Shown: positions 1-64,000 of the stretch, piece by piece
Position numbering within the stretch: the first letter of the stretch is position 1
How the letters are laid out: every line of letters begins with the position of its first letter
Assembly: GCA_030066985.1 (NCBI GenBank)
Contig: JASJAN010000006.1
Coordinates: 62,001 to 126,000, forward strand
DNA: 64,000 bases
Origin: Desulfobacterales bacterium
Lineage (GTDB): Bacteria; Desulfobacterota; Desulfobacteria; Desulfobacterales; JAHEIW01
Direction of reading: 5' to 3'
Position numbers and translations under genes: made by a program
Notes under the pieces: model-generated
The model's database searches: none
What the model was told of the DNA's origin: nothing
The model's input: only the letters and a program-made list of their open reading frames with translations

Positions 1-459
1 GAATTGCTTGGTTATATCTTGTGGTCTTGTTTCAGCCGAAGCACCCAGGTAGGTGAACATGGAGCGCTGCGCATCGGGTGTAATGATGGAAAGTACCCGG
101 CCCGTAGGTGAGTCTGAACGCAATAGTAATGGCTCAACATTTTGACGCTTTAAATCGTTTTCAAAGAATCGTCCCATTTGTTCGTTGCCGCATTTGCCCA
201 CAAAGCGGGCTTTTCCGCCCAGTTTGCCTACCCCGACAACTGTATTGCAAGCGGAACCTCCCGGAACCAGGCTCGGTGGCTGCGTTGTAAGCGATACGGT
301 TTCTTCAATGAATTCCTTACTGACATATGTCATGCCACCTTTGACGGCGCCGGTTTTCTGCAAAAAATCTTCGTCTTCATGGGCCAATATATCGACCAAT
401 GCCGAACCCACACCGACAATCAATTGTTTTTCTTTATCTATATTGCCCAATGGTTTCAC
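1..459 (-). CDS. PfkB-family sugar/nucleoside kinase, N-terminal part (cut by window edge)
   Basis: This is the first 153 codons of a ribokinase/adenosine-kinase (PfkB) family protein; the rest lies beyond the window edge. Translation from a GTG start gives an N-terminus with the pattern VGVGSALVDILAH followed by a glycine-rich PGGSACNTVVGVGKLGG stretch and FVGKCGNEQMGRFF. These match PfkB signature 1 and the substrate lid region. The catalytic GAGD motif would lie in the missing C-terminal half. The family phosphorylates sugars or nucleosides with ATP in the cytoplasm, and the substrate cannot be told from this fragment. The gene starts 18 bases after the stop of the upstream SH3-domain gene, so the two may be co-transcribed. 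GTG is chosen because no ATG lies upstream in frame before the conserved sequence begins. Confidence 0.8.
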   Translation of the reverse strand, partial: MKPLGNIDKEKQLIVGVGSALVDILAHEDEDFLQKTGAVKGGMTYVSKEFIEETVSLTTQPPSLVPGGSACNTVVGVGKLGGKARFVGKCGNEQMGRFFENDLKRQNVEPLLLRSDSPTGRVLSIITPDAQRSMFTYLGASAETRPQDITKQF

Positions 460-477
460 GTATGTTGATCTACCCCT

Positions 478-915
478 TTACCAGACCAATGCTTTATGGA
501 TCCAACCTTTATCCCCATCAGAATGCTCGATGTTTATCCAGCTGCCCTGGCGCTTGAGGACTTTAAAGGGTATGCCTTTTTCAACCGTGAAAAGCACATT
601 GTGAGTGGTGCCGGGACCGGATCGAATATTGCATTTATCATTTTTTGTTATCACCGCCGGAATTTTGCCTACCAGCGACTTATGTACCCAGCCTCTGTCA
701 TCTTCAAAGTCTTTAAACTGGTACCATTCGCCGGATTTGTCAATTACCAGTAGCGGGAAAAATTTCTCTACCTTCCATAAAATGTTGTGACGCGTGCCCG
801 GGCCGGAACGAATATTGGCAACCGGAGCCTTTACTGCCAGGCGCTCTGCAAATGCCGTGGCGGAGAACACCAGTACCAGCAGCAAGATAATGACGGATCG
901 GACGTTAGCTGGCAT
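478..915 (-). CDS. Secreted protein with two bacterial SH3 domains
   Basis: The protein has 145 residues. Residues 1-23 form a signal peptide (hydrophobic ILLLVLVFSATAFA). Two bacterial SH3 (SH3b) domains follow, at about 25-82 and 86-145. Each opens with the same NIRSGPGT motif, continues with a hydrophobic VEK stretch and ends with a GWVHK/GWIHK signature. SH3b domains usually bind cell-wall peptides or act as protein-protein modules in the periplasm. There is no enzymatic domain, so this is probably an adaptor or envelope-stress protein. A purine-rich ribosome binding site (GAGGAAAA) sits just before the ATG. It lies directly upstream of the PfkB-family kinase on the same strand. The family assignment is secure and the role is inferred. 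Confidence 0.8.
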   Translation of the reverse strand: MPANVRSVIILLLVLVFSATAFAERLAVKAPVANIRSGPGTRHNILWKVEKFFPLLVIDKSGEWYQFKDFEDDRGWVHKSLVGKIPAVITKNDKCNIRSGPGTTHNVLFTVEKGIPFKVLKRQGSWINIEHSDGDKGWIHKALVW

Positions 916-1067
916 CTATTTTCCTCCTCATTAATCTCCTTAGAACCCCGTCTCATATTGATGTTAGCATCATCGAATTCGGCTTTGAGCCTCTGTTTCC
1001 GGTACGAAAATGACTGATTGTTAAGCGATTCAGGTGCCGGTTGTCAAGCCCGAGCCACCAAAGCAGT

Positions 1068-1712
1068 CTATACAGAAAAAAAGATCATTTCCGGCAGCTG
1101 AACACATGTTAATTGGTTGCCATATACGGCGCCGGTATCGATACCGATTTTGTTGGTCTGTACTAAGGGCTCCTTAAAGGGCGTATGTCCAAATATAACG
1201 CGTTTGCCAAAGTTGTAGTCAGAATAAATGAATTCATCCCGGATCCAGAGCAGGTCTGCTTCTTTCTGAGATTCGAGTGGGATTTTTTCGCGAAGACCGG
1301 CGTGTACAAAGATATAATCTTCGGTTTGATAATAAAGACGTAACCCACTCAGAAATTCAAGATGCGCCGCCGGCACCGGGTAATCTTCAGATGCATCCCG
1401 GTTGTTCAAATAAGCGTCCAGGGTTTGTTGGCCGCTGTTTAGCAGATAGGTAAACCGATCTATACCGTCTAAATAATTTTGCAGCATATCCTCATGGTTA
1501 CCTTTTAAGAAAATAATGCCCGGCGAGCGCTTTTTTAAATCAATCAAATAATCCAACACCTCGATGGAGCCTGGCCCCCGATCGATATAATCACCGATAA
1601 ACAGCAACTGGTCCTGTTCCATATCTATCGGAATTTTATCCATGAGTGCACACAGCTTATCATAACAGCCATGAATATCACCGACGGCAAAAATTTTTTG
1701 CATATGTCCCAT
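1068..1712 (-). CDS. PPP-family serine/threonine phosphatase (metallophosphoesterase)
   Basis: A 214-residue calcineurin-like phosphoesterase of the bacterial PPP type. All metal-binding signatures are visible: GDIHG (residues 11-15), GDYIDRGP (40-47), GNHED (71-75), VHAGL (136-140) and FGHTPF (174-179). Together they coordinate the dinuclear Mn/Fe centre that hydrolyses phosphoserine/phosphothreonine or dinucleoside polyphosphates. The length matches PrpA/PrpE/ApaH-like single-domain enzymes. No signal peptide is present, so it should be cytoplasmic. An alternative start at Met4 (MQKIFAVGDIHG) is equally plausible. The substrate cannot be derived from sequence. Its neighbours are the SH3 protein and the radical SAM gene on the same strand, with gaps of 100-150 bases. 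Confidence 0.88.
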   Translation of the reverse strand: MGHMQKIFAVGDIHGCYDKLCALMDKIPIDMEQDQLLFIGDYIDRGPGSIEVLDYLIDLKKRSPGIIFLKGNHEDMLQNYLDGIDRFTYLLNSGQQTLDAYLNNRDASEDYPVPAAHLEFLSGLRLYYQTEDYIFVHAGLREKIPLESQKEADLLWIRDEFIYSDYNFGKRVIFGHTPFKEPLVQTNKIGIDTGAVYGNQLTCVQLPEMIFFSV

Positions 1713-1811
1713 TATTTCACAAATTCACTGGCCAGACAAATTTTCAGGCGCTGAAAAATGAACCATACCGATCCTTGCTTGCAATTGACAGATTGTGCAG
1801 CCAACCCTTTC

Positions 1812-2741
1812 TTACATAAAGTGTCGTCTCGGTTGATCAAGACGGGTGATGCCCTCTTCGGTTGCGGCCTGCAAAGCCTTTTGGTAATCCACCGGCGAAA
1901 GGAAGGTATTCAATCCCTTTATCTCGGCAGCACGTCCGCAAGGTCGATACTGGGCCATGATGTTGACATAGCTGTCAGTTGATATTTCCCCGGCAATGAA
2001 ACGCATAATTTCTCGCGTGCCTGCCATGCCACCGGGTAAAACCAGGTGGCGGATGATCAAACCTTTTTGGGCAATACCGGCATCGTCAGTTACCAGATCG
2101 CCGACCTGGCGGTGCATTTCCTTGAGAGCCTTACAGGCCACTTGCGCATAATTTCCTGCCTGACAGGCGCTTTCGGCAATATCCCGATCCCAGAATTTGA
2201 AGTCCGGCATGTAAATATCAAACACGTCTTCTAAAAGTTTGAGTGTTGAGGGGCGATCATAGCCGCCGGAATTATAAACCAGCGGGACATCAAGCCCCTG
2301 TGGTATGGCAATTTCAAGGGCAGCCAAAATTTGCGGGACCACGTGTGACGGTGTGACAAAATTGATGTTATGGCAACCCTGTTGTTGTAATGCAAGCATG
2401 ATGGCTGCCAGTTGATCGTCCGTAACTTCCTGCCCATGGCCCTGGTGGCTGATATCAAAATTTTGGCAAAATAAACACATCAGGTTACAATGGGTAAAAA
2501 AAATGGTGCCGGAGCCATGGCTCCCCACAAGGGGAGACTCTTCACCAAAATGTGAGTTGTAGCTGGAAACCCAGGCCAGTGCGGCGGTATTGCATACGCC
2601 GGTTTCCCCGCCAAGCCGATCAACGTTACATTTCCGTGGGCAAAGGCAGCAGGAACTTAAAAGCTGTCGGGCGGCTTCAATTTTTTTGCTTAGGGCCCCA
2701 TTTTTAAAAGTTTGAATATATGCAGGTTCAAAAGATTTCAT
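1812..2741 (-). CDS. Radical SAM protein, PflX / pyruvate-formate-lyase-activase-like
   Basis: A 309-residue radical SAM protein. The CxxxCxxC cluster motif is CNLMCLFC (Cys85, Cys89, Cys92), which should bind a site-differentiated [4Fe-4S] cluster and cleave S-adenosylmethionine. Before it lies a second cysteine-rich stretch (CCLCPRKC at residues 31-38, Cys50), typical of the COG1313 'PflX' group of PFL-activase homologues. Downstream are GSGTIFF and YNSGGYDRP motifs of the partial TIM barrel. PflX-type proteins lack a defined substrate, and no glycyl radical enzyme gene lies in the window, so calling it a PFL activase would go too far. The start ATG follows a short leader. No operon partner is evident: 163 bases separate it from the Fur-FeoA gene upstream. 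Confidence 0.85.
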   Translation of the reverse strand: MKSFEPAYIQTFKNGALSKKIEAARQLLSSCCLCPRKCNVDRLGGETGVCNTAALAWVSSYNSHFGEESPLVGSHGSGTIFFTHCNLMCLFCQNFDISHQGHGQEVTDDQLAAIMLALQQQGCHNINFVTPSHVVPQILAALEIAIPQGLDVPLVYNSGGYDRPSTLKLLEDVFDIYMPDFKFWDRDIAESACQAGNYAQVACKALKEMHRQVGDLVTDDAGIAQKGLIIRHLVLPGGMAGTREIMRFIAGEISTDSYVNIMAQYRPCGRAAEIKGLNTFLSPVDYQKALQAATEEGITRLDQPRRHFM

Positions 2742-2904
2742 ATCGCAAGCGTTTATCTTTTCAACTTAAAATGACTATTATGCTGGATAATAAATAAGCT
2801 TTCACCACCAAGGCCCGAAGTTGAGAAAGGGATCTTAAAATTGATCTGTAACAATTTTGTGTCTGTGTTTATTTAATAGAGCTCAATTCTGCACGACCAA
2901 TGGC

Positions 2905-3600
2905 TTATCGGATCTTTTCATTCGATCTTACTGGCTCAACGCGAATTTTTTGCGCCAAGCCCTTTCCGAGCACATAGCGTTTATAATCGGCTGCAATCGC
3001 GATTTGCCCCCGGTTATCGTTTGAGATGACTTCAATTTCATCGCCAAGCCGCAATCCCATCGACAGCAGCCGCATGCGGGCGCCGACCCCTCCATCGAAG
3101 TCTTTGAGTACCAGCCGTTCGCCGGGTCTTGCCATCATCAGGGGCATTAGTTGAATACGTTCTTTGAGGCAGGTGTCACAGATGCCATAGATTTCCATTT
3201 TGTGCTGCAGCATGTGGAATCCCCGAGACGCAGCAATTTTGATCTGTAACTCTTCCAGGTGCTTGTCTTCAAACTCGATAATTTTTTTGCATTTCGTGCA
3301 GACCATATGGTCGTGATGTTGTCCCAGATGGCGATGTTCATAGCGCAAATCGCCGTTATCAAACCGGCTTTTTTGGGCAAAGCCGAAACGGCACATCAGT
3401 TTCATTGTGTCGCGCACAAACTCAGCATCAAGGTTGAGGCCATGGGCGCCTAAAAGATCTACCATTTCCTCGACGGTGACATGTCTTTCGGTCTGTAAAA
3501 AAACTTCCAGTACCTTGAAGCGGTCTTCGAAATTATCGATTTGTTCCTGCTTAAACAGTTTTTTAAACTGTTCTTTTTCTTGAATGTGAACTTGTTTCAT
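2905..3600 (-). CDS. Fur-family metalloregulator fused to a C-terminal FeoA domain
   Basis: A 231-residue two-domain protein. Residues 20-150 are a Fur-type repressor: winged helix (EEMVDLLGAHGLNLDAEFV), metal site HHDH (95-98), and structural zinc pairs CTKC (101-104) and CDTC (141-144). Residues 153-224 form a FeoA/SH3-like domain (MPLMMARPGERLVLKDF, MGLRLGDEIEV, LGKGLAQKIRV). Classical Fur is about 140 residues and lacks this tail, whereas DtxR/IdeR regulators do carry a FeoA-like SH3 domain, so this is a parallel architecture. The likely role is iron-dependent transcription control with FeoA contributing to dimer or metal-site function (inference). The start at MKQVHIQ is chosen because GGGGA lies 8 bases upstream; an in-frame upstream ATG has no binding site. 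No feoB gene is adjacent. Confidence 0.88.
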   Translation of the reverse strand: MKQVHIQEKEQFKKLFKQEQIDNFEDRFKVLEVFLQTERHVTVEEMVDLLGAHGLNLDAEFVRDTMKLMCRFGFAQKSRFDNGDLRYEHRHLGQHHDHMVCTKCKKIIEFEDKHLEELQIKIAASRGFHMLQHKMEIYGICDTCLKERIQLMPLMMARPGERLVLKDFDGGVGARMRLLSMGLRLGDEIEVISNDNRGQIAIAADYKRYVLGKGLAQKIRVEPVRSNEKIR

Positions 3601-3767
3601 TTCAATTCCCCAAACGGGCTGCTGAATCATGCGTCGCGGGTTCTGGTGCAGATAGGCTCGCAGGCGCTATTGATCGCTATAAGTAAAAGCAATCAACTAG
3701 GCCCGATGAGTTGGTTTGTCATGAGGCAGGTACCGAATAACCGGGTGTTCTGGGGAGGTTATTGAAA

Positions 3768-4013
3768 TCAGGCTTCGTGTCCCGGTATTTCATATGTGGT
3801 GCAACTGCCGCTGGGGCAGTTGCGCGTCTGTGCGCTCGCGCCTTCACTTTTACCCGAACCGCTTCCTATACTGTGGCAGGAGGCGCTCATGATTCTTTCA
3901 AATTCTTCAGAACCGCAGTGAGGGCATTTGAGCTCCACCTCTTCTTTTTTTTTCATGACCAATATTTCAAAACAATCATTACATTTCAGACATCTAAACT
4001 CATATAGTGGCAT
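3768..4013 (-). CDS. FmdB-family zinc-ribbon protein
   Basis: A small 81-residue protein beginning MPLYEFRC, the hallmark N-terminus of the FmdB/CxxC_CXXC_SSSS regulatory family. Two zinc knuckles are visible, Cys8/Cys11 and Cys30/Cys33 (CPHC), followed by a Ser/Gly-rich low-complexity tail. The family was first named from a putative regulator of formylmethanofuran dehydrogenase genes, but its function remains unknown in most bacteria. An AAGGAA ribosome binding site precedes the ATG. The gene stands alone between the Fur-FeoA gene and a 370-base gap. Confidence 0.82.
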   Translation of the reverse strand: MPLYEFRCLKCNDCFEILVMKKKEEVELKCPHCGSEEFERIMSASCHSIGSGSGKSEGASAQTRNCPSGSCTTYEIPGHEA

Positions 4014-4386
4014 TTAGTTTCCTTTAATTGTTGATTTTTTTGAACGATTTTCGTTTTGGGGAGCGACTTGGCTATCGTTCGAAAATGACCGCACCGGCAC
4101 ACGTCGATACCGCAAATCATCGGGCTCTGCCGTGTTCCCAAACACCGCTATAATATGCTTTTCTTATCCCGATTGTCAAGCTGTCGGGTTAGGATAACAC
4201 CGATGCCATAGCCCGCTGCGCTGATCTCTGAAAACCGGTAGCCAACCAGATGGTGGTGCACCGCACATATCATAACAGGGTCTTCAGAAAAAAGGTGACA
4301 GCGATGGTCTTTGATCTTAAGTTTAAGCAGGCAAAAAACATACGGGTGACCACCCGATAATTTCCAAGAGGATGTGCGGATTTAAA
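4014..4386. other. Intergenic gap, no feature recognised
   Basis: This gap separates the divergent FmdB-family gene and the FemAB-like gene, so it should contain both promoters. I see no convincing coding frame, RNA gene, repeat or intrinsic terminator in it. A short ATG frame of 18 codons near the right end has no binding site and no recognisable sequence, and is not called. Confidence 0.5.
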
Positions 4387-5565
4387 ATGACCCAACCGCA
4401 ACCGACATCATATGCTGTTGCCTGGATAAACAGCATTAGCGAAGTCGATCCGGTTCAATGGGATGCGCTGGCAGAGCCTTTGACGACACCATTTTTAGAA
4501 TGGGAATGGCTTCGCGAAATGGAGATTTCCAAAAGCACAACCGCTGAGACCGGCTGGTTGCCGCAGCATTTAACGATCTGGTCAGGTAATCGCTTAGTCG
4601 CGGCGGCACCTTTGTACATCAAGGCACACAGTGCTGGTGAGTTTGTGTTCGATCATACTTGGGCGGATGTGGCGCGCCAGTTAAGCATCTCATACTACCC
4701 CAAGCTTGTGGGAATGAGTCCTTTCACACCAATGATTGGCTACCGTTTTTTAATTGCAGCTGATGAGGATGAGGATCAGATCACACGACAGATGGTTATT
4801 GAGATCGAGCACCTTTGCAGCCAATTTGGACTTTCAGGCTGCAGCTTTCTTTTCGTTGACCCGCAATGGCGAAAATTAATGATCCGTTTGGGGTTCATTA
4901 GCTGGCTGCACCAGAGTTTTTCTTGGCACAATCAGGGTTACCGTTGTTTTGATGACTATCTAGACGTTTTCAACTCAAACCAACGTCGCAATATAAAGCG
5001 GGAGCGCCGATCAATCGAACATCAGGGGGTCTATTTGCAAACTTTTGCGGGCGATGAAATTCCACCAGCTCTTTTAGCCGCAGTTTACCCGTTTTATGAG
5101 AGCACCAATGATAAATTCGGCCCCTGGGGGTGCAAATATCTCAAGCAGCCTTTTTTTGAGGGACTGGCAAACGGTTTTCTTCATCGGCTTTTGCTTGTGG
5201 CCGCGTTTAAAAAGGCGAATCCGGATACACCCATCGGGCTATCGCTTCTGGTCCACAAGCGTGACCGACTGTTCGGAAGGTATTGGGGCTGTGCTTACAA
5301 AATTGACTCTCTTCATTTTAACGCCTGCTATTACAGCCCGATTGAATGGGGAATTGCCCACGGCATCAAGCGATTTGATCCGGGCATGGGCGGATATCAT
5401 AAAATACGGCGGGGTTTTAAGGCGGTTGGCAACTATAGTCTGCACCGATTCTTTGATGAGCGCCTTGAGCACGTTATGAATTCTCATATTGGGCACATCA
5501 ACCAACTGGAACAGGAGCAGATAGATGAGTTGAATGCAGAACTGCCCTTTGCTCAAAACGTCTAA
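4387..5565 (+). CDS. FemAB/GNAT-like acyltransferase of the PF04339 (DUF482) family
   Basis: A 392-residue protein matching the peptidogalycan-biosynthesis/recognition (DUF482) family. Features include the N-terminal 'WDALAEPLTTPFLEWEWL' stretch, an SPFTPMIGYRFL segment, a QRRNIKRERRSIE basic motif near residue 200, and the C-terminal FDPGMGGYHKIRRGFK motif. Members have a duplicated GNAT fold and are thought to transfer acyl or aminoacyl groups; the substrate is unknown. No signal peptide or membrane helix is present. The start at MTQPQP is favoured because a GCGGA element lies 6-7 bases upstream; an ATG 15 bases earlier overlaps the purine tract. It converges on the DUF3568 lipoprotein gene, with a strong hairpin between them. 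Confidence 0.78.
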   Translation: MTQPQPTSYAVAWINSISEVDPVQWDALAEPLTTPFLEWEWLREMEISKSTTAETGWLPQHLTIWSGNRLVAAAPLYIKAHSAGEFVFDHTWADVARQLSISYYPKLVGMSPFTPMIGYRFLIAADEDEDQITRQMVIEIEHLCSQFGLSGCSFLFVDPQWRKLMIRLGFISWLHQSFSWHNQGYRCFDDYLDVFNSNQRRNIKRERRSIEHQGVYLQTFAGDEIPPALLAAVYPFYESTNDKFGPWGCKYLKQPFFEGLANGFLHRLLLVAAFKKANPDTPIGLSLLVHKRDRLFGRYWGCAYKIDSLHFNACYYSPIEWGIAHGIKRFDPGMGGYHKIRRGFKAVGNYSLHRFFDERLEHVMNSHIGHINQLEQEQIDELNAELPFAQNV

Positions 5566-5656
5566 TTGAGTAAAAACGCTCAATTCGTCGTTAAATGATC
5601 ATACGCTGTGCGATATTCGCCATAATCGATTTACCAATAACCGATAACCAGTAACG

Positions 5657-5696
5657 AATAAAGCGTATTTGATTCTTGAATCAAATACGCTTTATT
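5657..5696. terminator. Bidirectional hairpin terminator between convergent genes
   Basis: Two perfect 19-base arms (5657-5675 and 5678-5696) separated by two bases form an AT-rich hairpin between the FemAB-like gene and the DUF3568 gene. The right arm includes the TAA stop codon of the DUF3568 gene. Position and symmetry suit bidirectional transcription termination. Confidence 0.75.
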
Positions 5697-6105
5697 GCTT
5701 GATACGTTCGGCGATAAACTCATGAATTTGTTCGGAGATTTGCCTTTTCCAGACCCCAACGTGACCCGTTCGAACCGAAACTTCGGACCACTCAGGGTCA
5801 ATGATGCGAACACGTATTGTCATCGGCGTACCATCTACGCGCTCGGATCTGATGGTGGTTTGGGTGCCGTCAGTTGTCTCTTCCAGAATAGGTTGGCTCA
5901 GGTCCGCTAAAATTCCTTGAACCACATTGAAGGTCTTCTCATACGATGCCTGATACGTGCGGCTCAGTTGGCCGTTCACATAAGCAAAAGTTCCCGCGCC
6001 AGCCCCTGCGCCGACAATGAGAGCGATGCATCCGGTTGTCAACAGCAGGTGCGCCAGGGTGATGAGTAAAATTAACCTTTTGCGGATTTTAAGCCTCATT
6101 TTCAT
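5692..6105 (-). CDS. DUF3568-type lipoprotein
   Basis: A 137-residue protein with a basic N-terminus (RLKIRKR), a hydrophobic segment and a lipobox ending LLTTGC, which predicts lipidation at Cys26. A glycine-rich GAGAGAGTFAYVNGQL stretch follows, then an alpha/beta domain (YEKTFNVVQGIL, DGTPMTIRVR, EVSVRTGHVG). This pattern matches DUF3568, a family of small lipoproteins common in Desulfobacterota with no assigned function. It probably sits at the inner leaflet of the outer membrane. The next gene upstream on the same strand is another lipoprotein about 100 bases away. The end of the gene is embedded in the hairpin terminator. Confidence 0.75.
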   Translation of the reverse strand: MKMRLKIRKRLILLITLAHLLLTTGCIALIVGAGAGAGTFAYVNGQLSRTYQASYEKTFNVVQGILADLSQPILEETTDGTQTTIRSERVDGTPMTIRVRIIDPEWSEVSVRTGHVGVWKRQISEQIHEFIAERIKQ

Positions 6106-6203
6106 TCCTCACATTCTGACCCTATCCAGATCATTGGTAGCTGCTGCAGGCAAGATCGCGGCCGAAGCACTCCGATCAGCTATTGATTTTATTGGCACGC
6201 GGC

Positions 6204-6704
6204 TCAGGGAACGCCCCTTAGTTCTGGCGGAAGGGGGGGGGTGACCACCAGTCGATTTGCTCTGTCGAGTCGCACTGGGGTATGTCGCTGGGCGGAAAAC
6301 CAAATGCCAACTCGATCGCCACCGGGGCCCACGATATAAGCGCCCTGGGGTGCTACTAGATGAACATACCGCATGCGATACGTCCATTTTTTGAGTCTCT
6401 CATGGTTAAAATCGACCTGGCTCCACCTTTTTTCACGCAGATCATAACTAGAATGAATACCGATAATGGCATCTGGCACGCCCTCCAGTCCGCTGTAATA
6501 ATACACATGGTCAGGTAAAACCTGAGCTTTCTCAAACATTTGGGTGATGTCATGACTGGACTGCAGCTTACCATAGTTGGAGGATCCACAAGAACAAAGT
6601 AGCCCTACCAGACTGAAGCCAATGGCAATTAAAAACCATAGGTGCATCTGACCTGTCGGTGTCTTGGTTTTTATTTTTTTCAGGGGCGAAGCGTTCAATA
6701 GCAT
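6204..6704 (-). CDS. Predicted lipoprotein, hypothetical, with C9 tract near its 3' end
   Basis: A 166-residue protein of unknown family. A hydrophobic segment (residues 22-37) ends in LLCSCGSS, so lipidation at Cys37 or Cys39 is likely. The mature part contains DHVYYYSGLEGVPDAIIGI and YIVGPGGDRVGIWFSAQ, which recall small periplasmic lipoproteins but match no family I can name. Near the 3' end the coding strand has a run of nine C within codons for VTPPLP. Slippage there would change or extend the C-terminus. The neighbour downstream is the DUF3568 lipoprotein. The reading frame is convincing because of the lipobox and normal codon use. Confidence 0.65.
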   Translation of the reverse strand: MLLNASPLKKIKTKTPTGQMHLWFLIAIGFSLVGLLCSCGSSNYGKLQSSHDITQMFEKAQVLPDHVYYYSGLEGVPDAIIGIHSSYDLREKRWSQVDFNHERLKKWTYRMRYVHLVAPQGAYIVGPGGDRVGIWFSAQRHTPVRLDRANRLVVTPPLPPELRGVP

Positions 6705-6947
6705 AATTGATTTTCCTAAACGTAAACAGCATTTACAGCCCGGATAGAACTGACAAAATTAATCCTGAATTAAGAGTAGCATTTTCGCAATTGGTGTCAA
6801 GAGACAACTGAAATCCAATCGAGAGCATTGCGCTCTTTTCAGTCGGGCTGCGGATAGGGGGAATGTGTTGACACCAGGTTGCCAACCCGTTAATTATAAA
6901 AAATTCAAACTCGGCTTTCAAGACTTTCGACTTCAAACTGAGCAGGC

Positions 6948-7913
6948 ATGATGAAAACAAAACTGTTACCAAAGATGACCACATTTGGCAAATGGGCCGT
7001 TATCATATTGCTGGCCTTTATTTTAATCTGGCCGCTGACGGTTTGCATTTACTGGGGAATTTATAAAGGCTATACCGCCATCGATGCAACACGGTTCCCA
7101 TGGAACAGCGCAACAATTCATTCCACTCTCGATAAGGTTCAGCCGGACTCAAGCGAAGCCAAAAAGGGGATTGCGCTCAGTACCGCACTGACAAACCGGC
7201 TGGAGGCGGAGATGGCCTCCACTTTTGGCTGGTCGGTCAATGATTTGATTGTATCCCCAACCCGCTGGTTGGATAACCGTGCCAATCGGCAGCGGGGGGT
7301 GATATTTGCCACGCGGATGCTCATCAATTTTTATTCAACGAACCTGGCCAAATACGGCAAGGTCGATGCCGAAAATGCCTCACTTAAAGAAGCACGGGAA
7401 AAGTTTTTTGCCTTTAGTGAAGACAGTTGGTGGTTTCCATCTACTGAAAGCCAGTATCGTCATGGTGTTGAATTAGTTCGTAAGTATGAAGACGATTTGG
7501 CGGCTGGCAACGCGGTCTACAACATGCGTTCAGATGATATGTACAATATGCTCACCTTCATTATCGGCAATCAGTTTCTCGATCAGCCCCTTGGACTTTT
7601 GGTGCAAACCAACGATGAAGTGCCGTATACCCAGCTGGATGACCGCATTTACTATACCCAGGGAGTCGTTTTGGTTCTGCGGGATTTTATTCGATCGTTC
7701 GATACCCTTTATCCGGAGATAAAGGAAAAAGGCGGTGAAGAAAATGTGCGCATCGCTTTTCGGGATATGGAGCAGATTTGCACCTTTGATCCGCTGATTG
7801 TTATGCGGGGGGATCATGATTCAGTGACCGCCGACCACCGCGGCAAGGTGGCCCGCTACCTGATCTCACTCAGAGAGCGCATAAACGATTTGGCCCAATC
7901 CATCCGCAGATAG
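6948..7913 (+). CDS. DUF2333-family membrane-anchored protein
   Basis: A 321-residue protein with one N-terminal transmembrane helix (WAVIILLAFILIWPLTV, about residues 15-36) followed by a large, mostly helical extracytoplasmic domain. Conserved stretches such as TFGWSVNDLIVSPTRWLDN, YYTQGVVLVLRDF and RGDHDSVTADHR match DUF2333, a family of unknown function found in Proteobacteria and Desulfobacterota at this length. No catalytic motif is evident. It stands alone on the plus strand between the lipoprotein pair and a terminator-like repeat. Confidence 0.72.
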   Translation: MMKTKLLPKMTTFGKWAVIILLAFILIWPLTVCIYWGIYKGYTAIDATRFPWNSATIHSTLDKVQPDSSEAKKGIALSTALTNRLEAEMASTFGWSVNDLIVSPTRWLDNRANRQRGVIFATRMLINFYSTNLAKYGKVDAENASLKEAREKFFAFSEDSWWFPSTESQYRHGVELVRKYEDDLAAGNAVYNMRSDDMYNMLTFIIGNQFLDQPLGLLVQTNDEVPYTQLDDRIYYTQGVVLVLRDFIRSFDTLYPEIKEKGGEENVRIAFRDMEQICTFDPLIVMRGDHDSVTADHRGKVARYLISLRERINDLAQSIRR

Positions 7914-7934
7914 CTCACGCACATTGGTTTGCCG

Positions 7935-8030
7935 GTTGAGCCGGTTTAGCCCGTTGAGCCCGAATAAAGCGGAAAACCGCTTAATTCTATTTTTTAACCG
8001 GTAAACGGGCTAACCGGTAACGGGCTCAAC
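7935..8030. repeat. Inverted repeat with inner terminator hairpin
   Basis: The segment begins GTTGAGCCGG and ends with the inverse CGGGCTCAAC. Inside it a perfect hairpin AAGCGG-aaaa-CCGCTT (7967-7982) is followed by a T-rich tract, a good intrinsic terminator for the DUF2333 gene. The CCGGTT/CGGGCT wording recurs at 58832-58920, so this belongs to a small family of intergenic hairpins. Confidence 0.6.
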
Positions 8031-8063
8031 CTAAGAATACCAGATGCATTTTTAAGGTGGGTT

Positions 8064-8360
8064 CTAGTAGTATTTTATGCCGACACCATAGTAATAGTAC
8101 GAAGCGCCGTCGGACAATTTTTTGCACCACATGACTTGTGCCCGATAGACATCATGACCTGAAGAATAAGGAGAGTTTTCGATTCCTACAAAGATATCCG
8201 CCCCGACCCGGGGGGCAAAATCTGATTCAAAATACATGCCGCTTCGGCTGTAGTTGTACATCCGACCTTCATGGTACTGGCCGGCCGGATAATTCTCAAT
8301 CAAAACCATTGCCTCATGTTCAAACCGGGGTGTATCTCTTCTTTCTGGATTCGGTTCCAT
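8064..8360 (-). CDS. PilZ-domain protein (c-di-GMP receptor candidate)
   Basis: A 98-residue single-domain protein. It contains the paired c-di-GMP binding motifs of PilZ: the arginine motif ERRDTPRF at the N-terminus and the NYSRSG motif at residues 37-42. A beta-barrel pattern follows and ends in YYYGVGIKYY. Such minimal PilZ proteins bind cyclic di-GMP and alter motility, exopolysaccharide or gene expression through partners. A second PilZ protein of identical length and layout is encoded at 38684-38980, suggesting a small paralogous set. No operon partner is visible. Confidence 0.85.
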   Translation of the reverse strand: MEPNPERRDTPRFEHEAMVLIENYPAGQYHEGRMYNYSRSGMYFESDFAPRVGADIFVGIENSPYSSGHDVYRAQVMWCKKLSDGASYYYYGVGIKYY

Positions 8361-8496
8361 CTAACACCTTCCGTTAGTGCTCATCCATGGTTTTCACAAA
8401 AGACATCAATCATCGTTGCCGATTTGCCGAACCCACCTCGACGATCGCATTTTGAAAGCATCTACCAAAAGGCACGTTGATTTTTTTGGCAATGTT

Positions 8497-8583
8497 TTAT
8501 ACGCCGATGTAGATGGCAAATGCCACGAAAATTAAAAGGGCACTGACGACGGCTAGGAGCAAGGAAATCAAACTTTGTTGCAT
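8497..8583 (-). CDS. Candidate 28-residue single-helix membrane protein
   Basis: A short frame too small for usual gene finding encodes MQQSLISLLLAVVSALLIFV plus a short tail ending in YIGV. Almost the whole peptide is one transmembrane helix. A GGAG element lies about ten bases before the ATG. The composition is typical of small membrane-embedded regulators, but no homologue is known to me and the frame could be fortuitous. It lies in the 737-base gap between the PilZ gene and the selenoprotein gene. Confidence 0.35.
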   Translation of the reverse strand: MQQSLISLLLAVVSALLIFVAFAIYIGV

Positions 8584-8908
8584 ACGCCAAATTCTCCGGT
8601 GGGGATTATCCTTATGGAAAAACGATTTTCCTTTATGCTTAGCATAAAACGTGCCGAAATGACGGTTTTGTGAGAAATTAAATAATACTCAATGAATGCG
8701 GTCGCTCGGCCTGCGCACGAAAATCAAAAGTACCTTTGGTTTGTGGAAATTTTTCCATAATATCTGGGCAACACTTTTCCTATTATCAGCAAAATTGCGG
8801 AGGCTAAATATCAAGCGGGTCATATGGTTTAAAATGCGAGTTGGATCTATTCAGACGGATCAGGGCAGGAGAGGGGTGTTCTAGGTCAAATAACACTTCC
8901 CAATGGAC

Positions 8909-8987
8909 GAGGGTGATTCACGACGAATCACCCTCTGAGCATTGGGTGACAGTGTGTTAACACACTGTTGCCATAATTTATCGGCAA
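8909..8987. repeat. Cluster of three stem-loops in the 8.4-9.1 kb gap
   Basis: Three structured elements stand in a row. The first is a perfect 11-bp stem with a 5-base loop (8909-8919 with 8925-8935). The second is a perfect 20-bp palindrome, ACAGTGTGTTAACACACTGT (8949-8968). The third is a TTGCC/GGCAA stem (8968-8987) followed by a T-rich run, which would act as a plus-strand terminator. No coding frame with a credible start runs through them. They may be the end of a small RNA or a strong bidirectional terminator block downstream of the selenoprotein gene. Confidence 0.5.
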
Positions 8988-9097
8988 TTATTTTTTAAAC
9001 TTTACCGTTTTTGAGGCACCCGCCACTCGTCATACGGCATTTGGCTGACAGAGCGAAAGCTGGCTGCGTCTCATTTGTTTGATGCACATTTCAGATC

Positions 9098-9454
9098 TTA
9101 AAATGTGAACACTTTTGACTGTTTGGACAGTTCTATTAATTTAGGTGCGCCTGCAAGTTGTGCGGTCTCAATCAGCTCGTTTTCGCCGACCTGGCGATTT
9201 TGGGCACACGGGATTCAGACATAGAACGGAACTTCGTTTTTGACCAAATCGGCAAGATAGGTTGCCGCTTCATCACCAGTAGGGGCTGCCACAAAGTCCG
9301 CCATGCCCTGTTTCGCCAAAAATACCGCGTCATCGGTCAAGAAAATTGAAACCGCATTGCCATCCTCGCGAGCAACCTTTGCCAGCTGCAAGGTGCGGGT
9401 GACTCGGGTCGGATCTTCAAGGCCGCGCGTCAACACAAACAAAAATTTTTCCAT
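9098..9454 (-). CDS. DsrE-family selenoprotein (TGA codon 80 read as selenocysteine)
   Basis: Conventional reading stops at a TGA after 79 residues (ending VPFYV). In frame beyond it the sequence continues IPCAQNRQVGENELIETAQL and ends KVFTF at a TAA, giving a 118-residue DsrE/DsrF-like protein of normal family length. In DsrE-like homologues the TGA position is normally a cysteine of a CxPC motif; here it becomes UIPC (U80, C83). A hairpin UCGCC-AGGUC-GGCGA starts 18 bases after the TGA, as expected for a bacterial SECIS. The family handles sulfur/persulfide transfer, and selenocysteine would make it a redox or persulfide-active protein. The ATG is chosen for its AAGGAGGA binding site eight bases upstream; 21 residues of an earlier in-frame start are not family-like. 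Selenocysteine insertion requires SelB, not seen in this window. Confidence 0.85.
9183..9197 (-). promoter_or_regulatory. SECIS-like hairpin for the DsrE-family selenoprotein
   Basis: On the mRNA the bases form a perfect five-pair stem (UCGCC with GGCGA) and a five-base apical loop AGGUC. The loop begins 23 nucleotides after the UGA and has G at its second position, within the spacing and loop rules known for bacterial SECIS elements. The AGGU wording resembles the loop of the E. coli fdhF SECIS. Confidence 0.75.
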
Positions 9455-9623
9455 ATGTGATGTCCTCCTTTTAAGGTAAGCTGCGGTCAGACTACAAAAA
9501 TTTGACACCCTTTGCAATCGTGAGAGGGATTGCTATATTTAAAACGGTTTTTCGGTATTTGCAATTATCTCCGACTAAACGGGGTACAGGGTGTTTCATC
9601 AAAGACAGAAAAGGGCTTAAGGA

Positions 9624-10070
9624 ATGTTACGGCAAAGATTGCCGGTTTTTATTGGACTATTATGGCTGGGTATGATTGTGGGCATTTCTTTTGTGTCGAC
9701 GCCGTTAAAATTTCAGGCTCCCGGTGTGACACTCGGAATAGGCCTTGAAATTGGTCGGCTGGTTTTTAGCGTATTTAATAAAATAGAAATTGCTTTTGCT
9801 GTTTTACTGCTTTTGCTGGTTATTGCCGGTCAAAGGAGAGATAAAACGTTTTTGGCGCTCGGGGTTGTTTGGTTGGCACTGGCACTTCAAACCTTCTGGT
9901 TGTTGCCAGCTCTGCTCGACCGTATCCAAATGGTCCTTGAGGGCCATCAGTTGCCGACGTCTTCGCTACATTCCATTTATGTCGGTCTTGAAGTCTTAAA
10001 GGTGCTGGCGCTTGCAGTCTATGGTTTTCAAAATACTTACCATTCTACCTTTCCAGGAACAAAGACGTAA
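9624..10070 (+). CDS. Four-helix membrane protein, DUF4149-like
   Basis: A 148-residue integral membrane protein with four predicted helices, at about 6-28, 42-66, 74-93 and 118-138. The pattern of short loops, with FVSTPLKF after helix 1 and LLPALLDR after helix 3, resembles the DUF4149 (TMEM205-like) family, whose function is unknown. Its 3' end overlaps the end of the convergent M48-like gene by 34 bases. No operon partner was seen. Confidence 0.6.
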   Translation: MLRQRLPVFIGLLWLGMIVGISFVSTPLKFQAPGVTLGIGLEIGRLVFSVFNKIEIAFAVLLLLLVIAGQRRDKTFLALGVVWLALALQTFWLLPALLDRIQMVLEGHQLPTSSLHSIYVGLEVLKVLALAVYGFQNTYHSTFPGTKT

Positions 10071-11722
10071 TCTCTTGCCGCTAGAGTATCTTTTTTTTCA
10101 CTCGGCCCCCTGGCCGGGCCAACGGTCAGGATGATTTTTTCAGTACCCTGCAGCAACGGTTTGTTATTTCCGTATTTGGTGCTAAAGGTTAGGTGGGCCC
10201 CCCACATATCTTCGGTTAACAAATCTTTTTGATGCTCGAAACGGTGTTCACCGGCTTTATCGGTTATTAGCAGTTTCAAGGTCGCCACGCCATTTTTGAC
10301 CTGGTCCAGCTGCAGTATGGATTTGTCATCTAAATAGACATACACATTATTTTCTTTTCCATAGATTTGATGATACTTCAGATTTAGCTGTACAGCTGGT
10401 TTTGCATTGCGACTAAAAACAAAATGGCTGCCGGCATTAAAATATCTGAACCGGGTTTTTTTGACGCGTTTGAGACGTGAGCTGTCCGGATTCGCTTGAG
10501 GGTTAAAACGCATGTCCGGATGCAGATTGACGGCCAACTGGCTAAATTGCAGCTTTTTAATCAATGTTTCAAGGCCCTTGCGGCTATTTTTGTGAATATC
10601 AAAATATAGTGCTACCATTGAATCGGCCTGATGGACATAATCATAGTGATAGCCGATCAGAGACTGAGGGCTGCAGGATTCGCCGGGCAGTGCCAAATTT
10701 AGTGCACCGGATATCCCGCCACCTGCAGGACCAGCCAGCGCGCCGGCCAAGGTCGTCAATTTTTTCATGGCCTCTGAATACTCTTCATCCTGGATACATT
10801 CATAATATTTTTTTAAGCTATGCCTTTGCTCGATATGCGCAATTGCATACGCCAGGAGCGCTTCCAGTTCGTCATCGTCATCCAACGAGTCAAAAAGGGC
10901 GGTGGTGATGATAATTTTTCCGGTGGGGATTGCAAAGGCATTGATATCGCTGCTGCTGGCCAAGAAAAAAGCGTAATTGTAGCCCAGCAGCTTAAACGGC
11001 CAGTTCTTCAGCACGTTTTTGCCAGTTTCAGAAAGATGGATTTGTTTCGGGGATTCCTTTTCAATGGGCTCGTAATTGCGCAACCGCATCGCCCACTCGG
11101 CCTCGATGGCTTTTTCTACAGCCAAATCGGGCAAATAAACAACTTTTTTAAAGCAAAATCCACTGGGACGGTAGCCCTGTTGATCGGCATCTTCGCGTTT
11201 CATCCGAGCCATCAGGGATGGATCGGGAAAATGATTGCATGACCAAAGGTGGTAGATCTTACTATCTGGATCTAAGACGACATACTTGTGGTTTTCATCA
11301 CCCAGCGTTTCAAGTAAAATATGTTGGATAGCTTGGGGGGTTGATTGTTTCAAGAATTCCTTGCTGAATCCAAATCTAATGTTTCCGGTTCCCAGGGCGG
11401 GATGGGACAGCTCAAGCGTAACCTCCGAGGGATCAATATTGACGTCGATAATTGTGGCGCTTAGTTTTTTATCCTGGAAAAATATTCTGCTGATGGTTTT
11501 TTCATAAAAGTACTCATGGCCCCTGTGCCGGCCGAAACCGAAATTGAGTTTGTTCAGTTGGGGCATAATTTGAATATCTTTGTTTAGGACATCTCTGATG
11601 ATTTGAGCGTCGGACGCTTGCGCTAAAGAGACTTCGGCGCTGGCGATGGTCGGCCAGGTCCAGTTGAACCAAAACAACATCAGGCTCAGCGCAAGCTTGC
11701 CAATAACCTTTTTATCTAGCAC
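10037..11722 (-). CDS. M48-like exported protein with degenerate zinc site (probable pseudoenzyme)
   Basis: From a GTG start with AGGAG eight bases upstream, the protein has 561 residues and a signal peptide (VIGKLALSLMLFWF... ending near IASA). The central part resembles the M48 peptidase core: IPTGKIIITTALFDSL, then LEALLAYAIAHIEQRHS. The peptidase motif HExxH is changed to YAIAH (residues 292-296), losing the first zinc ligand and the catalytic Glu. The downstream ExEAD motif is VHQAD, losing the third ligand. Before this, residues 150-195 contain SKIYHLWSCNHF and GYRPSGFC, reminiscent of the Ada-like/thermonuclease-associated zinc module, with one Cys replaced by Ser. The likely role is a non-catalytic envelope chaperone or scaffold (inference). 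The longer ATG-started frame extends into the intergenic region and lacks a binding site. Confidence 0.72.
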   Translation of the reverse strand: MLDKKVIGKLALSLMLFWFNWTWPTIASAEVSLAQASDAQIIRDVLNKDIQIMPQLNKLNFGFGRHRGHEYFYEKTISRIFFQDKKLSATIIDVNIDPSEVTLELSHPALGTGNIRFGFSKEFLKQSTPQAIQHILLETLGDENHKYVVLDPDSKIYHLWSCNHFPDPSLMARMKREDADQQGYRPSGFCFKKVVYLPDLAVEKAIEAEWAMRLRNYEPIEKESPKQIHLSETGKNVLKNWPFKLLGYNYAFFLASSSDINAFAIPTGKIIITTALFDSLDDDDELEALLAYAIAHIEQRHSLKKYYECIQDEEYSEAMKKLTTLAGALAGPAGGGISGALNLALPGESCSPQSLIGYHYDYVHQADSMVALYFDIHKNSRKGLETLIKKLQFSQLAVNLHPDMRFNPQANPDSSRLKRVKKTRFRYFNAGSHFVFSRNAKPAVQLNLKYHQIYGKENNVYVYLDDKSILQLDQVKNGVATLKLLITDKAGEHRFEHQKDLLTEDMWGAHLTFSTKYGNNKPLLQGTEKIILTVGPARGPSEKKDTLAARDYVFVPGKVEW

Positions 11723-11966
11723 GATATTAACTCCTGCGGTATATAAGAAAATCTGCCGGCACCAATATAAAAACCCACCTCTTGATTGCAGAAATGGGCT
11801 TATTGCAATAAATGGCATGGGTATGGTGCTAAAGGGCAAAAACCGTTTATCAATCTCCATCATAAAAAATGCCAGGCTGCGGGTCAAGGGTGATGTTGTA
11901 TTTTCCCTTGCAATGCCCCTGATGGAACGCAAAGCTCATATTTGAGTGATTTTAACGCTGGTTTGA

Positions 11967-13664
11967 TCACTGCTCTAAAAGCTCTCGAGCATGGGCGAGG
12001 GTCTTCTGGGTAATTTTTTCACCCCCCAACATCCGCGCGATTTCTTTATAACGGTCCTCGTCGTTTAACAGCCGGATGGATGTGCGGGTCCTGCCGGCAG
12101 AGACGTTTTTTGAAATTCGAAAATGGTGTTGGCCGAATTTGGCTATTTGCGGCAGGTGAGTTATACAGATGACCTGATGATGTTTGGCGAGAGCGGCTAA
12201 TTTTTTTCCCACCGCTTCAGCAACCCCCCCACCGATACCTGCATCCACCTCATCAAAAACCACCGTCTCAACCGAATCGTTTTTAGCCAGCAGGGCCTTT
12301 AAGGCCAGTATCACCCGCGACAGCTCGCCACCGGAGGCGATGCTGGTCAAGGCTTTCAACGCCTCTCCGACATTGGGTGAGATTAAAAATGTGGCCCGAT
12401 CAACACCTGTTTCAGTGATCAAGTGTTTGTCAAACGTCAAATGAGAGTCGGTTTTTTGGTCTGCGCCTATGGGCTGTAAATCCACATTAAAATTGGTTTT
12501 GGCCATCTTCAGGGTGGCCAATTGATCCATGACCTTTTTGGCAAAGCCCTTGGCTGCTTTCTTGCGTTTATCAGACAACTTTAAAGCAAGATCTTTAAGC
12601 TCGGTGTGCAACTTTTTGGCTTCAGCTTCGGTCTGTTTTATCTGTTCTGTGATATTTTCAACGCTGGCCAGCTCTTGCTTAATGGCGTTGCTTTTTGCGA
12701 TGACAGCATTCAATGTGCCGCCGTATTTGCGCTTGAGCTTATTAAGGATGTCAAGCCTTTCCTCGACAGCTTCCAGTTGTTGGTCATCCACTTGAATTGA
12801 ATTAAGGTAGCTTCGCAAACCTTCAATCAGATCCTCGATTTGATAACGGGTATCTGAAAGGCTCTGGGCTTTCGATGCCAAATGGGCATCGATCTGACCA
12901 ACGTTGGTCAGCTCCTTGCTGACAGCCACCAATTTTTCCATAACCGAACCGGGTTCACCATAAAGCGTTTCGATACTGCTGTATACGGTTTGATATAGTG
13001 CTTCAGCATTTTTTAATCGCAACCTTTCCTGTTCGAGGTCTTCATCCTCACCAATGACGGGGTTGGCAGCTGTGATTTCTTTGTCCTGAAACGTCAGCAG
13101 CTCAATGTGTTCTGCTTGACGATTCCCGACGGCCTTTAACTTTGCCATTTCTTTGAGCACTGCCAGCATTTTTTGAAAACACGTGCCGACCGCCTCGCGT
13201 AAAGCCAGCAGATCACCAAATTGATCCAGAATTAAAAGATGTTGTTCCTCTTTTAGCAGCAGTTGATGGGCGTGTTGTCCGGAAATACTGGCTAAATTTT
13301 CAGTGATGGTGTTGAGCAATTGAATGGTGGCCATGCGGTCGTTCAGGTAAACCCGATTGGCATCGTTGCGGGCTATGGTTCTTCTGACCAACAGCCCCTC
13401 AGAAGGATCATATCCGTGATTGGTCATTATTTGAGCTGCCCGGCTGGACGAGGCTATTTCAAAAAGAGCCTCCAATTCGGCATTTTCGGCGCCGCTGCGA
13501 ACCAGATCGGTGGCTGCCCGGCTTCCCAGCAACAGATTGACAGCATTGAGGATGATCGATTTGCCCGCTCCGGTTTCCCCGCTGAGGATGGTCAATCCAT
13601 CGGAAAAACCGATTCGCAGGTCATCGATAATGGCAAAATTTCGAATGGAAAGCTCTTTTAGCAT
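11967..13664 (-). CDS. recN: DNA repair protein RecN
   Basis: A 565-residue SMC-like ATPase. Walker A is GETGAGKS (residues 29-36) at the N-terminus. A long coiled-coil region spans about 160-360. The C-terminal lobe carries the ABC signature (ASGGELSR) and Walker B with the D-loop (VVFDEVDAGIGG), then CITHLPQIAKF. The opening MLKELSIRNFAIIDDLRI is diagnostic of RecN. The protein acts in double-strand break repair, holding DNA ends with RecA. Length and motif order are normal. The gene sits 240 bases after the M48-like gene start on the same strand and is probably transcribed alone or under SOS control; no clear LexA box was identified. Confidence 0.95.
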   Translation of the reverse strand: MLKELSIRNFAIIDDLRIGFSDGLTILSGETGAGKSIILNAVNLLLGSRAATDLVRSGAENAELEALFEIASSSRAAQIMTNHGYDPSEGLLVRRTIARNDANRVYLNDRMATIQLLNTITENLASISGQHAHQLLLKEEQHLLILDQFGDLLALREAVGTCFQKMLAVLKEMAKLKAVGNRQAEHIELLTFQDKEITAANPVIGEDEDLEQERLRLKNAEALYQTVYSSIETLYGEPGSVMEKLVAVSKELTNVGQIDAHLASKAQSLSDTRYQIEDLIEGLRSYLNSIQVDDQQLEAVEERLDILNKLKRKYGGTLNAVIAKSNAIKQELASVENITEQIKQTEAEAKKLHTELKDLALKLSDKRKKAAKGFAKKVMDQLATLKMAKTNFNVDLQPIGADQKTDSHLTFDKHLITETGVDRATFLISPNVGEALKALTSIASGGELSRVILALKALLAKNDSVETVVFDEVDAGIGGGVAEAVGKKLAALAKHHQVICITHLPQIAKFGQHHFRISKNVSAGRTRTSIRLLNDEDRYKEIARMLGGEKITQKTLAHARELLEQ

Positions 13665-13934
13665 GAATTGAACAATGGGATTTGGCGTTTCTTCTGGTTT
13701 CGGTCCTGCCAGAAGCGGTTTTGCCGTCCAGATGAACTGGAAGGATTTATGGCATAACCCTTAAAGTTTGTAAAGCGGATTGACGGGATATCATGTTGGG
13801 TTGTAACCAATTAAAATAACGTAAATTTTACAAATATTTACCGACACATAGATGCTTAGCAGCCGCTGGGGGTCAAGATGGCGGCCGCCACTGGGCCATC
13901 GGTGCGACCCAGAGCAGCATGAAACCCATTCCGA

Positions 13935-15497
13935 CTATTTAGGATACCCGGTGATATCACGGATGCGCTCGTACAAGGGCTTTAACCGCCGGTACATTTT
14001 TTTGTAAACATCATGGTAAAGCGCATTATACAGGGCATGGTGTTGTTGATTCGGCGCAAAAACCTCGCCGACATGGGTCATGGCGCCCACGGCAGCTTTA
14101 AAGTCCGGATGAAGCCCCAGACCCACTGCCGCATCGATGGCGGCCCCTAATCCGGAGGTTTCATAAACATGGGGTTTGGCCGTCGGCAGGCCAAATATGT
14201 CAGCGGTCAGCTGAAGGGCACTGCGACTCTGGCTGCCACCACCGGAGACCCGCAACTCGGTAATGGGTGTTTTGCTGCGCTGTTCAATGCGTTCTTTTCC
14301 TTCACGCAGGGCATAAGCCAGCCCTTCTAAAATCGAACGGTACAGATGCGCACGCGTATGAATGTCACCAAAGCCGATAATAGCACCTTTGGCCTCCGGT
14401 CCCGGCATTTTAAGTCCGGGGGTCCAGTAAGGCTGCAGCATCAATCCCATGGAGCCTGGTGGAATGGCCTCCACCAGCTTATCGAATAGGGTTTCTGGCG
14501 CGATTCCCTGGCGCGCCGCTTCGCGCTGTTCTTGCTGCCCAAATTGTTCTTTATACCACTTGACCATCCAGTAACCCCGATATACCTGAACTTCGATGGT
14601 ATAAAAGTTGGACACAGCTGATGGATAAGCGGGCAACAGCCGAATGGGTTCGATATATTTTTTATGGGTGACATTGATGGTGGCGGTGGTGCCGTAACTC
14701 AAGCAGCCAATTGAAGATTTCAGGCTACCGGAACCAATGACTTCACAGGCTTTGTCTGCGGCGGCTGCAATCAACGGCAGGCCCTGAGGAATGCCGGTAT
14801 CGCCGGCCGCAGCTGTGGTGATTTCTCCAAGGGGTTTTGCCGGCGGGACCAGATCGGGCAGAATCGATGGATCGATACCCTCCAGAACCCGCCACCGCCA
14901 GTCCCAGCGGGAAGGCCAGCGCAGGCGTTTGTAGTCAAAAGGGATAAAGGCTACCTGGCAACCGATTGAATCGACAAATTTTCCGGTCAGTTTGTAAGTT
15001 AGGTAACCGGATAGCAGTAAAAATTTATGGGTTTTTTGCCAGATGTCGGGTTGATAGGTGCGGATCCAGTTGGCTTCGGATTCCTGCTGAAGATAGCCAA
15101 TCGTATCTGTCAGGCGGGCAATTTTAAAAATGAATCCCCAAGGCCCCCTGACCGGCGGCAGGCCGTATGTTTTGCGCTGATCCAGCCACATGATCGCAGG
15201 TCTCAAGGGCTTACCATCTTTATCAATATTGACAACACTGCCACGTTGGGTGGTTAAGGCCACTCCGGCCACCCGGTTTTTATCGATATCAGGATGCTGC
15301 CATATCCGCTGACAGGCTGTGACCAGGGCCTGCCAAAATACCTCTGGATCCTGCTCCGCCCAGGTCGGTTTTTCTGAAAAATAGGGGACAAAGGTTACGG
15401 CCTCTTTGGCCAAAAGCTGACCGGCAGTATCGAAGATCATTGCCTTGAGGCTCTGAGTGCCGTTGTCAATGGCTAGGATCAGGTCTTTGGTGGGCAT
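13935..15497 (-). CDS. FGGY-family carbohydrate kinase
   Basis: A 520-residue sugar kinase of the ASKHA fold. The N-terminal phosphate-1 motif is [16 protein letters not shown]; then [10 protein letters not shown] and the substrate loop IMWLDQR; the ATP-binding C-terminal lobe has [11 protein letters not shown] and [20 protein letters not shown], the FGGY signature region. Members phosphorylate glycerol, xylulose, ribulose, fuculose and related sugars or polyols; the exact substrate is not clear. It sits next to a FadR-type regulator gene on the same strand, separated by a 150-bp inverted-repeat element, so regulation by that protein is possible but unproven. The length is normal for the family. 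Confidence 0.88.
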
Positions 15498-15516
15498 AAT
15501 TCAAGGATTCGTTTTT

Positions 15517-15666
15517 GGTGTCAGGTTTCAGTGTTCAGGTGTCAGTTTTCAGAGGTCAGAGGCTAGACGGCAGATGGAGAGTTTGATTTACAGACGAACT
15601 TTCTGTCCTCTGTTTTCTGTTCTCCGTCATCTGTTTACTGACACCTGAAACCCGACACCTGAAACC
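15517..15666. repeat. GGTGTCAGG-type inverted repeat element
   Basis: The outer 30 bases on each side (15517-15546 and 15637-15666) are imperfect inverted copies, matching at about 25 of 30 positions. They are built from iterated TCAGGTGTCAG/TTTCAG words. A second element of the same type lies at 28743-28837. It fills the gap between the FGGY kinase and FadR genes. Function unknown; a mobile hairpin or terminator is possible. Confidence 0.65.
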
Positions 15667-15765
15667 TTTAAGCTGCGCTTCTCGCAACTTTATATGGATT
15701 GCGTGTGACCGCATGGACATTATTTTTGCAGAAATGGCATTGATACATTTAATAAATAGAACAAT

Positions 15766-16479
15766 TTATAATGGCATCTTTGTATCCGACCCATGGACCT
15801 CATGCCAGATTTCGATACTTTTTTGCATGGCGAATCTGACAACTTCTTCGACCGTATCTGTATTTTGCGCCACCGCATCTGAAAGGTAGCTGTAATATTG
15901 AAGCGATGCATTGCGAGATATTTCGGATCTGAAGTAGAGGATGGCCATTTTTTTAAACACAGAAGCAAAATCATTGAAAATCAGCGCGTATACCGGGTTG
16001 CCGGATAAACGAGTTATCTGCATCTGCAATTCCCAATCATATTCTGCAAAGGTGGTCTCGCTGTTAGCGGGATTGGGATGATGGGAAAGGTAGTCTATCA
16101 GTTTTTGCGGCTGATACAGTGCTGCCAGACGGGCAACTGGGGGCAGCAGCGTTACCCTGACTTCCAATAACTTAGTTATAAACCCATTGGGAAGATATTT
16201 AGCGTATTTGGCCAGCGTGCCGATCATCCTTAGACCGCCCTCTAACCAGTAATCATTGACCACTGTGGGTTTGCCGTGGTGGATGGTAACCCAGCCTTCG
16301 CTGGCCAGACGCTGCAGCGTCTCCCGCAGCGTGGGGCGAGTCACGCCAATTTGACCTGCCATAGCCCGCTCTCCGGGCAATGGTGCTCCCGCCGGGTAAG
16401 TTCCATCCAAAATGGCGGTTACCAGAATACTTTCGACATAATGAGTAGCTCGTATTGGGGGCCCAAGCTTAGGTTCCAT
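15766..16479 (-). CDS. fadR: FadR-type GntR-family transcription regulator
   Basis: A 237-residue regulator. The N-terminal winged helix carries PGERAMAGQIGVTRPTLRETLQRLASEGWVTIHHGKPTVVN with the same wording as E. coli FadR (GVTR.TLRE.LQRLA..GW.TI.HGKPT.VN). The C-terminal all-helical domain (WLEGGLRMIGTLA, SGNPVYALIFND, EIWHEV) also aligns with the acyl-CoA-binding FadR_C domain rather than the FCD domain. E. coli FadR represses beta-oxidation and activates fatty acid synthesis, releasing DNA on binding long-chain acyl-CoA. Two FadR-like operator boxes lie upstream, suggesting autoregulation. GGAGGG precedes the ATG. An acyl-CoA dehydrogenase and ETF-QO are encoded elsewhere in the window. 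Ortholog status outside Gammaproteobacteria needs a tree. Confidence 0.8.
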   Translation of the reverse strand: MEPKLGPPIRATHYVESILVTAILDGTYPAGAPLPGERAMAGQIGVTRPTLRETLQRLASEGWVTIHHGKPTVVNDYWLEGGLRMIGTLAKYAKYLPNGFITKLLEVRVTLLPPVARLAALYQPQKLIDYLSHHPNPANSETTFAEYDWELQMQITRLSGNPVYALIFNDFASVFKKMAILYFRSEISRNASLQYYSYLSDAVAQNTDTVEEVVRFAMQKSIEIWHEVHGSDTKMPL

Positions 16480-16526
16480 TATAATACCCTCCCTTATGTT
16501 TGATGCTTAAAAGCAATCTGGTTAGA

Positions 16527-16535
16527 GGTCATACC
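16527..16535. promoter_or_regulatory. FadR-like operator, proximal copy
   Basis: GGTCATACC lies 48 bases upstream of the fadR start codon. It keeps the GGTC-NN-ACC pattern and spacing of the E. coli FadR core (GGTC-CG-ACC). A second copy lies 112 bases further out. Confidence 0.5.
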
Positions 16536-16638
16536 ACTTATGATCGACCCTATCAACCTTTTTTATCGAGATTAATATATTGTAAATATTGTTAATATAA
16601 ATTTTAATCGACTTAGGGTATAAAGCTATTCGATAAGA

Positions 16639-16647
16639 GGTCTTACC
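16639..16647. promoter_or_regulatory. FadR-like operator, distal copy
   Basis: GGTCTTACC has the same GGTC-NN-ACC core as the proximal copy, with a common AGAGGTC flank. It lies 112 bases from the first copy, which would permit looping or separate control of a divergent promoter. Confidence 0.45.
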
Positions 16648-16781
16648 AGTAGGGGGTAGAAATAGGGCTATTTTTTATGTCCAAACTTAAATGGGGAGAA
16701 GGTGGATTTTACGGTGGCTTTGTATGAGTCGACCATAATGGGTGCGTAGAATGGCTTCAGCGTCCGGGGAGAGGCGGCATT

Positions 16782-17789
16782 TTAGAAAACATCCTGTGCC
16801 CGTGCAATCTCCTCAACCGCGCCCATGACGATCAAAGTTGTACCGGTTGTCAACAGACGGGTGGGTGGCGGGTTAAACTCAATATCTTCGGTGTTGTCTT
16901 TGGCACCCAGAACCAGCAAGCCATAGCGCTCTTTAAGACCACAGGCACGAATTTCTTTTTGGTTAAATTTGGATTTTTCCGAAACCGTTAATTCATGAAT
17001 TCTCAGATTGCCCTTGCCGCTGCGCAGCATATGATCCAAAAAATCCACGGCTGTGGGTCTGATCATTTCAGAAGCCATCCGCAAGGCGCCGATCGCATTG
17101 GGGCAAACGACGGCATTAGCGCCGGCATTAATGAGTTTAGGGTGCAAATTCTGGTTGGACATGCGGCTGATAATGCGAATACGTTGATTCAGCATACGGG
17201 CGGTCATGGTCACATAAAGGGTATCTTTATCAGAAGGCAATGCGATCACTATCCCGGCAGCGCGTTCAATACCAGCCGCCATCAAGTTTTCATCCTCGGT
17301 GGCATCCCCTTCGATATACAGCAGCTCACAGATGGTTTTGCAGCGCTCAATTCTTTCCGGGTCGGTTTCGATCAGCACCGCCGTCTCGTTGTTTTTGCAC
17401 AGTTCGGCAATGACGCCGCTACCGGTTTCGCCCCCGCCGCAGACAATATAATGATCTTTTAATTTGTCGATTTGCTTTGCCATTCTTTTTTTCCTTAAAA
17501 ATCCTGAAAGTTCACCTTCCAAAAATAAGGCCGTCAAAGAACTGATACCGTACAAGATCATACCCATGCCAAAAGTGATCAACACCATTGTAAAAATTTG
17601 GGCTGTATCGTTTCCGGTCACCTCGATAATTTCGCCGTAGCCGACCGTGGTCAGCGACACCACTGTCATATAAAGGCAATCCAGAAACTCGGGCTCACCA
17701 TCGAAAATAATATAATAGCCCAGGCTGCCGACCAAATGAACAACAATAATTAACGCCAGCAAAAAATATAATCGTTTACGAATGCCCAT
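16782..17789 (-). CDS. RCK-domain potassium channel
   Basis: A 335-residue ion channel subunit of MthK/GsuK type. Two transmembrane helices (about 5-28 and 66-92) flank a pore loop with the K+ selectivity filter TTVGYG (47-52). The cytoplasmic part begins with a Rossmann TrkA-N/RCK domain (YIVCGGGETGSGVIAEL, acidic ligand-binding VLIETDPERIERC) and ends with a TrkA-C-like region (residues 240-335). Tetramers gate K+ flow in response to nucleotides or divalent cations. The length is normal for one RCK domain plus a TrkA-C domain. It stands alone between the fadR promoter region and a 537-base gap. Confidence 0.92.
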   Translation of the reverse strand: MGIRKRLYFLLALIIVVHLVGSLGYYIIFDGEPEFLDCLYMTVVSLTTVGYGEIIEVTGNDTAQIFTMVLITFGMGMILYGISSLTALFLEGELSGFLRKKRMAKQIDKLKDHYIVCGGGETGSGVIAELCKNNETAVLIETDPERIERCKTICELLYIEGDATEDENLMAAGIERAAGIVIALPSDKDTLYVTMTARMLNQRIRIISRMSNQNLHPKLINAGANAVVCPNAIGALRMASEMIRPTAVDFLDHMLRSGKGNLRIHELTVSEKSKFNQKEIRACGLKERYGLLVLGAKDNTEDIEFNPPPTRLLTTGTTLIVMGAVEEIARAQDVF

Positions 17790-17890
17790 AAGTTTAACAA
17801 TCGAAATTCCGGATATGGTCCTGTTTCCAGTATGCGGTGTTCATGACACGATAGCAGTCAAATTTCAAGGGGAAAGGATTTAAACCCAAT

Positions 17891-18180
17891 TCCGCATTAC
17901 TTTTGATGCAAGATTCAGCTGACAGCTGCGTCTTGCACGAGTTGGAGGCTTTTGTATGCAAGGCATTTAAGGGTGAGGCAATCCGCCTGAGGCGGACCGA
18001 TGGACGCCTGAGGCTTGTCCGCCTATGGCGGACTCGCCCGCGGAGTGAAAATAAATGCGATAAAATAGTTTTTAACCATCTTGCCTCCTGTGTATAGACG
18101 TTAACGTATAAGTTTGTTTATTGGACCGGTTAATAAAGGGCAAAATAAATTTCGCATTAATTTTCATGCAAGATTCAGCT
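17891..18180 (+). repeat. Segment bounded by a 30-base direct repeat
   Basis: A near-identical 30-base word ending TGCAAGATTCAGCT occurs at 17891-17920 and 18151-18180, bounding a noncoding segment. Between the copies lie several GC-rich small hairpins built from CCGCCTGAGGCGG and GTCCGCCTATGGCGGAC. The rest of the gap to the rdgB start shows no coding frame. The layout suggests a duplication or a decayed insertion. Confidence 0.55.
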
Positions 18181-18326
18181 AAGATCTTTACAAAGAAGCC
18201 CCCATGCTTTAATCTAAAGAGCTACACCTTCCTGACCGTTGAAATCCGAAATTTTTCAACCTGAATATCAAGCGCCAAAAGCCCAACAAAAACTGCCGAT
18301 GCAAGTTTGCCGGCAGCGAGGTTACC

Positions 18327-18986
18327 ATGAACAAAGAAATACCGCTGGTGATTGCAACTGGAAATCCGGGAAAAGTCGTCGAGATAAACGATTTGCTAAC
18401 CGGCTTTCCGATACAGATCAAAAGCCTTACTGATTTTGGTCCGATTCCGGAAGTGGAAGAAGATGGCGAGACCTTCGAGGAAAATGCCTATAAAAAATCC
18501 AGCTTCACGGCTAAAATACTGGGCATACCGGCCCTGGCCGATGATTCAGGTCTGATGGTAGACGCATTAGGAGGAGCGCCTGGTGTTCGGTCAGCTCGAT
18601 ATGCCGGCGCAAATGCCAGCGACGAACAGCGGGTTGCTAAGCTGCTCAAAAATATGCAAGGTCAAACCAATCGCAAAGCGGCTTTTGAATGCGTTCTTTC
18701 GATTGCTGTTCCATCCGGCCCAGCGCTTACCTACGAGGCGCGCTGTGAAGGGCAGATTGCCGACGCACCTGCCGGACATAAAGGCTTTGGCTACGATCCG
18801 ATATTCTTTTACCCCCCCTTAAACAAGACTTTCGGTCAAATGACCATTGCCGAAAAAAGCCATGTGAGCCATCGCGGCAAAGCCTTGAACGAACTCAGAC
18901 AAGAGATGGATAAAGTTTTGATCTGGATTCGAAGGCACATACCGCCGGAAGAAAAATTTTTGTACGAGCTAAATCCGGAGGAGTGA
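18327..18986 (+). CDS. rdgB: RdgB/HAM1-type dITP/XTP pyrophosphatase
   Basis: A 219-residue nucleotide-pool sanitising enzyme that hydrolyses non-canonical purine triphosphates (dITP, XTP) to monophosphate and pyrophosphate. The family signatures are all present: VIATGNPGKVVEI at the N-terminus, ALADDSGLMVDALGGAPGVRSARYAG in the middle, and GFGYDPIF and SHRGKALNEL in the C-terminal part. The next gene, a nitroreductase, begins two bases after its stop codon, so the two are probably co-transcribed. The length is slightly above the usual 195-205 residues because of a short C-terminal extension. Confidence 0.93.
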   Translation: MNKEIPLVIATGNPGKVVEINDLLTGFPIQIKSLTDFGPIPEVEEDGETFEENAYKKSSFTAKILGIPALADDSGLMVDALGGAPGVRSARYAGANASDEQRVAKLLKNMQGQTNRKAAFECVLSIAVPSGPALTYEARCEGQIADAPAGHKGFGYDPIFFYPPLNKTFGQMTIAEKSHVSHRGKALNELRQEMDKVLIWIRRHIPPEEKFLYELNPEE

Positions 18987-18987
18987 G

Positions 18988-19569
18988 ATGATTGCTGATC
19001 TGATCAAGGCCAATCGAAGCTGCCGTCGCTTTTACGAAGAACAGCCGATTGATTTAGAGACGCTGGAATCGCTGGTTGATCTGGCGCGACTGTCGGCCTC
19101 GGGGGCTAATCTGCAGCCCTTAAAATACATTCTGACCTGTCGGCCCGCATTAAATGAGGAAATCTTTAGGTGTCTGGGCTGGGCCGCCTATCTAAAAGAT
19201 TGGCCTGGACCGGAGCGTGGAGAAAGACCCGCGGCGTATATCGTAATTCTGGGTGACAGCAACATCAGCAAAGAATTTGGGGTCGACCACGGAATTGCTG
19301 CTCAGTCAATATTGCTGGGCGCCAGGGACATGGGGCTGGCGGGATGCATGCTTGGCGCCATTAATCGCAAGGATTTGCGAAGCGTGCTCGATATTCCGGC
19401 TCATCTTAAAATTTTGTTGGTGCTGGCACTCGGCAAGCCCAAAGAAGAAATTGTGCTTGAAGACGTTGGGCCCGATGGTAATATCCGCTATTGGAGAGAT
19501 GAGCAATTGGTGCATCATGTGCCCAAGCGATCGCTGTCGGAAATCATCATTGTATCGCACGCAACTTAA
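18988..19569 (+). CDS. Nitroreductase-family FMN-dependent oxidoreductase
   Basis: A 193-residue protein of the nitroreductase fold. The N-terminal FMN-phosphate motif is NRSCRRF; SASGANLQPLKYIL lines the flavin; DHGIAAQSILLGARDMGLAGCMLGAI is the characteristic dimer helix, followed by LVLALGKPKEE. Such enzymes reduce nitro compounds, quinones or flavins using NAD(P)H; the physiological substrate is unknown. GGAGGAG just before the start gives strong translation, and the start lies two bases after rdgB, indicating an operon. It has the short form typical of anaerobes. Confidence 0.88.
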   Translation: MIADLIKANRSCRRFYEEQPIDLETLESLVDLARLSASGANLQPLKYILTCRPALNEEIFRCLGWAAYLKDWPGPERGERPAAYIVILGDSNISKEFGVDHGIAAQSILLGARDMGLAGCMLGAINRKDLRSVLDIPAHLKILLVLALGKPKEEIVLEDVGPDGNIRYWRDEQLVHHVPKRSLSEIIIVSHAT

Positions 19570-19676
19570 TTTGACGAATATTAGCTCGGAATTGCCTGGA
19601 ACACCCTTTTTGACCATCCGGCGTTTCAATGATAGACTAAATATTACATTTAAATATTTAACAAAGGAGAAAGGGC

Positions 19677-21650
19677 ATGGGACCTTTTAAAGACTGTATC
19701 GACATCGTAACGGAATTGGGTGGTGTCACTGATTCAAAAGCGGCCCAACAGGTGTTTGAAGATACGATCGATGCGGAAAACTTAGCAAAACTTAAACGCA
19801 TTCAGAATCCGGACGTTCTAAAAAAAATTGCCAATGCCATCAAGCTCTGTCAGCCGGACGCTGTTTTTATCGATACGGGATCGGAGGAAGATCGTCAATT
19901 TATCCGGGAACTCTCCCTAACAAAAGGCGAAGAAAAACCATTGCCCATGAACGGCCATACCATTCACTATGACCTAAAAGAAGAGCAAGGGCGTATTATT
20001 GACCGCACATTTTACATTCACAATCAAGGCGAAGAGGTTAGCTCGCTGGCAAATAAAAAAGATCGCGCTGAGGCATTGGAAGATATCCGGCAGAAAATGA
20101 CCGGCATCATGAAGGGTAAAAAGATGATGGTCGGATTCTTTCTAAGAGGCCCGGTGGGCGCCCCCGCATCCAACCCGGCGCTTGAAATTTCCAGCTCGAC
20201 CTATGTGATGCACAGTGCCGCCATCCTTTATCGCAATGTATATGATGCCTTTGATCGGGAAGTCGAAAAGCTGGGGCATTTTTATGCCAATATCCACAGT
20301 GAAGGTCTGAACCGGCCCGAAGATCTGCCCAATGCCCGCGTATATATGGACCGCAGCCATCTGACCACCTATAGCTTTAACTGCACCTATGCCGGCAATA
20401 CGTTGCTGATGAAAAAGGGCAATCACCGCTTTTCAGTGGACCGCTCTGTGTATGTAAACAAAGGCGAGCAGATTGCCGAGCATATGTTTATCACCGGCAT
20501 CGAAGGGCCCGGCGGGCGCATCACCTGGATGGTGGGCGCGGCGCCCAGCGGCTGCGGCAAAACCACCTCAGCCATGGCCGGTGACCATTTCGTCGGGGAT
20601 GACTTGGCGCAGATGTGGATTGCAGATGACGGCAGCGTGCGTTCCATCAATCCTGAATGCGGAATTTTTGGTATCGTTGAAGATGTCAACTGGGAGGGGG
20701 ATCCTTACCTGATGAAATGTTTGCGTCATGAGGGCACCGAGGTCATCTGGTCCAATGTGCTTATTGATGAAAATAGGGTGCCCCAGTGGACCGGTAACGG
20801 GGAGGAGCCGCCACCGGCCAAAGGCCACAACTTCCAGGGGCCCTGGGAAAAGGGCATGGTCGATGAAAACGGCAAAGAGATTCCCATGTCACATCCCAAT
20901 TCCCGCTGTACGCTTTCCAACAGCGCTCTGGAAAACTATTCGGACAAAAATGAGGCCGCTGAAGGGGTTGAAACCCGCATCTTTACATACAGCGGCCGTG
21001 ATAGTAACACCATGCCGCCGGTCTGGGTATCAAAAAATCCCGATGAGGGTGTTGTTATCGGCGCCTGCATCGTATCGGCTGCAACGGCTACGGAAGTCGG
21101 GGCCACCGGTGTTCGCCGTCAGCCGTGGGCTAATGCGCCTTTTACCCCCGGATCATTGGGCGAGTACATGGATGCGCAATTTATTTTCTTTAACAGCGAC
21201 AAAATAAATGATGATAAACGTCCGATTCTGGCAGGGCTTAATTATTTTTTAACCGATGAGGCGCGGGGCGGCAGCTCCCAAAAATTGCTGGGTGAAAAAA
21301 AAGATGTCAAAGCCTGGATGGCCTGGCTGGAGCGCCGCGCCCATAAGGAAGTGGATGCCATTGAAACGCCCATCGGCTATTTGCCCAAGTATGATGATCT
21401 AAAGCGGCTGTTCAAAGATCGTATCGACAAAGCATATCCTGAAGACCTCTATAGTAAACAGTTTTCATTATACATTGATAATATCGTAGCGCGCATTGAT
21501 TTACAGCAAGAGGCTTACAGCCAAGAGCCCCATATTCCGGAGCACTTTTTTGACATACTTAAGAAGCAACGCTCAGAACTCATGGCCCTCAAAGAAAAAT
21601 ACGGGCCGATTGTAACACCGCAGCAGCTCGAAAATAATAAACCATCATAA
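19677..21650 (+). CDS. pckG: GTP-dependent phosphoenolpyruvate carboxykinase
   Basis: A 657-residue enzyme that converts oxaloacetate and GTP to phosphoenolpyruvate, CO2 and GDP. The kinase loop is GAAPSGCGKTT (residues 287-297). The catalytic context includes MDRSHLTTYSFNCTYAG, WIADDGSVRSINPECGIFGIVEDVN and the hypervariable R-loop region. The GTP-type class is shown by the length, by the loop with a cysteine (SGCGKT) and by SINPE(C/N)G-type wording. The loop reads GAAPSGCGKTT instead of the common FPSACGKTN, so it belongs to an unusual subgroup. An AAAGGAGAAAG site precedes the ATG. In an autotrophic or acetate-using anaerobe it starts gluconeogenesis. The following hairpin may serve as a terminator. 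Confidence 0.9.
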   Translation: MGPFKDCIDIVTELGGVTDSKAAQQVFEDTIDAENLAKLKRIQNPDVLKKIANAIKLCQPDAVFIDTGSEEDRQFIRELSLTKGEEKPLPMNGHTIHYDLKEEQGRIIDRTFYIHNQGEEVSSLANKKDRAEALEDIRQKMTGIMKGKKMMVGFFLRGPVGAPASNPALEISSSTYVMHSAAILYRNVYDAFDREVEKLGHFYANIHSEGLNRPEDLPNARVYMDRSHLTTYSFNCTYAGNTLLMKKGNHRFSVDRSVYVNKGEQIAEHMFITGIEGPGGRITWMVGAAPSGCGKTTSAMAGDHFVGDDLAQMWIADDGSVRSINPECGIFGIVEDVNWEGDPYLMKCLRHEGTEVIWSNVLIDENRVPQWTGNGEEPPPAKGHNFQGPWEKGMVDENGKEIPMSHPNSRCTLSNSALENYSDKNEAAEGVETRIFTYSGRDSNTMPPVWVSKNPDEGVVIGACIVSAATATEVGATGVRRQPWANAPFTPGSLGEYMDAQFIFFNSDKINDDKRPILAGLNYFLTDEARGGSSQKLLGEKKDVKAWMAWLERRAHKEVDAIETPIGYLPKYDDLKRLFKDRIDKAYPEDLYSKQFSLYIDNIVARIDLQQEAYSQEPHIPEHFFDILKKQRSELMALKEKYGPIVTPQQLENNKPS

Positions 21651-21670
21651 ACCTGGCCTCATTTATTTTT

Positions 21671-21752
21671 ACCACGAAGTTCACGAAGGATACGAAATTA
21701 AAATCTTAAAATATTGACATCTATCTTCGTGGTTTTTCGTGTGCTTCGTGGT
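21671..21752. repeat. CACGAAG-type inverted repeat hairpin
   Basis: ACCACGAAGTTCACGAAGG on the left is inverted on the right as CTTCGTG...GCTTCGTGGTG, bounding a short AT-rich centre. It ends only a few bases before the AmpG-like gene start. A related CACAAAG hairpin lies at 30595-30674. It may act as the pckG terminator. Confidence 0.55.
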
Positions 21753-21754
21753 GA

Positions 21755-23020
21755 ATGGGAATGCCCGACTTGAACCTGCCGATTCAACAATCCACAATTA
21801 ACGTCATATTTAGCCGTCGCATGCTGGTGGCCTTGTTCATGGGGTTTTCCGGCGGGCTTCCGTTGCTGCTCACCTGGGGGGTATTACAGGCCTGGATGAC
21901 GGAAAAAGGCATTGATTTAACCTGGATCGGCATGATCTCCCTGTTTCAGATTCCGTACGCCTGGAAATTTCTGTGGGCACCTCTTTTAGATCGGTTTGTA
22001 CCACCGTTTCTCGGGCGTCGCCGTGGCTGGCTTTTAATCGCCCAGGTGGCGTTAATGGCTGCCATCGTGGGGCTGGGATTTTCAGACCCCGTCAGCAAAC
22101 CCGGGCTGATGATTGTGGCAGCAGCTCTGGTGGCCTTTTTCAGCGCCACCCAGGATATTGTTATCGACGCCTATCGGCGTGAAGACCTGGCTGATGAAGA
22201 ACTGGGTTTGGGCTCCTCAATGTACGTTTATGGCTACCGGCTGGGCATGCTGCTGGCCTCCGGTGGCGGTCTGATCATGGCTGATCACATCCCCTTCTCC
22301 CACGTTTACTTTATTATGTCCCTGTTCATGCTGCCCGGTATTTTAACGACGCTTCTGACACCGGAGCCGGAGGCGGTGGCCGGCATACCCCAAACCATGA
22401 AAGAAGCAGTGGTCGATCCGTTTGTTGATTATTTCAGACGTAGCGGCGCCATCTGGATTTTGGTTTTTATTCTGCTGTATAAGGTTGGTGATACCATGGC
22501 GAGCGGCATCACCATGCCGTTTTACTTGGAGACCGGATTTTCCAAAACAGAGATCGGGACCGTCGTCAAATTTTTCGGAACGGCAGCAACTCTGATCGGT
22601 GCATTTTTTGGGGGGGTATTGCTGTTAAAGCTGGGCATCAACCGCGGCCTCTGGATATTTGGGATCCTGCAGGCCCTATCAACCGCCGGTTTTGCCATTT
22701 TGTCCCGAATCGGTTATAACATTGCCATGCTTTCAGGGGTCATTGCATTTGAGAACCTGAGCAGCGGCATGGGCACCGCCGCCTTTGTGGCGTTTATGGC
22801 CAGCATTACCAATAAAAAATTTACCGCCACCCAATATGCTCTGCTGACAGGTATTATGGGTCTTTCCAGACAGCTGGCATCCTCGGTGACCGGTTTGATG
22901 GCCAAACATATGGGATGGCAAAGTTTTTTTGTTTTCTGCACCCTGATTGCGATCCCCGGTATGCTGCTGCTTTTAAAAATTGCGCCCTGGAATTCGCGAC
23001 CCGAAGATGAGGGCGCTTAG
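21755..23020 (+). CDS. AmpG-like MFS permease
   Basis: A 421-residue major facilitator protein with 12 predicted transmembrane helices. The opening LVALFMGFSGGLPLLLTWGVLQAW, the loop with FLWAPLLDR and the GRRRGW turn after helix 2, and the ATQDIVIDAYRRE stretch are typical of AmpG, the inner-membrane importer of GlcNAc-anhydromuropeptides for cell wall recycling. No amidase or glycosidase of that pathway is adjacent, and AmpG-like transporters with other cargo exist, so muropeptide transport is probable but not certain. The start could also be the Met two codons later. A hairpin follows the gene. Confidence 0.82.
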   Translation: MGMPDLNLPIQQSTINVIFSRRMLVALFMGFSGGLPLLLTWGVLQAWMTEKGIDLTWIGMISLFQIPYAWKFLWAPLLDRFVPPFLGRRRGWLLIAQVALMAAIVGLGFSDPVSKPGLMIVAAALVAFFSATQDIVIDAYRREDLADEELGLGSSMYVYGYRLGMLLASGGGLIMADHIPFSHVYFIMSLFMLPGILTTLLTPEPEAVAGIPQTMKEAVVDPFVDYFRRSGAIWILVFILLYKVGDTMASGITMPFYLETGFSKTEIGTVVKFFGTAATLIGAFFGGVLLLKLGINRGLWIFGILQALSTAGFAILSRIGYNIAMLSGVIAFENLSSGMGTAAFVAFMASITNKKFTATQYALLTGIMGLSRQLASSVTGLMAKHMGWQSFFVFCTLIAIPGMLLLLKIAPWNSRPEDEGA

Positions 23021-23051
23021 CATTGGAGTGATGGAGTCATTAGCGTTCCGT

Positions 23052-23096
23052 GTTGCGAGTTGTAAGCCGAAAGACGCGTGACGCCCAACTCGCAAC
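23052..23096. repeat. Short hairpin after the AmpG-like gene
   Basis: GTTGCGAGTTG (23052-23062) and CAACTCGCAAC (23086-23096) form a perfect 11-bp stem with a 23-base loop. No T-run follows, so it is a repeat-type hairpin more than a classic terminator. Similar GTTGCG wording occurs upstream of the Pol IV gene near 55370. Confidence 0.5.
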
Positions 23097-23175
23097 CGGC
23101 AACATCAGACGGATTCCGGCATTGCAATCTATCAAAAACGGCCCGACATTCTTAATGCATATTTGAAGGGATACC

Positions 23176-24927
23176 ATGCCCAAAGAGCAACAAGACCATA
23201 AGACCCTTGAACGGGTGCAGCAGCTTCAGGAAAAAAGAAGACAAATCATGGAGCTGCCGCCTGATAAGGCTCTTGATCAAATTTTGAAAGATCGCCAGCC
23301 GGCAGCTTTGGTGCACTCGTTTCCCGAACAGGATTTTTATCTGATGGTCAATGAAATTGGGCCGCAGGATTCGCTGCCACTCCTTTCACTGGCCACCAAC
23401 AAGCAGTGGGAGCACATTGTCGACCTCGAGACCTGGCAAAATGATCACATTGACCTCAATTCGGTCACACGCTGGATGAATTTGCTGATGGAAGCTGATG
23501 CACAGCGATTTATCAGCTGGATATTAAAGGATCAGCTAGAATTTATTGAGTTTTATCTGTTCAAAAATCTGGAGGTCAGAATTCGGGAACATGATCAGGA
23601 TCCAACCGAATTTGGCAATGACTTTTTTACGCTGGATGATGTCTATTATTTAAGGTTTATCGCTATGCCCGCTGAAAGTGAATCCGAGAAGCTGCTCGAT
23701 AAACAGCGGCGTAAATTATTAACCCAATTTGTGCAACACCTGGCCTCTACAGATCATCATATTTACCAAAACGTTTTTATGGAAGCGGCCCATGTCATAC
23801 CTGCTGAAACTGAAGAAGATTGCTATCGCTGGCGAACCATGCGGCTGGCGGAAAAGGGCTTTTTGCCCTTTGACGAAGCGGTCGGCGTCTATCAACCGAT
23901 TAAGCCTGGGGAACTTGAAAGCAAGCACAATAAATATTTACCGCACGCCTCCCAACAGATTTCAACTCTTCCGGTACCGGTCTCTCCGCTGCGTGAATTA
24001 AAGCAAGACAATTATTTCACGCGAGCATTACAGAAAATTGACGCCCCCAACATATTGCACCTGCTGCAAACCGAGTTCGCTCATTTGTGCAATCAGGTCG
24101 TCGTTGCAGACCGCAGAACCATTGGTGAACGTGATGCGCTGCAGGAAATTGTTAAAAAAACCAGCGGCTATGTGAGCATCGGCCTGGAGCAACTGTTAAA
24201 AGACCAAAAAGACGATGATGCCCGGGCCGCCGCACTGATCATTCGGCACCCGCTGCAGGACATATTCCGAGCCGGCTTTGGTGCGGCCTTGAAACTGAAG
24301 TGGCGGGCGGAAAAATGGCTGTCTAAATGTTGGTTTGCGCAAGCTGATTTGCGATTGACCTTTTGGGGTGAACGGTGGATGGGAGTTGTCGGCGGTCTTC
24401 TGGTCAAAAAGCCGCTGTACTACGACAATTATCAATCCGGCGTCTTGTACCGTGAATTTGCCACGGTCGACGATATCGACAAATCCGCAGCGATTTTTGA
24501 CGAGGTAGTTGCTGTTGATGACCTGTTGTCTGTAATGAACATCGAGATGGATAAACCGGCCCAATATGGATTTTTAACGTACAAAAATCTTTTGCTAACC
24601 CTCTGGGCGCGGCATTATTGCCATATGAAGGGTGACAAACTAAAACCACTGGCGCTCAAGCAGTTCCTACCCTTCTTTGAGAAACTGTTGCCCCAAGGGG
24701 CTGATTCCGGCACCACGGCGGCCCGTAAGATTCCAGACGAAATGAAAACCACCTTTTTAAACTGGCTGGCGGCCAAGACCGGTTTAAAAGACTATGAGCT
24801 GACCGATCGTCTTGGCCAAACCTTTGAGGATCTTTTCAACGAGATTGAAAGCGAATATGGTCAGGTCGCCCCAGTAGATATTGATCCCCGTTTTGTGCAT
24901 TTATTTCTGTTGTCGGCAAATAAGTAA
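23176..24927 (+). CDS. DUF6178-family protein, uncharacterised
   Basis: A 583-residue soluble, mostly helical protein. The N-terminus has a coiled-coil-like ERVQQLQEKRRQIMELPPDKAL followed by DRQPAALVHSFPEQDFYLMVNEIGPQDSLPLLSLAT, which I associate with DUF6178, a family found mainly in Desulfobacterota. It has no signal peptide, membrane helix or catalytic motif that I recognise. The WMNLLMEADAQRFISWILKDQLE region resembles the MgtE-N/flagellar-motor-type helical repeats (weak similarity, inference). It is transcribed alone and converges on the cysteine desulfurase gene, with only about 40 bases between the stops. Confidence 0.65.
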   Translation: MPKEQQDHKTLERVQQLQEKRRQIMELPPDKALDQILKDRQPAALVHSFPEQDFYLMVNEIGPQDSLPLLSLATNKQWEHIVDLETWQNDHIDLNSVTRWMNLLMEADAQRFISWILKDQLEFIEFYLFKNLEVRIREHDQDPTEFGNDFFTLDDVYYLRFIAMPAESESEKLLDKQRRKLLTQFVQHLASTDHHIYQNVFMEAAHVIPAETEEDCYRWRTMRLAEKGFLPFDEAVGVYQPIKPGELESKHNKYLPHASQQISTLPVPVSPLRELKQDNYFTRALQKIDAPNILHLLQTEFAHLCNQVVVADRRTIGERDALQEIVKKTSGYVSIGLEQLLKDQKDDDARAAALIIRHPLQDIFRAGFGAALKLKWRAEKWLSKCWFAQADLRLTFWGERWMGVVGGLLVKKPLYYDNYQSGVLYREFATVDDIDKSAAIFDEVVAVDDLLSVMNIEMDKPAQYGFLTYKNLLLTLWARHYCHMKGDKLKPLALKQFLPFFEKLLPQGADSGTTAARKIPDEMKTTFLNWLAAKTGLKDYELTDRLGQTFEDLFNEIESEYGQVAPVDIDPRFVHLFLLSANK

Positions 24928-24969
24928 CTGTCGTATTTATTTTTGATGTGCCTTCTCAGTCCTCAGTCC

Positions 24970-26115
24970 TCATTGCTCAGTACTAAAGTTTTTTACGGCT
25001 GCACAGATCACCTGCAGCGCCGAGTCGATGTCGGTCGGGGTGGTTTTTCGCCCTGTTGTTAAGCGTAAGGTGCCCTTGGCCCACTCCAGTGGGACGTCCA
25101 TCGCCTCGAGCACCGCAGAAACTTGCACGATATCCGAATGACAGGCGGCACCTGCCGAAGCGGCCACTTCATCTCCAATGGCGTCCAAAATGCGGTTGGC
25201 CTCATGCCCTTTGAAAGAAATGCTAAGGGTGTTGGGCAGTCGCAGCTGCAGATGGCCGTTCACGCGCACTTTGCCACAGTTTTTTTTGAGGCCCTCATAG
25301 AGCCGATCGCGCATAGCCTGCATGTGGGCCCTGTTTTTTTCCAGATCGCGCGCGGCAATTTCACAGGCCATGCCCAGACCGACGATTTCCAGCACGTTTT
25401 CCGTGCCGGGACGCACCGCTCTTTCCTGCCCGGCGCCATGCATTAATTTGGCGGGCACCAGTCCCTTGCGGATGTAAAGGGCACCGACACCTTTGGGGGC
25501 GTAAACCTTGTGCCCGGCAATGGACAGCAGGTCGACGCCCAGGCGGGTGACATCCACCGGGATCTTGCCCACCGATTGGGCCGCATCAGTGTGCACCGCT
25601 ATATCGTGTTTTCGCGCCAGCTCAGCGATAGACTCAATGGGCTCGATAGTGCCGACCTCGTTGTTGGCGTGCATGATGGATATCAAAATGGTTTCCGTTT
25701 GAATGGCCGCCTCCACATCCGCTGGTTTTACTCGGCCGAATTCATCAACCGGTAGATAAGTCACCACAAATCCGGCGATTTCCAAAAAACGACATACTTC
25801 GATGACAGCGGGGTGCTCGATTTGGGAGGTGATGATGTGCTGGCCCTTTTGGCGCAGTGCTTGAGCGCAGCCGATGATCGCAAAATTATTGGACTCTGTG
25901 CCCCCGCTGGTAAATATGATTTCTTCCGGCTCACAATTGAGCAGAGCGGCGACCTGCTCACGGGCCCTGGCAACGGCCTGTCTGGGCTTGTTGCCGTAGT
26001 AGTGCGAGCTGGAGGGATTGCCGAATTCTTCTTCGAAAAACGGCAGCATGGCCTCAATGACTTCCGGGTCATGGGGGGTGGTGGCGTTATAGTCCAGGTA
26101 GATGGGTTTTTTCAT
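24970..26115 (-). CDS. NifS/IscS-type cysteine desulfurase
   Basis: A 381-residue PLP enzyme that removes sulfur (or selenium) from cysteine. The start is MKKPIYLDYNATTP, with TSGGTESNN (69-77), His101 in SQIEHPAV, the DAAQSVGKIPVD stretch and the PLP lysine in AGHKVYAPKG (Lys203). The sulfur-carrying cysteine is Cys325 in SAGAACHSD; the usual IscS/NifS wording is STGSACSS, so this belongs to the GAACH subgroup, whose partners are less well known. No iscU, nifU or thiI gene is adjacent, so the acceptor may be encoded elsewhere. In an organism with a selenoprotein, supply of selenide is one possible role (inference). AGAGG precedes the ATG. Confidence 0.9.
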   Translation of the reverse strand: MKKPIYLDYNATTPHDPEVIEAMLPFFEEEFGNPSSSHYYGNKPRQAVARAREQVAALLNCEPEEIIFTSGGTESNNFAIIGCAQALRQKGQHIITSQIEHPAVIEVCRFLEIAGFVVTYLPVDEFGRVKPADVEAAIQTETILISIMHANNEVGTIEPIESIAELARKHDIAVHTDAAQSVGKIPVDVTRLGVDLLSIAGHKVYAPKGVGALYIRKGLVPAKLMHGAGQERAVRPGTENVLEIVGLGMACEIAARDLEKNRAHMQAMRDRLYEGLKKNCGKVRVNGHLQLRLPNTLSISFKGHEANRILDAIGDEVAASAGAACHSDIVQVSAVLEAMDVPLEWAKGTLRLTTGRKTTPTDIDSALQVICAAVKNFSTEQ

Positions 26116-26176
26116 AGGGCCTCTTGATTTGAAATTGACATATAAAATGGTAATGCGCTTTCTGGATATAGCAAAA

Positions 26177-26203
26177 AAAATCCTCGTTTTGAACGAGGAT
26201 TTT
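26177..26203. terminator. Hairpin with flanking A/T runs upstream of the desulfurase gene
   Basis: AAAATCCTCGTT-ttg-AACGAGGATTTT is a perfect 12-bp stem with a 3-base loop and A/T runs on both sides. It lies between two minus-strand genes and would end transcription from the HEAT protein gene, separating it from the desulfurase. Confidence 0.75.
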
Positions 26204-26303
26204 GAGGATTACTTTTTGAGATTAGAAGCCCAACTTGGTACCTGTCTTTTAGAAATGGGCTATGGCGATGAGATTTTACGTTTTTTGGGCTCAGTGGATG
26301 ACA

Positions 26304-26855
26304 TTATACAGATGGCACCGACGGGCTGTGCAGCACATCCTGCAAGCAGGCCACATCCAGCGTCATTTTGGAGCGTTTGTTTTGCTGCAATTGTCTGACG
26401 ATCAGACGGGCAAAATTTCGCACACACGCAAAGCGATTGGTTGCAAAAAAGTGCTCCAGGGCGGCCAGCACCTCCCGATCATCATATAACCCTGCATTCA
26501 TGGCCGCTGCGATGCGGACCTCAGTGTTGGGATCCCGCAATCCGCTTAACACAGCCTCTCTGGCGGTTCCACATTCCATTAAACTCAGATTTACCAGGGC
26601 CCAGCGGCGCTGGATGGGGTCCGGCGAATGAACGGCATAATCGATGAAGCGCTTGTGGACTTCTTCTGCATTATTTTTCAAAATGTCGAGTAAGGCTTCC
26701 CTGAATTCATAATCTTTGGTTTCAACCGCATTTTGACAGAGCGCGTCCAAAACGCTGCTGCCCATGGTGACCGGTTGATTCTGGTCCTTGGTTGCCATAT
26801 ATTCTTGGCGGGTGGATGCCTTTTTCATACAACCTTTCAATTGCTGTTGATTCAT
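26304..26855 (-). CDS. HEAT-repeat protein
   Basis: A 183-residue helical protein. Two or three HEAT/PBS-lyase-type repeats are visible between residues 85 and 160: DPIQRRWALVNLSLMECGTA, DPNTEVRIAAAMNAGLYDD and the segment ending RNFARLIVRQL. Such repeats make curved scaffolds for protein-protein contacts. No catalytic residues or membrane segment are present. The AGGAGGGG site 3-8 bases before the ATG fixes the start. The C-terminal tail is short and polar. The partner is unknown; the gene upstream is about 280 bases away. Confidence 0.7.
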   Translation of the reverse strand: MNQQQLKGCMKKASTRQEYMATKDQNQPVTMGSSVLDALCQNAVETKDYEFREALLDILKNNAEEVHKRFIDYAVHSPDPIQRRWALVNLSLMECGTAREAVLSGLRDPNTEVRIAAAMNAGLYDDREVLAALEHFFATNRFACVRNFARLIVRQLQQNKRSKMTLDVACLQDVLHSPSVPSV

Positions 26856-27133
26856 GTGCCCCTCCTTTCTGAAAAATGGTCTTTTGCTGCCGTTATTTTT
26901 CTAATTGATCAAATGTTTTGCAGATATGATGCCACGGATGTGAAATGGTGATACGTCTGAGGTGAAATTTCGATAAGATATTAATATTAATTAATTTTTT
27001 TGTTTAATAGGGACCGCTTCGGCAACTTCTTGATAGGCGGTTCGGCCCGTTAAACTGTATATCAAATTGATACTTTGTGGTATAAAGCGTCTACTTAGTT
27101 GACAATTGCAATGAGGGCAGTTGTGCGGATTCT

Positions 27134-28687
27134 TTATCGAGGAAGCGAATGCTTAACGGTGGGAAAGAGACTCGGATTCGTATGCGGTAAAAATTTGGCG
27201 GCACTGAAGCGGTTCATAAATTCCTGATTGACATTTAGTTCCAGGTAGGTGATGCGCTCGCGGATCTGATAAATTTCGTCATGATAAGCATCGGATTGGA
27301 GGGCCAGGGTAGCGCCGCCCAAGGAGCTGTTTCCCAAAGTTTGGTACCGATCCCGCGGCAGGTCCGGCAGCATTCCGATGGCGATGGCCGATTCAGGATT
27401 GATAAACGAGCCAAAAGTACCGGCCACATAAAATTTTTCCAGTTCCAAAAGCTTCATGTTAACCGACTCGGTGATGGTTTCTAAAATGGTATACATGGCC
27501 GCTTTAGACCGTATGAGACTATCCAAATCAGCCTGGCTGATGGTCAAGTCAGCGCCGGTAGCCGAGGCTTCCGCCGGCACCACCACCAAATGTGACAGAC
27601 CGTCTATTTTTTTTATTGCCGTGCCGCACACAGCCGGCAGCAATTTGCCGCGCACATCGATCATGCCACTGAGAAACAGCTGAGCGGCCAAGTCGATGAC
27701 CCCCGAGCCGCAAATACCGGTGGGCGGCAAATCATCAATCGTATGAATTTTAAACGTATGGCTGTCGGGATCCACCGCAATTTGATCGATGACCCCCGGG
27801 CTGGCGGTTGTCCCCATACGCGTAACACCGCCTTCCAGTGCCGGTCCGGCCGCTCCCGCACAGGCAATCAGCCAGTTTTTGTTTCCGAGCACAACTTCAG
27901 CATTGGTGCCCACATCTACCAGGATAGAGGTCTGTTGGCTCTGGTAAATTTTGGAAAAAAGAACGCCGGCAATCAAATCTCCCCCGAAGTAGCTTCCAAT
28001 ATTGGGAAAAATCAACAGCCGCGCACGGGGATTGACCCGCAGGCCCAGTTCCTCGGCTTTGATGACGCCGGGTTTGTTGACCACCGGGATATAGGGCTCC
28101 CGGATAATCCAGCGGGGATCGAGTCCCATCAACAAGTGGGTCATGGTGGTGTTGCCGGCAACTGCCATAGCATAGATATTTTCCGGCTGCAGATTTTGTG
28201 AGGTGCACAGATCCATTATACGGCTGTTCAAACCACTGATGATCAGGTCATTTAAGTGTTTGAGCCCGTCTTCTTTTTCAGAAAAATGAATCCGGCTCAA
28301 AACATCCGGACCGATGCTTTCCTGGGGATTATCAAAAACAGATTCAGCCAGATACTTGCCGGTGGCCAGATCCAAAAGGCGCAACACCACCCGTGTGGTT
28401 CCCATGTCAACAGCTAAGCCAGCACATAACCGCGGATCCTTTGCATCTAGTATATCGGTCAATACCCAGTGGTGTTGCTCTTTAAAAAGAACACAACGAA
28501 GGTTAAATTGGGCTTGGCGCAAGATAGACGGTACGGTTTTTAAAAGATCCAGATCGATACAAATGTCGGGACTGTTGAGGCGGGGTGTTAAGGCTTGCAC
28601 AAGTCGCTCGGTATCGGCAGTGTTATCTTTAAGGCGCGGTTCATCTAATTGAACAGTTTGAATCCAGGGAGTGCCGTTTTTACTCAT
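27134..28687 (-). CDS. RACo-like ASKHA-domain corrinoid-protein activator lacking the N-terminal ferredoxin domain
   Basis: A 517-residue protein whose main part (about 85-470) is the DUF4445/ASKHA domain of reductive activators of corrinoid enzymes. ATP-binding motifs are GLAVDMGTTRVVLRLLDL, AVAGNTTMTHLLMGL, ILVDVGTNAEVVLG and AGTFGSFINPESAIAIG. Typical RACo proteins begin with a [2Fe-2S] ferredoxin domain. Here the first 80 residues have no CxxxxCxxC cluster motif, so the electron supply must differ or come from a partner. Such proteins use ATP to return Co(II) corrinoid proteins to Co(I), as in methyltransferase or CODH/ACS systems. No corrinoid protein gene is in the window. The start could instead be an ATG 17 codons upstream. 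Confidence 0.8.
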   Translation of the reverse strand: MSKNGTPWIQTVQLDEPRLKDNTADTERLVQALTPRLNSPDICIDLDLLKTVPSILRQAQFNLRCVLFKEQHHWVLTDILDAKDPRLCAGLAVDMGTTRVVLRLLDLATGKYLAESVFDNPQESIGPDVLSRIHFSEKEDGLKHLNDLIISGLNSRIMDLCTSQNLQPENIYAMAVAGNTTMTHLLMGLDPRWIIREPYIPVVNKPGVIKAEELGLRVNPRARLLIFPNIGSYFGGDLIAGVLFSKIYQSQQTSILVDVGTNAEVVLGNKNWLIACAGAAGPALEGGVTRMGTTASPGVIDQIAVDPDSHTFKIHTIDDLPPTGICGSGVIDLAAQLFLSGMIDVRGKLLPAVCGTAIKKIDGLSHLVVVPAEASATGADLTISQADLDSLIRSKAAMYTILETITESVNMKLLELEKFYVAGTFGSFINPESAIAIGMLPDLPRDRYQTLGNSSLGGATLALQSDAYHDEIYQIRERITYLELNVNQEFMNRFSAAKFLPHTNPSLFPTVKHSLPR

Positions 28688-28742
28688 GTTTTTCTTTGAT
28701 TGTCCTTTAGGCAGGATTGTATTGAGGGGTGTAACCATAAAA

Positions 28743-28837
28743 GGTTTCAGGTTTCGGGTGTCAGGTGTCAGGGGATAACCAGATCTTCAATTCTCCTTTA
28801 TTTCTTTCCTGACACCTGAACACTGACACCTAAAACC
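28743..28837. repeat. GGTTTCAGG/GGTGTCAGG-type inverted repeat element
   Basis: Left (28743-28772) and right (28808-28837) 30-base arms are imperfect inverted copies and share the TCAGGTGTCAGG words of the element at 15517-15666. The centre is AT-rich and unrelated. It occupies the whole gap between the RACo-like and sirtuin genes. Confidence 0.65.
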
Positions 28838-28841
28838 AAAA

Positions 28842-29588
28842 TTAAATAAATTTTTCCAATTCCGCCACAATTTGGTTCATGGTATCACCGGCAGGTCCTT
28901 TGATAGTATAGTCGCTGATGTCACTGGTTAATGGGGTTTTTTCCGGATTAATTTCGATCACGATTGCCCCGGTCTCTTTAGCCACTACCGGCATAAGGGC
29001 GGCTGGTTGCACCATGGCCGAGGTCCCGATGACCAGCATGACATCGCAGTCAGTTGCTACCTGGCGGGAACGCCAAAGCGCTTCCTGTGGAATCATCTCA
29101 CCGAAAAAAACGGCATTGGGGCGCAAAATGCCCCCGCATTCGCAGTGAGGCGGTATGTTACTAACATCAACATAGCGGGTTTCAATGTGCGTATTGCATT
29201 CCATGCACCGTTGTGAGGCAAAAGTCCCATGAAATTCAATCACGTCCGTGTTGCCGGCCATTTGATGCAGCCCATCAATATTTTGGGTGATGACCGTTTG
29301 CAGTTTTCCCAACTCTTCCAGCCTGGCGAGTCCTTTATGACACTCATTGGGCCGCGCTTGATCGATGACATCTTTCATATCTTTGATTAAAAGCTGCCAA
29401 ACTTTGGCCGGATCTTGCACGAATGCATCAATATGAGCTACTTCCATGGGGTCCATTTTTTCCCACAACCCGCCCTTGCCCCGAAAAGGCGGAATCTTGC
29501 TTTCAATTGAAGCGCCCGCACCGGTTAAGGCAGTTACCATACTGGCCTGAGCCAGATCGGCCGCCGCTTTTTTGATCAAATCATCCAT
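28842..29588 (-). CDS. cobB: Sir2-family NAD-dependent protein deacylase
   Basis: A 248-residue sirtuin. The NAD site is GAGAS (23-27); TQNIDGLH (101-108) and the catalytic His120 (IEFHG) follow. The structural zinc site is Cys128, Cys131, Cys149, Cys151 (the second pair is CEC rather than CxxC). It removes acetyl or acyl groups from lysines, using NAD+, in the cytoplasm. Bacterial CobB typically reactivates acetyl-CoA synthetase. An HDAC-family gene and an AcuB-like CBS gene lie within 4 kb on the same strand, pointing to control of acyl-CoA metabolism by reversible acylation. It is the first gene after the repeat element. Confidence 0.92.
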   Translation of the reverse strand: MDDLIKKAAADLAQASMVTALTGAGASIESKIPPFRGKGGLWEKMDPMEVAHIDAFVQDPAKVWQLLIKDMKDVIDQARPNECHKGLARLEELGKLQTVITQNIDGLHQMAGNTDVIEFHGTFASQRCMECNTHIETRYVDVSNIPPHCECGGILRPNAVFFGEMIPQEALWRSRQVATDCDVMLVIGTSAMVQPAALMPVVAKETGAIVIEINPEKTPLTSDISDYTIKGPAGDTMNQIVAELEKFI

Positions 29589-29684
29589 ATATCGCTTCGC
29601 TTTAGTTAAATGGTCAAATAAAAATATTCGTTGAATAGGAAAAAACGATGTAACGATTTTACTAATTAACCAATTAACCAGCCA

Positions 29685-30524
29685 CTATAAATTGAAAGTC
29701 ATATCGGTGGCTATGCCGACGCACTGGATTTTAAAGCCCCTGCCATCGAAATGACGCCGGCAGCTATTGACCATCTCATCCATCTGATCATCGGTGCGCT
29801 CCTGGTTGATATGGAACAACCCCAATTTTTTAACCCCCGCCTCTTCGGCCAATTTGAGCACATCGGTGTAAACCGAATGCCCCCATTCAATAAACGTCTG
29901 GTACTCTTCAGGGGTATATTCACTGTCATGAATCAGAAGGTCAGCTCCGCTGCTAAATTCGACATAATCTTTAAACTGCCGGCCACCGGCATGTCGATAC
30001 CCGAGCTCGTTGTCGGTCAGAAAGACAAAGGTTTTACCGTCTTCGACGAATTTATAACCGCTACCGCCATTGGGGTGACTGATGGGTATGGGCGTGACAG
30101 ATAGTGATCCTATTTTAAATTCCTGGGGGCAGGCTTTTTCATAGGTTATCTGGGCCTTGATGTCGGCATATTTGACCGGAAAATTAGGGGGTGCCATGAC
30201 AGTTGATAAAATGGCTTCGACAAACTGACTGTGGAATGGGCAGCCGTGCATCAGAAGTTTTGCATTTTTAGAATACAGCGGCTTGAAGAAAGGAAAACCC
30301 ATCAGATGGTCCCAATGGGCGTGGGTGAATAGAAAATTGATATTGAGCGCACCTTCTTCAACCAGTTTGTTCCCAAATCTGCGAATACCGGTGCCGGCAT
30401 CAAGCGCAATAATATCACCACTTTTGGTTCGAATCTCCAAACTGGTCGTATCACCGCCGTATTTCAGATACGATTTGCCTGAAACCGGAATGGAGCCCCT
30501 CGATCCCCAGCATGTGATCTGCAT
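29685..30524 (-). CDS. MBL-fold metal-dependent hydrolase (PhnP/RNase Z-like)
   Basis: A 279-residue metallo-beta-lactamase-fold protein. The N-terminal CWGSRGSIPVSG is typical of the group that includes PhnP, PqqB and two-component-linked MBL proteins. The metal motif is THAHWDH (67-73), with further His/Asp in PISHPNGG, FLTDNE and LIHDSEYTPEEY, and a C-terminal HINQERTDD. These enzymes hydrolyse phosphodiesters or cyclic nucleotides; the substrate is unknown here. No zinc exosite arm of true RNase Z is visible. The AAAGG site lies upstream of the ATG. It is separated from its neighbours by gaps of 100-220 bases. Confidence 0.83.
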   Translation of the reverse strand: MQITCWGSRGSIPVSGKSYLKYGGDTTSLEIRTKSGDIIALDAGTGIRRFGNKLVEEGALNINFLFTHAHWDHLMGFPFFKPLYSKNAKLLMHGCPFHSQFVEAILSTVMAPPNFPVKYADIKAQITYEKACPQEFKIGSLSVTPIPISHPNGGSGYKFVEDGKTFVFLTDNELGYRHAGGRQFKDYVEFSSGADLLIHDSEYTPEEYQTFIEWGHSVYTDVLKLAEEAGVKKLGLFHINQERTDDQMDEMVNSCRRHFDGRGFKIQCVGIATDMTFNL

Positions 30525-30594
30525 CTTGAACCTTTCAGGAAAAACGCAGTTTCCTTAATAATGATATATGACTCATTTTACTAAAGCATTTTGC

Positions 30595-30674
30595 GCCACA
30601 AAGACGCAAAGATCACAAAATTTTTGAGGTTAATCCACAAATATTACTCTTTGTGTCCTTTGTGACCTTGTGGT
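30595..30674. repeat. CACAAAG-type inverted repeat hairpin
   Basis: GCCACAAAGACGCAAAG at the left is mirrored by CTTTGTG...CTTGTGG at the right. The layout and wording resemble the CACGAAG hairpin at 21671-21752. It fills the gap between the MBL hydrolase and methyltransferase genes. Confidence 0.5.
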
Positions 30675-30746
30675 TTTAAAACATTCTATTCACAACCCTG
30701 AGGAACGCAAAACGATAAATTCATTCTTGCTCCCGCTCATTGTTCC

Positions 30747-31568
30747 TTAATTGTCAAATTCACCATAAAATGTATGCCAGATTCCTTTATGAGTCCAGCT
30801 TTTTAATATTTTGGCCGGCAAGCGTTCTAAGTCCATTTTTACCTGCTTGGCTTCACTGCGCATAAGACCGGAAAGTATAAAACACTTTTTGGTCCTAAAC
30901 GCCTTCGATTGAATTAGCTTTTGCATGACCGCATAATGGACATTGGCCACTACAAGTTCCGCCGGATAGTCAATGAAGTCTTCGGCATACCCTTGCGTAA
31001 CCAGTACCTGCTGTTCAAGGTGATTTAAGCGGACGTTTTTTGCTGCGGTTGTGGCTGCCAGCAAATTCAGGTCAACTGCCAAAATGAGTTTGCAGCCCAG
31101 TCGTGCGGCAGCCAAGGCCAAAATGCCGGTGCCGGTGCCTAAATCCATGGCGTGCGTAGGTGAATGCCTTCGGCAGGCCAACTGGAGCGCATCCAGGCAA
31201 TCCCTGGTAGTGGGGTGGGTACCGGTGCCAAAGACCAGCCCGGGATCTAAGATGAGCGATAATTTATCCGACTGTTTCGGATTTTGGTTTTCCCACGGTG
31301 CCATAATCTGAAAAGGGCCGTGATCAAAAGAGCTAAATACCGATCCTTGCCACTGCGCATAGGGCATGTGATAACTGTCAATATAGGACAACTGTGGCTG
31401 GGTACGCAGAAGATCCTGGATATCTTCAAATGCGGGCTGAGAAAAGAAGAGAAATGAAAAATTATCTTCTTCCCAGTTGCCGATAAAATGTCGCTGTGGG
31501 ATTTTTCTCTGTGAGGTTAAGCGGCCGTTCAGGTGGTAAATATACAGATCATCATATGGGCACGACAT
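30747..31568 (-). CDS. prmA: Ribosomal protein L11 methyltransferase (PrmA)-like
   Basis: A 273-residue SAM-dependent methyltransferase. The PrmA substrate-binding loop LDPGLVFGTGTHPTTRDCLDAL, the SAM motif MDLGTGTGILALAAARLGC and the acidic ILAVDLNLLA are clear; the motif after them is VVANVHYAVM in place of the usual NIL. PrmA trimethylates lysines and the N-terminus of L11. The N-terminal part is divergent, so methylation of another protein is possible. It has two possible starts: MSCPYDD, with a GAGAT site, or an ATG 14 codons upstream that overlaps the end of the CBS gene (ATGACTAG), giving translational coupling. Either way it follows the CBS-domain gene in an operon. Confidence 0.78.
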   Translation of the reverse strand: MSCPYDDLYIYHLNGRLTSQRKIPQRHFIGNWEEDNFSFLFFSQPAFEDIQDLLRTQPQLSYIDSYHMPYAQWQGSVFSSFDHGPFQIMAPWENQNPKQSDKLSLILDPGLVFGTGTHPTTRDCLDALQLACRRHSPTHAMDLGTGTGILALAAARLGCKLILAVDLNLLAATTAAKNVRLNHLEQQVLVTQGYAEDFIDYPAELVVANVHYAVMQKLIQSKAFRTKKCFILSGLMRSEAKQVKMDLERLPAKILKSWTHKGIWHTFYGEFDN

Positions 31569-31602
31569 GGATTTATCTCGATGAGAGTGCGGGTATTGGG
31601 CA

Positions 31603-32280
31603 CTAGTCATTTTTAGGCAACTGGTCTAGATACCATTCCATTGGGTCCAGCAGAGTAAAACCGAGGTTTTTTAATTTTTCTTTTATAAGCGCTACATTTT
31701 GGGTCAGCAGATAAGGAAATACGGCGCGCTTATTTTTTTCCCAGTACCGGGCCACCAGAACGCTGCCAAAAGAGATGTTTTCCTCGGTGATGGCATCGAC
31801 GATTTTCTTCAACTGGCCGACTTTTTCCTCTACCAGGATACACAGCAAAGTGCCCGGCTCTCCAATTCCCAGCACATTGATAAAGGCCCGCAACAGGTCC
31901 CTAACAGAGATAATACCGGCAAGTTTACCCTGTTCATCAACAACCGGCAGGGCACCGACGCGGGCATCCTGTATCATTAACAGCGCATCTTGAATGGTGT
32001 AGGCCGGAGAAATGGTGATCGGATCTTTGGTCATAATGTCTTTTATTTTCAATTCTGCGAAATTCTTCTTTTCTTCCTCGCTGGGAACGGTCTTGAAAAA
32101 TTTATAGGGCAGTGCACTTCTGATATCCCGATCTGTTACAACACCTATGAGACGGTTGTCGGCTTCGGTAACCGGCAGATGGCGTATCTTATTTTTAGCC
32201 ATCAATTCCTGGGCTTTAAAAATACCATCGTCAGGTGTAACGAATATCACTTTACGGGTCATGGAGTTGCTGACGAACAT
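31603..32280 (-). CDS. CBS-pair protein with C-terminal ACT domain (AcuB-like)
   Basis: A 225-residue protein with two CBS motifs (residues about 8-60 and 79-133), forming an adenine-nucleotide-binding Bateman module, followed by an ACT-like domain (residues 143-215). CBS pairs of this layout are found in AcuB, encoded next to the AcuC deacetylase in Bacillus. Here too an AcuC/HDAC-like gene lies directly upstream on the same strand. The likely role is sensing AMP/ATP or related ligands and controlling the neighbouring deacylase or acyl-CoA synthesis (inference). The start at MFVSNSM is chosen because AAGGAGAA lies seven bases before it; the in-frame ATG two codons earlier would be too close to that site. 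Confidence 0.85.
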   Translation of the reverse strand: MFVSNSMTRKVIFVTPDDGIFKAQELMAKNKIRHLPVTEADNRLIGVVTDRDIRSALPYKFFKTVPSEEEKKNFAELKIKDIMTKDPITISPAYTIQDALLMIQDARVGALPVVDEQGKLAGIISVRDLLRAFINVLGIGEPGTLLCILVEEKVGQLKKIVDAITEENISFGSVLVARYWEKNKRAVFPYLLTQNVALIKEKLKNLGFTLLDPMEWYLDQLPKND

Positions 32281-32322
32281 AATCATTTCTCCTTACAAAG
32301 CCTTTAATTTCTGCTCAGTTAA

Positions 32323-33279
32323 TCATTGAGCATTTAACAAAACCTTTACATGATTGCGGGCCAATTCCGGCAGGCGCCGGATTGAATAGCCACCTTCAAG
32401 TACCGATATCAGGCGGCCCTGAGCATACTCGGCAGCCATTTCAACCAGCTTTTCGATAACCCAGGTGAAACCGTCTGTGGTCAGCTTTATATCCGACATA
32501 TTGTCTTCAATGTGGGCATCGAATCCAGCTGAAACCAGAATCACCTGTGGTTTGAAATCAGCAAAGACCGGTACCAAATCCCTTTGCAATATCTGCTGGT
32601 ATTCGGTATCACCCTGTCCGGGCAGCATCGGTGAATTTTTGGTAAATCCATGACCGGCATCTTTGCCCAGTTCGAATTCACGACCGGTACCCGGATAGGC
32701 GAAAGTTGGATGTTGATGGATGGAATAGTAAAATACCGTCGGATCGCGTTCAAAAATGTGCTGGGTTCCATTTCCATGATGAACGTCAAAATCGACAATA
32801 CCAACCCGCTCGATTTCCCATTGTTTTTGGATATAGCGGGCGGCAATCGCAATGTTGTTAAAATAGCAAAACCCCATGGCCTTGTCGATTTCCGCATGGT
32901 GACCGGGTGGCCGCACAGCACAAAAGGCATTATCCAGCTCGCCCTCCATTACCAATCGGACCGCCTCCAGGACACCGCCGACCGCCAATAAAGAGACTTC
33001 GTAAGTTGCCGAGCACATTTGATTGTCGGGGCTGTCAAAAATATTATGGCCGCTGCTGCATGCTTTCTCAAGTCGCTTGATGTAATTGGGGTCGTGCACG
33101 GTTTCAACCCATTTTAAATCCGCCGACACGGCCTTAATCAATGTCAACTGCTCAAGCAGACCTGCATCTTTAATGCCGCTATATACGGCTGGAAGCCGAT
33201 CCGGAATTTCCGGATGATAGTTTCCGGTCTGGTGCTGCTGGTATCTTTCATCGTATAAAAAGCCGGTTTTATTGCTCAT
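32323..33279 (-). CDS. Class II-like histone deacetylase / AcuC family amidohydrolase
   Basis: A 318-residue zinc hydrolase of the HDAC superfamily. The active-site motifs are all present: RPPGHHAE (123-130), FCYFNNIAIAA (137-147), the zinc ligands DFDVHHGNG (163-171) and the later Asp in SAGFDAH, and ISVLEGGYS near the end. The length matches AcuC and other bacterial amidohydrolases acting on acetyl-lysine, acetylpolyamines or other N-acyl groups. Together with the AcuB-like CBS gene 42 bases downstream and the sirtuin, it points to protein deacetylation around acetyl-CoA metabolism. No signal peptide is present. Confidence 0.9.
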   Translation of the reverse strand: MSNKTGFLYDERYQQHQTGNYHPEIPDRLPAVYSGIKDAGLLEQLTLIKAVSADLKWVETVHDPNYIKRLEKACSSGHNIFDSPDNQMCSATYEVSLLAVGGVLEAVRLVMEGELDNAFCAVRPPGHHAEIDKAMGFCYFNNIAIAARYIQKQWEIERVGIVDFDVHHGNGTQHIFERDPTVFYYSIHQHPTFAYPGTGREFELGKDAGHGFTKNSPMLPGQGDTEYQQILQRDLVPVFADFKPQVILVSAGFDAHIEDNMSDIKLTTDGFTWVIEKLVEMAAEYAQGRLISVLEGGYSIRRLPELARNHVKVLLNAQ

Positions 33280-33428
33280 CGATTTTGGTCTCTGTGTCGC
33301 CCTTTCTTAATCAAGGCCACTGTGAAGTAATGCTGTGTCGATTATGGAATGCGCAAAGCCATTTTTGTTCTAATATAATCCTTTTTCCTTGACGACAGAT
33401 TCGCTATGCGCTCTGCCCGATGCGGTCG

Positions 33429-34178
33429 TCAGGCAACGATTTTGTCAAAAATTTCAAATGCAGCCCTAACCGATTTGCTGTCTTCGGGCATTTCAATGGT
33501 CGGGCGTCCCTGGAAATCAAAGTCATAGACCAGGTCATCTGACGGAACGGTTCCGATAAGCTCAATATTGGCCTCTTTAAGTTTGTCCATGACCGGTTCA
33601 GGCGGTGCCTCTCGTGCCTGGTTGATCACCACATAACTTTTGCCAACACCGATTTTCAAGCAACGGGCCAGTTCTTCGATGCGCACTGCTGCCTGAAGTC
33701 CGCGTCTGGAGGAATCCGACACAATTAAAAGAATATCCACATCTTTGGTCGTTAGGCGGCTGATGTGCTCCATGCCAGCCTCGTTGTCCATGACGATGTA
33801 AGGATAATTGCCGGACAGACGTTCAAGGTAATTGGTGAGCAGGGTGTTAGCCGCGCAATAACAGCCGGCACCTTCCGGCTGGCCCATCACAACCAAATCA
33901 AAACCCTCGGCTTCGACCACGGCTTCTTCAAGCTTCATTTCCATGAAGATGTCTTTGGTCATACCGCTGGGGACATCCCCTTTTTTCATGTCCTCGCGGG
34001 CGTTTCCCAAAGTGTTGCCTAGTTTGAGTCCCAAAACTTCATTAAGGTTGGCATTGCAATCGGCATCCACTGCCAGAATCGGCGTTTTGTTTTTTTTCAA
34101 TAAAAATTTTATGAGCATACCGGCCATGGTGGTTTTACCGGTGCCACCTTTGCCGGCAAGTGCGACTGAATAAGCCAT
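33429..34178 (-). CDS. cooC: CooC-type nickel-insertion ATPase for CO dehydrogenase
   Basis: A 249-residue SIMIBI-class P-loop ATPase. The deviant Walker A is GKGGTGKT (9-16); an AVDADCN switch follows; the paired cysteine motif (GAGCYCAAN) that binds nickel at the dimer interface is visible, and VIVMDNEAGMEHISR matches CooC/AcsF. It loads nickel into the C-cluster of carbon monoxide dehydrogenase. No CODH gene lies in the window, so the main operon must be elsewhere, and more than one CooC paralogue is usual in acetyl-CoA pathway organisms. The ATG with AGGAAG nine bases upstream is preferred to an upstream TTG in the same frame. Confidence 0.88.
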   Translation of the reverse strand: MAYSVALAGKGGTGKTTMAGMLIKFLLKKNKTPILAVDADCNANLNEVLGLKLGNTLGNAREDMKKGDVPSGMTKDIFMEMKLEEAVVEAEGFDLVVMGQPEGAGCYCAANTLLTNYLERLSGNYPYIVMDNEAGMEHISRLTTKDVDILLIVSDSSRRGLQAAVRIEELARCLKIGVGKSYVVINQAREAPPEPVMDKLKEANIELIGTVPSDDLVYDFDFQGRPTIEMPEDSKSVRAAFEIFDKIVA

Positions 34179-34259
34179 TGTTGTCAACTTCCTTTCAAAA
34201 GAATTAGAGCTTTAAAAAGTAGGTTAAGTTAGTTTATGGCTCCAGTCAAGGGTGTATTT

Positions 34260-34403
34260 GAAGCTATCTCAAAAATAGTAGATTACGTCCAAGGGCAAGG
34301 CGAAAACCGATTCAAAAGTGGAGCATACACCACAGTATTCGAGCATTTTGAATCGGGTTTTAACACAGCTCTTGGGCGTTAGATGCATTTTTGAGGTAGC
34401 TTC
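34260..34403. repeat. Hairpin element A of the GGAGCGTACACGGAGTACG family
   Basis: Outer 18-base arms (34260-34277, 34386-34403) are inverted with two mismatches. Inner arms AAAACCGATTCAAAA and TTTTGAATCGGGTTTT surround the core GTGGAGCATACACCACAG. CAAGGGCAAGGC lies on the left and TTGGGCGTTAGATG on the right. It shares the core and these words with elements at 40480 and 45567, though its end arms differ. It lies between divergent cooC and acyl-CoA dehydrogenase genes. Confidence 0.7.
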
Positions 34404-34486
34404 CAAACAGCTTGAAAATCAGCCGTTGATATGATAATCCCAATTCTCGTTATTCTAACATAACAATCTGTATGCGGAGGATATAT

Positions 34487-35641
34487 ATGGACTTTGAACT
34501 AACCAAGTCTCAAAAAGAGATTCAAAAAGCAGCACGGGAATTCGCAAAAGGCGAATTCGATAAAGATCTGGCCCTGGAGTTGTCCCGCAAACATGAATTT
34601 CCCACTAAAATCTGGAAAAAAGCATGTGATTTAGGATTTGTGGGGGTCCATTTTCCTGAAGCCTATTCCGGGCAGGATCTCGGCGTTCTTGAAAATATAA
34701 TCATTGCCGATGAATTTTGTGCTCGAGATTCATCCATCGGCGCTGCGATCATTCTATCCAGCTTTGCATCGGAATGCGTGCTGCGTTTCGGCAGTGAAGC
34801 ATTAAAGCAGAAATTTTTACCTCCGGTTGCCGAAGGTCAGATGCTATCCAGCGGTGCCTTTACCGAGCCGGGCCACGGATCAGACATAACTTCCCTGGAC
34901 ACCACCGCAGTGCGTGAAGGAGATGAATGGGTCATCAACGGCACTAAAACCTTTATTACCAACGGGGGAATGGCAGGGTTTTATTCTGTGATGTGCCAGA
35001 CGGATTCGGAGTGTCAGCCCTCCTATAGAGGCATCAGCCTGATCTTGGTGGAAGCCGAGCGTGAAGGTATTACAGCCGCCGATGTTGGCGATAAGATGGG
35101 CATCCACATGATGACCACCGCCGAGGTCAATTTCAAGGATGTGCGCGTGCCGCTTGACAATCTCATCGGTGAAGAGGGTAAAGGGTTTTACCAGGTGCTT
35201 GAATTTTTTGACGAAAGTCGCATTTTGGTGGCGGCTCAGGCGTTGGGCACAGCCCAGGGCGCTTATGATCGCGCTCTGGCCTATGTGAAAGAGCGCGAGC
35301 AGTTTGGCCGAAAAATTGCCCAGTTTCAGGTCACCCAACACAAACTGGCCGACATGATCACCAAAATAGACCTTGCCCGGCTGATCACGTACAAGGCCGC
35401 TTGGAACTTTGATAAGGGTCGCATTGATCCCAAACTGACCTCGATGGCCAAAATGTATGCTGCCCGAACGGCAGTTGAAGTCGCAGATGAGGCCATTCAA
35501 TTGTTAGGCGGGTACGGTTATATGACGGAGTACGAAGTTGAACGTTTTTACCGCGATGCTAAAATCTGTGAAATCTATGAAGGCACTAAGGAGATCCAGA
35601 AGAATACTATTGCCAGCGCCATCCTCGGCAAAATCAAATAA
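34487..35641 (+). CDS. Acyl-CoA dehydrogenase
   Basis: A 384-residue flavoenzyme of the short/medium-chain acyl-CoA dehydrogenase group. FAD and substrate signatures are AFTEPGHGSDITSLDTTA, TKTFITNGG, the DRALAYVKEREQFG stretch and GGYGYMTEYEVERFYRDAKICEIYEGTKEIQ. The catalytic glutamate is in the C-terminal YEGT motif. It oxidises acyl-CoA to enoyl-CoA and passes electrons to electron-transfer flavoprotein, consistent with the ETF-QO gene encoded 6 kb away. The substrate (butyryl-, glutaryl- or branched acyl-CoA) is not decided by sequence alone. GGAGG six bases before the ATG fixes the start; an upstream ATG in frame has none. It stands alone, followed by a MITE-like repeat. Confidence 0.93.
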   Translation: MDFELTKSQKEIQKAAREFAKGEFDKDLALELSRKHEFPTKIWKKACDLGFVGVHFPEAYSGQDLGVLENIIIADEFCARDSSIGAAIILSSFASECVLRFGSEALKQKFLPPVAEGQMLSSGAFTEPGHGSDITSLDTTAVREGDEWVINGTKTFITNGGMAGFYSVMCQTDSECQPSYRGISLILVEAEREGITAADVGDKMGIHMMTTAEVNFKDVRVPLDNLIGEEGKGFYQVLEFFDESRILVAAQALGTAQGAYDRALAYVKEREQFGRKIAQFQVTQHKLADMITKIDLARLITYKAAWNFDKGRIDPKLTSMAKMYAARTAVEVADEAIQLLGGYGYMTEYEVERFYRDAKICEIYEGTKEIQKNTIASAILGKIK

Positions 35642-35646
35642 TTCCC

Positions 35647-35789
35647 ATTTCCAGTCTGGAAACGGCTATTTTTTCCAATCTCTGCGTTAGACTCAAATTT
35701 TGATCCGCGATATACTATGTGTATGTCTGTGGTCAAAATTTGAGTCTGCCTTGACCTTGAAAAAAATATCTCGATTCCAGACTGGAAAT
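35647..35789. mobile_element. MITE-like element of 143 bp with 15-bp perfect terminal inverted repeats
   Basis: The termini ATTTCCAGTCTGGAA and TTCCAGACTGGAAAT are perfect inverses. Subterminal AGACTCAAATTTTGATC and its inverse match at 16 of 17 positions, so the whole is a long palindrome about a short centre. It begins six bases after the acyl-CoA dehydrogenase stop. A second partial copy of the right arm lies at 36066-36113. There is no internal gene, as expected for a nonautonomous element; no transposase was seen. Confidence 0.65.
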
Positions 35790-36065
35790 ACAATCTATTT
35801 ACAAATTATCATTTCTCAGAGTAGCATTTTAAAAACATCAATTTACTTCCTACAATATCTCTCTTGTTCTTGTAGGTCACCAAATGCCTTTGATGTAATC
35901 TACTATTTTTGAAATAGGTTCAGATTTTATATTCAAAAAAATCTCTCAATTATAGCCGGAAATTCACTTAATTTTAAAATCCTCGAATCAATTTTTACCA
36001 TCAAATATTGAGTCCCTCGCTGACCCATGTAAAATATGCCAAAGCACTTATCCCGCCTCTAATTA

Positions 36066-36113
36066 GAGTCAGCCTTGACCTTGAAAAAAATATCCCGGCT
36101 CCAGACAGGAAAT
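36066..36113 (+). repeat. Partial second copy of the MITE-like right arm
   Basis: This 48-base word matches the right arm at 35742-35789 at about 43 positions, including CTTGACCTTGAAAAAAATAT. More decayed fragments occur near 35930-35970. The remaining sequence up to the phasin gene is AT-rich with no recognisable gene. Confidence 0.6.
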
Positions 36114-36447
36114 TTACTTTATAATCATTCCTTTTAAAACACATCTACCGATCATTACATCGATTACTACAATAAGCGCGTTTGCTAACTAAGTCATTTA
36201 ATCAGGTTTGCCAGTAGCAAGGAAAACAGACGGGTTCTGTTTAACAAAAAAAGTGTTTGATGTTATTTAGCCGGCAAACGGGATAACCTGCCAAAGGCTG
36301 ACAAGCGGGAAACGGGTGCAACCGTTTTTGAGAGTTGTTTTTTAGCAATCCTGTTATATAATTGGGTATTATTTGCAAAAGATCTTTTCGGTTATGAATT
36401 CTATAAATTCTTAAATCGGATTCTACAGGAGAAGAAGGGAGTTCAGA

Positions 36448-36912
36448 ATGTTTGAAATGTTAAAGAAGACGTATTTGGCTGGAGCAGACCTGGCGCACAA
36501 AACCTGGGATGAAGTAGAAGTGCTTTCCAAGGAACTCGTCAAAAAGGCAAAGATGTCTGATAAAGAGGGGTCTAAATTTTTGAAGGATATGAAAAAACGC
36601 TATGATGACACCCAGAAAAAGACGGGCAGTTACATAGAAAAAGTGGTTAAAGATATCTTAAAAAAGATGGATATCGCCACCGCTGCCGACATAAAGGCTT
36701 TGAAAAGGGACATCCGACAGCTCAAGAAAGCAACCGGAACGGCGAAACCTAAAAAACGTGCTACCAAAAAGGCCGCCAAAAAACGCAAGGCGCCTGCCGC
36801 TAAAAAACGTAAGACCACCGCGACCAAAAAGCGGGCCAAGACGACAGCCAGAAAAACCACCAGTCGTGCAAAAACCAAAACTCGCGCTCGCACCACCAGG
36901 GCCAAGAAGTAA
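36448..36912 (+). CDS. Phasin-like protein with histone H1-like Lys/Ala/Thr tail (PhaF-like)
   Basis: A 154-residue protein in two parts. Residues 1-95 are helical and end in KKMDIATAADIKALKRDIRQL, the motif seen at the end of PhaF/PhaI-type phasin domains. Residues 96-154 are an extremely basic tail of KKRATKKAAKK, KTTARKTTSRAK type, resembling histone H1 and the PhaF DNA-binding tail. PhaF coats polyhydroxyalkanoate granules and tethers them to the nucleoid. No PHA synthase is in the window, so a nucleoid-associated role is also possible. The ubiB-like gene starts 62 bases downstream on the same strand, so the two may be co-transcribed. Confidence 0.72.
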   Translation: MFEMLKKTYLAGADLAHKTWDEVEVLSKELVKKAKMSDKEGSKFLKDMKKRYDDTQKKTGSYIEKVVKDILKKMDIATAADIKALKRDIRQLKKATGTAKPKKRATKKAAKKRKAPAAKKRKTTATKKRAKTTARKTTSRAKTKTRARTTRAKK

Positions 36913-36974
36913 ACTGCCGGCAGCAACGCCAAGATGGCCAAGAAGCGCAAAGACGTGCGTCCCGAAGGATTCAG

Positions 36975-38672
36975 ATGCTAAGTATTCGAAAAATAGGCGT
37001 CATCGGACGGACGTATCGACATTTGAATCGCTATCGGCAGATTCTAGCAATTCTGTTCAAGTATGGGTTCGGGGATCTGCTGGACCGGCTAAGTATTGAC
37101 CAATACATTAGCGCCGGGCTGTCGGCCATTTCAAGAAAACGATCTGACCGGGTTGAAAAACTATCACGGCCCCAGCGGCTGAGAATGGCATTCGAAGAGC
37201 TGGGGCCGACCTATATCAAACTCGGCCAGATCCTTTCAACACGCCCGGATCTGGTGCCGGCAGATTACCTCACTGAACTTACCCGGCTTCAGGATGAAGT
37301 CCCGCCATTTGATTTTGAAGATGTCAAAACGGTTATTGAATCAGAATTTGGTGCATCCGCTGAAGAATTGTTCAATCAGCTCGATGATCAGCCGCTGGCA
37401 TCCGCTTCCATCGGTCAGGTGCACAAAGCTGTAACTAAAGATGGAGAGTCCGTTGCCGTCAAATTTCAGCGACCCGGCATCCAGAAGGTCATCGAGGTCG
37501 ATCTTGAAATTATGCTACATTTGGCTACTCTTGCCGAGCGCCACATCAAAGAGTTTGAAATCCATCGGCCGGTTAAAATAGTCGATGAATTTGCGCGTAC
37601 CTTAGAAAAGGAAATCGATTATCGCATCGAAGCCACCAACATGGAGCGCATTGCCCGCCGATTTCTGGACCAATCCCATATCTACATCCCGGCAGTTTTC
37701 AGAGAGCTCTCTACATCACGTGTCCTGACGACCGAATTGATCGAGGGCATTAAGGTATCCAATATTGCTGGAATCGCAGAATCTGGACTCGATCACAAAA
37801 TCATTGCGGACCGGATTGTCGGATTGGTGCTCAAACAAGCCTTCGATCATGGCTTTTTTCATGCCGACCCTCATCCTGGCAATATTTTTGTCCTGGCAGA
37901 CAATGTTATCTGCCTGGTAGACTACGGCATGATGGGGCTTGTAGATCGCGCCACACGTGAAACATTTGTCGATTTGATAGACAGTGTGGTGCATCAGCAG
38001 GAGGTCAGAACCGCCCAGGCGCTGTTAAATTTGACCGATTGGGACGAAGAGCCGGATATTCGCTCACTTGAAAGGGAAATCGCTGATTTTATGGGGCGTC
38101 ATTTCTACAAGCCTCTAAAGCATATGGAAATCGGAAAGCTGCTGCAGGATTTGCTGCACTTAACAATGCGCTTTCGCCTGCGGCTGCCGCCCGATATTTT
38201 CCTGATGATCAAAGCGTTGAGTTCGATTGAAGGAGTGGGCCGGGCGCTGAATCCGGAATTTGACCTAATTGCGCATGCCAGGCCCTTCATCCAGCAAATA
38301 AAGCTTGAACGTTTCAGCCCCAAACGGATGTCCACTGACGTATACGAGATGCTGTCGCGGCTGGTTCAATTTCTACAGCAGTTTCCCAAAGATTTGATGG
38401 ATCTGACCGGCATGATCCGACAGCAAAGACTGAGTCTTCAACTGGAGCACAAAGGGCTTGAAACCTTGCTGGCCACCCAGGATCAAACCAGCAACCGTAT
38501 ATCTTTTGCGATCATCATTGCCGCTCTTGTGATCGGGTCGGCGTTGATTGTTATATCCGAAATTCCCCCGCTTGTTTACGGTATCTCATTGATCGGTATT
38601 ATTGGATATCTGGTCGCTGCCATCATGGGAATCTGGCTGCTGGTGGCGATCGTTAGAAAAGGAAGGCTGTGA
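36975..38672 (+). CDS. ubiB: UbiB/ABC1/AarF-family atypical kinase
   Basis: A 565-residue UbiB protein-kinase-like ATPase. The family-specific KxGQ motif is in GPTYIKLGQILSTRPDLVP; PLASASIGQVHKA replaces the normal glycine loop; HADPHPGN is the catalytic segment and CLVDYGMMG the metal-binding one. Two transmembrane helices lie at about 505-555, anchoring it to the inner membrane. UbiB proteins support ubiquinone biosynthesis and lipid homeostasis. An anaerobe with menaquinone probably uses it for menaquinone or lipid handling (inference). It is adjacent to the phasin-like gene and converges on a PilZ gene with a spacer of only 11 bases. Confidence 0.88.
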   Translation: MLSIRKIGVIGRTYRHLNRYRQILAILFKYGFGDLLDRLSIDQYISAGLSAISRKRSDRVEKLSRPQRLRMAFEELGPTYIKLGQILSTRPDLVPADYLTELTRLQDEVPPFDFEDVKTVIESEFGASAEELFNQLDDQPLASASIGQVHKAVTKDGESVAVKFQRPGIQKVIEVDLEIMLHLATLAERHIKEFEIHRPVKIVDEFARTLEKEIDYRIEATNMERIARRFLDQSHIYIPAVFRELSTSRVLTTELIEGIKVSNIAGIAESGLDHKIIADRIVGLVLKQAFDHGFFHADPHPGNIFVLADNVICLVDYGMMGLVDRATRETFVDLIDSVVHQQEVRTAQALLNLTDWDEEPDIRSLEREIADFMGRHFYKPLKHMEIGKLLQDLLHLTMRFRLRLPPDIFLMIKALSSIEGVGRALNPEFDLIAHARPFIQQIKLERFSPKRMSTDVYEMLSRLVQFLQQFPKDLMDLTGMIRQQRLSLQLEHKGLETLLATQDQTSNRISFAIIIAALVIGSALIVISEIPPLVYGISLIGIIGYLVAAIMGIWLLVAIVRKGRL

Positions 38673-38683
38673 ACATCTTCGGC

Positions 38684-38980
38684 CTAACAGAATTTGGCCC
38701 CAACACCAAACAAATGGGTCGACTGTTTATGGGTCAATAATTTTCGCCATACGACTTTAGCAAAATGTCCATTGTTACTGCTGCTAAAAGGCAGGTTGTC
38801 AGATGTGATGCGGATTTTGCGACCCGGTTGCTGGGCATAGGCAGATTCGAAATACAGGCCGCTTTTACTATAATTTTGCAGGGTGCCAGGATAGTGATAC
38901 CCTGTACGCTTGTCTTCAAGCGTAATGGATGCCTTATATTTGATTCGCTTGTGTCTATTTTGGATAGTACGGTCAGCCAT
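38684..38980 (-). CDS. PilZ-domain protein (second copy)
   Basis: A 98-residue single PilZ domain with the basic motif NRHKRIKYKASIT and the NYSKSG motif (residues 38-43), which together bind c-di-GMP. The layout and length match the PilZ protein at 8064-8360, and the two share GMYFES/GLYFES and a GVG.K ending, so they are paralogues. The role is inferred as c-di-GMP-dependent output. It converges on ubiB. Confidence 0.83.
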   Translation of the reverse strand: MADRTIQNRHKRIKYKASITLEDKRTGYHYPGTLQNYSKSGLYFESAYAQQPGRKIRITSDNLPFSSSNNGHFAKVVWRKLLTHKQSTHLFGVGAKFC

Positions 38981-39194
38981 TCGTCACCCTGCTTATCTTC
39001 GCTTTTTTAATGAAATAATCTAAGACAGTTCGAACCGGTGTCAAAGACAAATTCTTAAAAACAAACCGCCCACAGCTATCCGCACACGAGATCTTTTGCT
39101 CTAAGACTGCTGCTGGCCTACCTATCAACCGGTTGCTGATAAGCAGGTGTTAGACGCCACCTCTAAAATAGGGAGCGCCCGAAATCAACCCCCA

Positions 39195-39446
39195 TCAATG
39201 GCTTTCCAAGATACGCACGACCTTTCCATCTTTGAATATAACGGTGAAGGATTGGGAAGGACCAAAATCGTACACCCATTGGTCTGGTGTCTGAGTGTTG
39301 GGTTCACCGCAATCATCTCTTACATCAACAGTTGAATCCCCGATTCGCACCACACCTTCATCGCACATCATCGTCGGCGTTTCTTCAGCCGCAAAAATAC
39401 ACGTGGGATTGCTCAACATCATCATCATAAATGTTAAACTAATCAA
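39195..39446 (-). CDS. DUF2845-family periplasmic protein
   Basis: An 83-residue protein from a TTG start, with a signal peptide (ISLTFMMMMLSNPTCIFAAE). The mature part has MMCDEGVVRIGDSTVDVRDDCGEPNTQ and DQWVYDFGPSQSFTVIFKDGKVVRI, matching DUF2845 (paired cysteines about 22 residues apart and a WVYDFGP motif). These are small outer-envelope or periplasmic proteins of unknown function. The pair of cysteines may form a disulfide. The TTG is used because no ATG occurs between the preceding stop and the hydrophobic stretch, apart from internal methionines. Confidence 0.68.
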   Translation of the reverse strand: MISLTFMMMMLSNPTCIFAAEETPTMMCDEGVVRIGDSTVDVRDDCGEPNTQTPDQWVYDFGPSQSFTVIFKDGKVVRILESH

Positions 39447-39505
39447 ATATATCTTTCGATTTATGATATTGCCCTCAACAATAATTATTTAATAAAAAGA
39501 AGGTA

Positions 39506-40318
39506 TTACATAAAAAGCAGCAGGCTTAAAGCCATGACAGCCATCCCCAGGATGAGGCCGTAAATAGAAAGATGATGTTCGCCGTATTTTTGGGCGGCCG
39601 GCAGCAATTCGTCCAGCGAAATAAATACCATGATACCGGCAACCCCTGCAAACAGGACGCCGAAAATAAAATCGCTAAAGAAATTTAGCAGAATAAAATA
39701 TCCGATGAGGGCACCGACGGGCTCGGCCACTCCGGAAAGAAAGGAATAGAAAAAGGCCTTCTTTTTGCTACCGGTAGCATAATAAATTGGGACCGATACC
39801 GAAATACCCTCCGGGATGTTGTGAATGGCGATGGCCACCGCGATGGACAAACCCAGGGCCGGATCAGACAGGGCGGCTGCAAATGTTGCCAGGCCTTCAG
39901 GAAAGTTATGAATGGCAATGGCCAAGGCGGTGAACATCCCCATTCGTAAAAGCTTGCGGTTTTTGTCATGGACCTGTTCCGAACCCATTTCTTCGATACC
40001 GCGGATTTCATGGGGATTTTCAAAAGACGGTACCAGCTTATCGATGATAGCGATTAAAAAAATTCCGCCGAAAAAGGCGGCCACCGTTATCCAGGTAGCC
40101 TTGGCAGGGTCGAACTCTTCAGCGAGTGCATCCCTGGCCTTGGCGAAGATTTCGACAAAGGAGACATATATCATTACGCCGGCAGAAAAACCCAAGGCCA
40201 ATGAAAGAAATTTTGTATTGGTGCGTTTGGCAAAAAACGCTAAAGCGCTGCCGATACCGGTGGCCAGCCCGGCGAACAAGGTGAGACCAAAAGCAATTAA
40301 TACATCTTCTTCAAACAT
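39506..40318 (-). CDS. zupT: ZIP-family zinc/iron transporter (ZupT)
   Basis: A 270-residue inner-membrane metal importer with eight predicted helices. The two metal-binding signatures of the ZupT subfamily are visible: HNFPEG and HNIPEG in helices IV and [10 protein letters not shown] at the C-terminus and the first-helix [13 protein letters not shown] also match. It imports Zn2+, and often Fe2+ and Mn2+. Length and layout are normal. It is transcribed alone, upstream of the DUF2845 gene (60-base gap), so co-transcription is possible. Confidence 0.93.
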
Positions 40319-40479
40319 AGCAAGGCTCCAGTTTTACGATGATACAAAGATGCCGATCAGAACTGGTTTTACTTCATTTCTCTAACTGTGTTTTCTAAGT
40401 ATACTCATTTTTGAAATCAAGGCAATAATAGTTTTACGGTCTATCAAAGTGTAAATTTGACCGTATCCTGTGAAAACAA

Positions 40480-40621
40480 GAAGTGGCTGCAAAAGCCCAG
40501 ATTAGGTTCAAGGGCAAGGCTTCCCGCGCATTGGAAGTGGAGCGTACACGGAGTACGTGAGCATTTCAATGCGAGGGAATACATCGCCATTGGGCCTTAG
40601 ATGGGGTTTTGCAGCCACTTC
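40480..40621. repeat. Hairpin element B of the GGAGCGTACACGGAGTACG family
   Basis: The end arms are GAAGTGGCTGCAAAA and its perfect inverse TTTTGCAGCCACTTC; inner arms are TTCCCGCGCATTGGAA and TTCAATGCGAGGGAA. The core is GTGGAGCGTACACGGAGTAC followed by GTGAGCATTT, with CAAGGGCAAGGC on the left and TTGGGCCTTAGATG on the right. Its right end touches the stop codon of the TauE-like gene. The arms differ in sequence from elements A and C but are self-complementary. Confidence 0.72.
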
Positions 40622-41313
40622 TAAAAGTGAATGGCTTTAATGACAAATACAAGACCGACGATGATCATCAAAACCGCACCCACTTTGTAAATTAGGGCTC
40701 TTGATTTAAGCCAACCCATATCGGCCAGTTTGGCCACCAGAAACAGCGCCGGAACGGTCCCGAGCCCAAAAGCGGTCATCAACCCCATACCGGTCAAAAT
40801 ACTCTGCTGTGTGGAGCTAGCATCCATACCGGCGCGGGTGGCGCCCAGCAGCGCCGTATATACCGGGCCGCAAGGCAGCAACCCTAGCAGCAACCCCAGC
40901 GGCAGATAGACCAGGGTGGATTTTGCCTTTAGCAAGCTTCCAAATCCCTTGAGTATAATCCCCCCTGGACTGGAATGATCCCCGAAGACCCTGCCAAGTG
41001 GAATCCAGCCGGCCATGGCCAGCCCCATCATCATAATCAAGACGCCCGTGAGGATCATCACGCTTTTTTGAATTGTGTCGATGTGAGCCGTTACCATGGT
41101 TAGGGATCCGGCAGCGGCCACCACCCCTCCCAAGATGGCGTAGGTACAAATTCTGCCGAGGTGATACAGCAGCTGGGGGATGAAGATACTTTTTTCTTTG
41201 AGGTTGAGACTAAAGCTGACCACAATCGGTCCGCACATGCCAATGCAATGGCCAAAACCGATGGTAAAACCGGAGGAAAGATACAGCAGCAATAGGGTAT
41301 CAGTAGATGACAT
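40621..41313 (-). CDS. TauE/SafE (DsbD-like) membrane protein with HCIGMCGP motif
   Basis: A 230-residue integral membrane protein with six predicted helices. The first helix contains FTIGFGHCIGMCGPIVVSFS, the HCxGMCGP motif of the PF13386 group linked to copper delivery, cytochrome c maturation or cbb3-type oxidase assembly. A second cysteine motif, LLGLLPCGPVYTALLGA, occurs in the fourth helix, similar to DsbD. The start at MSSTDTLLLL is chosen because it begins just before the first helix and overlaps the upstream gene by 14 bases. A longer frame reaches back another 30 codons without a helix. It forms an operon with the FixH-like gene. Confidence 0.78.
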   Translation of the reverse strand: MSSTDTLLLLYLSSGFTIGFGHCIGMCGPIVVSFSLNLKEKSIFIPQLLYHLGRICTYAILGGVVAAAGSLTMVTAHIDTIQKSVMILTGVLIMMMGLAMAGWIPLGRVFGDHSSPGGIILKGFGSLLKAKSTLVYLPLGLLLGLLPCGPVYTALLGATRAGMDASSTQQSILTGMGLMTAFGLGTVPALFLVAKLADMGWLKSRALIYKVGAVLMIIVGLVFVIKAIHF

Positions 41314-41740
41314 CGAAGATAAATTGGGTTTGGCCCGTACCGGGGATGGTGATTGTTGCCTGCCAGGTTCGGCGGCCGCTGGGGCATTTGACGATAACAC
41401 CATCGCCCGTATAGGTATTGTTGCCGGCGGGTTTAAGCTGCACGCGATTGGGGCCCATATTCATACCCGGCATACCCAGATCAATATAGGGCGCCTCAGT
41501 CGATTGAGATGGTTTTCCCGTTAGGGTAAGCTTAAACGACAGGTCCTGTAGCGCTTTTACAGGCCTAGGGGCTACCTCAAGAGTCACCGAATTTTCTGAA
41601 AGCGACTGCGTGCATGGCCCGGCATGTAAATCGCAATTGATCATCTGTTGGTATTTATCACCGGCTGAAACGATTTCTGGTAATGCCAGCAAAAAAGCGA
41701 CAAAGAATAAGATGGCAAAATTAATAAAAAAATTTTTCAT
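41300..41740 (-). CDS. Periplasmic FixH/YtkA-like protein, possible copper handling
   Basis: A 146-residue exported protein. A signal peptide (residues 1-25, AILFFVAFLLALPEIVSA) is followed by a short Cys-containing segment (CDLHAGPC) and an Ig-like beta-sandwich. The segment YIDLGMPGMNMGPN has the Met-rich MPGMxMG motif typical of FixH/CcoH and YtkA-like domains that bind copper or support cytochrome oxidase assembly. Its 3' end overlaps the TauE-like membrane gene, which carries the HCIGMCGP motif, so both probably act in one metal or cytochrome assembly process. No oxidase gene is in the window. Confidence 0.7.
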   Translation of the reverse strand: MKNFFINFAILFFVAFLLALPEIVSAGDKYQQMINCDLHAGPCTQSLSENSVTLEVAPRPVKALQDLSFKLTLTGKPSQSTEAPYIDLGMPGMNMGPNRVQLKPAGNNTYTGDGVIVKCPSGRRTWQATITIPGTGQTQFIFDVIY

Positions 41741-41849
41741 TTTTACAGCACCTTTCTGCTTTCCCTCAACAAAACATCCGCGGTTACAGCCCTGGCAAGC
41801 GCGGATGCGTAAAATGCATTTCTATCTGTCTTCTGACTTCTGTAATAAT

Positions 41850-43523
41850 CTATAATAGCGTGTATCCCGGTCCTTCCCCGCCCTCCGGGCACGTCCAGGT
41901 GATATTTTCAAAGGGATCCTTAATATCACAGGTTTTGCAGTGCAAACAGTTGGAGGGATTCAATTTCAAGCGTTTATCGCCGGTTTTATCATCGGTTTCA
42001 ATTTCATAGACTTCTCCCGGGCAAAATCGGGTGCAGGGGCTGCGATACTTGGGATAACAGGTGTTAATACAAAGATCAGTGTCGTGCACGATGATATGCG
42101 ACGGCTGGTCTTCGCGGTGTTTGGTCTTGGACAGATAAACACTGGTAAGCTTGTCCACGAACAGCTCGCCGTCATAGATTTTGGGATCCACGGTCGTAAT
42201 GTCCGCCTGCTCGCCATTGAGCGGTTTGAGCGTCGTATAATCTTCCTCCAGCGGCATTTTATCCACAAAACCGCGCCCGCCGGTAACGTATTGAGCGCCC
42301 AGGTGAATAAACTTCATCGGGTTGGTTTTTGAAAGGGCCTGGTAAAAATTGCGGCCCTCGTACAGCTGTTTTTTAATATAGCTGTTTTCAAACAAGTCGC
42401 CATAGGTTTGCAAAGTTTGCTCGTCAAAGTTTTGTTTCTCCACCGCTGAGATGATGGCCTCCGCCGCCAGCATGCCGGATTTCATGGAAATATGGATGCC
42501 TTTTAATCCCGGCATATACTGAATACCAGCGCTGGCGCCGACAAATAGACCCCCGTCAACTGCCAGTTTGGGCAATGTATAGTATCCGCCGGTGGCCACT
42601 GCTCTGGCACCAGCTTCAACAACCTTGCCGCCCTTGATGATATTGGCGACAAACGGGTGGCTTTTGAATTTGATAAAGGTATCATACAAATCCAGCAGGG
42701 GATCTTCATAGCAAAGTCCTGTCAGAAATCCCAAGGTTAGACGGTTGTCGGCCATCTCGTAGATAAACGCGCCACCGGGAATATACAGCCCGATGGGATA
42801 GCCCATCAGGTGAATATCGTTACCTTTACTGGTTTTAAAATAATTGGATTCCTCAGGCAGCTCAATGACCTCTTCGATGCCGGTCTCAAAAACCTGGGGC
42901 ATCTTGCCTTTCATCAGGTTTAGCTTCTTATCGATTTCCTTGAAGAGGCTGCCGCGGGCGCCTTCCCCGAATACGGTAACTTTGGCTTTTAAATCGATGC
43001 CAGGCTCAAAATTTGATTTGGGTTCCCCGTCGGGTCCAATGCCCTGGTCACCAGTACGAACGCCGACAATGGTTTTTCCGTCTTCAGCGTAAAGGACTTC
43101 TTTGCCGGCAAACCCGGGAAAAATGTTAACCCCCATCTCTTCGGCCACCTGCCCCAGCCAGCGGGTGAAACGGGAGAGACTGATGATCAGACTTCCCGTG
43201 TTGTGCATAGGTTTGGGTACAAACGGCACCGGGATGGCTGAGGTTTCGGTTAAATAATAAAATTCATCTCCCCGAACTGTGGTTTCAACGGGGCACCCCT
43301 TGTCCGCGTAATCCGGCATGAGCTCATTGAGCGCAATTGGATCCATGACAGCACCGCTTAGGGCATGCGAGCCAATTTCGGCACCTTTTTCGATCAGGGC
43401 CACTTCCAGCTCCAGATTTTTCTCTTTGGCCAATTGCATCAGTTTAATGGCACCTGCTAGACTGGCCGGCCCGCCGCCGACAAACAGGACATCAAAATCG
43501 ATACTTTCACGTTCTACGGTCAT
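41850..43523 (-). CDS. Electron-transfer flavoprotein:quinone oxidoreductase
   Basis: A 557-residue membrane-associated flavoprotein that passes electrons from ETF to quinone. The FAD-binding GGGPASLAGAIKLM lies near the N-terminus, with EIGSHALSGAVMDP and GEGARGSLFKE typical of ETF-QO. The C-terminal [4Fe-4S] ferredoxin-like domain has the cysteines of RSPCTRFCPGEVYE and NPSNCLHCKTCDIKDP, and ITWTCPEGGEGPGY at the end. The length matches the bacterial and mitochondrial enzymes. It works with the acyl-CoA dehydrogenase encoded 6 kb upstream, coupling beta-oxidation to the menaquinone pool. The ETF subunit genes are not in the window. A TAGGAG site precedes the ATG. Confidence 0.95.
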   Translation of the reverse strand: MTVERESIDFDVLFVGGGPASLAGAIKLMQLAKEKNLELEVALIEKGAEIGSHALSGAVMDPIALNELMPDYADKGCPVETTVRGDEFYYLTETSAIPVPFVPKPMHNTGSLIISLSRFTRWLGQVAEEMGVNIFPGFAGKEVLYAEDGKTIVGVRTGDQGIGPDGEPKSNFEPGIDLKAKVTVFGEGARGSLFKEIDKKLNLMKGKMPQVFETGIEEVIELPEESNYFKTSKGNDIHLMGYPIGLYIPGGAFIYEMADNRLTLGFLTGLCYEDPLLDLYDTFIKFKSHPFVANIIKGGKVVEAGARAVATGGYYTLPKLAVDGGLFVGASAGIQYMPGLKGIHISMKSGMLAAEAIISAVEKQNFDEQTLQTYGDLFENSYIKKQLYEGRNFYQALSKTNPMKFIHLGAQYVTGGRGFVDKMPLEEDYTTLKPLNGEQADITTVDPKIYDGELFVDKLTSVYLSKTKHREDQPSHIIVHDTDLCINTCYPKYRSPCTRFCPGEVYEIETDDKTGDKRLKLNPSNCLHCKTCDIKDPFENITWTCPEGGEGPGYTLL

Positions 43524-43850
43524 GTTTGATACTCCTATGTGTGCTAAATGGTTTATTTATGCTATTTATAGACGCTAAAGGTCTGCACGCAAAAACACAA
43601 AAAATGATGTTTAGCATACTCCGTTGTCTTTGTAAATTGTGTCCTGAGATTTTAATTTTCCTTTTGTGCCTTTCTGGTTCCATCGTTGAATAGATGTATT
43701 ATGTTAATAATCAATCAACATTTTAGTTTGATTCAACCAAGATTTTCTCATTGAAACGATGAATTTTATTGAATCCGAATCGTGTTTTTTGCTAAGTAGC
43801 TTTCTCAAACATGCGAACAACTACTTTTTACTCATTTCAGTTCAAATGCC
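43524..43850. other. Divergent promoter gap before cysS
   Basis: This AT-rich gap separates the divergent ETF-QO and cysS genes and must hold both promoters. It contains loosely inverted CACAAAA/TTTTGTG words resembling the CACAAAG hairpin at 30595 but too decayed to define ends. No coding frame or RNA gene was recognised. Confidence 0.45.
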
Positions 43851-45245
43851 ATGCATGTATATCTATACAATTCACTGACGCGTAAAAAACAGCTTTTTGA
43901 ACCAATTGATACCGGTGCCGTTGGGTTGTATACCTGCGGCCCGACAGTGTATAATTACGCCCATATCGGTAACTTGCGGACCTATATTTTTGAAGACATT
44001 TTAAAGCGGGTGCTGCTCTACAATGGGTATGCGGTCAAGCATGTCATGAATATCACCGATGTAGGCCACTTAACCGGTGATCGCGATATGGGTGAAGACA
44101 AAATGGAAGCGGGCGCTGCCCGCGAAGGCAAGAGCGCCTGGGATATTGCCGAATATTACACCCAGTCATTTAAAAAGGACATTGAACACCTCAATATTTT
44201 GGCGCCGGACATCTGGGTAAAAGCCACCGATACCATACCCGAGCAGATTGCCCTCATTAAGACTCTGGAAGAAAAGGGCTACACCTACCAAACCGCTGAC
44301 GGCCTATATTTTGATACATCCAAATTTAAGGATTACACCAAACTGTCCCATCAGGATCTTGAGGCCCTTAAGGAAGGCGCTCGGGTCGAACGCAACCCGG
44401 AAAAACGCAATCCCACGGATTTTGCCCTCTGGAAATTTTCCCCGCAGGGTTCAAAACGGCAGATGGAATGGGACTCCCCATGGGGCGTGGGCTTTCCCGG
44501 CTGGCATCTGGAATGCTCAGCCATGAGCATGAAATTTTTAGGTGAGCAGTTGGACATTCACTGCGGCGGCACCGATCATATTGATGTTCACCACACCAAT
44601 GAAATTGCTCAATCTGAAGCGGCCACGGGCAAACCTTTTTTCAATTTCTGGATGCACGGCGCTTTTCTGATCATTCAGGGTGGGAAAAAAATGGCCAAAA
44701 GCGAGGGAAATTTTCTGACACTTGAAAATGCGTTTCTGAAAAAGGATATCAATCCGTTGGTTTATCGCTTTGCATCATTTTTAACCCATTACCGCAAACC
44801 CATGGAATACAGCGATGAGGGCATCGAAGCCGCCCGTAATGGCCTGCTGCATGTCCAAAATCAGGTGCGCCAAATAGCCGCTGCCGGCATCGACTCTGAA
44901 ACTGGTATTAACACTGAATTTAAAAATAAATTTACTGAAATCATCAATGATGATTTGAATATGCCCCGGGCGATGGCCGTGATCCAGGAAATGCTAAAAA
45001 GCAAAATCAGTGATGCTCAAAAGTACCGCACGATAATGGATTTTGATCGGGTGATGGGATTGGGCTTGGATCAACTTGATCAAGCCGAAGCCCTACCCGA
45101 GGCAGTTGAAAAACTGGTTGCTGCCCGCCAGCAGGCCCGGCAAGAAAAGGATTTTGCAACTTCCGATCAGCTGCGCGCCGAGATCGAAGCCCTGGGCTAT
45201 CAGGTCCAGGACACCCCAGACGGTATGAACGTTGTCAAAAAATAA
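43851..45245 (+). CDS. cysS: Cysteinyl-tRNA synthetase
   Basis: A 464-residue class I aminoacyl-tRNA synthetase. The HIGH motif is [10 protein letters not shown], the KMSKS motif is KKMAKSEGN, and zinc ligands are in [22 protein letters not shown] and the [11 protein letters not shown] stretch. The C-terminal DALR-like domain is present, and the end is [26 protein letters not shown]. The length is normal. The start fits [12 protein letters not shown]. It charges tRNA-Cys in the cytoplasm. It stands alone, and an intrinsic terminator follows at once. Confidence 0.96.
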
Positions 45246-45270
45246 TCCCTCTTTGCCCTCATAACCAAAC

Positions 45271-45300
45271 GGCAGCGCCTCTTAATGGCGCTGCCTTTTT
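45271..45300 (+). terminator. Intrinsic terminator after cysS
   Basis: GGCAGCGCC and GGCGCTGCC form a perfect 9-bp GC-rich stem with a 7-base loop, followed by TTTTT. Further downstream there is a second hairpin, TCCCGCA-tgc-TGCGGGA (45483-45499), with a TTTT tail. Confidence 0.88.
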
Positions 45301-45400
45301 AATAGGGTTGAAATGGTTTTAAAGCTTTAGCTATATCTACCTTTTAATTTAAGGTGCCTAATTCTGTATCTTGAACTATGTATCCCATCATGAATTATAA

Positions 45401-45433
45401 AAGTAAAACGGGTATCAGGGGCTTTAGATTTTG
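45401..45433 (+). repeat. Partial copy of the left end of element C
   Basis: AAGTAAAACGGGTATCAGGG and the following TTTAGATTTTG match the start of the element at 45567 with a few differences. It is a fragment, without the core or the right half. Confidence 0.5.
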
Positions 45434-45566
45434 GAGGAAAAAAGTAGAAATGGCCTTAAAGATTTAGATATTGTTTGAGGGCTCCCGCATGCTGCGGGAT
45501 TTTACATCTTGATTTCATGTATTAAGGTGTTCAAACGGCGTGAAATTTTCTGAAGAAAAGTTAAAG

Positions 45567-45714
45567 TAAAATGGGTATTAGAGGTTTTAGATTTTGTTCG
45601 ATGACAAGGCGTATTTCAGTTTAATAACGGAGCGTACACGGAGTACGCGAGTATTTTAAACTGGAATATAACGCAGTCAGCGGGCAAAAGATGAAGCCTC
45701 TAATACCCATTTTA
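45567..45714. repeat. Hairpin element C of the GGAGCGTACACGGAGTACG family
   Basis: The 18-base end arms TAAAATGGGTATTAGAGG and CCTCTAATACCCATTTTA are perfect inverses. Inner arms GTATTTCAGTTTAATA and TTTTAAACTGGAATAT surround the core GGAGCGTACACGGAGTACG. The right end supplies the TAA stop codon of nrdJ. The core is almost identical to element B, but the end arms are unrelated in sequence. Confidence 0.75.
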
Positions 45715-48201
45715 GCCGCATTTATTGAACCCACAGAAGTGGCAAAGTATACATCCTTCCTCAAAGCTGACGGTCTGGCCGCATTCAGGGCATTTTTCAC
45801 CCAAAAGGCTGTGCTCGGTTTTGCGACTTCTAACGGCATTGCCGGACATATATCTGTTTTCCAGCACCCGGGCGATGGCATCGGGTATGGACAGCACCAA
45901 ACCACCGTTCTGGAAAATCGGATGTTCCCCCCCGATTCCTTTTAACTGGTCCACGATGTCATTGACTTTAACACCTGATCTAAGCGCCAAAGATGCCAGA
46001 CGCCCAATGGCCTCTGTTTTAGCGGTGGTCGAGCGACCGGATTTACCGATGGTGGCAAACACTTCAAAAGGCTGGCTGTCATATTCAGTAACAGTTACAT
46101 AAAGATGGCCGTATCCGGTTTTCATTTTGGTCGTAAAGCCTTCAAGCGTATCAGGTCGTTCTTTGACGGCGGTCAGGAATTTGCTGTTCAGCTTTTCGTT
46201 GCGAGAAAAGGACAGCACCTGGTTTTCTTTGCTGCCGTCCCGATAGATGGTGACCCCCTTACAGCCCAGCTCATAGGCCAGGTTGTAGACCTTCATAACG
46301 TCGTCTTCGGTGGCATCATGAGGTAGGTTGACGGTTTTGGAAACGGCATTATCGGTATATTTTTGAAATGCTGCTTGCATCCGAATATGCCATTCCGGTG
46401 AAATATCATGGGCCGTGACAAAGACCTTTCGGACCTCTTTGGGTATTTGTTTAATTTTTCTGATACTGCCTCTTTTGGCAATTTCATCCATTAATTCGCG
46501 GCTGTAAAAGCGCTGCTCATTGGCCACTTCTTCAAAATACGGATTGACTTCGAGCAGTTTATCATTGTCCATGACGTTGCGCACGAAGCTTAGCGCAAAC
46601 AGGGGCTCAATGCCGCTTGAGCAGCCGGCGATAATGCTCAGTGTGCCTGTGGGCGCAATGGTGGTTGTGGTGGCGTTGCGCAGTTTGATGCCCTGGTCCT
46701 TGTAGATGCTGCCTTCCCAATTGGGAAATGCGCCGCGCTCTTCGGCCAGATGCTGGGAAGCTTCGTGGGCATTTTCCTGGATGAATCGCATGACCGATTC
46801 GGCAGTTTCCAAAGCTTCTTCAGAGTTATAGGGAATTTTGAGCTGATACAGCATATCGGCAAACCCCATCACCCCCAGGCCGATTTTGCGATTTCCGTGA
46901 ACCATCTCATTGATTTCCGGCAGCGGATATTTGGATTTGTCGATGGTGTTGTCTAAAAAACGGACGCTCCAGCCGATAACTTTCTTTAGACCCTCGAAAT
47001 CGATCTTCGGCCCATCACCATTTTCGAGCACAAATTTGGCCAGGTTGATCGATCCCAGATTACAGGCCTCCATGGGCAGCAATGGCTGCTCACCACAGGG
47101 GTTGGTGCTTTCGATATCACCCAGTTGCGGTGTGGGATTGTCGCGGTTGATGCGGTCCAAAAATATGATACCCGGATCGCCGTTTTTCCAGGCCTGCTTT
47201 ATCAGCGTTTGATAGACTTCAGCAGCATTTAAGCGATTGACGGCTTTTTGATCGCGGGGATCGATCAGATCATAGTCTTCCTGTTTATCGATGGCTTCCA
47301 TAAAATCATCAGAGACCCCCACGGAGATGTTAAAATTATTGAGCTCGCTGTTGTCTTCTTTGCTGAAAATAAATTCCATAATATCCGGGTGGTCGACCCG
47401 TAAAATAGCCATGTTGGCTCCGCGGCGTGTGCCGCCCTGTTTGACCTGCTCGGTGGCGGTGTTAAAAATCTTCATAAATGACACTGGACCCGAGGCCACA
47501 CCGCCGGTGGTGCCAACCGTGCTGTTTTTAGGGCGCAACCTTGAAAATGCAAACCCGGTACCACCGCCGGATTTATGAATCAGGGCTGCATGATGCAAGG
47601 CCCCAAAAATGCCCTCCATGCTGTCTTCCACCGGCAGGACAAAGCAGGCTGCCAGCTGTCCCAACCGGCGTCCGGCATTCATCAGCGTTGGTGAATTGGG
47701 TAGAAACTGACCATCGGTCATCATGGTGTAAAAGATTTCCTCCCACTTTTCGACCTGCTCGGCAGAGGGCGTGCCATATTTTTTTTCAGCTTTGGCAATG
47801 TGTCTGGCAACCCGCCGAAACATTTGCTCAGGGGTTTCGATCACTTTGCCTTTGCGGTTCTTTTTCAAATAACGCCTTTTTAACACTCGCTTGGCGTTGT
47901 CAGAGATGTTCAGACGGTTTTTTATAAAAATCGATTTGTCCAGTCGAATCGGCGATGGTTTTGTCAGCCCGAATTCCATTAACTTGGCTTCAATCATTTT
48001 TTCGATGAACGAAACCGGAATGGTGCTGATTTCCAGATTCGATATTTCTTTGCGTAGGGAGCGACTGATTCCCATGGCCTGATCGCTGTCGATTGGGTTT
48101 TCACGGATGAGAATGTCGCTAAACAGCTGATCGTCCCAGGTGTAGGTGCCTAGATCAAAACTGCCTTCGTTGGTCACTAAAAATTTGCCTTTACGCCCCA
48201 T
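45712..48201 (-). CDS. nrdJ: Adenosylcobalamin-dependent (class II) ribonucleotide reductase
   Basis: An 829-residue enzyme that makes deoxyribonucleotides anaerobically or aerobically with adenosylcobalamin as radical source. The catalytic region contains ACFVLPVEDSMEGIF, GGGTGFAFSRLRP, the central cysteine motif STNPCGEQPLLPMEACNLGSI and PTGTLSIIAGCSSGIEP. The C-terminal CPECGQTV and CHFCGFNKCG supply the zinc-binding and redox-active cysteines. The N-terminus lacks a classical ATP-cone. AGGAG lies upstream of the ATG. The leader carries a promoter with an NrdR-box-like palindrome, a structured region and an intrinsic terminator. The stop codon coincides with the end of repeat element C, so the element was probably inserted at the 3' end. 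Confidence 0.94.
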   Translation of the reverse strand: MGRKGKFLVTNEGSFDLGTYTWDDQLFSDILIRENPIDSDQAMGISRSLRKEISNLEISTIPVSFIEKMIEAKLMEFGLTKPSPIRLDKSIFIKNRLNISDNAKRVLKRRYLKKNRKGKVIETPEQMFRRVARHIAKAEKKYGTPSAEQVEKWEEIFYTMMTDGQFLPNSPTLMNAGRRLGQLAACFVLPVEDSMEGIFGALHHAALIHKSGGGTGFAFSRLRPKNSTVGTTGGVASGPVSFMKIFNTATEQVKQGGTRRGANMAILRVDHPDIMEFIFSKEDNSELNNFNISVGVSDDFMEAIDKQEDYDLIDPRDQKAVNRLNAAEVYQTLIKQAWKNGDPGIIFLDRINRDNPTPQLGDIESTNPCGEQPLLPMEACNLGSINLAKFVLENGDGPKIDFEGLKKVIGWSVRFLDNTIDKSKYPLPEINEMVHGNRKIGLGVMGFADMLYQLKIPYNSEEALETAESVMRFIQENAHEASQHLAEERGAFPNWEGSIYKDQGIKLRNATTTTIAPTGTLSIIAGCSSGIEPLFALSFVRNVMDNDKLLEVNPYFEEVANEQRFYSRELMDEIAKRGSIRKIKQIPKEVRKVFVTAHDISPEWHIRMQAAFQKYTDNAVSKTVNLPHDATEDDVMKVYNLAYELGCKGVTIYRDGSKENQVLSFSRNEKLNSKFLTAVKERPDTLEGFTTKMKTGYGHLYVTVTEYDSQPFEVFATIGKSGRSTTAKTEAIGRLASLALRSGVKVNDIVDQLKGIGGEHPIFQNGGLVLSIPDAIARVLENRYMSGNAVRSRKTEHSLLGEKCPECGQTVSFEEGCILCHFCGFNKCG

Positions 48202-48267
48202 TACGCTGCTCCTGATTCAAAGATGATGTTTGATGGAATTGGGTATGGCCTTCTTTGCTAAAAGAAT

Positions 48268-48297
48268 AAAAAACCCCCAGCTATCGGAGCGATAGCT
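48268..48297 (-). terminator. Intrinsic terminator inside the nrdJ leader
   Basis: On the minus strand AGCTATCG-CTC-CGATAGCT forms an 8-bp stem, followed by GGGGGTTTTTT. It lies about 65 bases before the nrdJ start codon, so it would stop transcription before nrdJ unless prevented, a typical attenuation layout. Confidence 0.7.
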
Positions 48298-48350
48298 ATC
48301 TTACCCGGTATGGCAGTGAGGAGTTTTATTCTTGTGATAAGATGCGACTC

Positions 48351-48453
48351 GGCTAAATGGACATCGTTTCGGTGTAACAAATGTGGCTGGACATCACCCG
48401 TTTAGGTTTAGCTCTGGTCAGAGCCTAAGGTCACCCGGTTTTCCGACTTAGCC
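48351..48453 (-). ncRNA. Structured leader RNA upstream of nrdJ, riboswitch candidate
   Basis: On the minus strand a GGCTAA near the 5' end (48448-48453) can pair with TTAGCC (48351-48356), closing a domain of about 100 bases. Inside, a hairpin GCTCT/AGAGC, extended by TTAGG/CCTAA, is flanked on both sides by the direct word CGGGTGA. The terminator follows. I could not match the canonical B12 riboswitch, whose B12 box lies at the 3' end. A regulatory role is inferred from position, structure and downstream terminator. Confidence 0.45.
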
Positions 48454-48474
48454 TATCATTTAGTGCAGTTAACA

Positions 48475-48503
48475 TTTATCTCATACAATATGTTGTATGT
48501 CAA
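48475..48503 (-). promoter_or_regulatory. Promoter of nrdJ with NrdR-box-like palindrome
   Basis: TTGACA (48498-48503) and GATAAA (48475-48480) are spaced by 17 bases. The spacer contains a perfect palindrome CATACAA-cata-TTGTATG (48482-48499) resembling the NrdR box, which usually controls ribonucleotide reductase genes. A repressor bound there would block RNA polymerase. Confidence 0.6.
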
Positions 48504-48734
48504 GGGAAATATAGCCGCATTTCACAGGTACTAGTCATTTTTCAGATTCAACAATAAGTACTCGATCCGAAAGGTAAATGGGTTGGCAAAATCTTTTTGT
48601 AAGATGTTTTTATATGATGCGACTAAAGCCGGTATCCAAATTGGGACAAAAGACGATCGGCCGGTATAAAATTTATGAACTAAAAAATTTTGGAATACAA
48701 AGACCGAAGGTTGGATCTAACCGGTAAAAAGTAA

Positions 48735-48759
48735 GGCAGGGTCTTTTTCAGGCCCTGCC
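48735..48759 (-). terminator. Terminator hairpin after the repeat-tailed lipoprotein gene
   Basis: GGCAGGG and CCCTGCC form a 7-bp stem around an 11-base loop, followed on the minus strand by TTACTTTTT. It ends transcription of the porin-lipoprotein pair before the nrdJ promoter. Confidence 0.65.
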
Positions 48760-48843
48760 TATAGGCTAAACCCCTATTGTGAATCACCTGAATGCCCTGA
48801 CGGGTCGTTCAGGAAAAACAGCAAAAACGATTTGCAGTACAGC

Positions 48844-49383
48844 TTATTGTCCCTGTTGTTTTTTCCATTCCTGGTAGGACTTCCACTCTTTCCATTCCAG
48901 GAATTCCTTGTATTCAGCCGCACCCTGTGATGTTTTTTTCCATTCCTGAAATTCCCGGAATTCCTGTTGCTCTTTTTTCCATTCCTGAAATTCCTGAAAT
49001 TCCCGAGCTGCTTCCGGCGTGACCTGCTTTCCAGCGGATGTCTGTCCGGCAGCTATTTGCGGCGACTCGGCAGAACTGTCCGATGCTGTCGATGCATCTT
49101 GATCGGCTTTCTTAGAAGCTTGCTGCGATTCTTCATCTTTGTCATCTTTTTCAGAAGCGTCTATGGTTTTATTGCCCTTAAATTGCGGGAAGGCCCCACC
49201 GCGTTTGGAGTCATAGACGACCAGAGCGCCTTCTTCACCGGTGAGAACGCCGGGGCCTTCTTTCATTTCACCCGCTGTTTGATTGAATTCAGCGGGCCGG
49301 CCTTTAGCCCCGCAGCCCATCAAGATGGCAATTGCCAGACCCATCAATATAAGCATCCACAGGATTGAATTGTTGTTAACCAT
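48844..49383 (-). CDS. Lipoprotein with C-terminal FQEWKK repeats, unknown family
   Basis: A 179-residue protein. A signal peptide with lipobox IAILMGCG predicts lipidation near residue 24. The middle (residues 75-125) is a Ser/Asp/Lys-rich disordered linker. The last 50 residues are a repeat of an aromatic-charged unit: EFQEFQEWKK, EFREFQEWKK, EYKEFLEWKEW, SYQEWKKQQ. I do not know this repeat as a named domain. It could form an amphipathic helix or coiled coil that binds the cell wall, membrane or a partner. It lies 14 bases after the porin gene stop on the same strand, so it may be part of the porin complex. An AAAGG site fixes the ATG. Confidence 0.72.
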   Translation of the reverse strand: MVNNNSILWMLILMGLAIAILMGCGAKGRPAEFNQTAGEMKEGPGVLTGEEGALVVYDSKRGGAFPQFKGNKTIDASEKDDKDEESQQASKKADQDASTASDSSAESPQIAAGQTSAGKQVTPEAAREFQEFQEWKKEQQEFREFQEWKKTSQGAAEYKEFLEWKEWKSYQEWKKQQGQ

Positions 49384-49397
49384 ATTCACCTTTCTGA

Positions 49398-50489
49398 CTA
49401 GAATTTTACCCGGCCACCGATCATGACCGCATGGAGATCTTCGGCATTACCAATTCCAGGGCCGCGTTGGTCATCGTCACGGTCCAGATCATGCCAGCGG
49501 TAAGATCCGTAAAGCTCGACGCTTTCCCATACGTTCCACACCGCGGCAACACCGACGGAGGTGGCTTCATCATCTTCTACATCCACATCCTCAGAGTAGG
49601 TATAGTCGACCGAAAAAGCCCATTTGCCGAATTTATAACCCACTTTGCCGTAAATGTTCCAGGGTTCCTCATCTCCGGATGTATCATAGCGGTTGGCACC
49701 GGAAACGGTCAAGTTGATTCCGGAATTGTGCAGAAAAGAGATCGAGCCGCTGTATTGCTTAAATGGATCGCGATTGGTGTCGGCGGGCAACCAGCTGGCA
49801 GCGGCCGCCAGTTTACCAAATCCATCCCATTCATAGGCAAAGCGCCCGGCCAAGTCCCAGGATTGGCCGTTCATGTAACTGGCCGAGAAATAGACCGGCC
49901 CGAATTTGGGTGTATCATAGCGCACGCGGTCCCGGCGGCTGAAGCCGTCAAAATTGCTGAAAGCACTGCCGACGGATGTGATAATATTATTATCATCATC
50001 GCGGAAATTGAAACCACCGGCCATATCTTCGATGGAAGAATAGTTGACCACAGAAGTGCCGGACAGATCTACTTCAGAGGTGCCGTTGGAGGCCGTGTCT
50101 CCCTGACCGAGCCAGAGCCGGCCGAAGGTGTTGTGATTCACATAAAACTCAATTTTACGCTCGTTGAAATCCACATCAGAGGTATCATCGTTTTCACCGA
50201 TATCGATGTCGGTATCGTTTGAGGCGTTGGACTGCATTTCAACTTCCCAGACAATGCCGACGCGCCAGGCATCATCAAAGTCATTGCCGCCGGTGAAACG
50301 AAAGCGGGTGGACGAGTTATCGTTGTCGACAAATTTGATATCGTCATCTTCGCCGTTGTCACCCCAGAGGGCGGCGCGGTTGATCTGGCCGGAAATTTTA
50401 AAATCCACCGCCTGGGCGGCAGGTAAGATTAACAGCATGGTCAGGGCGATTGCCAATGTAAAAAGGCCTAATTGTGAACAATTTTTCAT
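49398..50489 (-). CDS. Outer-membrane porin (Gram-negative general porin type)
   Basis: A 363-residue beta-barrel protein. A signal peptide (residues 1-27, ending LILPAAQA) is followed by VDFKISGQINRAALWGDNGED, a porin-like first strand. Alternating amphipathic strands continue to the C-terminal AVMIGGRVKF with the terminal Phe required for Bam assembly. Aspartate-rich loops (for example DDDIKFVDNDNSST, DVDVEDDEATS) suggest divalent-cation binding or cation preference. The FYVNHNTFGRLWLGQGDTASNGTSEVDLSGTSV stretch resembles the loop-3 constriction. The solute is unknown. A strong AAGGAGGAG site precedes the ATG. The downstream lipoprotein is in the same operon. Confidence 0.87.
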   Translation of the reverse strand: MKNCSQLGLFTLAIALTMLLILPAAQAVDFKISGQINRAALWGDNGEDDDIKFVDNDNSSTRFRFTGGNDFDDAWRVGIVWEVEMQSNASNDTDIDIGENDDTSDVDFNERKIEFYVNHNTFGRLWLGQGDTASNGTSEVDLSGTSVVNYSSIEDMAGGFNFRDDDNNIITSVGSAFSNFDGFSRRDRVRYDTPKFGPVYFSASYMNGQSWDLAGRFAYEWDGFGKLAAAASWLPADTNRDPFKQYSGSISFLHNSGINLTVSGANRYDTSGDEEPWNIYGKVGYKFGKWAFSVDYTYSEDVDVEDDEATSVGVAAVWNVWESVELYGSYRWHDLDRDDDQRGPGIGNAEDLHAVMIGGRVKF

Positions 50490-50606
50490 CTTGAACTCCT
50501 CCTTGGTTAAGGTGTTACAGGCGTATTGTTTGATTTAAAATGCATTAGGTGCTTTCGACCACCTCCTTTCATTTTTACTAAGTTTTTTATAAAACGCAGT
50601 CACAGT

Positions 50607-51011
50607 TCATTTTTTGTTGAAATGGATACGCCGGGATGTGCCGGCATCCGCTAAAATCGATTCAAGTAACGTAAGAATATCCGCGCCGGTCCAATCGTCT
50701 TTTGGAATCAAGTATTCGACACCTGAATCATTTGCAGCCGCCTGATATTCCGGCGAATCGTACATGGCAAAAATAGCAATGATGATTTCCGGGTACACAG
50801 CCTTGATAGTCTTGGCTAAATCAAGGCCATTTTGATCGGGCAAATAAATATCGATAAAGACCAATGCGGGTGTGGTCATTTGCAGCCTGATCTGCCCCTG
50901 GTCACCGGTCGAGGCTTCATGGATCTCAGTACGAGGAAAACGATCATTGATGATTTTGCTGAGGGATTTTCTAAACGGGATATTCGGATCAATGATTAGG
51001 ATTCTAAACAT
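50607..51011 (-). CDS. Stand-alone response regulator receiver domain
   Basis: A 134-residue CheY-like receiver. The phosphoacceptor aspartate lies in LVFIDIYLPDQNG, with FRILIIDPN at the N-terminus and IPKDDW carrying the conserved lysine. The switch position in IIAIFAMYDSPEY has Ala instead of Ser/Thr. No output domain is attached. Such proteins act as phosphorelay intermediates or bind partner proteins. It is divergent from the LuxR-type regulator and follows the porin on the same strand after a 118-base gap, so its cognate kinase could be the PAS kinase nearby (inference). Confidence 0.83.
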   Translation of the reverse strand: MFRILIIDPNIPFRKSLSKIINDRFPRTEIHEASTGDQGQIRLQMTTPALVFIDIYLPDQNGLDLAKTIKAVYPEIIIAIFAMYDSPEYQAAANDSGVEYLIPKDDWTGADILTLLESILADAGTSRRIHFNKK

Positions 51012-51298
51012 GCAGGACTGGCTCCTCTGTTGAGTGAGGTTACTGGTCGATTATCCCTCAAAAAGATGGTGTTCTCAGATTCCTATATCGGACAAACCGT
51101 CGACACCATGGCATCTCATATGTACTAAAGATTGCCGGCTTGATAAATTGGCGAAACAATGTATATTGGGCAAAATAAAGCTGTATTTTGGGTTGAATCG
51201 GCCTGTATACTGAGGTCTATAAAGTCTTTATAATTGTCTGAAAAAGACGGTATACACAACTGATTGGGGTAGGGTAATACAGTATCCAGGTAGGCGAT

Positions 51299-51949
51299 AT
51301 GGATAAGACAATCAGAATTGTTCTGGTAGAAGATCATACGATTCTCAGGGAAGGATTACGGGCCCTTTTTTCTGCTGATCCAAAATTTGAAGTCGTCGGT
51401 GAAGCCGCCGATGGTCGCGAAGCAATACGCCAGATTGAAAAGCTGGTGCCGGAACTGGTGGTGATGGATCTGTCGATGCCGCGTATGACCGGTATGGATG
51501 CCATCAGAGAAATCAAACGGAAACATCCCGCCATAAAGATCATTGCCCTGACCGTTCATAAAGCGGAAGAATATCTGCGGACTACCCTGCAGGCGGGAGC
51601 TGACGGGTATGTCCTCAAAGATGCCACCCATGTAGAGCTCATGCTAGCCGTCCAAAACGTCATGAAAGGCAAAACATATTTGAGCCCCGGTGTTTCCGAG
51701 CAGGTGATTGAAGGATACCTGGAAGGTAAAGACAGCCGGACACCCAGCCCAAGGCTGAGTCTACTTTCACCGCGAGAGCGGGAAATACTAAAACTGATAG
51801 CGGAAGGTTATAAGAATAAGGAAATTGCATCCGATCTTTTCATCAGCTTAAAAACGGTAGAAAAACACCGGGCAAATCTGATGAAAAAACTGGACCTGCA
51901 CAATGCCGCTGCGCTGACCACATTTGCCATCGAGCAGGGACTTGTGTAG
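51299..51949 (+). CDS. NarL/FixJ-type response regulator
   Basis: A 216-residue two-domain regulator. The receiver (residues 6-122) has VLVEDH, the phosphoacceptor in LVVMDLSMPRMTG, ALTVHKAEEY and GYVLKDA. The LuxR-type helix-turn-helix (about 152-210) reads LSPREREILKLIAEGYKNKE and SLKTVEKHRANLMKKL. The PAS histidine kinase gene converges from the opposite strand 69 bases downstream. Its HisKA_3 type is the normal partner of NarL-type regulators, so the two form a probable two-component pair. Confidence 0.92.
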   Translation: MDKTIRIVLVEDHTILREGLRALFSADPKFEVVGEAADGREAIRQIEKLVPELVVMDLSMPRMTGMDAIREIKRKHPAIKIIALTVHKAEEYLRTTLQAGADGYVLKDATHVELMLAVQNVMKGKTYLSPGVSEQVIEGYLEGKDSRTPSPRLSLLSPREREILKLIAEGYKNKEIASDLFISLKTVEKHRANLMKKLDLHNAAALTTFAIEQGLV

Positions 51950-52017
51950 CGCTAAGGGGGATTGGGGTGGTGGCCACTTGAGATGATCTTACCCGAACAC
52001 ATCTGAAATCCTAATTC

Positions 52018-53577
52018 TCAACGCTCATCGGCCCAGACAACCTGTATGGTTGTACCTTTCTCTGCTGTTGAACTAATCTCAAAACGTGCGCCGGACATTT
52101 CGGCTCGCTCCCGCATACTGGCAAGACCAAATCCTCGCAAAGAAGTTTGAATGTCCATGGCCTGGTGCAAATTAAAGCCGCGACCGTTATCCTGAATGGT
52201 CAAATGGATAGCGGGATCGGCTTTTTGTAGCTGCAGATAAACGACATTGGCCTTGCTGTGTTTGGCGACATTATTCAAGGCCTCCTGCATAATACGGTAA
52301 ATTGTCGTTTTCAGATATAGGGGGATGTCGGTTTCATCAATGTCAATATTGGTCTCAATCCGAATTATAGGGTAAACATTTTGAAATTCGCGGCAAAACC
52401 ATTTGATGGTTGCCAGAATACCCAAATCATCCAGAATGGAAGGGCGTAGGTCTTTTACGATTCTGCGGACTTCTTCAATGGTTTTCTGCGTCAAAGGGAT
52501 AACGGCCTCCAGAGATCCAAGGTCCACGGGATTGGCTACGGAACGCAGTTCGCGCATCGCGTTTTCCACACTGAATTTAATAGCGCTGAGAGCTTGCCCA
52601 ATACTGTCATGTAACTCCCGGGCAATTCTTTTTCTTTCCTTTTCTTCAGCCGATAAAAGCTGGTTGGACAAAACCCGCAATTCCTTATCTGATTTGCGTA
52701 ATGCCTCTTCAGCTCTGCGGCGCTTACTGATGTCGGAGACAATTCCTGAAATGGCCGGACGCCCTTTATAGGTAATCTGGGACAAGCTTCGTGCGACCCA
52801 TATGGTATCGCCGTTTTTTTTCAGGCCTCTGCTTTCATATTCAACCGGCACTTTTTCTCCATTAAGGCGCTTTTCTCTTAGTTGTTCGACCAGCTGCCGA
52901 TCGTCCGGGTGGACCAGATCCAGGGTGTTCCGGCCGATGAGTTCGTCCTTTGAATAGCCGTAGATATCGGCAAATCTGTCATTGGCAAATTCAATTCTAT
53001 TGTCCTGGCTGATATAGACGCCGATCAAAGCGTCCTCGACCAGGGTGGCATATTTGAGCTCGGATTCGTACAAAGCCAGCTTGGCCTGTTCGCATTCTGA
53101 TATTTGATTTTTTAAGCTCACATTGATTTTTTCCAGTTCGGCGGTGCGCTCATTCACACGGCGTTCCAAATCATCACGGGTTTCCTGCAAGGCGCATTCG
53201 GCCTGCTTACGATGGGTGATATTTGTTATGGCGGTGATGAATTGGTGTCCGTTTAATTTTGTTCCGACAGCCGGCTCGACGATACTTTCCAGCTGTACCC
53301 AAAAAGAAGAGTGATTGTTGACGGACAATTGCAGATCATAAATATCCCGTTTCCCGGATTTCAAAACTTTTTTGAAGTGCTGTTGGAAACCGTCCTGGAA
53401 GCCATCGACAATAAATTTAACAAACTTCTGATTTAATAAATCCAAGCGGTCTTCGCCAAGAAGCCTTGCCCCGGTCGAGCAAACATCCAGGATCTGCCCC
53501 TCTTGATCAAAGGTAAAAAAGCCGATGGGAACGAATTCAAACATATCCTCATACCGTCTGTTGACTTCTGTCTTCAT
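52018..53577 (-). CDS. PAS-domain sensor histidine kinase, NarX/DegS (HisKA_3) type
   Basis: A 519-residue cytoplasmic kinase. An N-terminal PAS domain (about 8-130; FVPIGFFTFDQEGQILDV) is followed by a short coiled coil (HRKQAECALQETRDDLERRV), a second PAS domain (about 175-290; ALIGVYISQDNRIEFANDRF) and the HisKA_3 dimerisation and phosphoacceptor helix KRIARELHDSIGQALSAIK. The ATPase domain has NNVAKHSKA, DNGRGF and GFGLASMRERAE. There are no transmembrane helices, so it senses a cytoplasmic signal such as redox, ligand or haem. The start is fixed by AGGAGGGG just before the ATG; eight residues of an earlier in-frame start are excluded. Its likely partner is the convergent NarL-type regulator. 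Confidence 0.92.
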   Translation of the reverse strand: MKTEVNRRYEDMFEFVPIGFFTFDQEGQILDVCSTGARLLGEDRLDLLNQKFVKFIVDGFQDGFQQHFKKVLKSGKRDIYDLQLSVNNHSSFWVQLESIVEPAVGTKLNGHQFITAITNITHRKQAECALQETRDDLERRVNERTAELEKINVSLKNQISECEQAKLALYESELKYATLVEDALIGVYISQDNRIEFANDRFADIYGYSKDELIGRNTLDLVHPDDRQLVEQLREKRLNGEKVPVEYESRGLKKNGDTIWVARSLSQITYKGRPAISGIVSDISKRRRAEEALRKSDKELRVLSNQLLSAEEKERKRIARELHDSIGQALSAIKFSVENAMRELRSVANPVDLGSLEAVIPLTQKTIEEVRRIVKDLRPSILDDLGILATIKWFCREFQNVYPIIRIETNIDIDETDIPLYLKTTIYRIMQEALNNVAKHSKANVVYLQLQKADPAIHLTIQDNGRGFNLHQAMDIQTSLRGFGLASMRERAEMSGARFEISSTAEKGTTIQVVWADER

Positions 53578-53706
53578 CAATCCCCTCCTATGAATTGACA
53601 TCTTAAACGCCTGCTGGGCGCAATCTGTTTCTGAACCAACTGTCAGGACTCAAATAAGATCGCCGCCTTTAACCACGTCCATTCCCTTCTGGATGGCTAA
53701 AAAATA

Positions 53707-53754
53707 AAAAGGCAGTCAAAAAGATCTGTCACGGATCTGTTTTGCCTGCCTTTT
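53707..53754. terminator. Imperfect hairpin with A/T tails
   Basis: AAAAGGCAG-t-CAAAA and its inverse TTTTG-cc-TGCCTTTT, with an inner GATC pairing, form a long imperfect stem flanked by A and T runs. It would end transcription in either direction between the kinase and Pol IV genes. Confidence 0.55.
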
Positions 53755-54191
53755 CATCTCTACCGTCAAATTCCTCTGCCCGTAGGTCACCAAACAAACA
53801 AATATTATCGAAAATCAGTGGAACAAGTCGGAGCGGCTAGCTGAGATATGACACACCATCTCAATGGACGACATGATGATAAGCCAATCCGCATGCCATT
53901 GATATCAAATGAAATTAATTTGTTTTATGTACTTCTGCAGCCTGGAAAGCAATATATTGAATGACATATGGCCATCGAAATAGCCAAGTTGCACAGGAAA
54001 TGCTAGAGAAAAGTTAAATTTATATGTGTAAAAAATTTATGTGATATGAAGGACGTAAAATTAAAACGGCTTGTTTTATTTGCTAATATACCTCAAATTG
54101 GATTATTTTGGCAAACATTTTATTTGGATTGCCAAAATTTTAAGCACGCTTTTATAGCATTTATCCTCAAATACAGTTCAAACATTTATCG
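53755..54191. other. AT-rich gap before the Pol IV gene, nothing recognised
   Basis: No coding frame with a plausible start, RNA gene, or clear repeat was found here. Base composition is clearly AT-rich compared with the flanking genes. Confidence 0.45.
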
Positions 54192-55346
54192 CTAATCTTT
54201 AAGGGTGGCGCGCCCGATGGCGTCTCTGCCAAACTTCTGACTGATCGAGTCTACGGCCTGATCGACTTTTTCCCAATTGTCAGAGGGTTTGGCGTTTTCG
54301 TCAAAAAGTCCCATTTGGACCGATGCGGTTACTGCTGAAAATCCGGTCGTGCCAACACCAATCAGCCGGATTTTTTCAGTAATTTTAAAATCATCCAGTA
54401 ATTGGGCAGCGTGTTTGTAGATGGTTTTAGACGATTGGGTGGGAATGGCGATGGTCGTTCTCCGGGTGACTGTTTTAAAGTCGGCATTTTTTATTTTAAT
54501 GACAATCGTTCTGGCACGCACCCCGGCTTGCCTGAGCTGTCGGGCCACCTCTGCCGATTGACTGAGAAGGTACCGTTTCAGCAGTTTGACATCATGGGTG
54601 TCAGCCGCCAGTGTGCGCTCACTGCTGATGGACTTATGGGGCGCATGCGGTGTTACCGGAGAATCGTCGCTGCCCAAAGAAAGCGTGCGCAGTTTCCGGC
54701 CGAATTTTCCCAAGTGCTTTAGCAGGGATTTTTCCGGCAGCCGCTGAACATCCCCCAGGGTTCGAATGCCCATTGACGCCAACTGGCCCACCATTTTTTT
54801 GCCGACACCCGGAACTTTTTTGATCGCCAGCCCTTCAATAAACTGCGCCACCTGATCCGGTAAAATCAGTGTCAGCCCGTCGGGCTTTTCAAGGTCGGAA
54901 GCGATCTTGGCTATAAATTTATTGGGTGCCACCCCCACAGAGCAGGTTAAATACAAGCTGTCGTAGATTTTTCTTTTGATTTCCCGGGCGATTTCCTCAG
55001 GCGTGCCGAACAGGCGCTGGCTGCCGGTGATATCCACATAGGCTTCATCAATAGACACCGGCTCCACTAACGGAGAAAATTCCCTGAGCAGGGTCATCAC
55101 CTTTTTTGATACTTCTTTATAGCGGCCCATGCGCGGCGGCAGGAAAACACCATGGGGGCATTTCTGTTTAGCCTGGTAGATGGGCATGGCCGAATGAACC
55201 CCGAAGCGTCGGGCTTCATAGCTGGCGGCTGAAACCACACCGCGGTTGGAAGTCCCGCCGACAATGACACATTTATGCTTTAACCGAGGGTCATCCAGTT
55301 TTTCCACGGAAGCATAAAAGGCATCCATGTCGATGTGTAATATCAT
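54192..55346 (-). CDS. dinB: DNA polymerase IV (Y-family)
   Basis: A 384-residue translesion polymerase. The N-terminal ILHIDMDAFYASVE carries the first catalytic aspartates (Asp6/Asp8) and the steric-gate position (Tyr11). SIDEAYVDIT supplies Asp100/Glu101. KKVPGVGKKM is the helix-hairpin-helix of the thumb, and the little-finger domain follows. Near the C-terminus VQMGLFDE is a good beta-clamp-binding motif (QxxLF), though a further tail of about 30 residues follows. Expression is usually SOS-controlled; I saw no clear LexA box. It copies damaged templates with low fidelity. The length is normal. Confidence 0.95.
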   Translation of the reverse strand: MILHIDMDAFYASVEKLDDPRLKHKCVIVGGTSNRGVVSAASYEARRFGVHSAMPIYQAKQKCPHGVFLPPRMGRYKEVSKKVMTLLREFSPLVEPVSIDEAYVDITGSQRLFGTPEEIAREIKRKIYDSLYLTCSVGVAPNKFIAKIASDLEKPDGLTLILPDQVAQFIEGLAIKKVPGVGKKMVGQLASMGIRTLGDVQRLPEKSLLKHLGKFGRKLRTLSLGSDDSPVTPHAPHKSISSERTLAADTHDVKLLKRYLLSQSAEVARQLRQAGVRARTIVIKIKNADFKTVTRRTTIAIPTQSSKTIYKHAAQLLDDFKITEKIRLIGVGTTGFSAVTASVQMGLFDENAKPSDNWEKVDQAVDSISQKFGRDAIGRATLKD

Positions 55347-55417
55347 GGGTGTCGTGTTTCGGGTTGCGTGCTACGAGTTTAAAAAATTTTAGGTATCAGA
55401 AAAGGGTTGCTATTTAT

Positions 55418-55459
55418 TACAAAATTGTATTATTTAAATTTGGCCTATACAAAATCGTA
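55418..55459. promoter_or_regulatory. Two TACAAAAT(T/C)GTA palindromes upstream of the NifA-like gene
   Basis: TACAAAATTGTA (55418-55429) and TACAAAATCGTA (55448-55459) are 30 bases apart, about three helical turns, 29-70 bases before the NifA-like start codon. A perfect TTACA-AAAA-TGTAA palindrome lies upstream of the glnD promoter (63574-63587). The shared pattern TTACA-N4-TGTA suggests one DNA-binding protein acts at both places. Confidence 0.4.
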
Positions 55460-55487
55460 ATATCAAAACATTGAAAAGTGCTGAGCC

Positions 55488-57011
55488 ATGAAACCGATTG
55501 AAGAAGTTACTTTGCTGTATGAAATTACCAAGACGCTCAATGAACATCTGGAATTGAGAACGTCGCTTTACAAGGTGCTTGACATCTTGTCCAGTTCCAT
55601 GAAGATGGTGCGGGGAACTATAACAATTTTAAACCCGCTGCGCAACGAGATTAACATTGAGGTGGCGCACGGTTTGACGCAAAGCACCATGAATCGTGTT
55701 AAATACAAACTGGGCGAGGGGATCACCGGCAAAGTGATTGAGACCGGAAAACCGGTTTCGATCCCTAAAATCAGCGAAGAACCGCATTTTTTGGACCGCA
55801 CCGCCAGCCACAAAAAGAAACAGGGTCGCGAGCATTCTTTCATTTGTGTTCCCATCAAAAAGGGCAAACAGGTCATCGGTGCCCTCTCAGCTGATCGGCC
55901 TTACCAGAAATCATACGCGCTCAAAAGCGGCCAGAAACTGCTTGAGGTTATTGCCACCATGATCGCCAGCCATGTGATCAAGTTGGAAACTATCCGCTTG
56001 GAAAAGGAACGGTTGCACGAGGAGAACCGTCGGCTCCAAAGTGTGCTCAAAGACAAATACAGTATCGGCAACATTGTCGGCAACAGCAATAAAATGCGGG
56101 AGGTCTTTCAAATGATCTCTCAGGTCTGCAAGAGCAACGCCACCGTTCTAATTCGAGGTGAAAGCGGAACCGGAAAGGAGCTGGTGGCCAATTCCATCCA
56201 CTATAACAGTCACCGGTCCAAAGCACCATTTGTCAAAGTCAACTGTGCCGCTTTGCCGGTAAATCTAATTGAAAGTGAACTGTTTGGTCATGAAAAAGGT
56301 GCCTTTACGGGTGCCATCAAACTAAAAATCGGCAAATTCGAACTGGCCCACAAAGGCACCATCTTTCTGGATGAAATTGGATCTCTGGGTTTGGATGTGC
56401 AGGCCAATTTGTTGAGAATACTGCAGGAAAAGGAATTTGAGCGCGTTGGCGGACATCGGACGTTGAAAACGGATGTGCGCATCATTGCCGCCACCAATAA
56501 AAACCTGGAAGATGCGGTTGAGGAGGAGACCTTCAGGGGTGATCTCTACTATCGCTTAAATGTGTTTCCAATTTATCTGCCACCGCTGCGCGAGCGCAAA
56601 ACCGATATCTTGCTGTTGGCGGATTATTTTCTAGAAAGATATGCTAAGGAAAATCATAAAAATATCAAAAGGCTGTCGACACCGGCAATTGACATGCTCA
56701 TGGAATACCACTGGCCGGGAAATGTCAGAGAGCTTGAAAACTGCATTGAGCGGGCGGTGCTGCTGTGTGAAGAGGGGGTGATTCACAGCTACCACCTGCC
56801 ACCGACCCTGCAAACCGGCAAAGAATCGGGAACAGTGCCGGCTTTGTCTTTGGAAGATGCTGTTGCCCGCCTGGAAAAAGAGATGATCATCGATGCCCTC
56901 AAAAACACCCGGGGCAACATCACCACGGCTGCTGAAATTCTAAAAACGACCGTCAGAAAATTTGCTTATAAGGCTCAAAAATACGGCGTCGATTATAAAT
57001 CCTATAGGTAA
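55488..57011 (+). CDS. NifA-like sigma-54-dependent activator (GAF-AAA+-Fis)
   Basis: A 507-residue enhancer-binding protein. Residues 20-170 form a GAF sensor domain. The AAA+ domain has Walker A GESGTGKE (224-231), the sigma-54 contact loop GAFTGA (271-276), GTIFLDEIG and [14 protein letters not shown], ending with [15 protein letters not shown]. The C-terminal Fis-type helix-turn-helix (about 465-507) reads [20 protein letters not shown]. The NifA subfamily is indicated by the GAF domain followed directly by AAA+. The neighbouring genes glnA, glnK, amtB and glnD point to regulation of nitrogen assimilation or fixation, with the sigma-54 promoter before glnD as a likely target. No nif gene is in the window, so the name NifA is not assigned. 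Confidence 0.9.
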
Positions 57012-57028
57012 AATCGCCTGCCTAAAAG

Positions 57029-57218
57029 CCATTTCAAAAAACCTCTTATCCGCCGGTTTGCGGCTTTTGCAAAGCGCTAAGCTCGTTACGCTAATCCGCC
57101 TGAGGCGGAGAAAACTCGGGCTAGCGCCTCAGACAGTTCAAGATTTTGCGCTCCACATCGCTAAGCGCTTTTGGGCAAAAGTCCGCAAAATGGACTTCAA
57201 AGAGGTTTTGAAATGGCC
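57029..57218. repeat. Long imperfect inverted repeat downstream of the NifA-like gene
   Basis: End arms GCCATTTCAAAAAACCTCTT (57029-57048) and AAGAGGTTTTGAAATGGC (57201-57218) are inverses apart from an indel. Subterminal TTTGCGGCTTTTGC and its inverse follow. The centre has GC-rich hairpins (CCGCCTGAGGCGG) like those near 18000. The core of elements A-C is absent, so it is a different family with the same long-hairpin plan. Confidence 0.6.
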
Positions 57219-57244
57219 TCTAACTATCAGAGTTTTCCGCTAAA

Positions 57245-57275
57245 AAGCCCCGCTTATTAAAGCGGGGCTTCATTT
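57245..57275. terminator. Intrinsic terminator between the NifA-like gene and glnA
   Basis: AAGCCCCGCTT and AAGCGGGGCTT form a perfect 11-bp stem with an ATTA loop, followed by CATTTTT. It lies between convergent genes, and A-rich bases on the other side allow use in both directions. Confidence 0.88.
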
Positions 57276-57317
57276 TTAACCGACAACGGGATAGCCGGCC
57301 CACGGGTCAACCGGATT

Positions 57318-58730
57318 TTAAATATCATAATACAGGAAAAATTCGTGGGGATGCGGCCGCAGTTTGACATCGTTGATTTCGTTCTCGGTTTTGTATTCGA
57401 TCCACATGTCAATTGCATCCTGCGTAAACACATCACCCTTTAACAAAAATTCCTGATCGGCCTTCAATGCATCAATGGCTTCTTCCAGCGAGCCGGGTGC
57501 AGACGGAATTTCGGCCAGTTCTTCGGGCGGCAGATTGTAGATATCTTTATCGAGCGGATCACCCGGGTCGATTTTATTCTGGATGCCGTCTATGACAGCC
57601 ATCAGCATCGCTGAAAACGCCAGGTAGCCGTTGCAGGAAGGATCCGGGGTTCTAAACTCGATGCGTTTGGCCTTTGGTGATTCCGAATACATCGGGATGC
57701 GAACCGCGGCACTGCGGTTGCGGCTGGAGTATGCCAGGTTCACAGGTGCCTCAAAACCCGGCACCAATCTTTTGTATGAGTTGGTGGTGGGGTTGGTAAA
57801 GGCGGTCAATGCGCGGCAGTGCTTGAGGATGCCACCGATGCCGTACAACGCTTCCTGGGATATGCCGGCATATTTATCACCGGCAAACAGCGGTTGATTA
57901 TCTTTCCAGATGCTGATGTGGGTATGCATTCCGGTGCCGTTGTCCTCGAACAGGGGTTTGGGCATAAATGTAACGGTATGATTGTGGCGGTAGGCCACAT
58001 TTTTGAGCACATATTTAAACCACATGAGCTGATCCGACATCTGCATCAGGGGTTTGAAGCGCATGTCAATTTCGGCCTGACCGGCGGTGGCCACTTCATG
58101 ATGCTGGGCTTCGACCTCGATACCCAGATTCTCAAGTGTCAGCAGCATCTCGGTGCGCAGATCCTGGAATTTATCCATGGGCGGTACTGGAAAATAGCCT
58201 TCTTTGTGGCGCGGTTTGTAACCCAGGTTGGGGCCTTCATCCCGGCCGGTGTTCCAGTTGCCTTCTACCGAATCGATTTCATAAAAAGCGGCATAGCGGG
58301 TGGATTCGAACCGAATATCATCAAAGATAAAAAATTCGGCCTCCGGGCCAAAATAAGCCACATCGCCAATACCGCTGCTTTTTAGATAGGCGTCTGCTTT
58401 TTGGGCGATGTTGCGGGGATCGCGGGTATAGGCTTCCCGGGTGACCGGATCCACGATGTTGCAGATTAATACCAGGGTCGGCGCCTCATAAAATGGGTCC
58501 ATTTTGGCGGTCGCCGGATCAGGGACGACCAGCATGTCGCTGGCATGAATCGGCTGCCAGCCGCGAATACTGGAGCCGTCAAAACCGTATCCATCATCAA
58601 AACTGGATTCTTCCAGCTCACTGATCGGAACCGTAAAATGCTGCCACAATCCCGGAAAATCCATAAACCGCAGATCAACGACTTTCGCGCCGTTTTCCTT
58701 TGCCATGTCCAATACTTCTTTGGGTGTCAT
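57318..58730 (-). CDS. glnA: Type I glutamine synthetase
   Basis: A 470-residue enzyme that makes glutamine from glutamate, ammonium and ATP. Motifs: [13 protein letters not shown] (N-terminal signature), [58 protein letters not shown], and [21 protein letters not shown]. The tyrosine in [10 protein letters not shown] corresponds to the adenylylated tyrosine (Tyr397 in E. coli), so control by a GlnE-type adenylyltransferase is possible, although no glnE gene is in the window. It belongs to the same minus-strand array as glnK, amtB and glnD. A 263-base gap to glnK with its own AAAGGAGGA site and an inverted repeat suggests an additional promoter. Confidence 0.96.
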
Positions 58731-58831
58731 TAGACCATTCCTCCTTTGTATTTTGGTTATATATTTTTAGTTTAAATTCATGGAACCTATGGGCTGATTG
58801 AAAGTTATTCGCTATCATTTTCAGGTTGTCC

Positions 58832-58920
58832 GGTTAGGCCGGTTGTGCCCGTTCAAATCGGAAACCCTGTCTGTTCTTATTTTTCGCCGGCTAACGGGCA
58901 AACGGGCAACGGGCTTAACC
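58832..58920. repeat. Inverted repeat between glnK and glnA
   Basis: GGTTAGGCCGGTTGTGCCCG at the left and its inverse CGGGCAACGGGCTTAACC at the right form an imperfect hairpin with a CGGGCAAACGGGCAACGGG tandem. The wording resembles the repeat at 7935-8030. It could attenuate glnK-to-glnA read-through. Confidence 0.55.
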
Positions 58921-58993
58921 TGTATCGTGTTAGCATCCAGAATACATCCACCAATACAGCTTCGGATATGGGGGCATTCTGTTGTGATGGAAA

Positions 58994-59353
<360 letters not shown>

Positions 59354-59390
59354 TTAATGAATTATTCTTTTCTGAGTGCATCAATGCGGT

Positions 59391-60683
59391 TTATAGAATT
59401 TCAAAACCTCTTTCTCCATGGATGGAGCTGTCGAGCCCGGCCACCTCTGTCTCTTCGGTGACACGCAAACCGCCGGTTAATAATTTGGTGACATAAATCA
59501 CAATCAGGGTGCCGATGGCGCTGAATGCAGCAGTGCCGACGATGGAAACAAACTGGATCCAGAGTTGGCCGGGATTGCCATAAAATAACCCCTTGCCAGC
59601 CTCGTTTACCGCTGGATTGGCAAACAGACCGGTGGCCAGCGCACCCCAGAGACCGCACATGCCATGAACCCCGAATGCATCCAGGGAATCATCATAGCCC
59701 AGTTTGTGCTTGACTTTAGCCACAAAATAAAAGCCCAGGAGGCCGGCCACAAGCCCGATAATCAGCGCAGCCGGCAGGTTAACGAACCCAGCAGCCGGGG
59801 TAATGGCCACCAGCCCGGCCACAATTCCCGAAGCCAGCCCCAGAACCGTGGGTTTTTTGTCGATCATCCATTCGGCAAACATCCAGGCCAGTGCGCCCAT
59901 GGCCGCTGACGTATTGGTCACCAGAAAAGCCGAGCCGGCCAGGCCATCGGCGGCCAGCTGGCTGCCGGCATTAAAGCCGAACCAGCCAAACCATAACAGT
60001 GCCGCCCCGATGGCGGTAAACGAGATGCTGGAAGGAAACATGGCCTCTTTGCCGTAGCCGATGCGTTTACCAAGCACCAGCGCCAGCACCAGGCCGGCCA
60101 CCCCGGCGTTGATATGAACCACGGTTCCCCCCGCAAAGTCTAAAGCGCCCATGTTTCCCATCCAACCGCCCCCCCAGGCCCAATGGGCGACAGGGCAATA
60201 GATGAACGTGACCCACAAAACCGTAAAAATGATCCACGAAGAAAATTTCATGCGATCAACCACCGAGCCCAGAACCAGGGCAACCGTGATGCCGGCAAAG
60301 GTCATCTGAAAGAGTGCAAACACATAAGTGGGAATGCTTCCCGAAAGGCTGCCCACCTCGATACCGGACAGAAAAAGATGGCTCAACCCCCCGACAATGC
60401 CGGCTTTGCTGGGTCCAAAGGCCAGGCTGTAGCCCCACACCATCCAGACAATGCTGGCCAGGCAATACGCCACAAAGGTCATGGCAAAGGTATTGAGCAG
60501 GTTTTTATACCTGGACATACCCCCATAAAACAGGGCCAGGCCCGCCGGCGTCATCATCATGACCAGCGCTGTTGAGACGATCATCCAGGCCGTGTCCCCT
60601 GAATTGAGGCCCTCTGACGCAAATGCCGAGGAAAAGGGAATTGTGAGTAAAATTACAGTTGTCAGCAGACTTTTTGATTTCAT
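59391..60683 (-). CDS. amtB: Ammonium transporter AmtB
   Basis: A 430-residue ammonium channel with a cleavable signal peptide (residues 1-22) and about 11 transmembrane helices. The early LVMMMTPAGLALFYGGMSRYKN, the GGTVVHINAG segment with one pore histidine and DAFGVHGMCGLWGALATGLF with the second are Amt signatures. It conducts ammonium across the inner membrane and is blocked by PII in nitrogen-replete cells. The glnK gene follows it closely, so the two form one regulatory unit. AGGAGGATAATACTTAAAG before the ATG is a strong binding site. It starts 80 bases after glnD. Confidence 0.95.
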   Translation of the reverse strand: MKSKSLLTTVILLTIPFSSAFASEGLNSGDTAWMIVSTALVMMMTPAGLALFYGGMSRYKNLLNTFAMTFVAYCLASIVWMVWGYSLAFGPSKAGIVGGLSHLFLSGIEVGSLSGSIPTYVFALFQMTFAGITVALVLGSVVDRMKFSSWIIFTVLWVTFIYCPVAHWAWGGGWMGNMGALDFAGGTVVHINAGVAGLVLALVLGKRIGYGKEAMFPSSISFTAIGAALLWFGWFGFNAGSQLAADGLAGSAFLVTNTSAAMGALAWMFAEWMIDKKPTVLGLASGIVAGLVAITPAAGFVNLPAALIIGLVAGLLGFYFVAKVKHKLGYDDSLDAFGVHGMCGLWGALATGLFANPAVNEAGKGLFYGNPGQLWIQFVSIVGTAAFSAIGTLIVIYVTKLLTGGLRVTEETEVAGLDSSIHGERGFEIL

Positions 60684-60763
60684 CTTTAAGTATTATCCTC
60701 CTTATCCGTATTCATTCTGAATATAACCTGTTTCTGAAGTCGTTGCGGGATCTGCATTTTTAA

Positions 60764-63406
60764 TTATGGGTGGGCCAAGTCCGGTTGTGTCGCCGGCAGC
60801 CGTTCCATTAGGGCGGCTTTGATAGCCTCGACCTGTTCCGGCAGATCGACTTTCTGCCCGTTGATATCTCTGACATAAAAAACGTCCACCACTTGATCGG
60901 CTTTGGTGGCGATTTTAGCGACCCAGATGTTCAGATCGCAGCGATAAATGGCATCGGTGATACTGTACAGCAACCCTGGAAAATCATAGGTAAACACTTC
61001 AATAATGGTAAAAAAACTGGAACTGGTATTATCCAACGTCACGCGATGGGGTTTTGTCGCCAGGCCGGCGTTCCCGTTGCGATAGGTCCGCACTTTTTTT
61101 TTCAGGGCGACGGTCAGATCCAGTTCGCCAGCCAGTGCGGCTGAAAGGTTCTCGGCAGTTCGGTTCCATTTTTCATCTTCCAGGATCGGATCGGGCGGGG
61201 GCTTGACCTTAAAAATATCCAGGGCGATATTATTGCGCCAGGTGAACACCTGCACGTCCAGAATGTCGATGTTGTTAAGAGTAAAAACACCGGCAATTTT
61301 GGAAATTAGACCAGGACGATCAGGGGCGCAAATTGTTACCGCACGGGTGTTGGCATCAGGTGCCTGATCGATTTTCCACAGAAAGTCAGAATTGTTCCGG
61401 GACAGCTTCCGGTATAATTTCATATGCCGTTGAATTTCATCGGCCGGCATATATAGCAGATAGCGCGGTGACATGACCTCCAGCAGGGCTGTCATCTTTT
61501 TTTCGGCTTTTGAACCGGCGGCAGATGTGACGATATCCTTCTTTTTCTGTGATACGACCTCAACGGCCTCAGCGGTGGCCAATTCGCCTTTTTCAAGCAC
61601 ATTATATACCTTGAGGAAAAAATCTCTCAACAGCGCTGCCGTCCAATCATTCCATGCTTTTGGACCCGTCGCAATTGAATCGCCGACGGTCAGCAAATAC
61701 AACATTTTGAGCCGCTCAATATCTTTGACCTTGCGGGCGCAGGAAATGGCCGTCTCCTCATCATAGATGTCTCTGCGGGTGGCGGTCTTTATCAGCATAA
61801 GGTGTTCCTGCACCAGGAACATGACCGTTTTTACATCGGCAGGCTTCATCTTTTTCTCGTTGAGAATGGTCTGGACGACCTCGGCGCCTTTGGCAGAATG
61901 ATCTTCAACAGATTGACCCTTGCCGATATCATGCAGCAAAGCCGCCCACAGCAATACTTTTTTCTTTTTGAGCTTACGGTACAGTTGCGCGCACAATGGC
62001 TCCAGGCTGCTGTCTTTAGCGCTACCGAACTTTTTAACCGTTTGCACAGTGCGCAGCAGGTGCTTGTCCACCGGGTAAAGATGGTATTCATCATACTGGA
62101 TGCGATTGCGCACCACGCGCATTTCAGGGAGAAATTTTTCCAAAAATCCTGTATTGAGCATTTCGTTAAGGACATTAAATTTTGGCGCCGGGGCTACCAA
62201 GATGCGCTCAAATGATTTAACGACCGGCTCAGAAACACGGTAAGCCTTGGTGACCAGATGTGAAAACTCCTTGACCAATCGCTTGGCCTCCGCACTCAGT
62301 GGGATTTTCAAGCGCGCGCTTTCTTCAAATATTTTCATCAGAAGATCCGGCGACTGCAAAATCTTTTCAGGCCCTTCAAAATTCAGCATTCCCCAATCGA
62401 TAACGTTGAGGCCCTCGACACCGCTTTTTTTATTTGATTTTCGTTTGCGTTTACGGGGTTTCTCGTAGCCGAGCTCATGCAAAAATACCAGATGCTGTTG
62501 TTTTAAGGCTTCCATTTGGCCGTGAAGGTCACCCATGAATCTTTCAACCGGCTCCTGCCCATTGTCGTTTTTATAGTTAAGCGCCCGGGCCAGCTTGACC
62601 TGGTTTTCAAAGTGCAGTTGGTCGCATTTGCGACCGCAAATGTGATGGATACGGTTGCGCACATTCCAGACAAAGGATACAGATTGGCTTAATGCCTGAA
62701 ACTCTTCATGTGAAAGCAGGCCCAGATATTCGAGGTCTCTGAATTGTTTGGCGTTAAAAGCGATACGCGCAATCCACAACATGGTATGATAATCTCTTAA
62801 TCCTCCCTGTCCCTCCTTCAGGTTTGGCTCCAGCAGGTAGGCCGAGTCCCCGAATTGGGCGTGCCGCAATTCATTGCGCTCAACAAGCCAGTTGATGATG
62901 CGGCGGGATTTAGGCATGATGATTTTGGTGCGCAACTCATCTAGTATATTGGCGTGGAGCATTGACCAACCGCAAATAAACCTCGCATCCAATATTGGCG
63001 TCAGGATTTCATAATCCTTGCCGGCCAGTGTCAGACACTCTTTCAATGACCGAGTGGCATAACCGACATCCAGACCAATGTCCCAGAGCGGATAAATGAT
63101 TTCCTGGACTAAATTTTCAGCCTCCTTAGGGACTCTTTTTTTAAATAAAAACAGCAAATCAACATCAGAACGGATGCATTGTTCTTCTCGGCCGTAACCG
63201 CCCAGCGCTATGATGGCGTAAGGATTTTTGCCGATATCCATGCGGGGACCGACGCTGCTGGTTTCAAATGCCTGGAGAAAATAGTCATCCAGCAATCGGG
63301 TATGCTGCGTTAAAAAGTTGGGTTCCTTGCCCTTTAAAAGGCGTTCAATTAACCTTTCCGTTTTTTTCTGCAGCTGCTTGGCGGTTTCTTGGTGCATTGA
63401 TGTCAT
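60764..63406 (-). CDS. glnD: Bifunctional PII uridylyltransferase / uridylyl-removing enzyme
   Basis: An 880-residue protein with the normal GlnD domain order. The nucleotidyltransferase domain has GGYGRE (69-74) and SDVDLL (80-85), with the catalytic aspartates. A PII-uridylyltransferase helical region follows. The HD hydrolase domain has LLWAALLHDIGKGQSVEDHSAKGAEV (about 488-513). Two ACT domains close the protein: AVTICAPDRPGLISKIAGVF (about 715-735) and TIIEVFTYDFPGLLYSITDAIYRC (about 805-828). It senses glutamine and modifies PII. It is the first gene of the glnD-amtB-glnK-glnA array, with a sigma-54-type promoter directly in front. Confidence 0.95.
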   Translation of the reverse strand: MTSMHQETAKQLQKKTERLIERLLKGKEPNFLTQHTRLLDDYFLQAFETSSVGPRMDIGKNPYAIIALGGYGREEQCIRSDVDLLFLFKKRVPKEAENLVQEIIYPLWDIGLDVGYATRSLKECLTLAGKDYEILTPILDARFICGWSMLHANILDELRTKIIMPKSRRIINWLVERNELRHAQFGDSAYLLEPNLKEGQGGLRDYHTMLWIARIAFNAKQFRDLEYLGLLSHEEFQALSQSVSFVWNVRNRIHHICGRKCDQLHFENQVKLARALNYKNDNGQEPVERFMGDLHGQMEALKQQHLVFLHELGYEKPRKRKRKSNKKSGVEGLNVIDWGMLNFEGPEKILQSPDLLMKIFEESARLKIPLSAEAKRLVKEFSHLVTKAYRVSEPVVKSFERILVAPAPKFNVLNEMLNTGFLEKFLPEMRVVRNRIQYDEYHLYPVDKHLLRTVQTVKKFGSAKDSSLEPLCAQLYRKLKKKKVLLWAALLHDIGKGQSVEDHSAKGAEVVQTILNEKKMKPADVKTVMFLVQEHLMLIKTATRRDIYDEETAISCARKVKDIERLKMLYLLTVGDSIATGPKAWNDWTAALLRDFFLKVYNVLEKGELATAEAVEVVSQKKKDIVTSAAGSKAEKKMTALLEVMSPRYLLYMPADEIQRHMKLYRKLSRNNSDFLWKIDQAPDANTRAVTICAPDRPGLISKIAGVFTLNNIDILDVQVFTWRNNIALDIFKVKPPPDPILEDEKWNRTAENLSAALAGELDLTVALKKKVRTYRNGNAGLATKPHRVTLDNTSSSFFTIIEVFTYDFPGLLYSITDAIYRCDLNIWVAKIATKADQVVDVFYVRDINGQKVDLPEQVEAIKAALMERLPATQPDLAHP

Positions 63407-63448
63407 CGTGTCGTCATCCTGATTTGAATAAACAGATCAGTTTCTATT

Positions 63449-63467
63449 GAGCAACTTGCATGCCACA
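63449..63467 (-). promoter_or_regulatory. Sigma-54 (-24/-12) promoter of glnD
   Basis: On the minus strand TGTGGCATGCAAGTTGCTC has GG, ten bases, then GC, matching the TGGCA-N7-TTGCW consensus of RpoN promoters. It lies about 45 bases before the glnD start. The NifA-like activator 6 kb away could drive it. Confidence 0.72.
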
Positions 63468-63573
63468 ACACAAAAATCATAAAATTTATAATAATTACAA
63501 GGTCTTTTCTGGTAGACAATTTAGATTGCGACTGTCTTGTTGTTACAAATTTGGCAGAAAACAGGGAAAATAA

Positions 63574-63587
63574 TTACAAAAATGTAA
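63574..63587. promoter_or_regulatory. Palindrome TTACAAAAATGTAA, possible activator site for the glnD promoter
   Basis: A perfect palindrome with 5-base arms (TTACA/TGTAA) lies about 110 bases upstream of the -24 element, the normal distance for an enhancer of a sigma-54 promoter. Further half sites TTACA occur near 63496 and 63543. Related palindromes lie upstream of the NifA-like gene. Confidence 0.4.
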
Positions 63588-63727
63588 CATTCATTTTTTA
63601 AGTTTTATTCCAATATTGGAATTGAGAAACCAGGTCGGCAATCAAATGGATTGAAATTACAATACGCAGGCAATGGTGAGTTCGATTTCGCTGGAATTCA
63701 GAATAATGGTATCGGATGCATTGATGA

Positions 63728-64000
63728 TCAGGGAACGGCCACAACGTCGAGATCATCACAACGTTTATCCTCACCGCTTCTGAACGGCTGCTCAACACCC
63801 GGTTCGGCATTATAAAAAAAGCGAAAACGGGCGTGGGTTGTTTTAATTCGTGCGGTCTGACTTTGATGTATTCTGCCTTGCCAGATGAGCGCGCCCATGT
63901 TGCCGTTGCTGTCCACATCAAAGACCTTAAGATAAACATCGTGGTCGCTGGCCTTGAGGTAGCAGGCACCTTCTTTGGTTTCAACATCGGTGGTAGCTGC
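63728..64000 (-). CDS. Unrecognised protein, C-terminal 90 residues (cut by window edge)
   Basis: The frame is open from the window edge and ends at a TGA. Its last 90 residues include ASDHDVYLKVFDVDSNGNMG, then ALIWQGRIHQSQTARIKTTH, and end CDDLDVVAVP. The composition (alternating polar and hydrophobic residues, a DVDSNGN turn) suggests a beta-rich soluble or exported domain. I do not recognise the family. The first in-frame Met within the window is not the start, because the conserved-looking reading continues upstream of it. The gap between it and glnD holds the sigma-54 promoter and the palindrome. Confidence 0.55.
   Translation of the reverse strand, partial: AATTDVETKEGACYLKASDHDVYLKVFDVDSNGNMGALIWQGRIHQSQTARIKTTHARFRFFYNAEPGVEQPFRSGEDKRCDDLDVVAVP

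Follow-up and report, generated by a model that had tools for sequence, protein, structure and literature searches.

A DsrE-family gene of a Desulfobacterales bacterium very probably encodes a selenoprotein across an in-frame TGA

Selenoproteins of the DsrE-like family, which carry a UxxC motif within the Pfam domain PF02635, have been in print since 2005. Published tables list them from the Sargasso Sea and GOS metagenomes and from Desulfovibrio vulgaris (PMC1088965, PMC2398784, PMC1794560), the D. vulgaris case being listed in 2006, and they appear again in the lists of PMC9312934 and PMC13188914. The latter, a 2026 review, describes the functions of DsrE-like and similar selenoproteins as largely uncharacterized. 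In DsrEFH, as stated in PMC3397948, Cys78 of DsrE binds sulfur and hands it to DsrC. An earlier note on DNA from a Desulfobacterales bacterium, made from the sequence alone, proposed a DsrE-family selenoprotein hidden behind an in-frame TGA and named marine metagenomes as the precedent for selenocysteine (Sec) in this family, a precedent that the published tables bear out. Here, we follow up that proposal in the window (the whole stretch of 64,000 nucleotides that was analysed) and in related genomes.

Read on the minus strand, the gene runs through 79 residues to a TGA at codon 80 and then through 38 further residues (IPCAQNR...KVFTF) to a TAA (Table 1). Read on the plus strand, 9098-9454 retains another stop even with TGA read through. 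The apparent truncation followed by 38 codons of family-typical sequence, as described in the earlier note, was confirmed by translation and by the PF02635 model, which covers residues 3-118 of the read-through product with 66 bits (gathering cut-off 22.7) and includes the UxxC motif in the form U-I-P-C. Automatic gene calling had been expected to stop at the TGA, and the mechanical ORF list does so with an ORF at 9215..9517. Ordinary ORF calling would end the gene at its active site, and the read-through corrects this. An AlphaFold2 model of the full-length protein, built from seven sequences with Cys substituted for Sec, shows the DsrE fold with a mean pLDDT of 95.7, and two of its helices and two of its strands come from residues beyond 80. 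The best Foldseek matches of this model are 3mc3 (TM 0.85), E. coli YchN (1jx7_A, TM 0.83), and DsrE of DsrEFH (2hy5_A, TM 0.78).

Table 1. Coordinates of the gene and its predicted features in the window.
Feature	Position	Strand	Details and basis
Putative DsrE-family selenoprotein gene	9098..9454	minus	118 residues, predicted Sec at 80; translation, PF02635, homologues, AlphaFold2 model
Start and stop of the gene	ATG 9454-9452, TAA 9100-9098	minus	translation
AAGGAGG, resembling a ribosome-binding site	9464..9470	minus	9 bases before ATG; read from sequence
In-frame TGA, predicted selenocysteine codon 80	9215..9217	minus	TGA shared by 54 other homologous loci, while 71 have Cys (n = 130 with the window's own)
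Cys83 codon, second residue of the UxxC pair	9206..9208	minus	Cys in 54/55 Sec rows and 71/71 Cys rows
Candidate bacterial SECIS hairpin, UCGCC stem / AGGUC loop / GGCGA stem	9183..9197	minus	comparative: pairing and covariation, Sec versus Cys rows

Searches for homologues gave matches in 37 of 58 near relatives, in 93 of 395 genomes of the phylum, and, at 1e-10, in 200 of 389 genomes of the order, and a named genome collection gave 6 loci. A total of 130 loci (L021 to L150), the window's own included, were examined, and counts among them are not frequencies because TGA-bearing loci were added on purpose. All 130 could be placed on the motif. Its first position is TGA in 55 loci (the window included) and a Cys codon in 71, while the remaining 4 begin with Cys and carry the TGA in place of the second Cys. 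Among the TGA rows, L077, L078, and L079 are fragments or broken genes. The usual forms of the motif are UIPC with Sec and CTPC with Cys, and the Cys homologues put C-T-P-C on U-I-P-C; the alignment with Cys-containing DsrE homologues that the earlier note had called for thus places the TGA on the first cysteine of CxPC, as it had proposed. The nearest named relative, L115, comes from a Desulfobacteraceae metagenome-assembled genome and is 76% identical to the window gene. Four plasmid records are 25-32% identical, and among 26 pattern matches on viral contigs none is a relative. Two loci are unusual at or near the motif. L080 (G004) has UVPS in place of UIPC, retaining the TGA with the second Cys changed to Ser, and L105 (G264:C2) has Cys at the usual site and an in-frame TGA about 29 codons earlier, which is either an error or a different reading.

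The hairpin downstream of the TGA overlaps the codons of N86 (last base), R87, Q88, V89, G90, and E91. It has the perfect stem and AGGUC loop that the earlier note had described, with its first paired base being the 18th after the TGA and its loop starting 22 bases after the UGA. The rules for bacterial SECIS elements as given in PMC13188914 call for a loop of 3-9 nt, a stem of 4-16 bp, a G in the first two loop places, a distance of 16-37 nt from the UGA, and an energy of -7.5 or lower. With a loop of 5 nt, a stem of 5 bp, a G in loop place 2, and a distance of 22 nt, the hairpin agrees with these rules, in line with the position and form that had been claimed for it, and the energy of -7.6 kcal/mol (40-base piece) lies just within the limit. 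This energy is not above chance when compared with shuffles (z = -0.23, with 67 of 200 shuffles as low). Window pieces of 61 and 48 bases fold otherwise than the hairpin, and 56 of 300 synonymous recodings of the 48-base piece fold as well. Folding energy was dropped as evidence for the SECIS because it is not significant. In addition, an Rfam search of the window gave no match at gathering score, and none of the three sub-threshold matches near the gene is a SECIS.

Comparison among loci gives strong evidence. The core set consists of 46 Sec rows in which R (C in L078) is followed by Q or H, then V or L, then G or D; another nine Sec rows, from more remote subfamilies (L094, L106 to L112, and L140), lie outside it and do not follow this pattern exactly. 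In 45 of the 46 core rows the last base of codon 87 stays paired with the middle base of codon 90, as U-A in 28 and C-G in 17. Asp at residue 90 goes with the codon CGT in the 28 U-A rows and Gly with a codon ending in C in the 17 C-G rows, L091 being the sole break, and the two states have switched at least three times on the tree. In the 45 distinct Sec rows, 96.0% of cells pair compared with 91.6% in shuffles, and 16 cells are changed on both sides compared with 6.0 in shuffles, none of 500 shuffles being as high on either measure. The covariation is confined to one of the five stem pairs, two pairs never varying, and in the same 45 rows neither the count of covarying pairs (1) nor that of further pair types (2) is above shuffles. 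When the 3' partners are slid by +2, the covariation score is 0.214 versus 0.190, yet only 49.3% of cells pair.

The Cys homologues provide the control. Of the 71 Cys rows, 68 were aligned (L105, L113, and L114 were left out), and in the same columns 43.3% of cells are paired among 67 distinct rows, a slight excess over their own shuffles in part of the measures, for which 23, 7, and 15 of 500 shuffles were as high. A 4-bp core with the loop GGU is found in 43 of 55 Sec rows versus 1 of 71 Cys rows. The evidence for the candidate SECIS is comparative and strong, and the Cys genes do not keep the hairpin. Covariation in the SECIS of the DsrE-like family was not found in the available portions of PMC1088965, PMC2398784, PMC1794560, PMC9312934, and PMC13188914. 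Since the SECIS overlaps protein codons, the hairpin ties the codon of Arg87 to the choice between Gly and Asp at residue 90.

The genome has the machinery for selenocysteine decoding. The search for selA, selB, selC, and selD suggested in the earlier note found them all, each over its curated or gathering cut-off: selA at 614 bits, selB at 376 bits, selD at 356 bits, and selC as a tRNA-Sec of 75 bits with the anticodon tca. The selD gene (L172, G000:C48) has an in-frame TGA of its own, in the stretch CGUAAK, and is likely a selenoprotein gene itself. Within the window, eight stretches are read-through candidates, one being the DsrE-family gene and the other seven having been judged by eye. 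The genome also has dsrA above cut-off, and the source organism is therefore probably a sulfate reducer. One other PF02635 match exists in the genome, at 24.4 bits and just over the cut-off. This match (L203, G000:C31:23965-24207) is a 102-residue ORF beside a 95-residue ORF on the same strand.

To compare gene neighbourhoods, the flanking ORFs of 27 stretches, several of them cut by contig ends, were clustered by similarity, and no conserved operon that would name a substrate was found among them. Families F7 (L151 and L158) and F8 (L152 and L153) recur only in pairs of the same genus, family F10 occurs in one further pair (L157 and L162) at different distances, and cluster F0 is broad and found at varied places. 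Downstream of the DsrE-family gene lie a perfect 20-base palindrome of two 10-base arms without spacer (8949-8968) and an 11-base inverted repeat with a 5-base loop (8909-8935), for which a terminator or a regulator site would fit. A tmRNA match beside the gene (8900-9026, minus strand) reaches 15.2 bits against a cut-off of 47 and is probably due to chance, because the genome's tmRNA (202.7 bits) is on another contig.

Judged from these sequence comparisons, the gene very probably encodes a full-length DsrE-family selenoprotein in which UGA is read as selenocysteine. In such a protein, the hairpin would recruit SelB bound to Sec-tRNA(Sec), selenocysteine would be inserted at codon 80 instead of termination, and translation would then complete the DsrE domain. 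Sec80 would replace the persulfide-carrying Cys78 of DsrE, with Cys83 following in UxxC. The gene adds a member to a selenoprotein family already known from related bacteria, and its novelty is lower because the D. vulgaris case is already in print.

What would such a protein do? A profile alignment puts Sec80 on Cys78 of 2hy5_A and on Cys78 of the C-K-T-C motif of YchN, and selenol/thiol redox chemistry at this position, where DsrE holds its persulfide, is the probable role. The protein may work on its own as a selenol/thiol redox protein, with sulfur or disulfide compounds as substrates, and we rate the chance that it works via a selenenyl-sulfide between Sec80 and Cys83 as somewhat better than even. 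Because the second Cys is kept, UxxC would make a redox pair rather than a one-cysteine carrier. The same alignment also speaks for another role, in which a real selenoprotein would chiefly carry sulfur (or selenium) in a DsrE/TusD-like relay instead of acting as a redox enzyme, holding a perthio or perseleno group on Sec80 and passing it on, for example to a DsrC-like partner. The match of the model to DsrE and the presence of dsrA in the genome fit this role as well. However, DsrE and TusD chains lack a second Cys at the place where all Sec rows but L080 keep one, as would be expected of a redox pair; the protein scores 16.3 bits against the TusD model (cut-off 89.25), and the genome's only other PF02635 match lies on another contig. 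Membership in DsrEFH or TusBCD was not found, as the protein falls short of the TusD equivalog cut-off and has no adjacent PF02635 partner. A carrier role is unlikely on this evidence, though it is the alternative with the most in its favour, and redox chemistry at Sec80 remains the preferred reading.

If the TGA were instead a true stop, the gene would encode a truncated protein of 79 residues or be decaying, and the similarity downstream would be a remnant. The mechanical ORF ends in just this way, and decay can be seen in the same genus, where three other genomes yielded no intact orthologue: L078 (G002) is a fragment of a window-type gene, L077 (G001) is a related gene with a broken frame, and the third genome gave no match. 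Perhaps the genus can do without the gene, or perhaps the assemblies are faulty at L077 and L078. The sequence beyond the TGA tells against a remnant. The window gene and L115 are 75% identical in amino acids before the TGA and 79% identical after it, and the part after it has 24 synonymous versus 10 non-synonymous differences. Among the eight relatives compared, identity is lower after the TGA than before it in five and higher in three. Their pN/pS values beyond the TGA are all below 0.5 (0.12 to 0.48), these ratios being rough because synonymous sites are near saturation. The values after versus before the TGA are 0.12 versus 0.21 for L115 and 0.17 versus 0.23 for L022, and the ratio is higher after it in L052 (0.28 versus 0.21) and L125 (0.48 versus 0.23); the six relatives other than L115 and L125 range from 0.17 to 0.30. 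By this comparison, purifying selection acts on the sequence beyond the TGA in each of the eight relatives, and with pN/pS this low the gene is therefore not expected to end there. The earlier note had named homologues ending at the same position as evidence that would count against it, and the homologues run past the site with conserved sequence. Furthermore, the same TGA occurs in genomes of many families together with conserved downstream sequence and the hairpin, and a model cut at residue 79 would lose the two strands and two helices. A true stop is highly improbable. Weakest of all, and close to negligible, is the idea that the genome decodes TGA throughout as a standard amino acid such as Trp, or that this TGA is a sequencing error for TGY. 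No support was found for it. TGA serves as an ordinary stop for 7 of the 40 large ORFs in the window, recurs at this one site across genomes of many families, and is aligned with Cys in 71 of 130 loci and never with Trp.

The family also allows the exchange between Sec and Cys to be followed. On a tree of 128 rows, built with the motif columns removed and with 55 of 125 inner branches unresolved, the Sec label changes 10 times, at least five of these changes being forced by well-supported branches; one of the changes on the best tree falls on the fragment L078, which has a very long branch. The clade of the window gene has 15 Sec rows, 3 Cys rows, and two changes. The Cys rows L122 (G460) and L126 (G544) group with the Sec row L124, which has the same genus code, with a support of 90 (the tool's mark being 95). 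Both retain the R-Q-V motif and have selB in their genomes, and L122 still has a pairing hairpin; by their position on the tree, they look like Sec-to-Cys reversions. According to PMC1794560, 15 Sec-to-Cys events occurred in four families, and PMC13188914 describes documented reversions as primarily limited to FdhA and SelD. With a SECIS that overlaps codons and several interchanges on the tree, the DsrE-like family offers a clean way to test what a SECIS costs the protein and why Sec and Cys are exchanged.

A further difference concerns the residue right after the site (codon 81 of the window gene, 9214-9212). Of the 55 Sec rows, 52 have I, V, L, or P there, and of the 71 Cys rows, 63 have T or K. 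Four Cys rows have one of I, V, and L instead, namely L113 and L114 (V), L122 (L), and L126 (I). On supported branches of the tree there are 5 independent pairs, of which 2 to 5 agree and 0 are opposed (median p 0.125), and the association is not established because the independent pairs are too few. A literature search on neighbouring residues listed nothing to the point. That this residue is tuned to the chalcogen at the redox-active position is rather less likely than not. If true, T or K would lower the pKa of Cys and be dispensable with Sec, and the neighbouring residue would keep a record of earlier Sec/Cys exchanges. Such tuning would fit together with Sec-to-Cys reversion outside FdhA and SelD and with the CxxU variants of the family.

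These variants are the four loci with Cys first (L095, L096, L097, and L148, in genomes G288, G387, G422, and G591), which read CKAU, with a TGA where CKAC relatives have their second Cys. L096, L097, and L148 show conserved sequence beyond this TGA, and selB is above cut-off in all four genomes. A phylum search made with the CKAU form found it in 3 of 395 genomes, and the fourth came from the order search. Judged by eye, L095 has a 9-bp stem after the TGA, and the predicted hairpins of L096, L097, and L148 have no obvious G-U loop. A CxxU form of DsrE-like selenoprotein was not found in the available portions of the published selenoprotein tables, which give UxxC.

Set beside the described systems, the window gene shares with DsrE (2hy5_A) the fold and an active Cys78 that aligns with Sec, and with TusD (2d1p_A) an active Cys aligned in the same way. 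Both of these proteins differ in having no second Cys in the motif and in working, by their structure titles, in hetero-hexamers, and the window protein lies below the TusD family cut-off. E. coli YchN (1jx7) has the same fold and a CxxC at 78 and 81 aligned with UxxC; it has Cys where the window gene has Sec, and the two are 24% identical. The likeness to the DsrE-like selenoprotein of Zhang and Gladyshev (reference WP_014524487.1) lies in PF02635 and UxxC. With the DsrE-like selenoproteins in the published tables, the window gene has in common the Pfam family, the UxxC motif, a candidate bacterial SECIS after the UGA, and a deltaproteobacterial setting.
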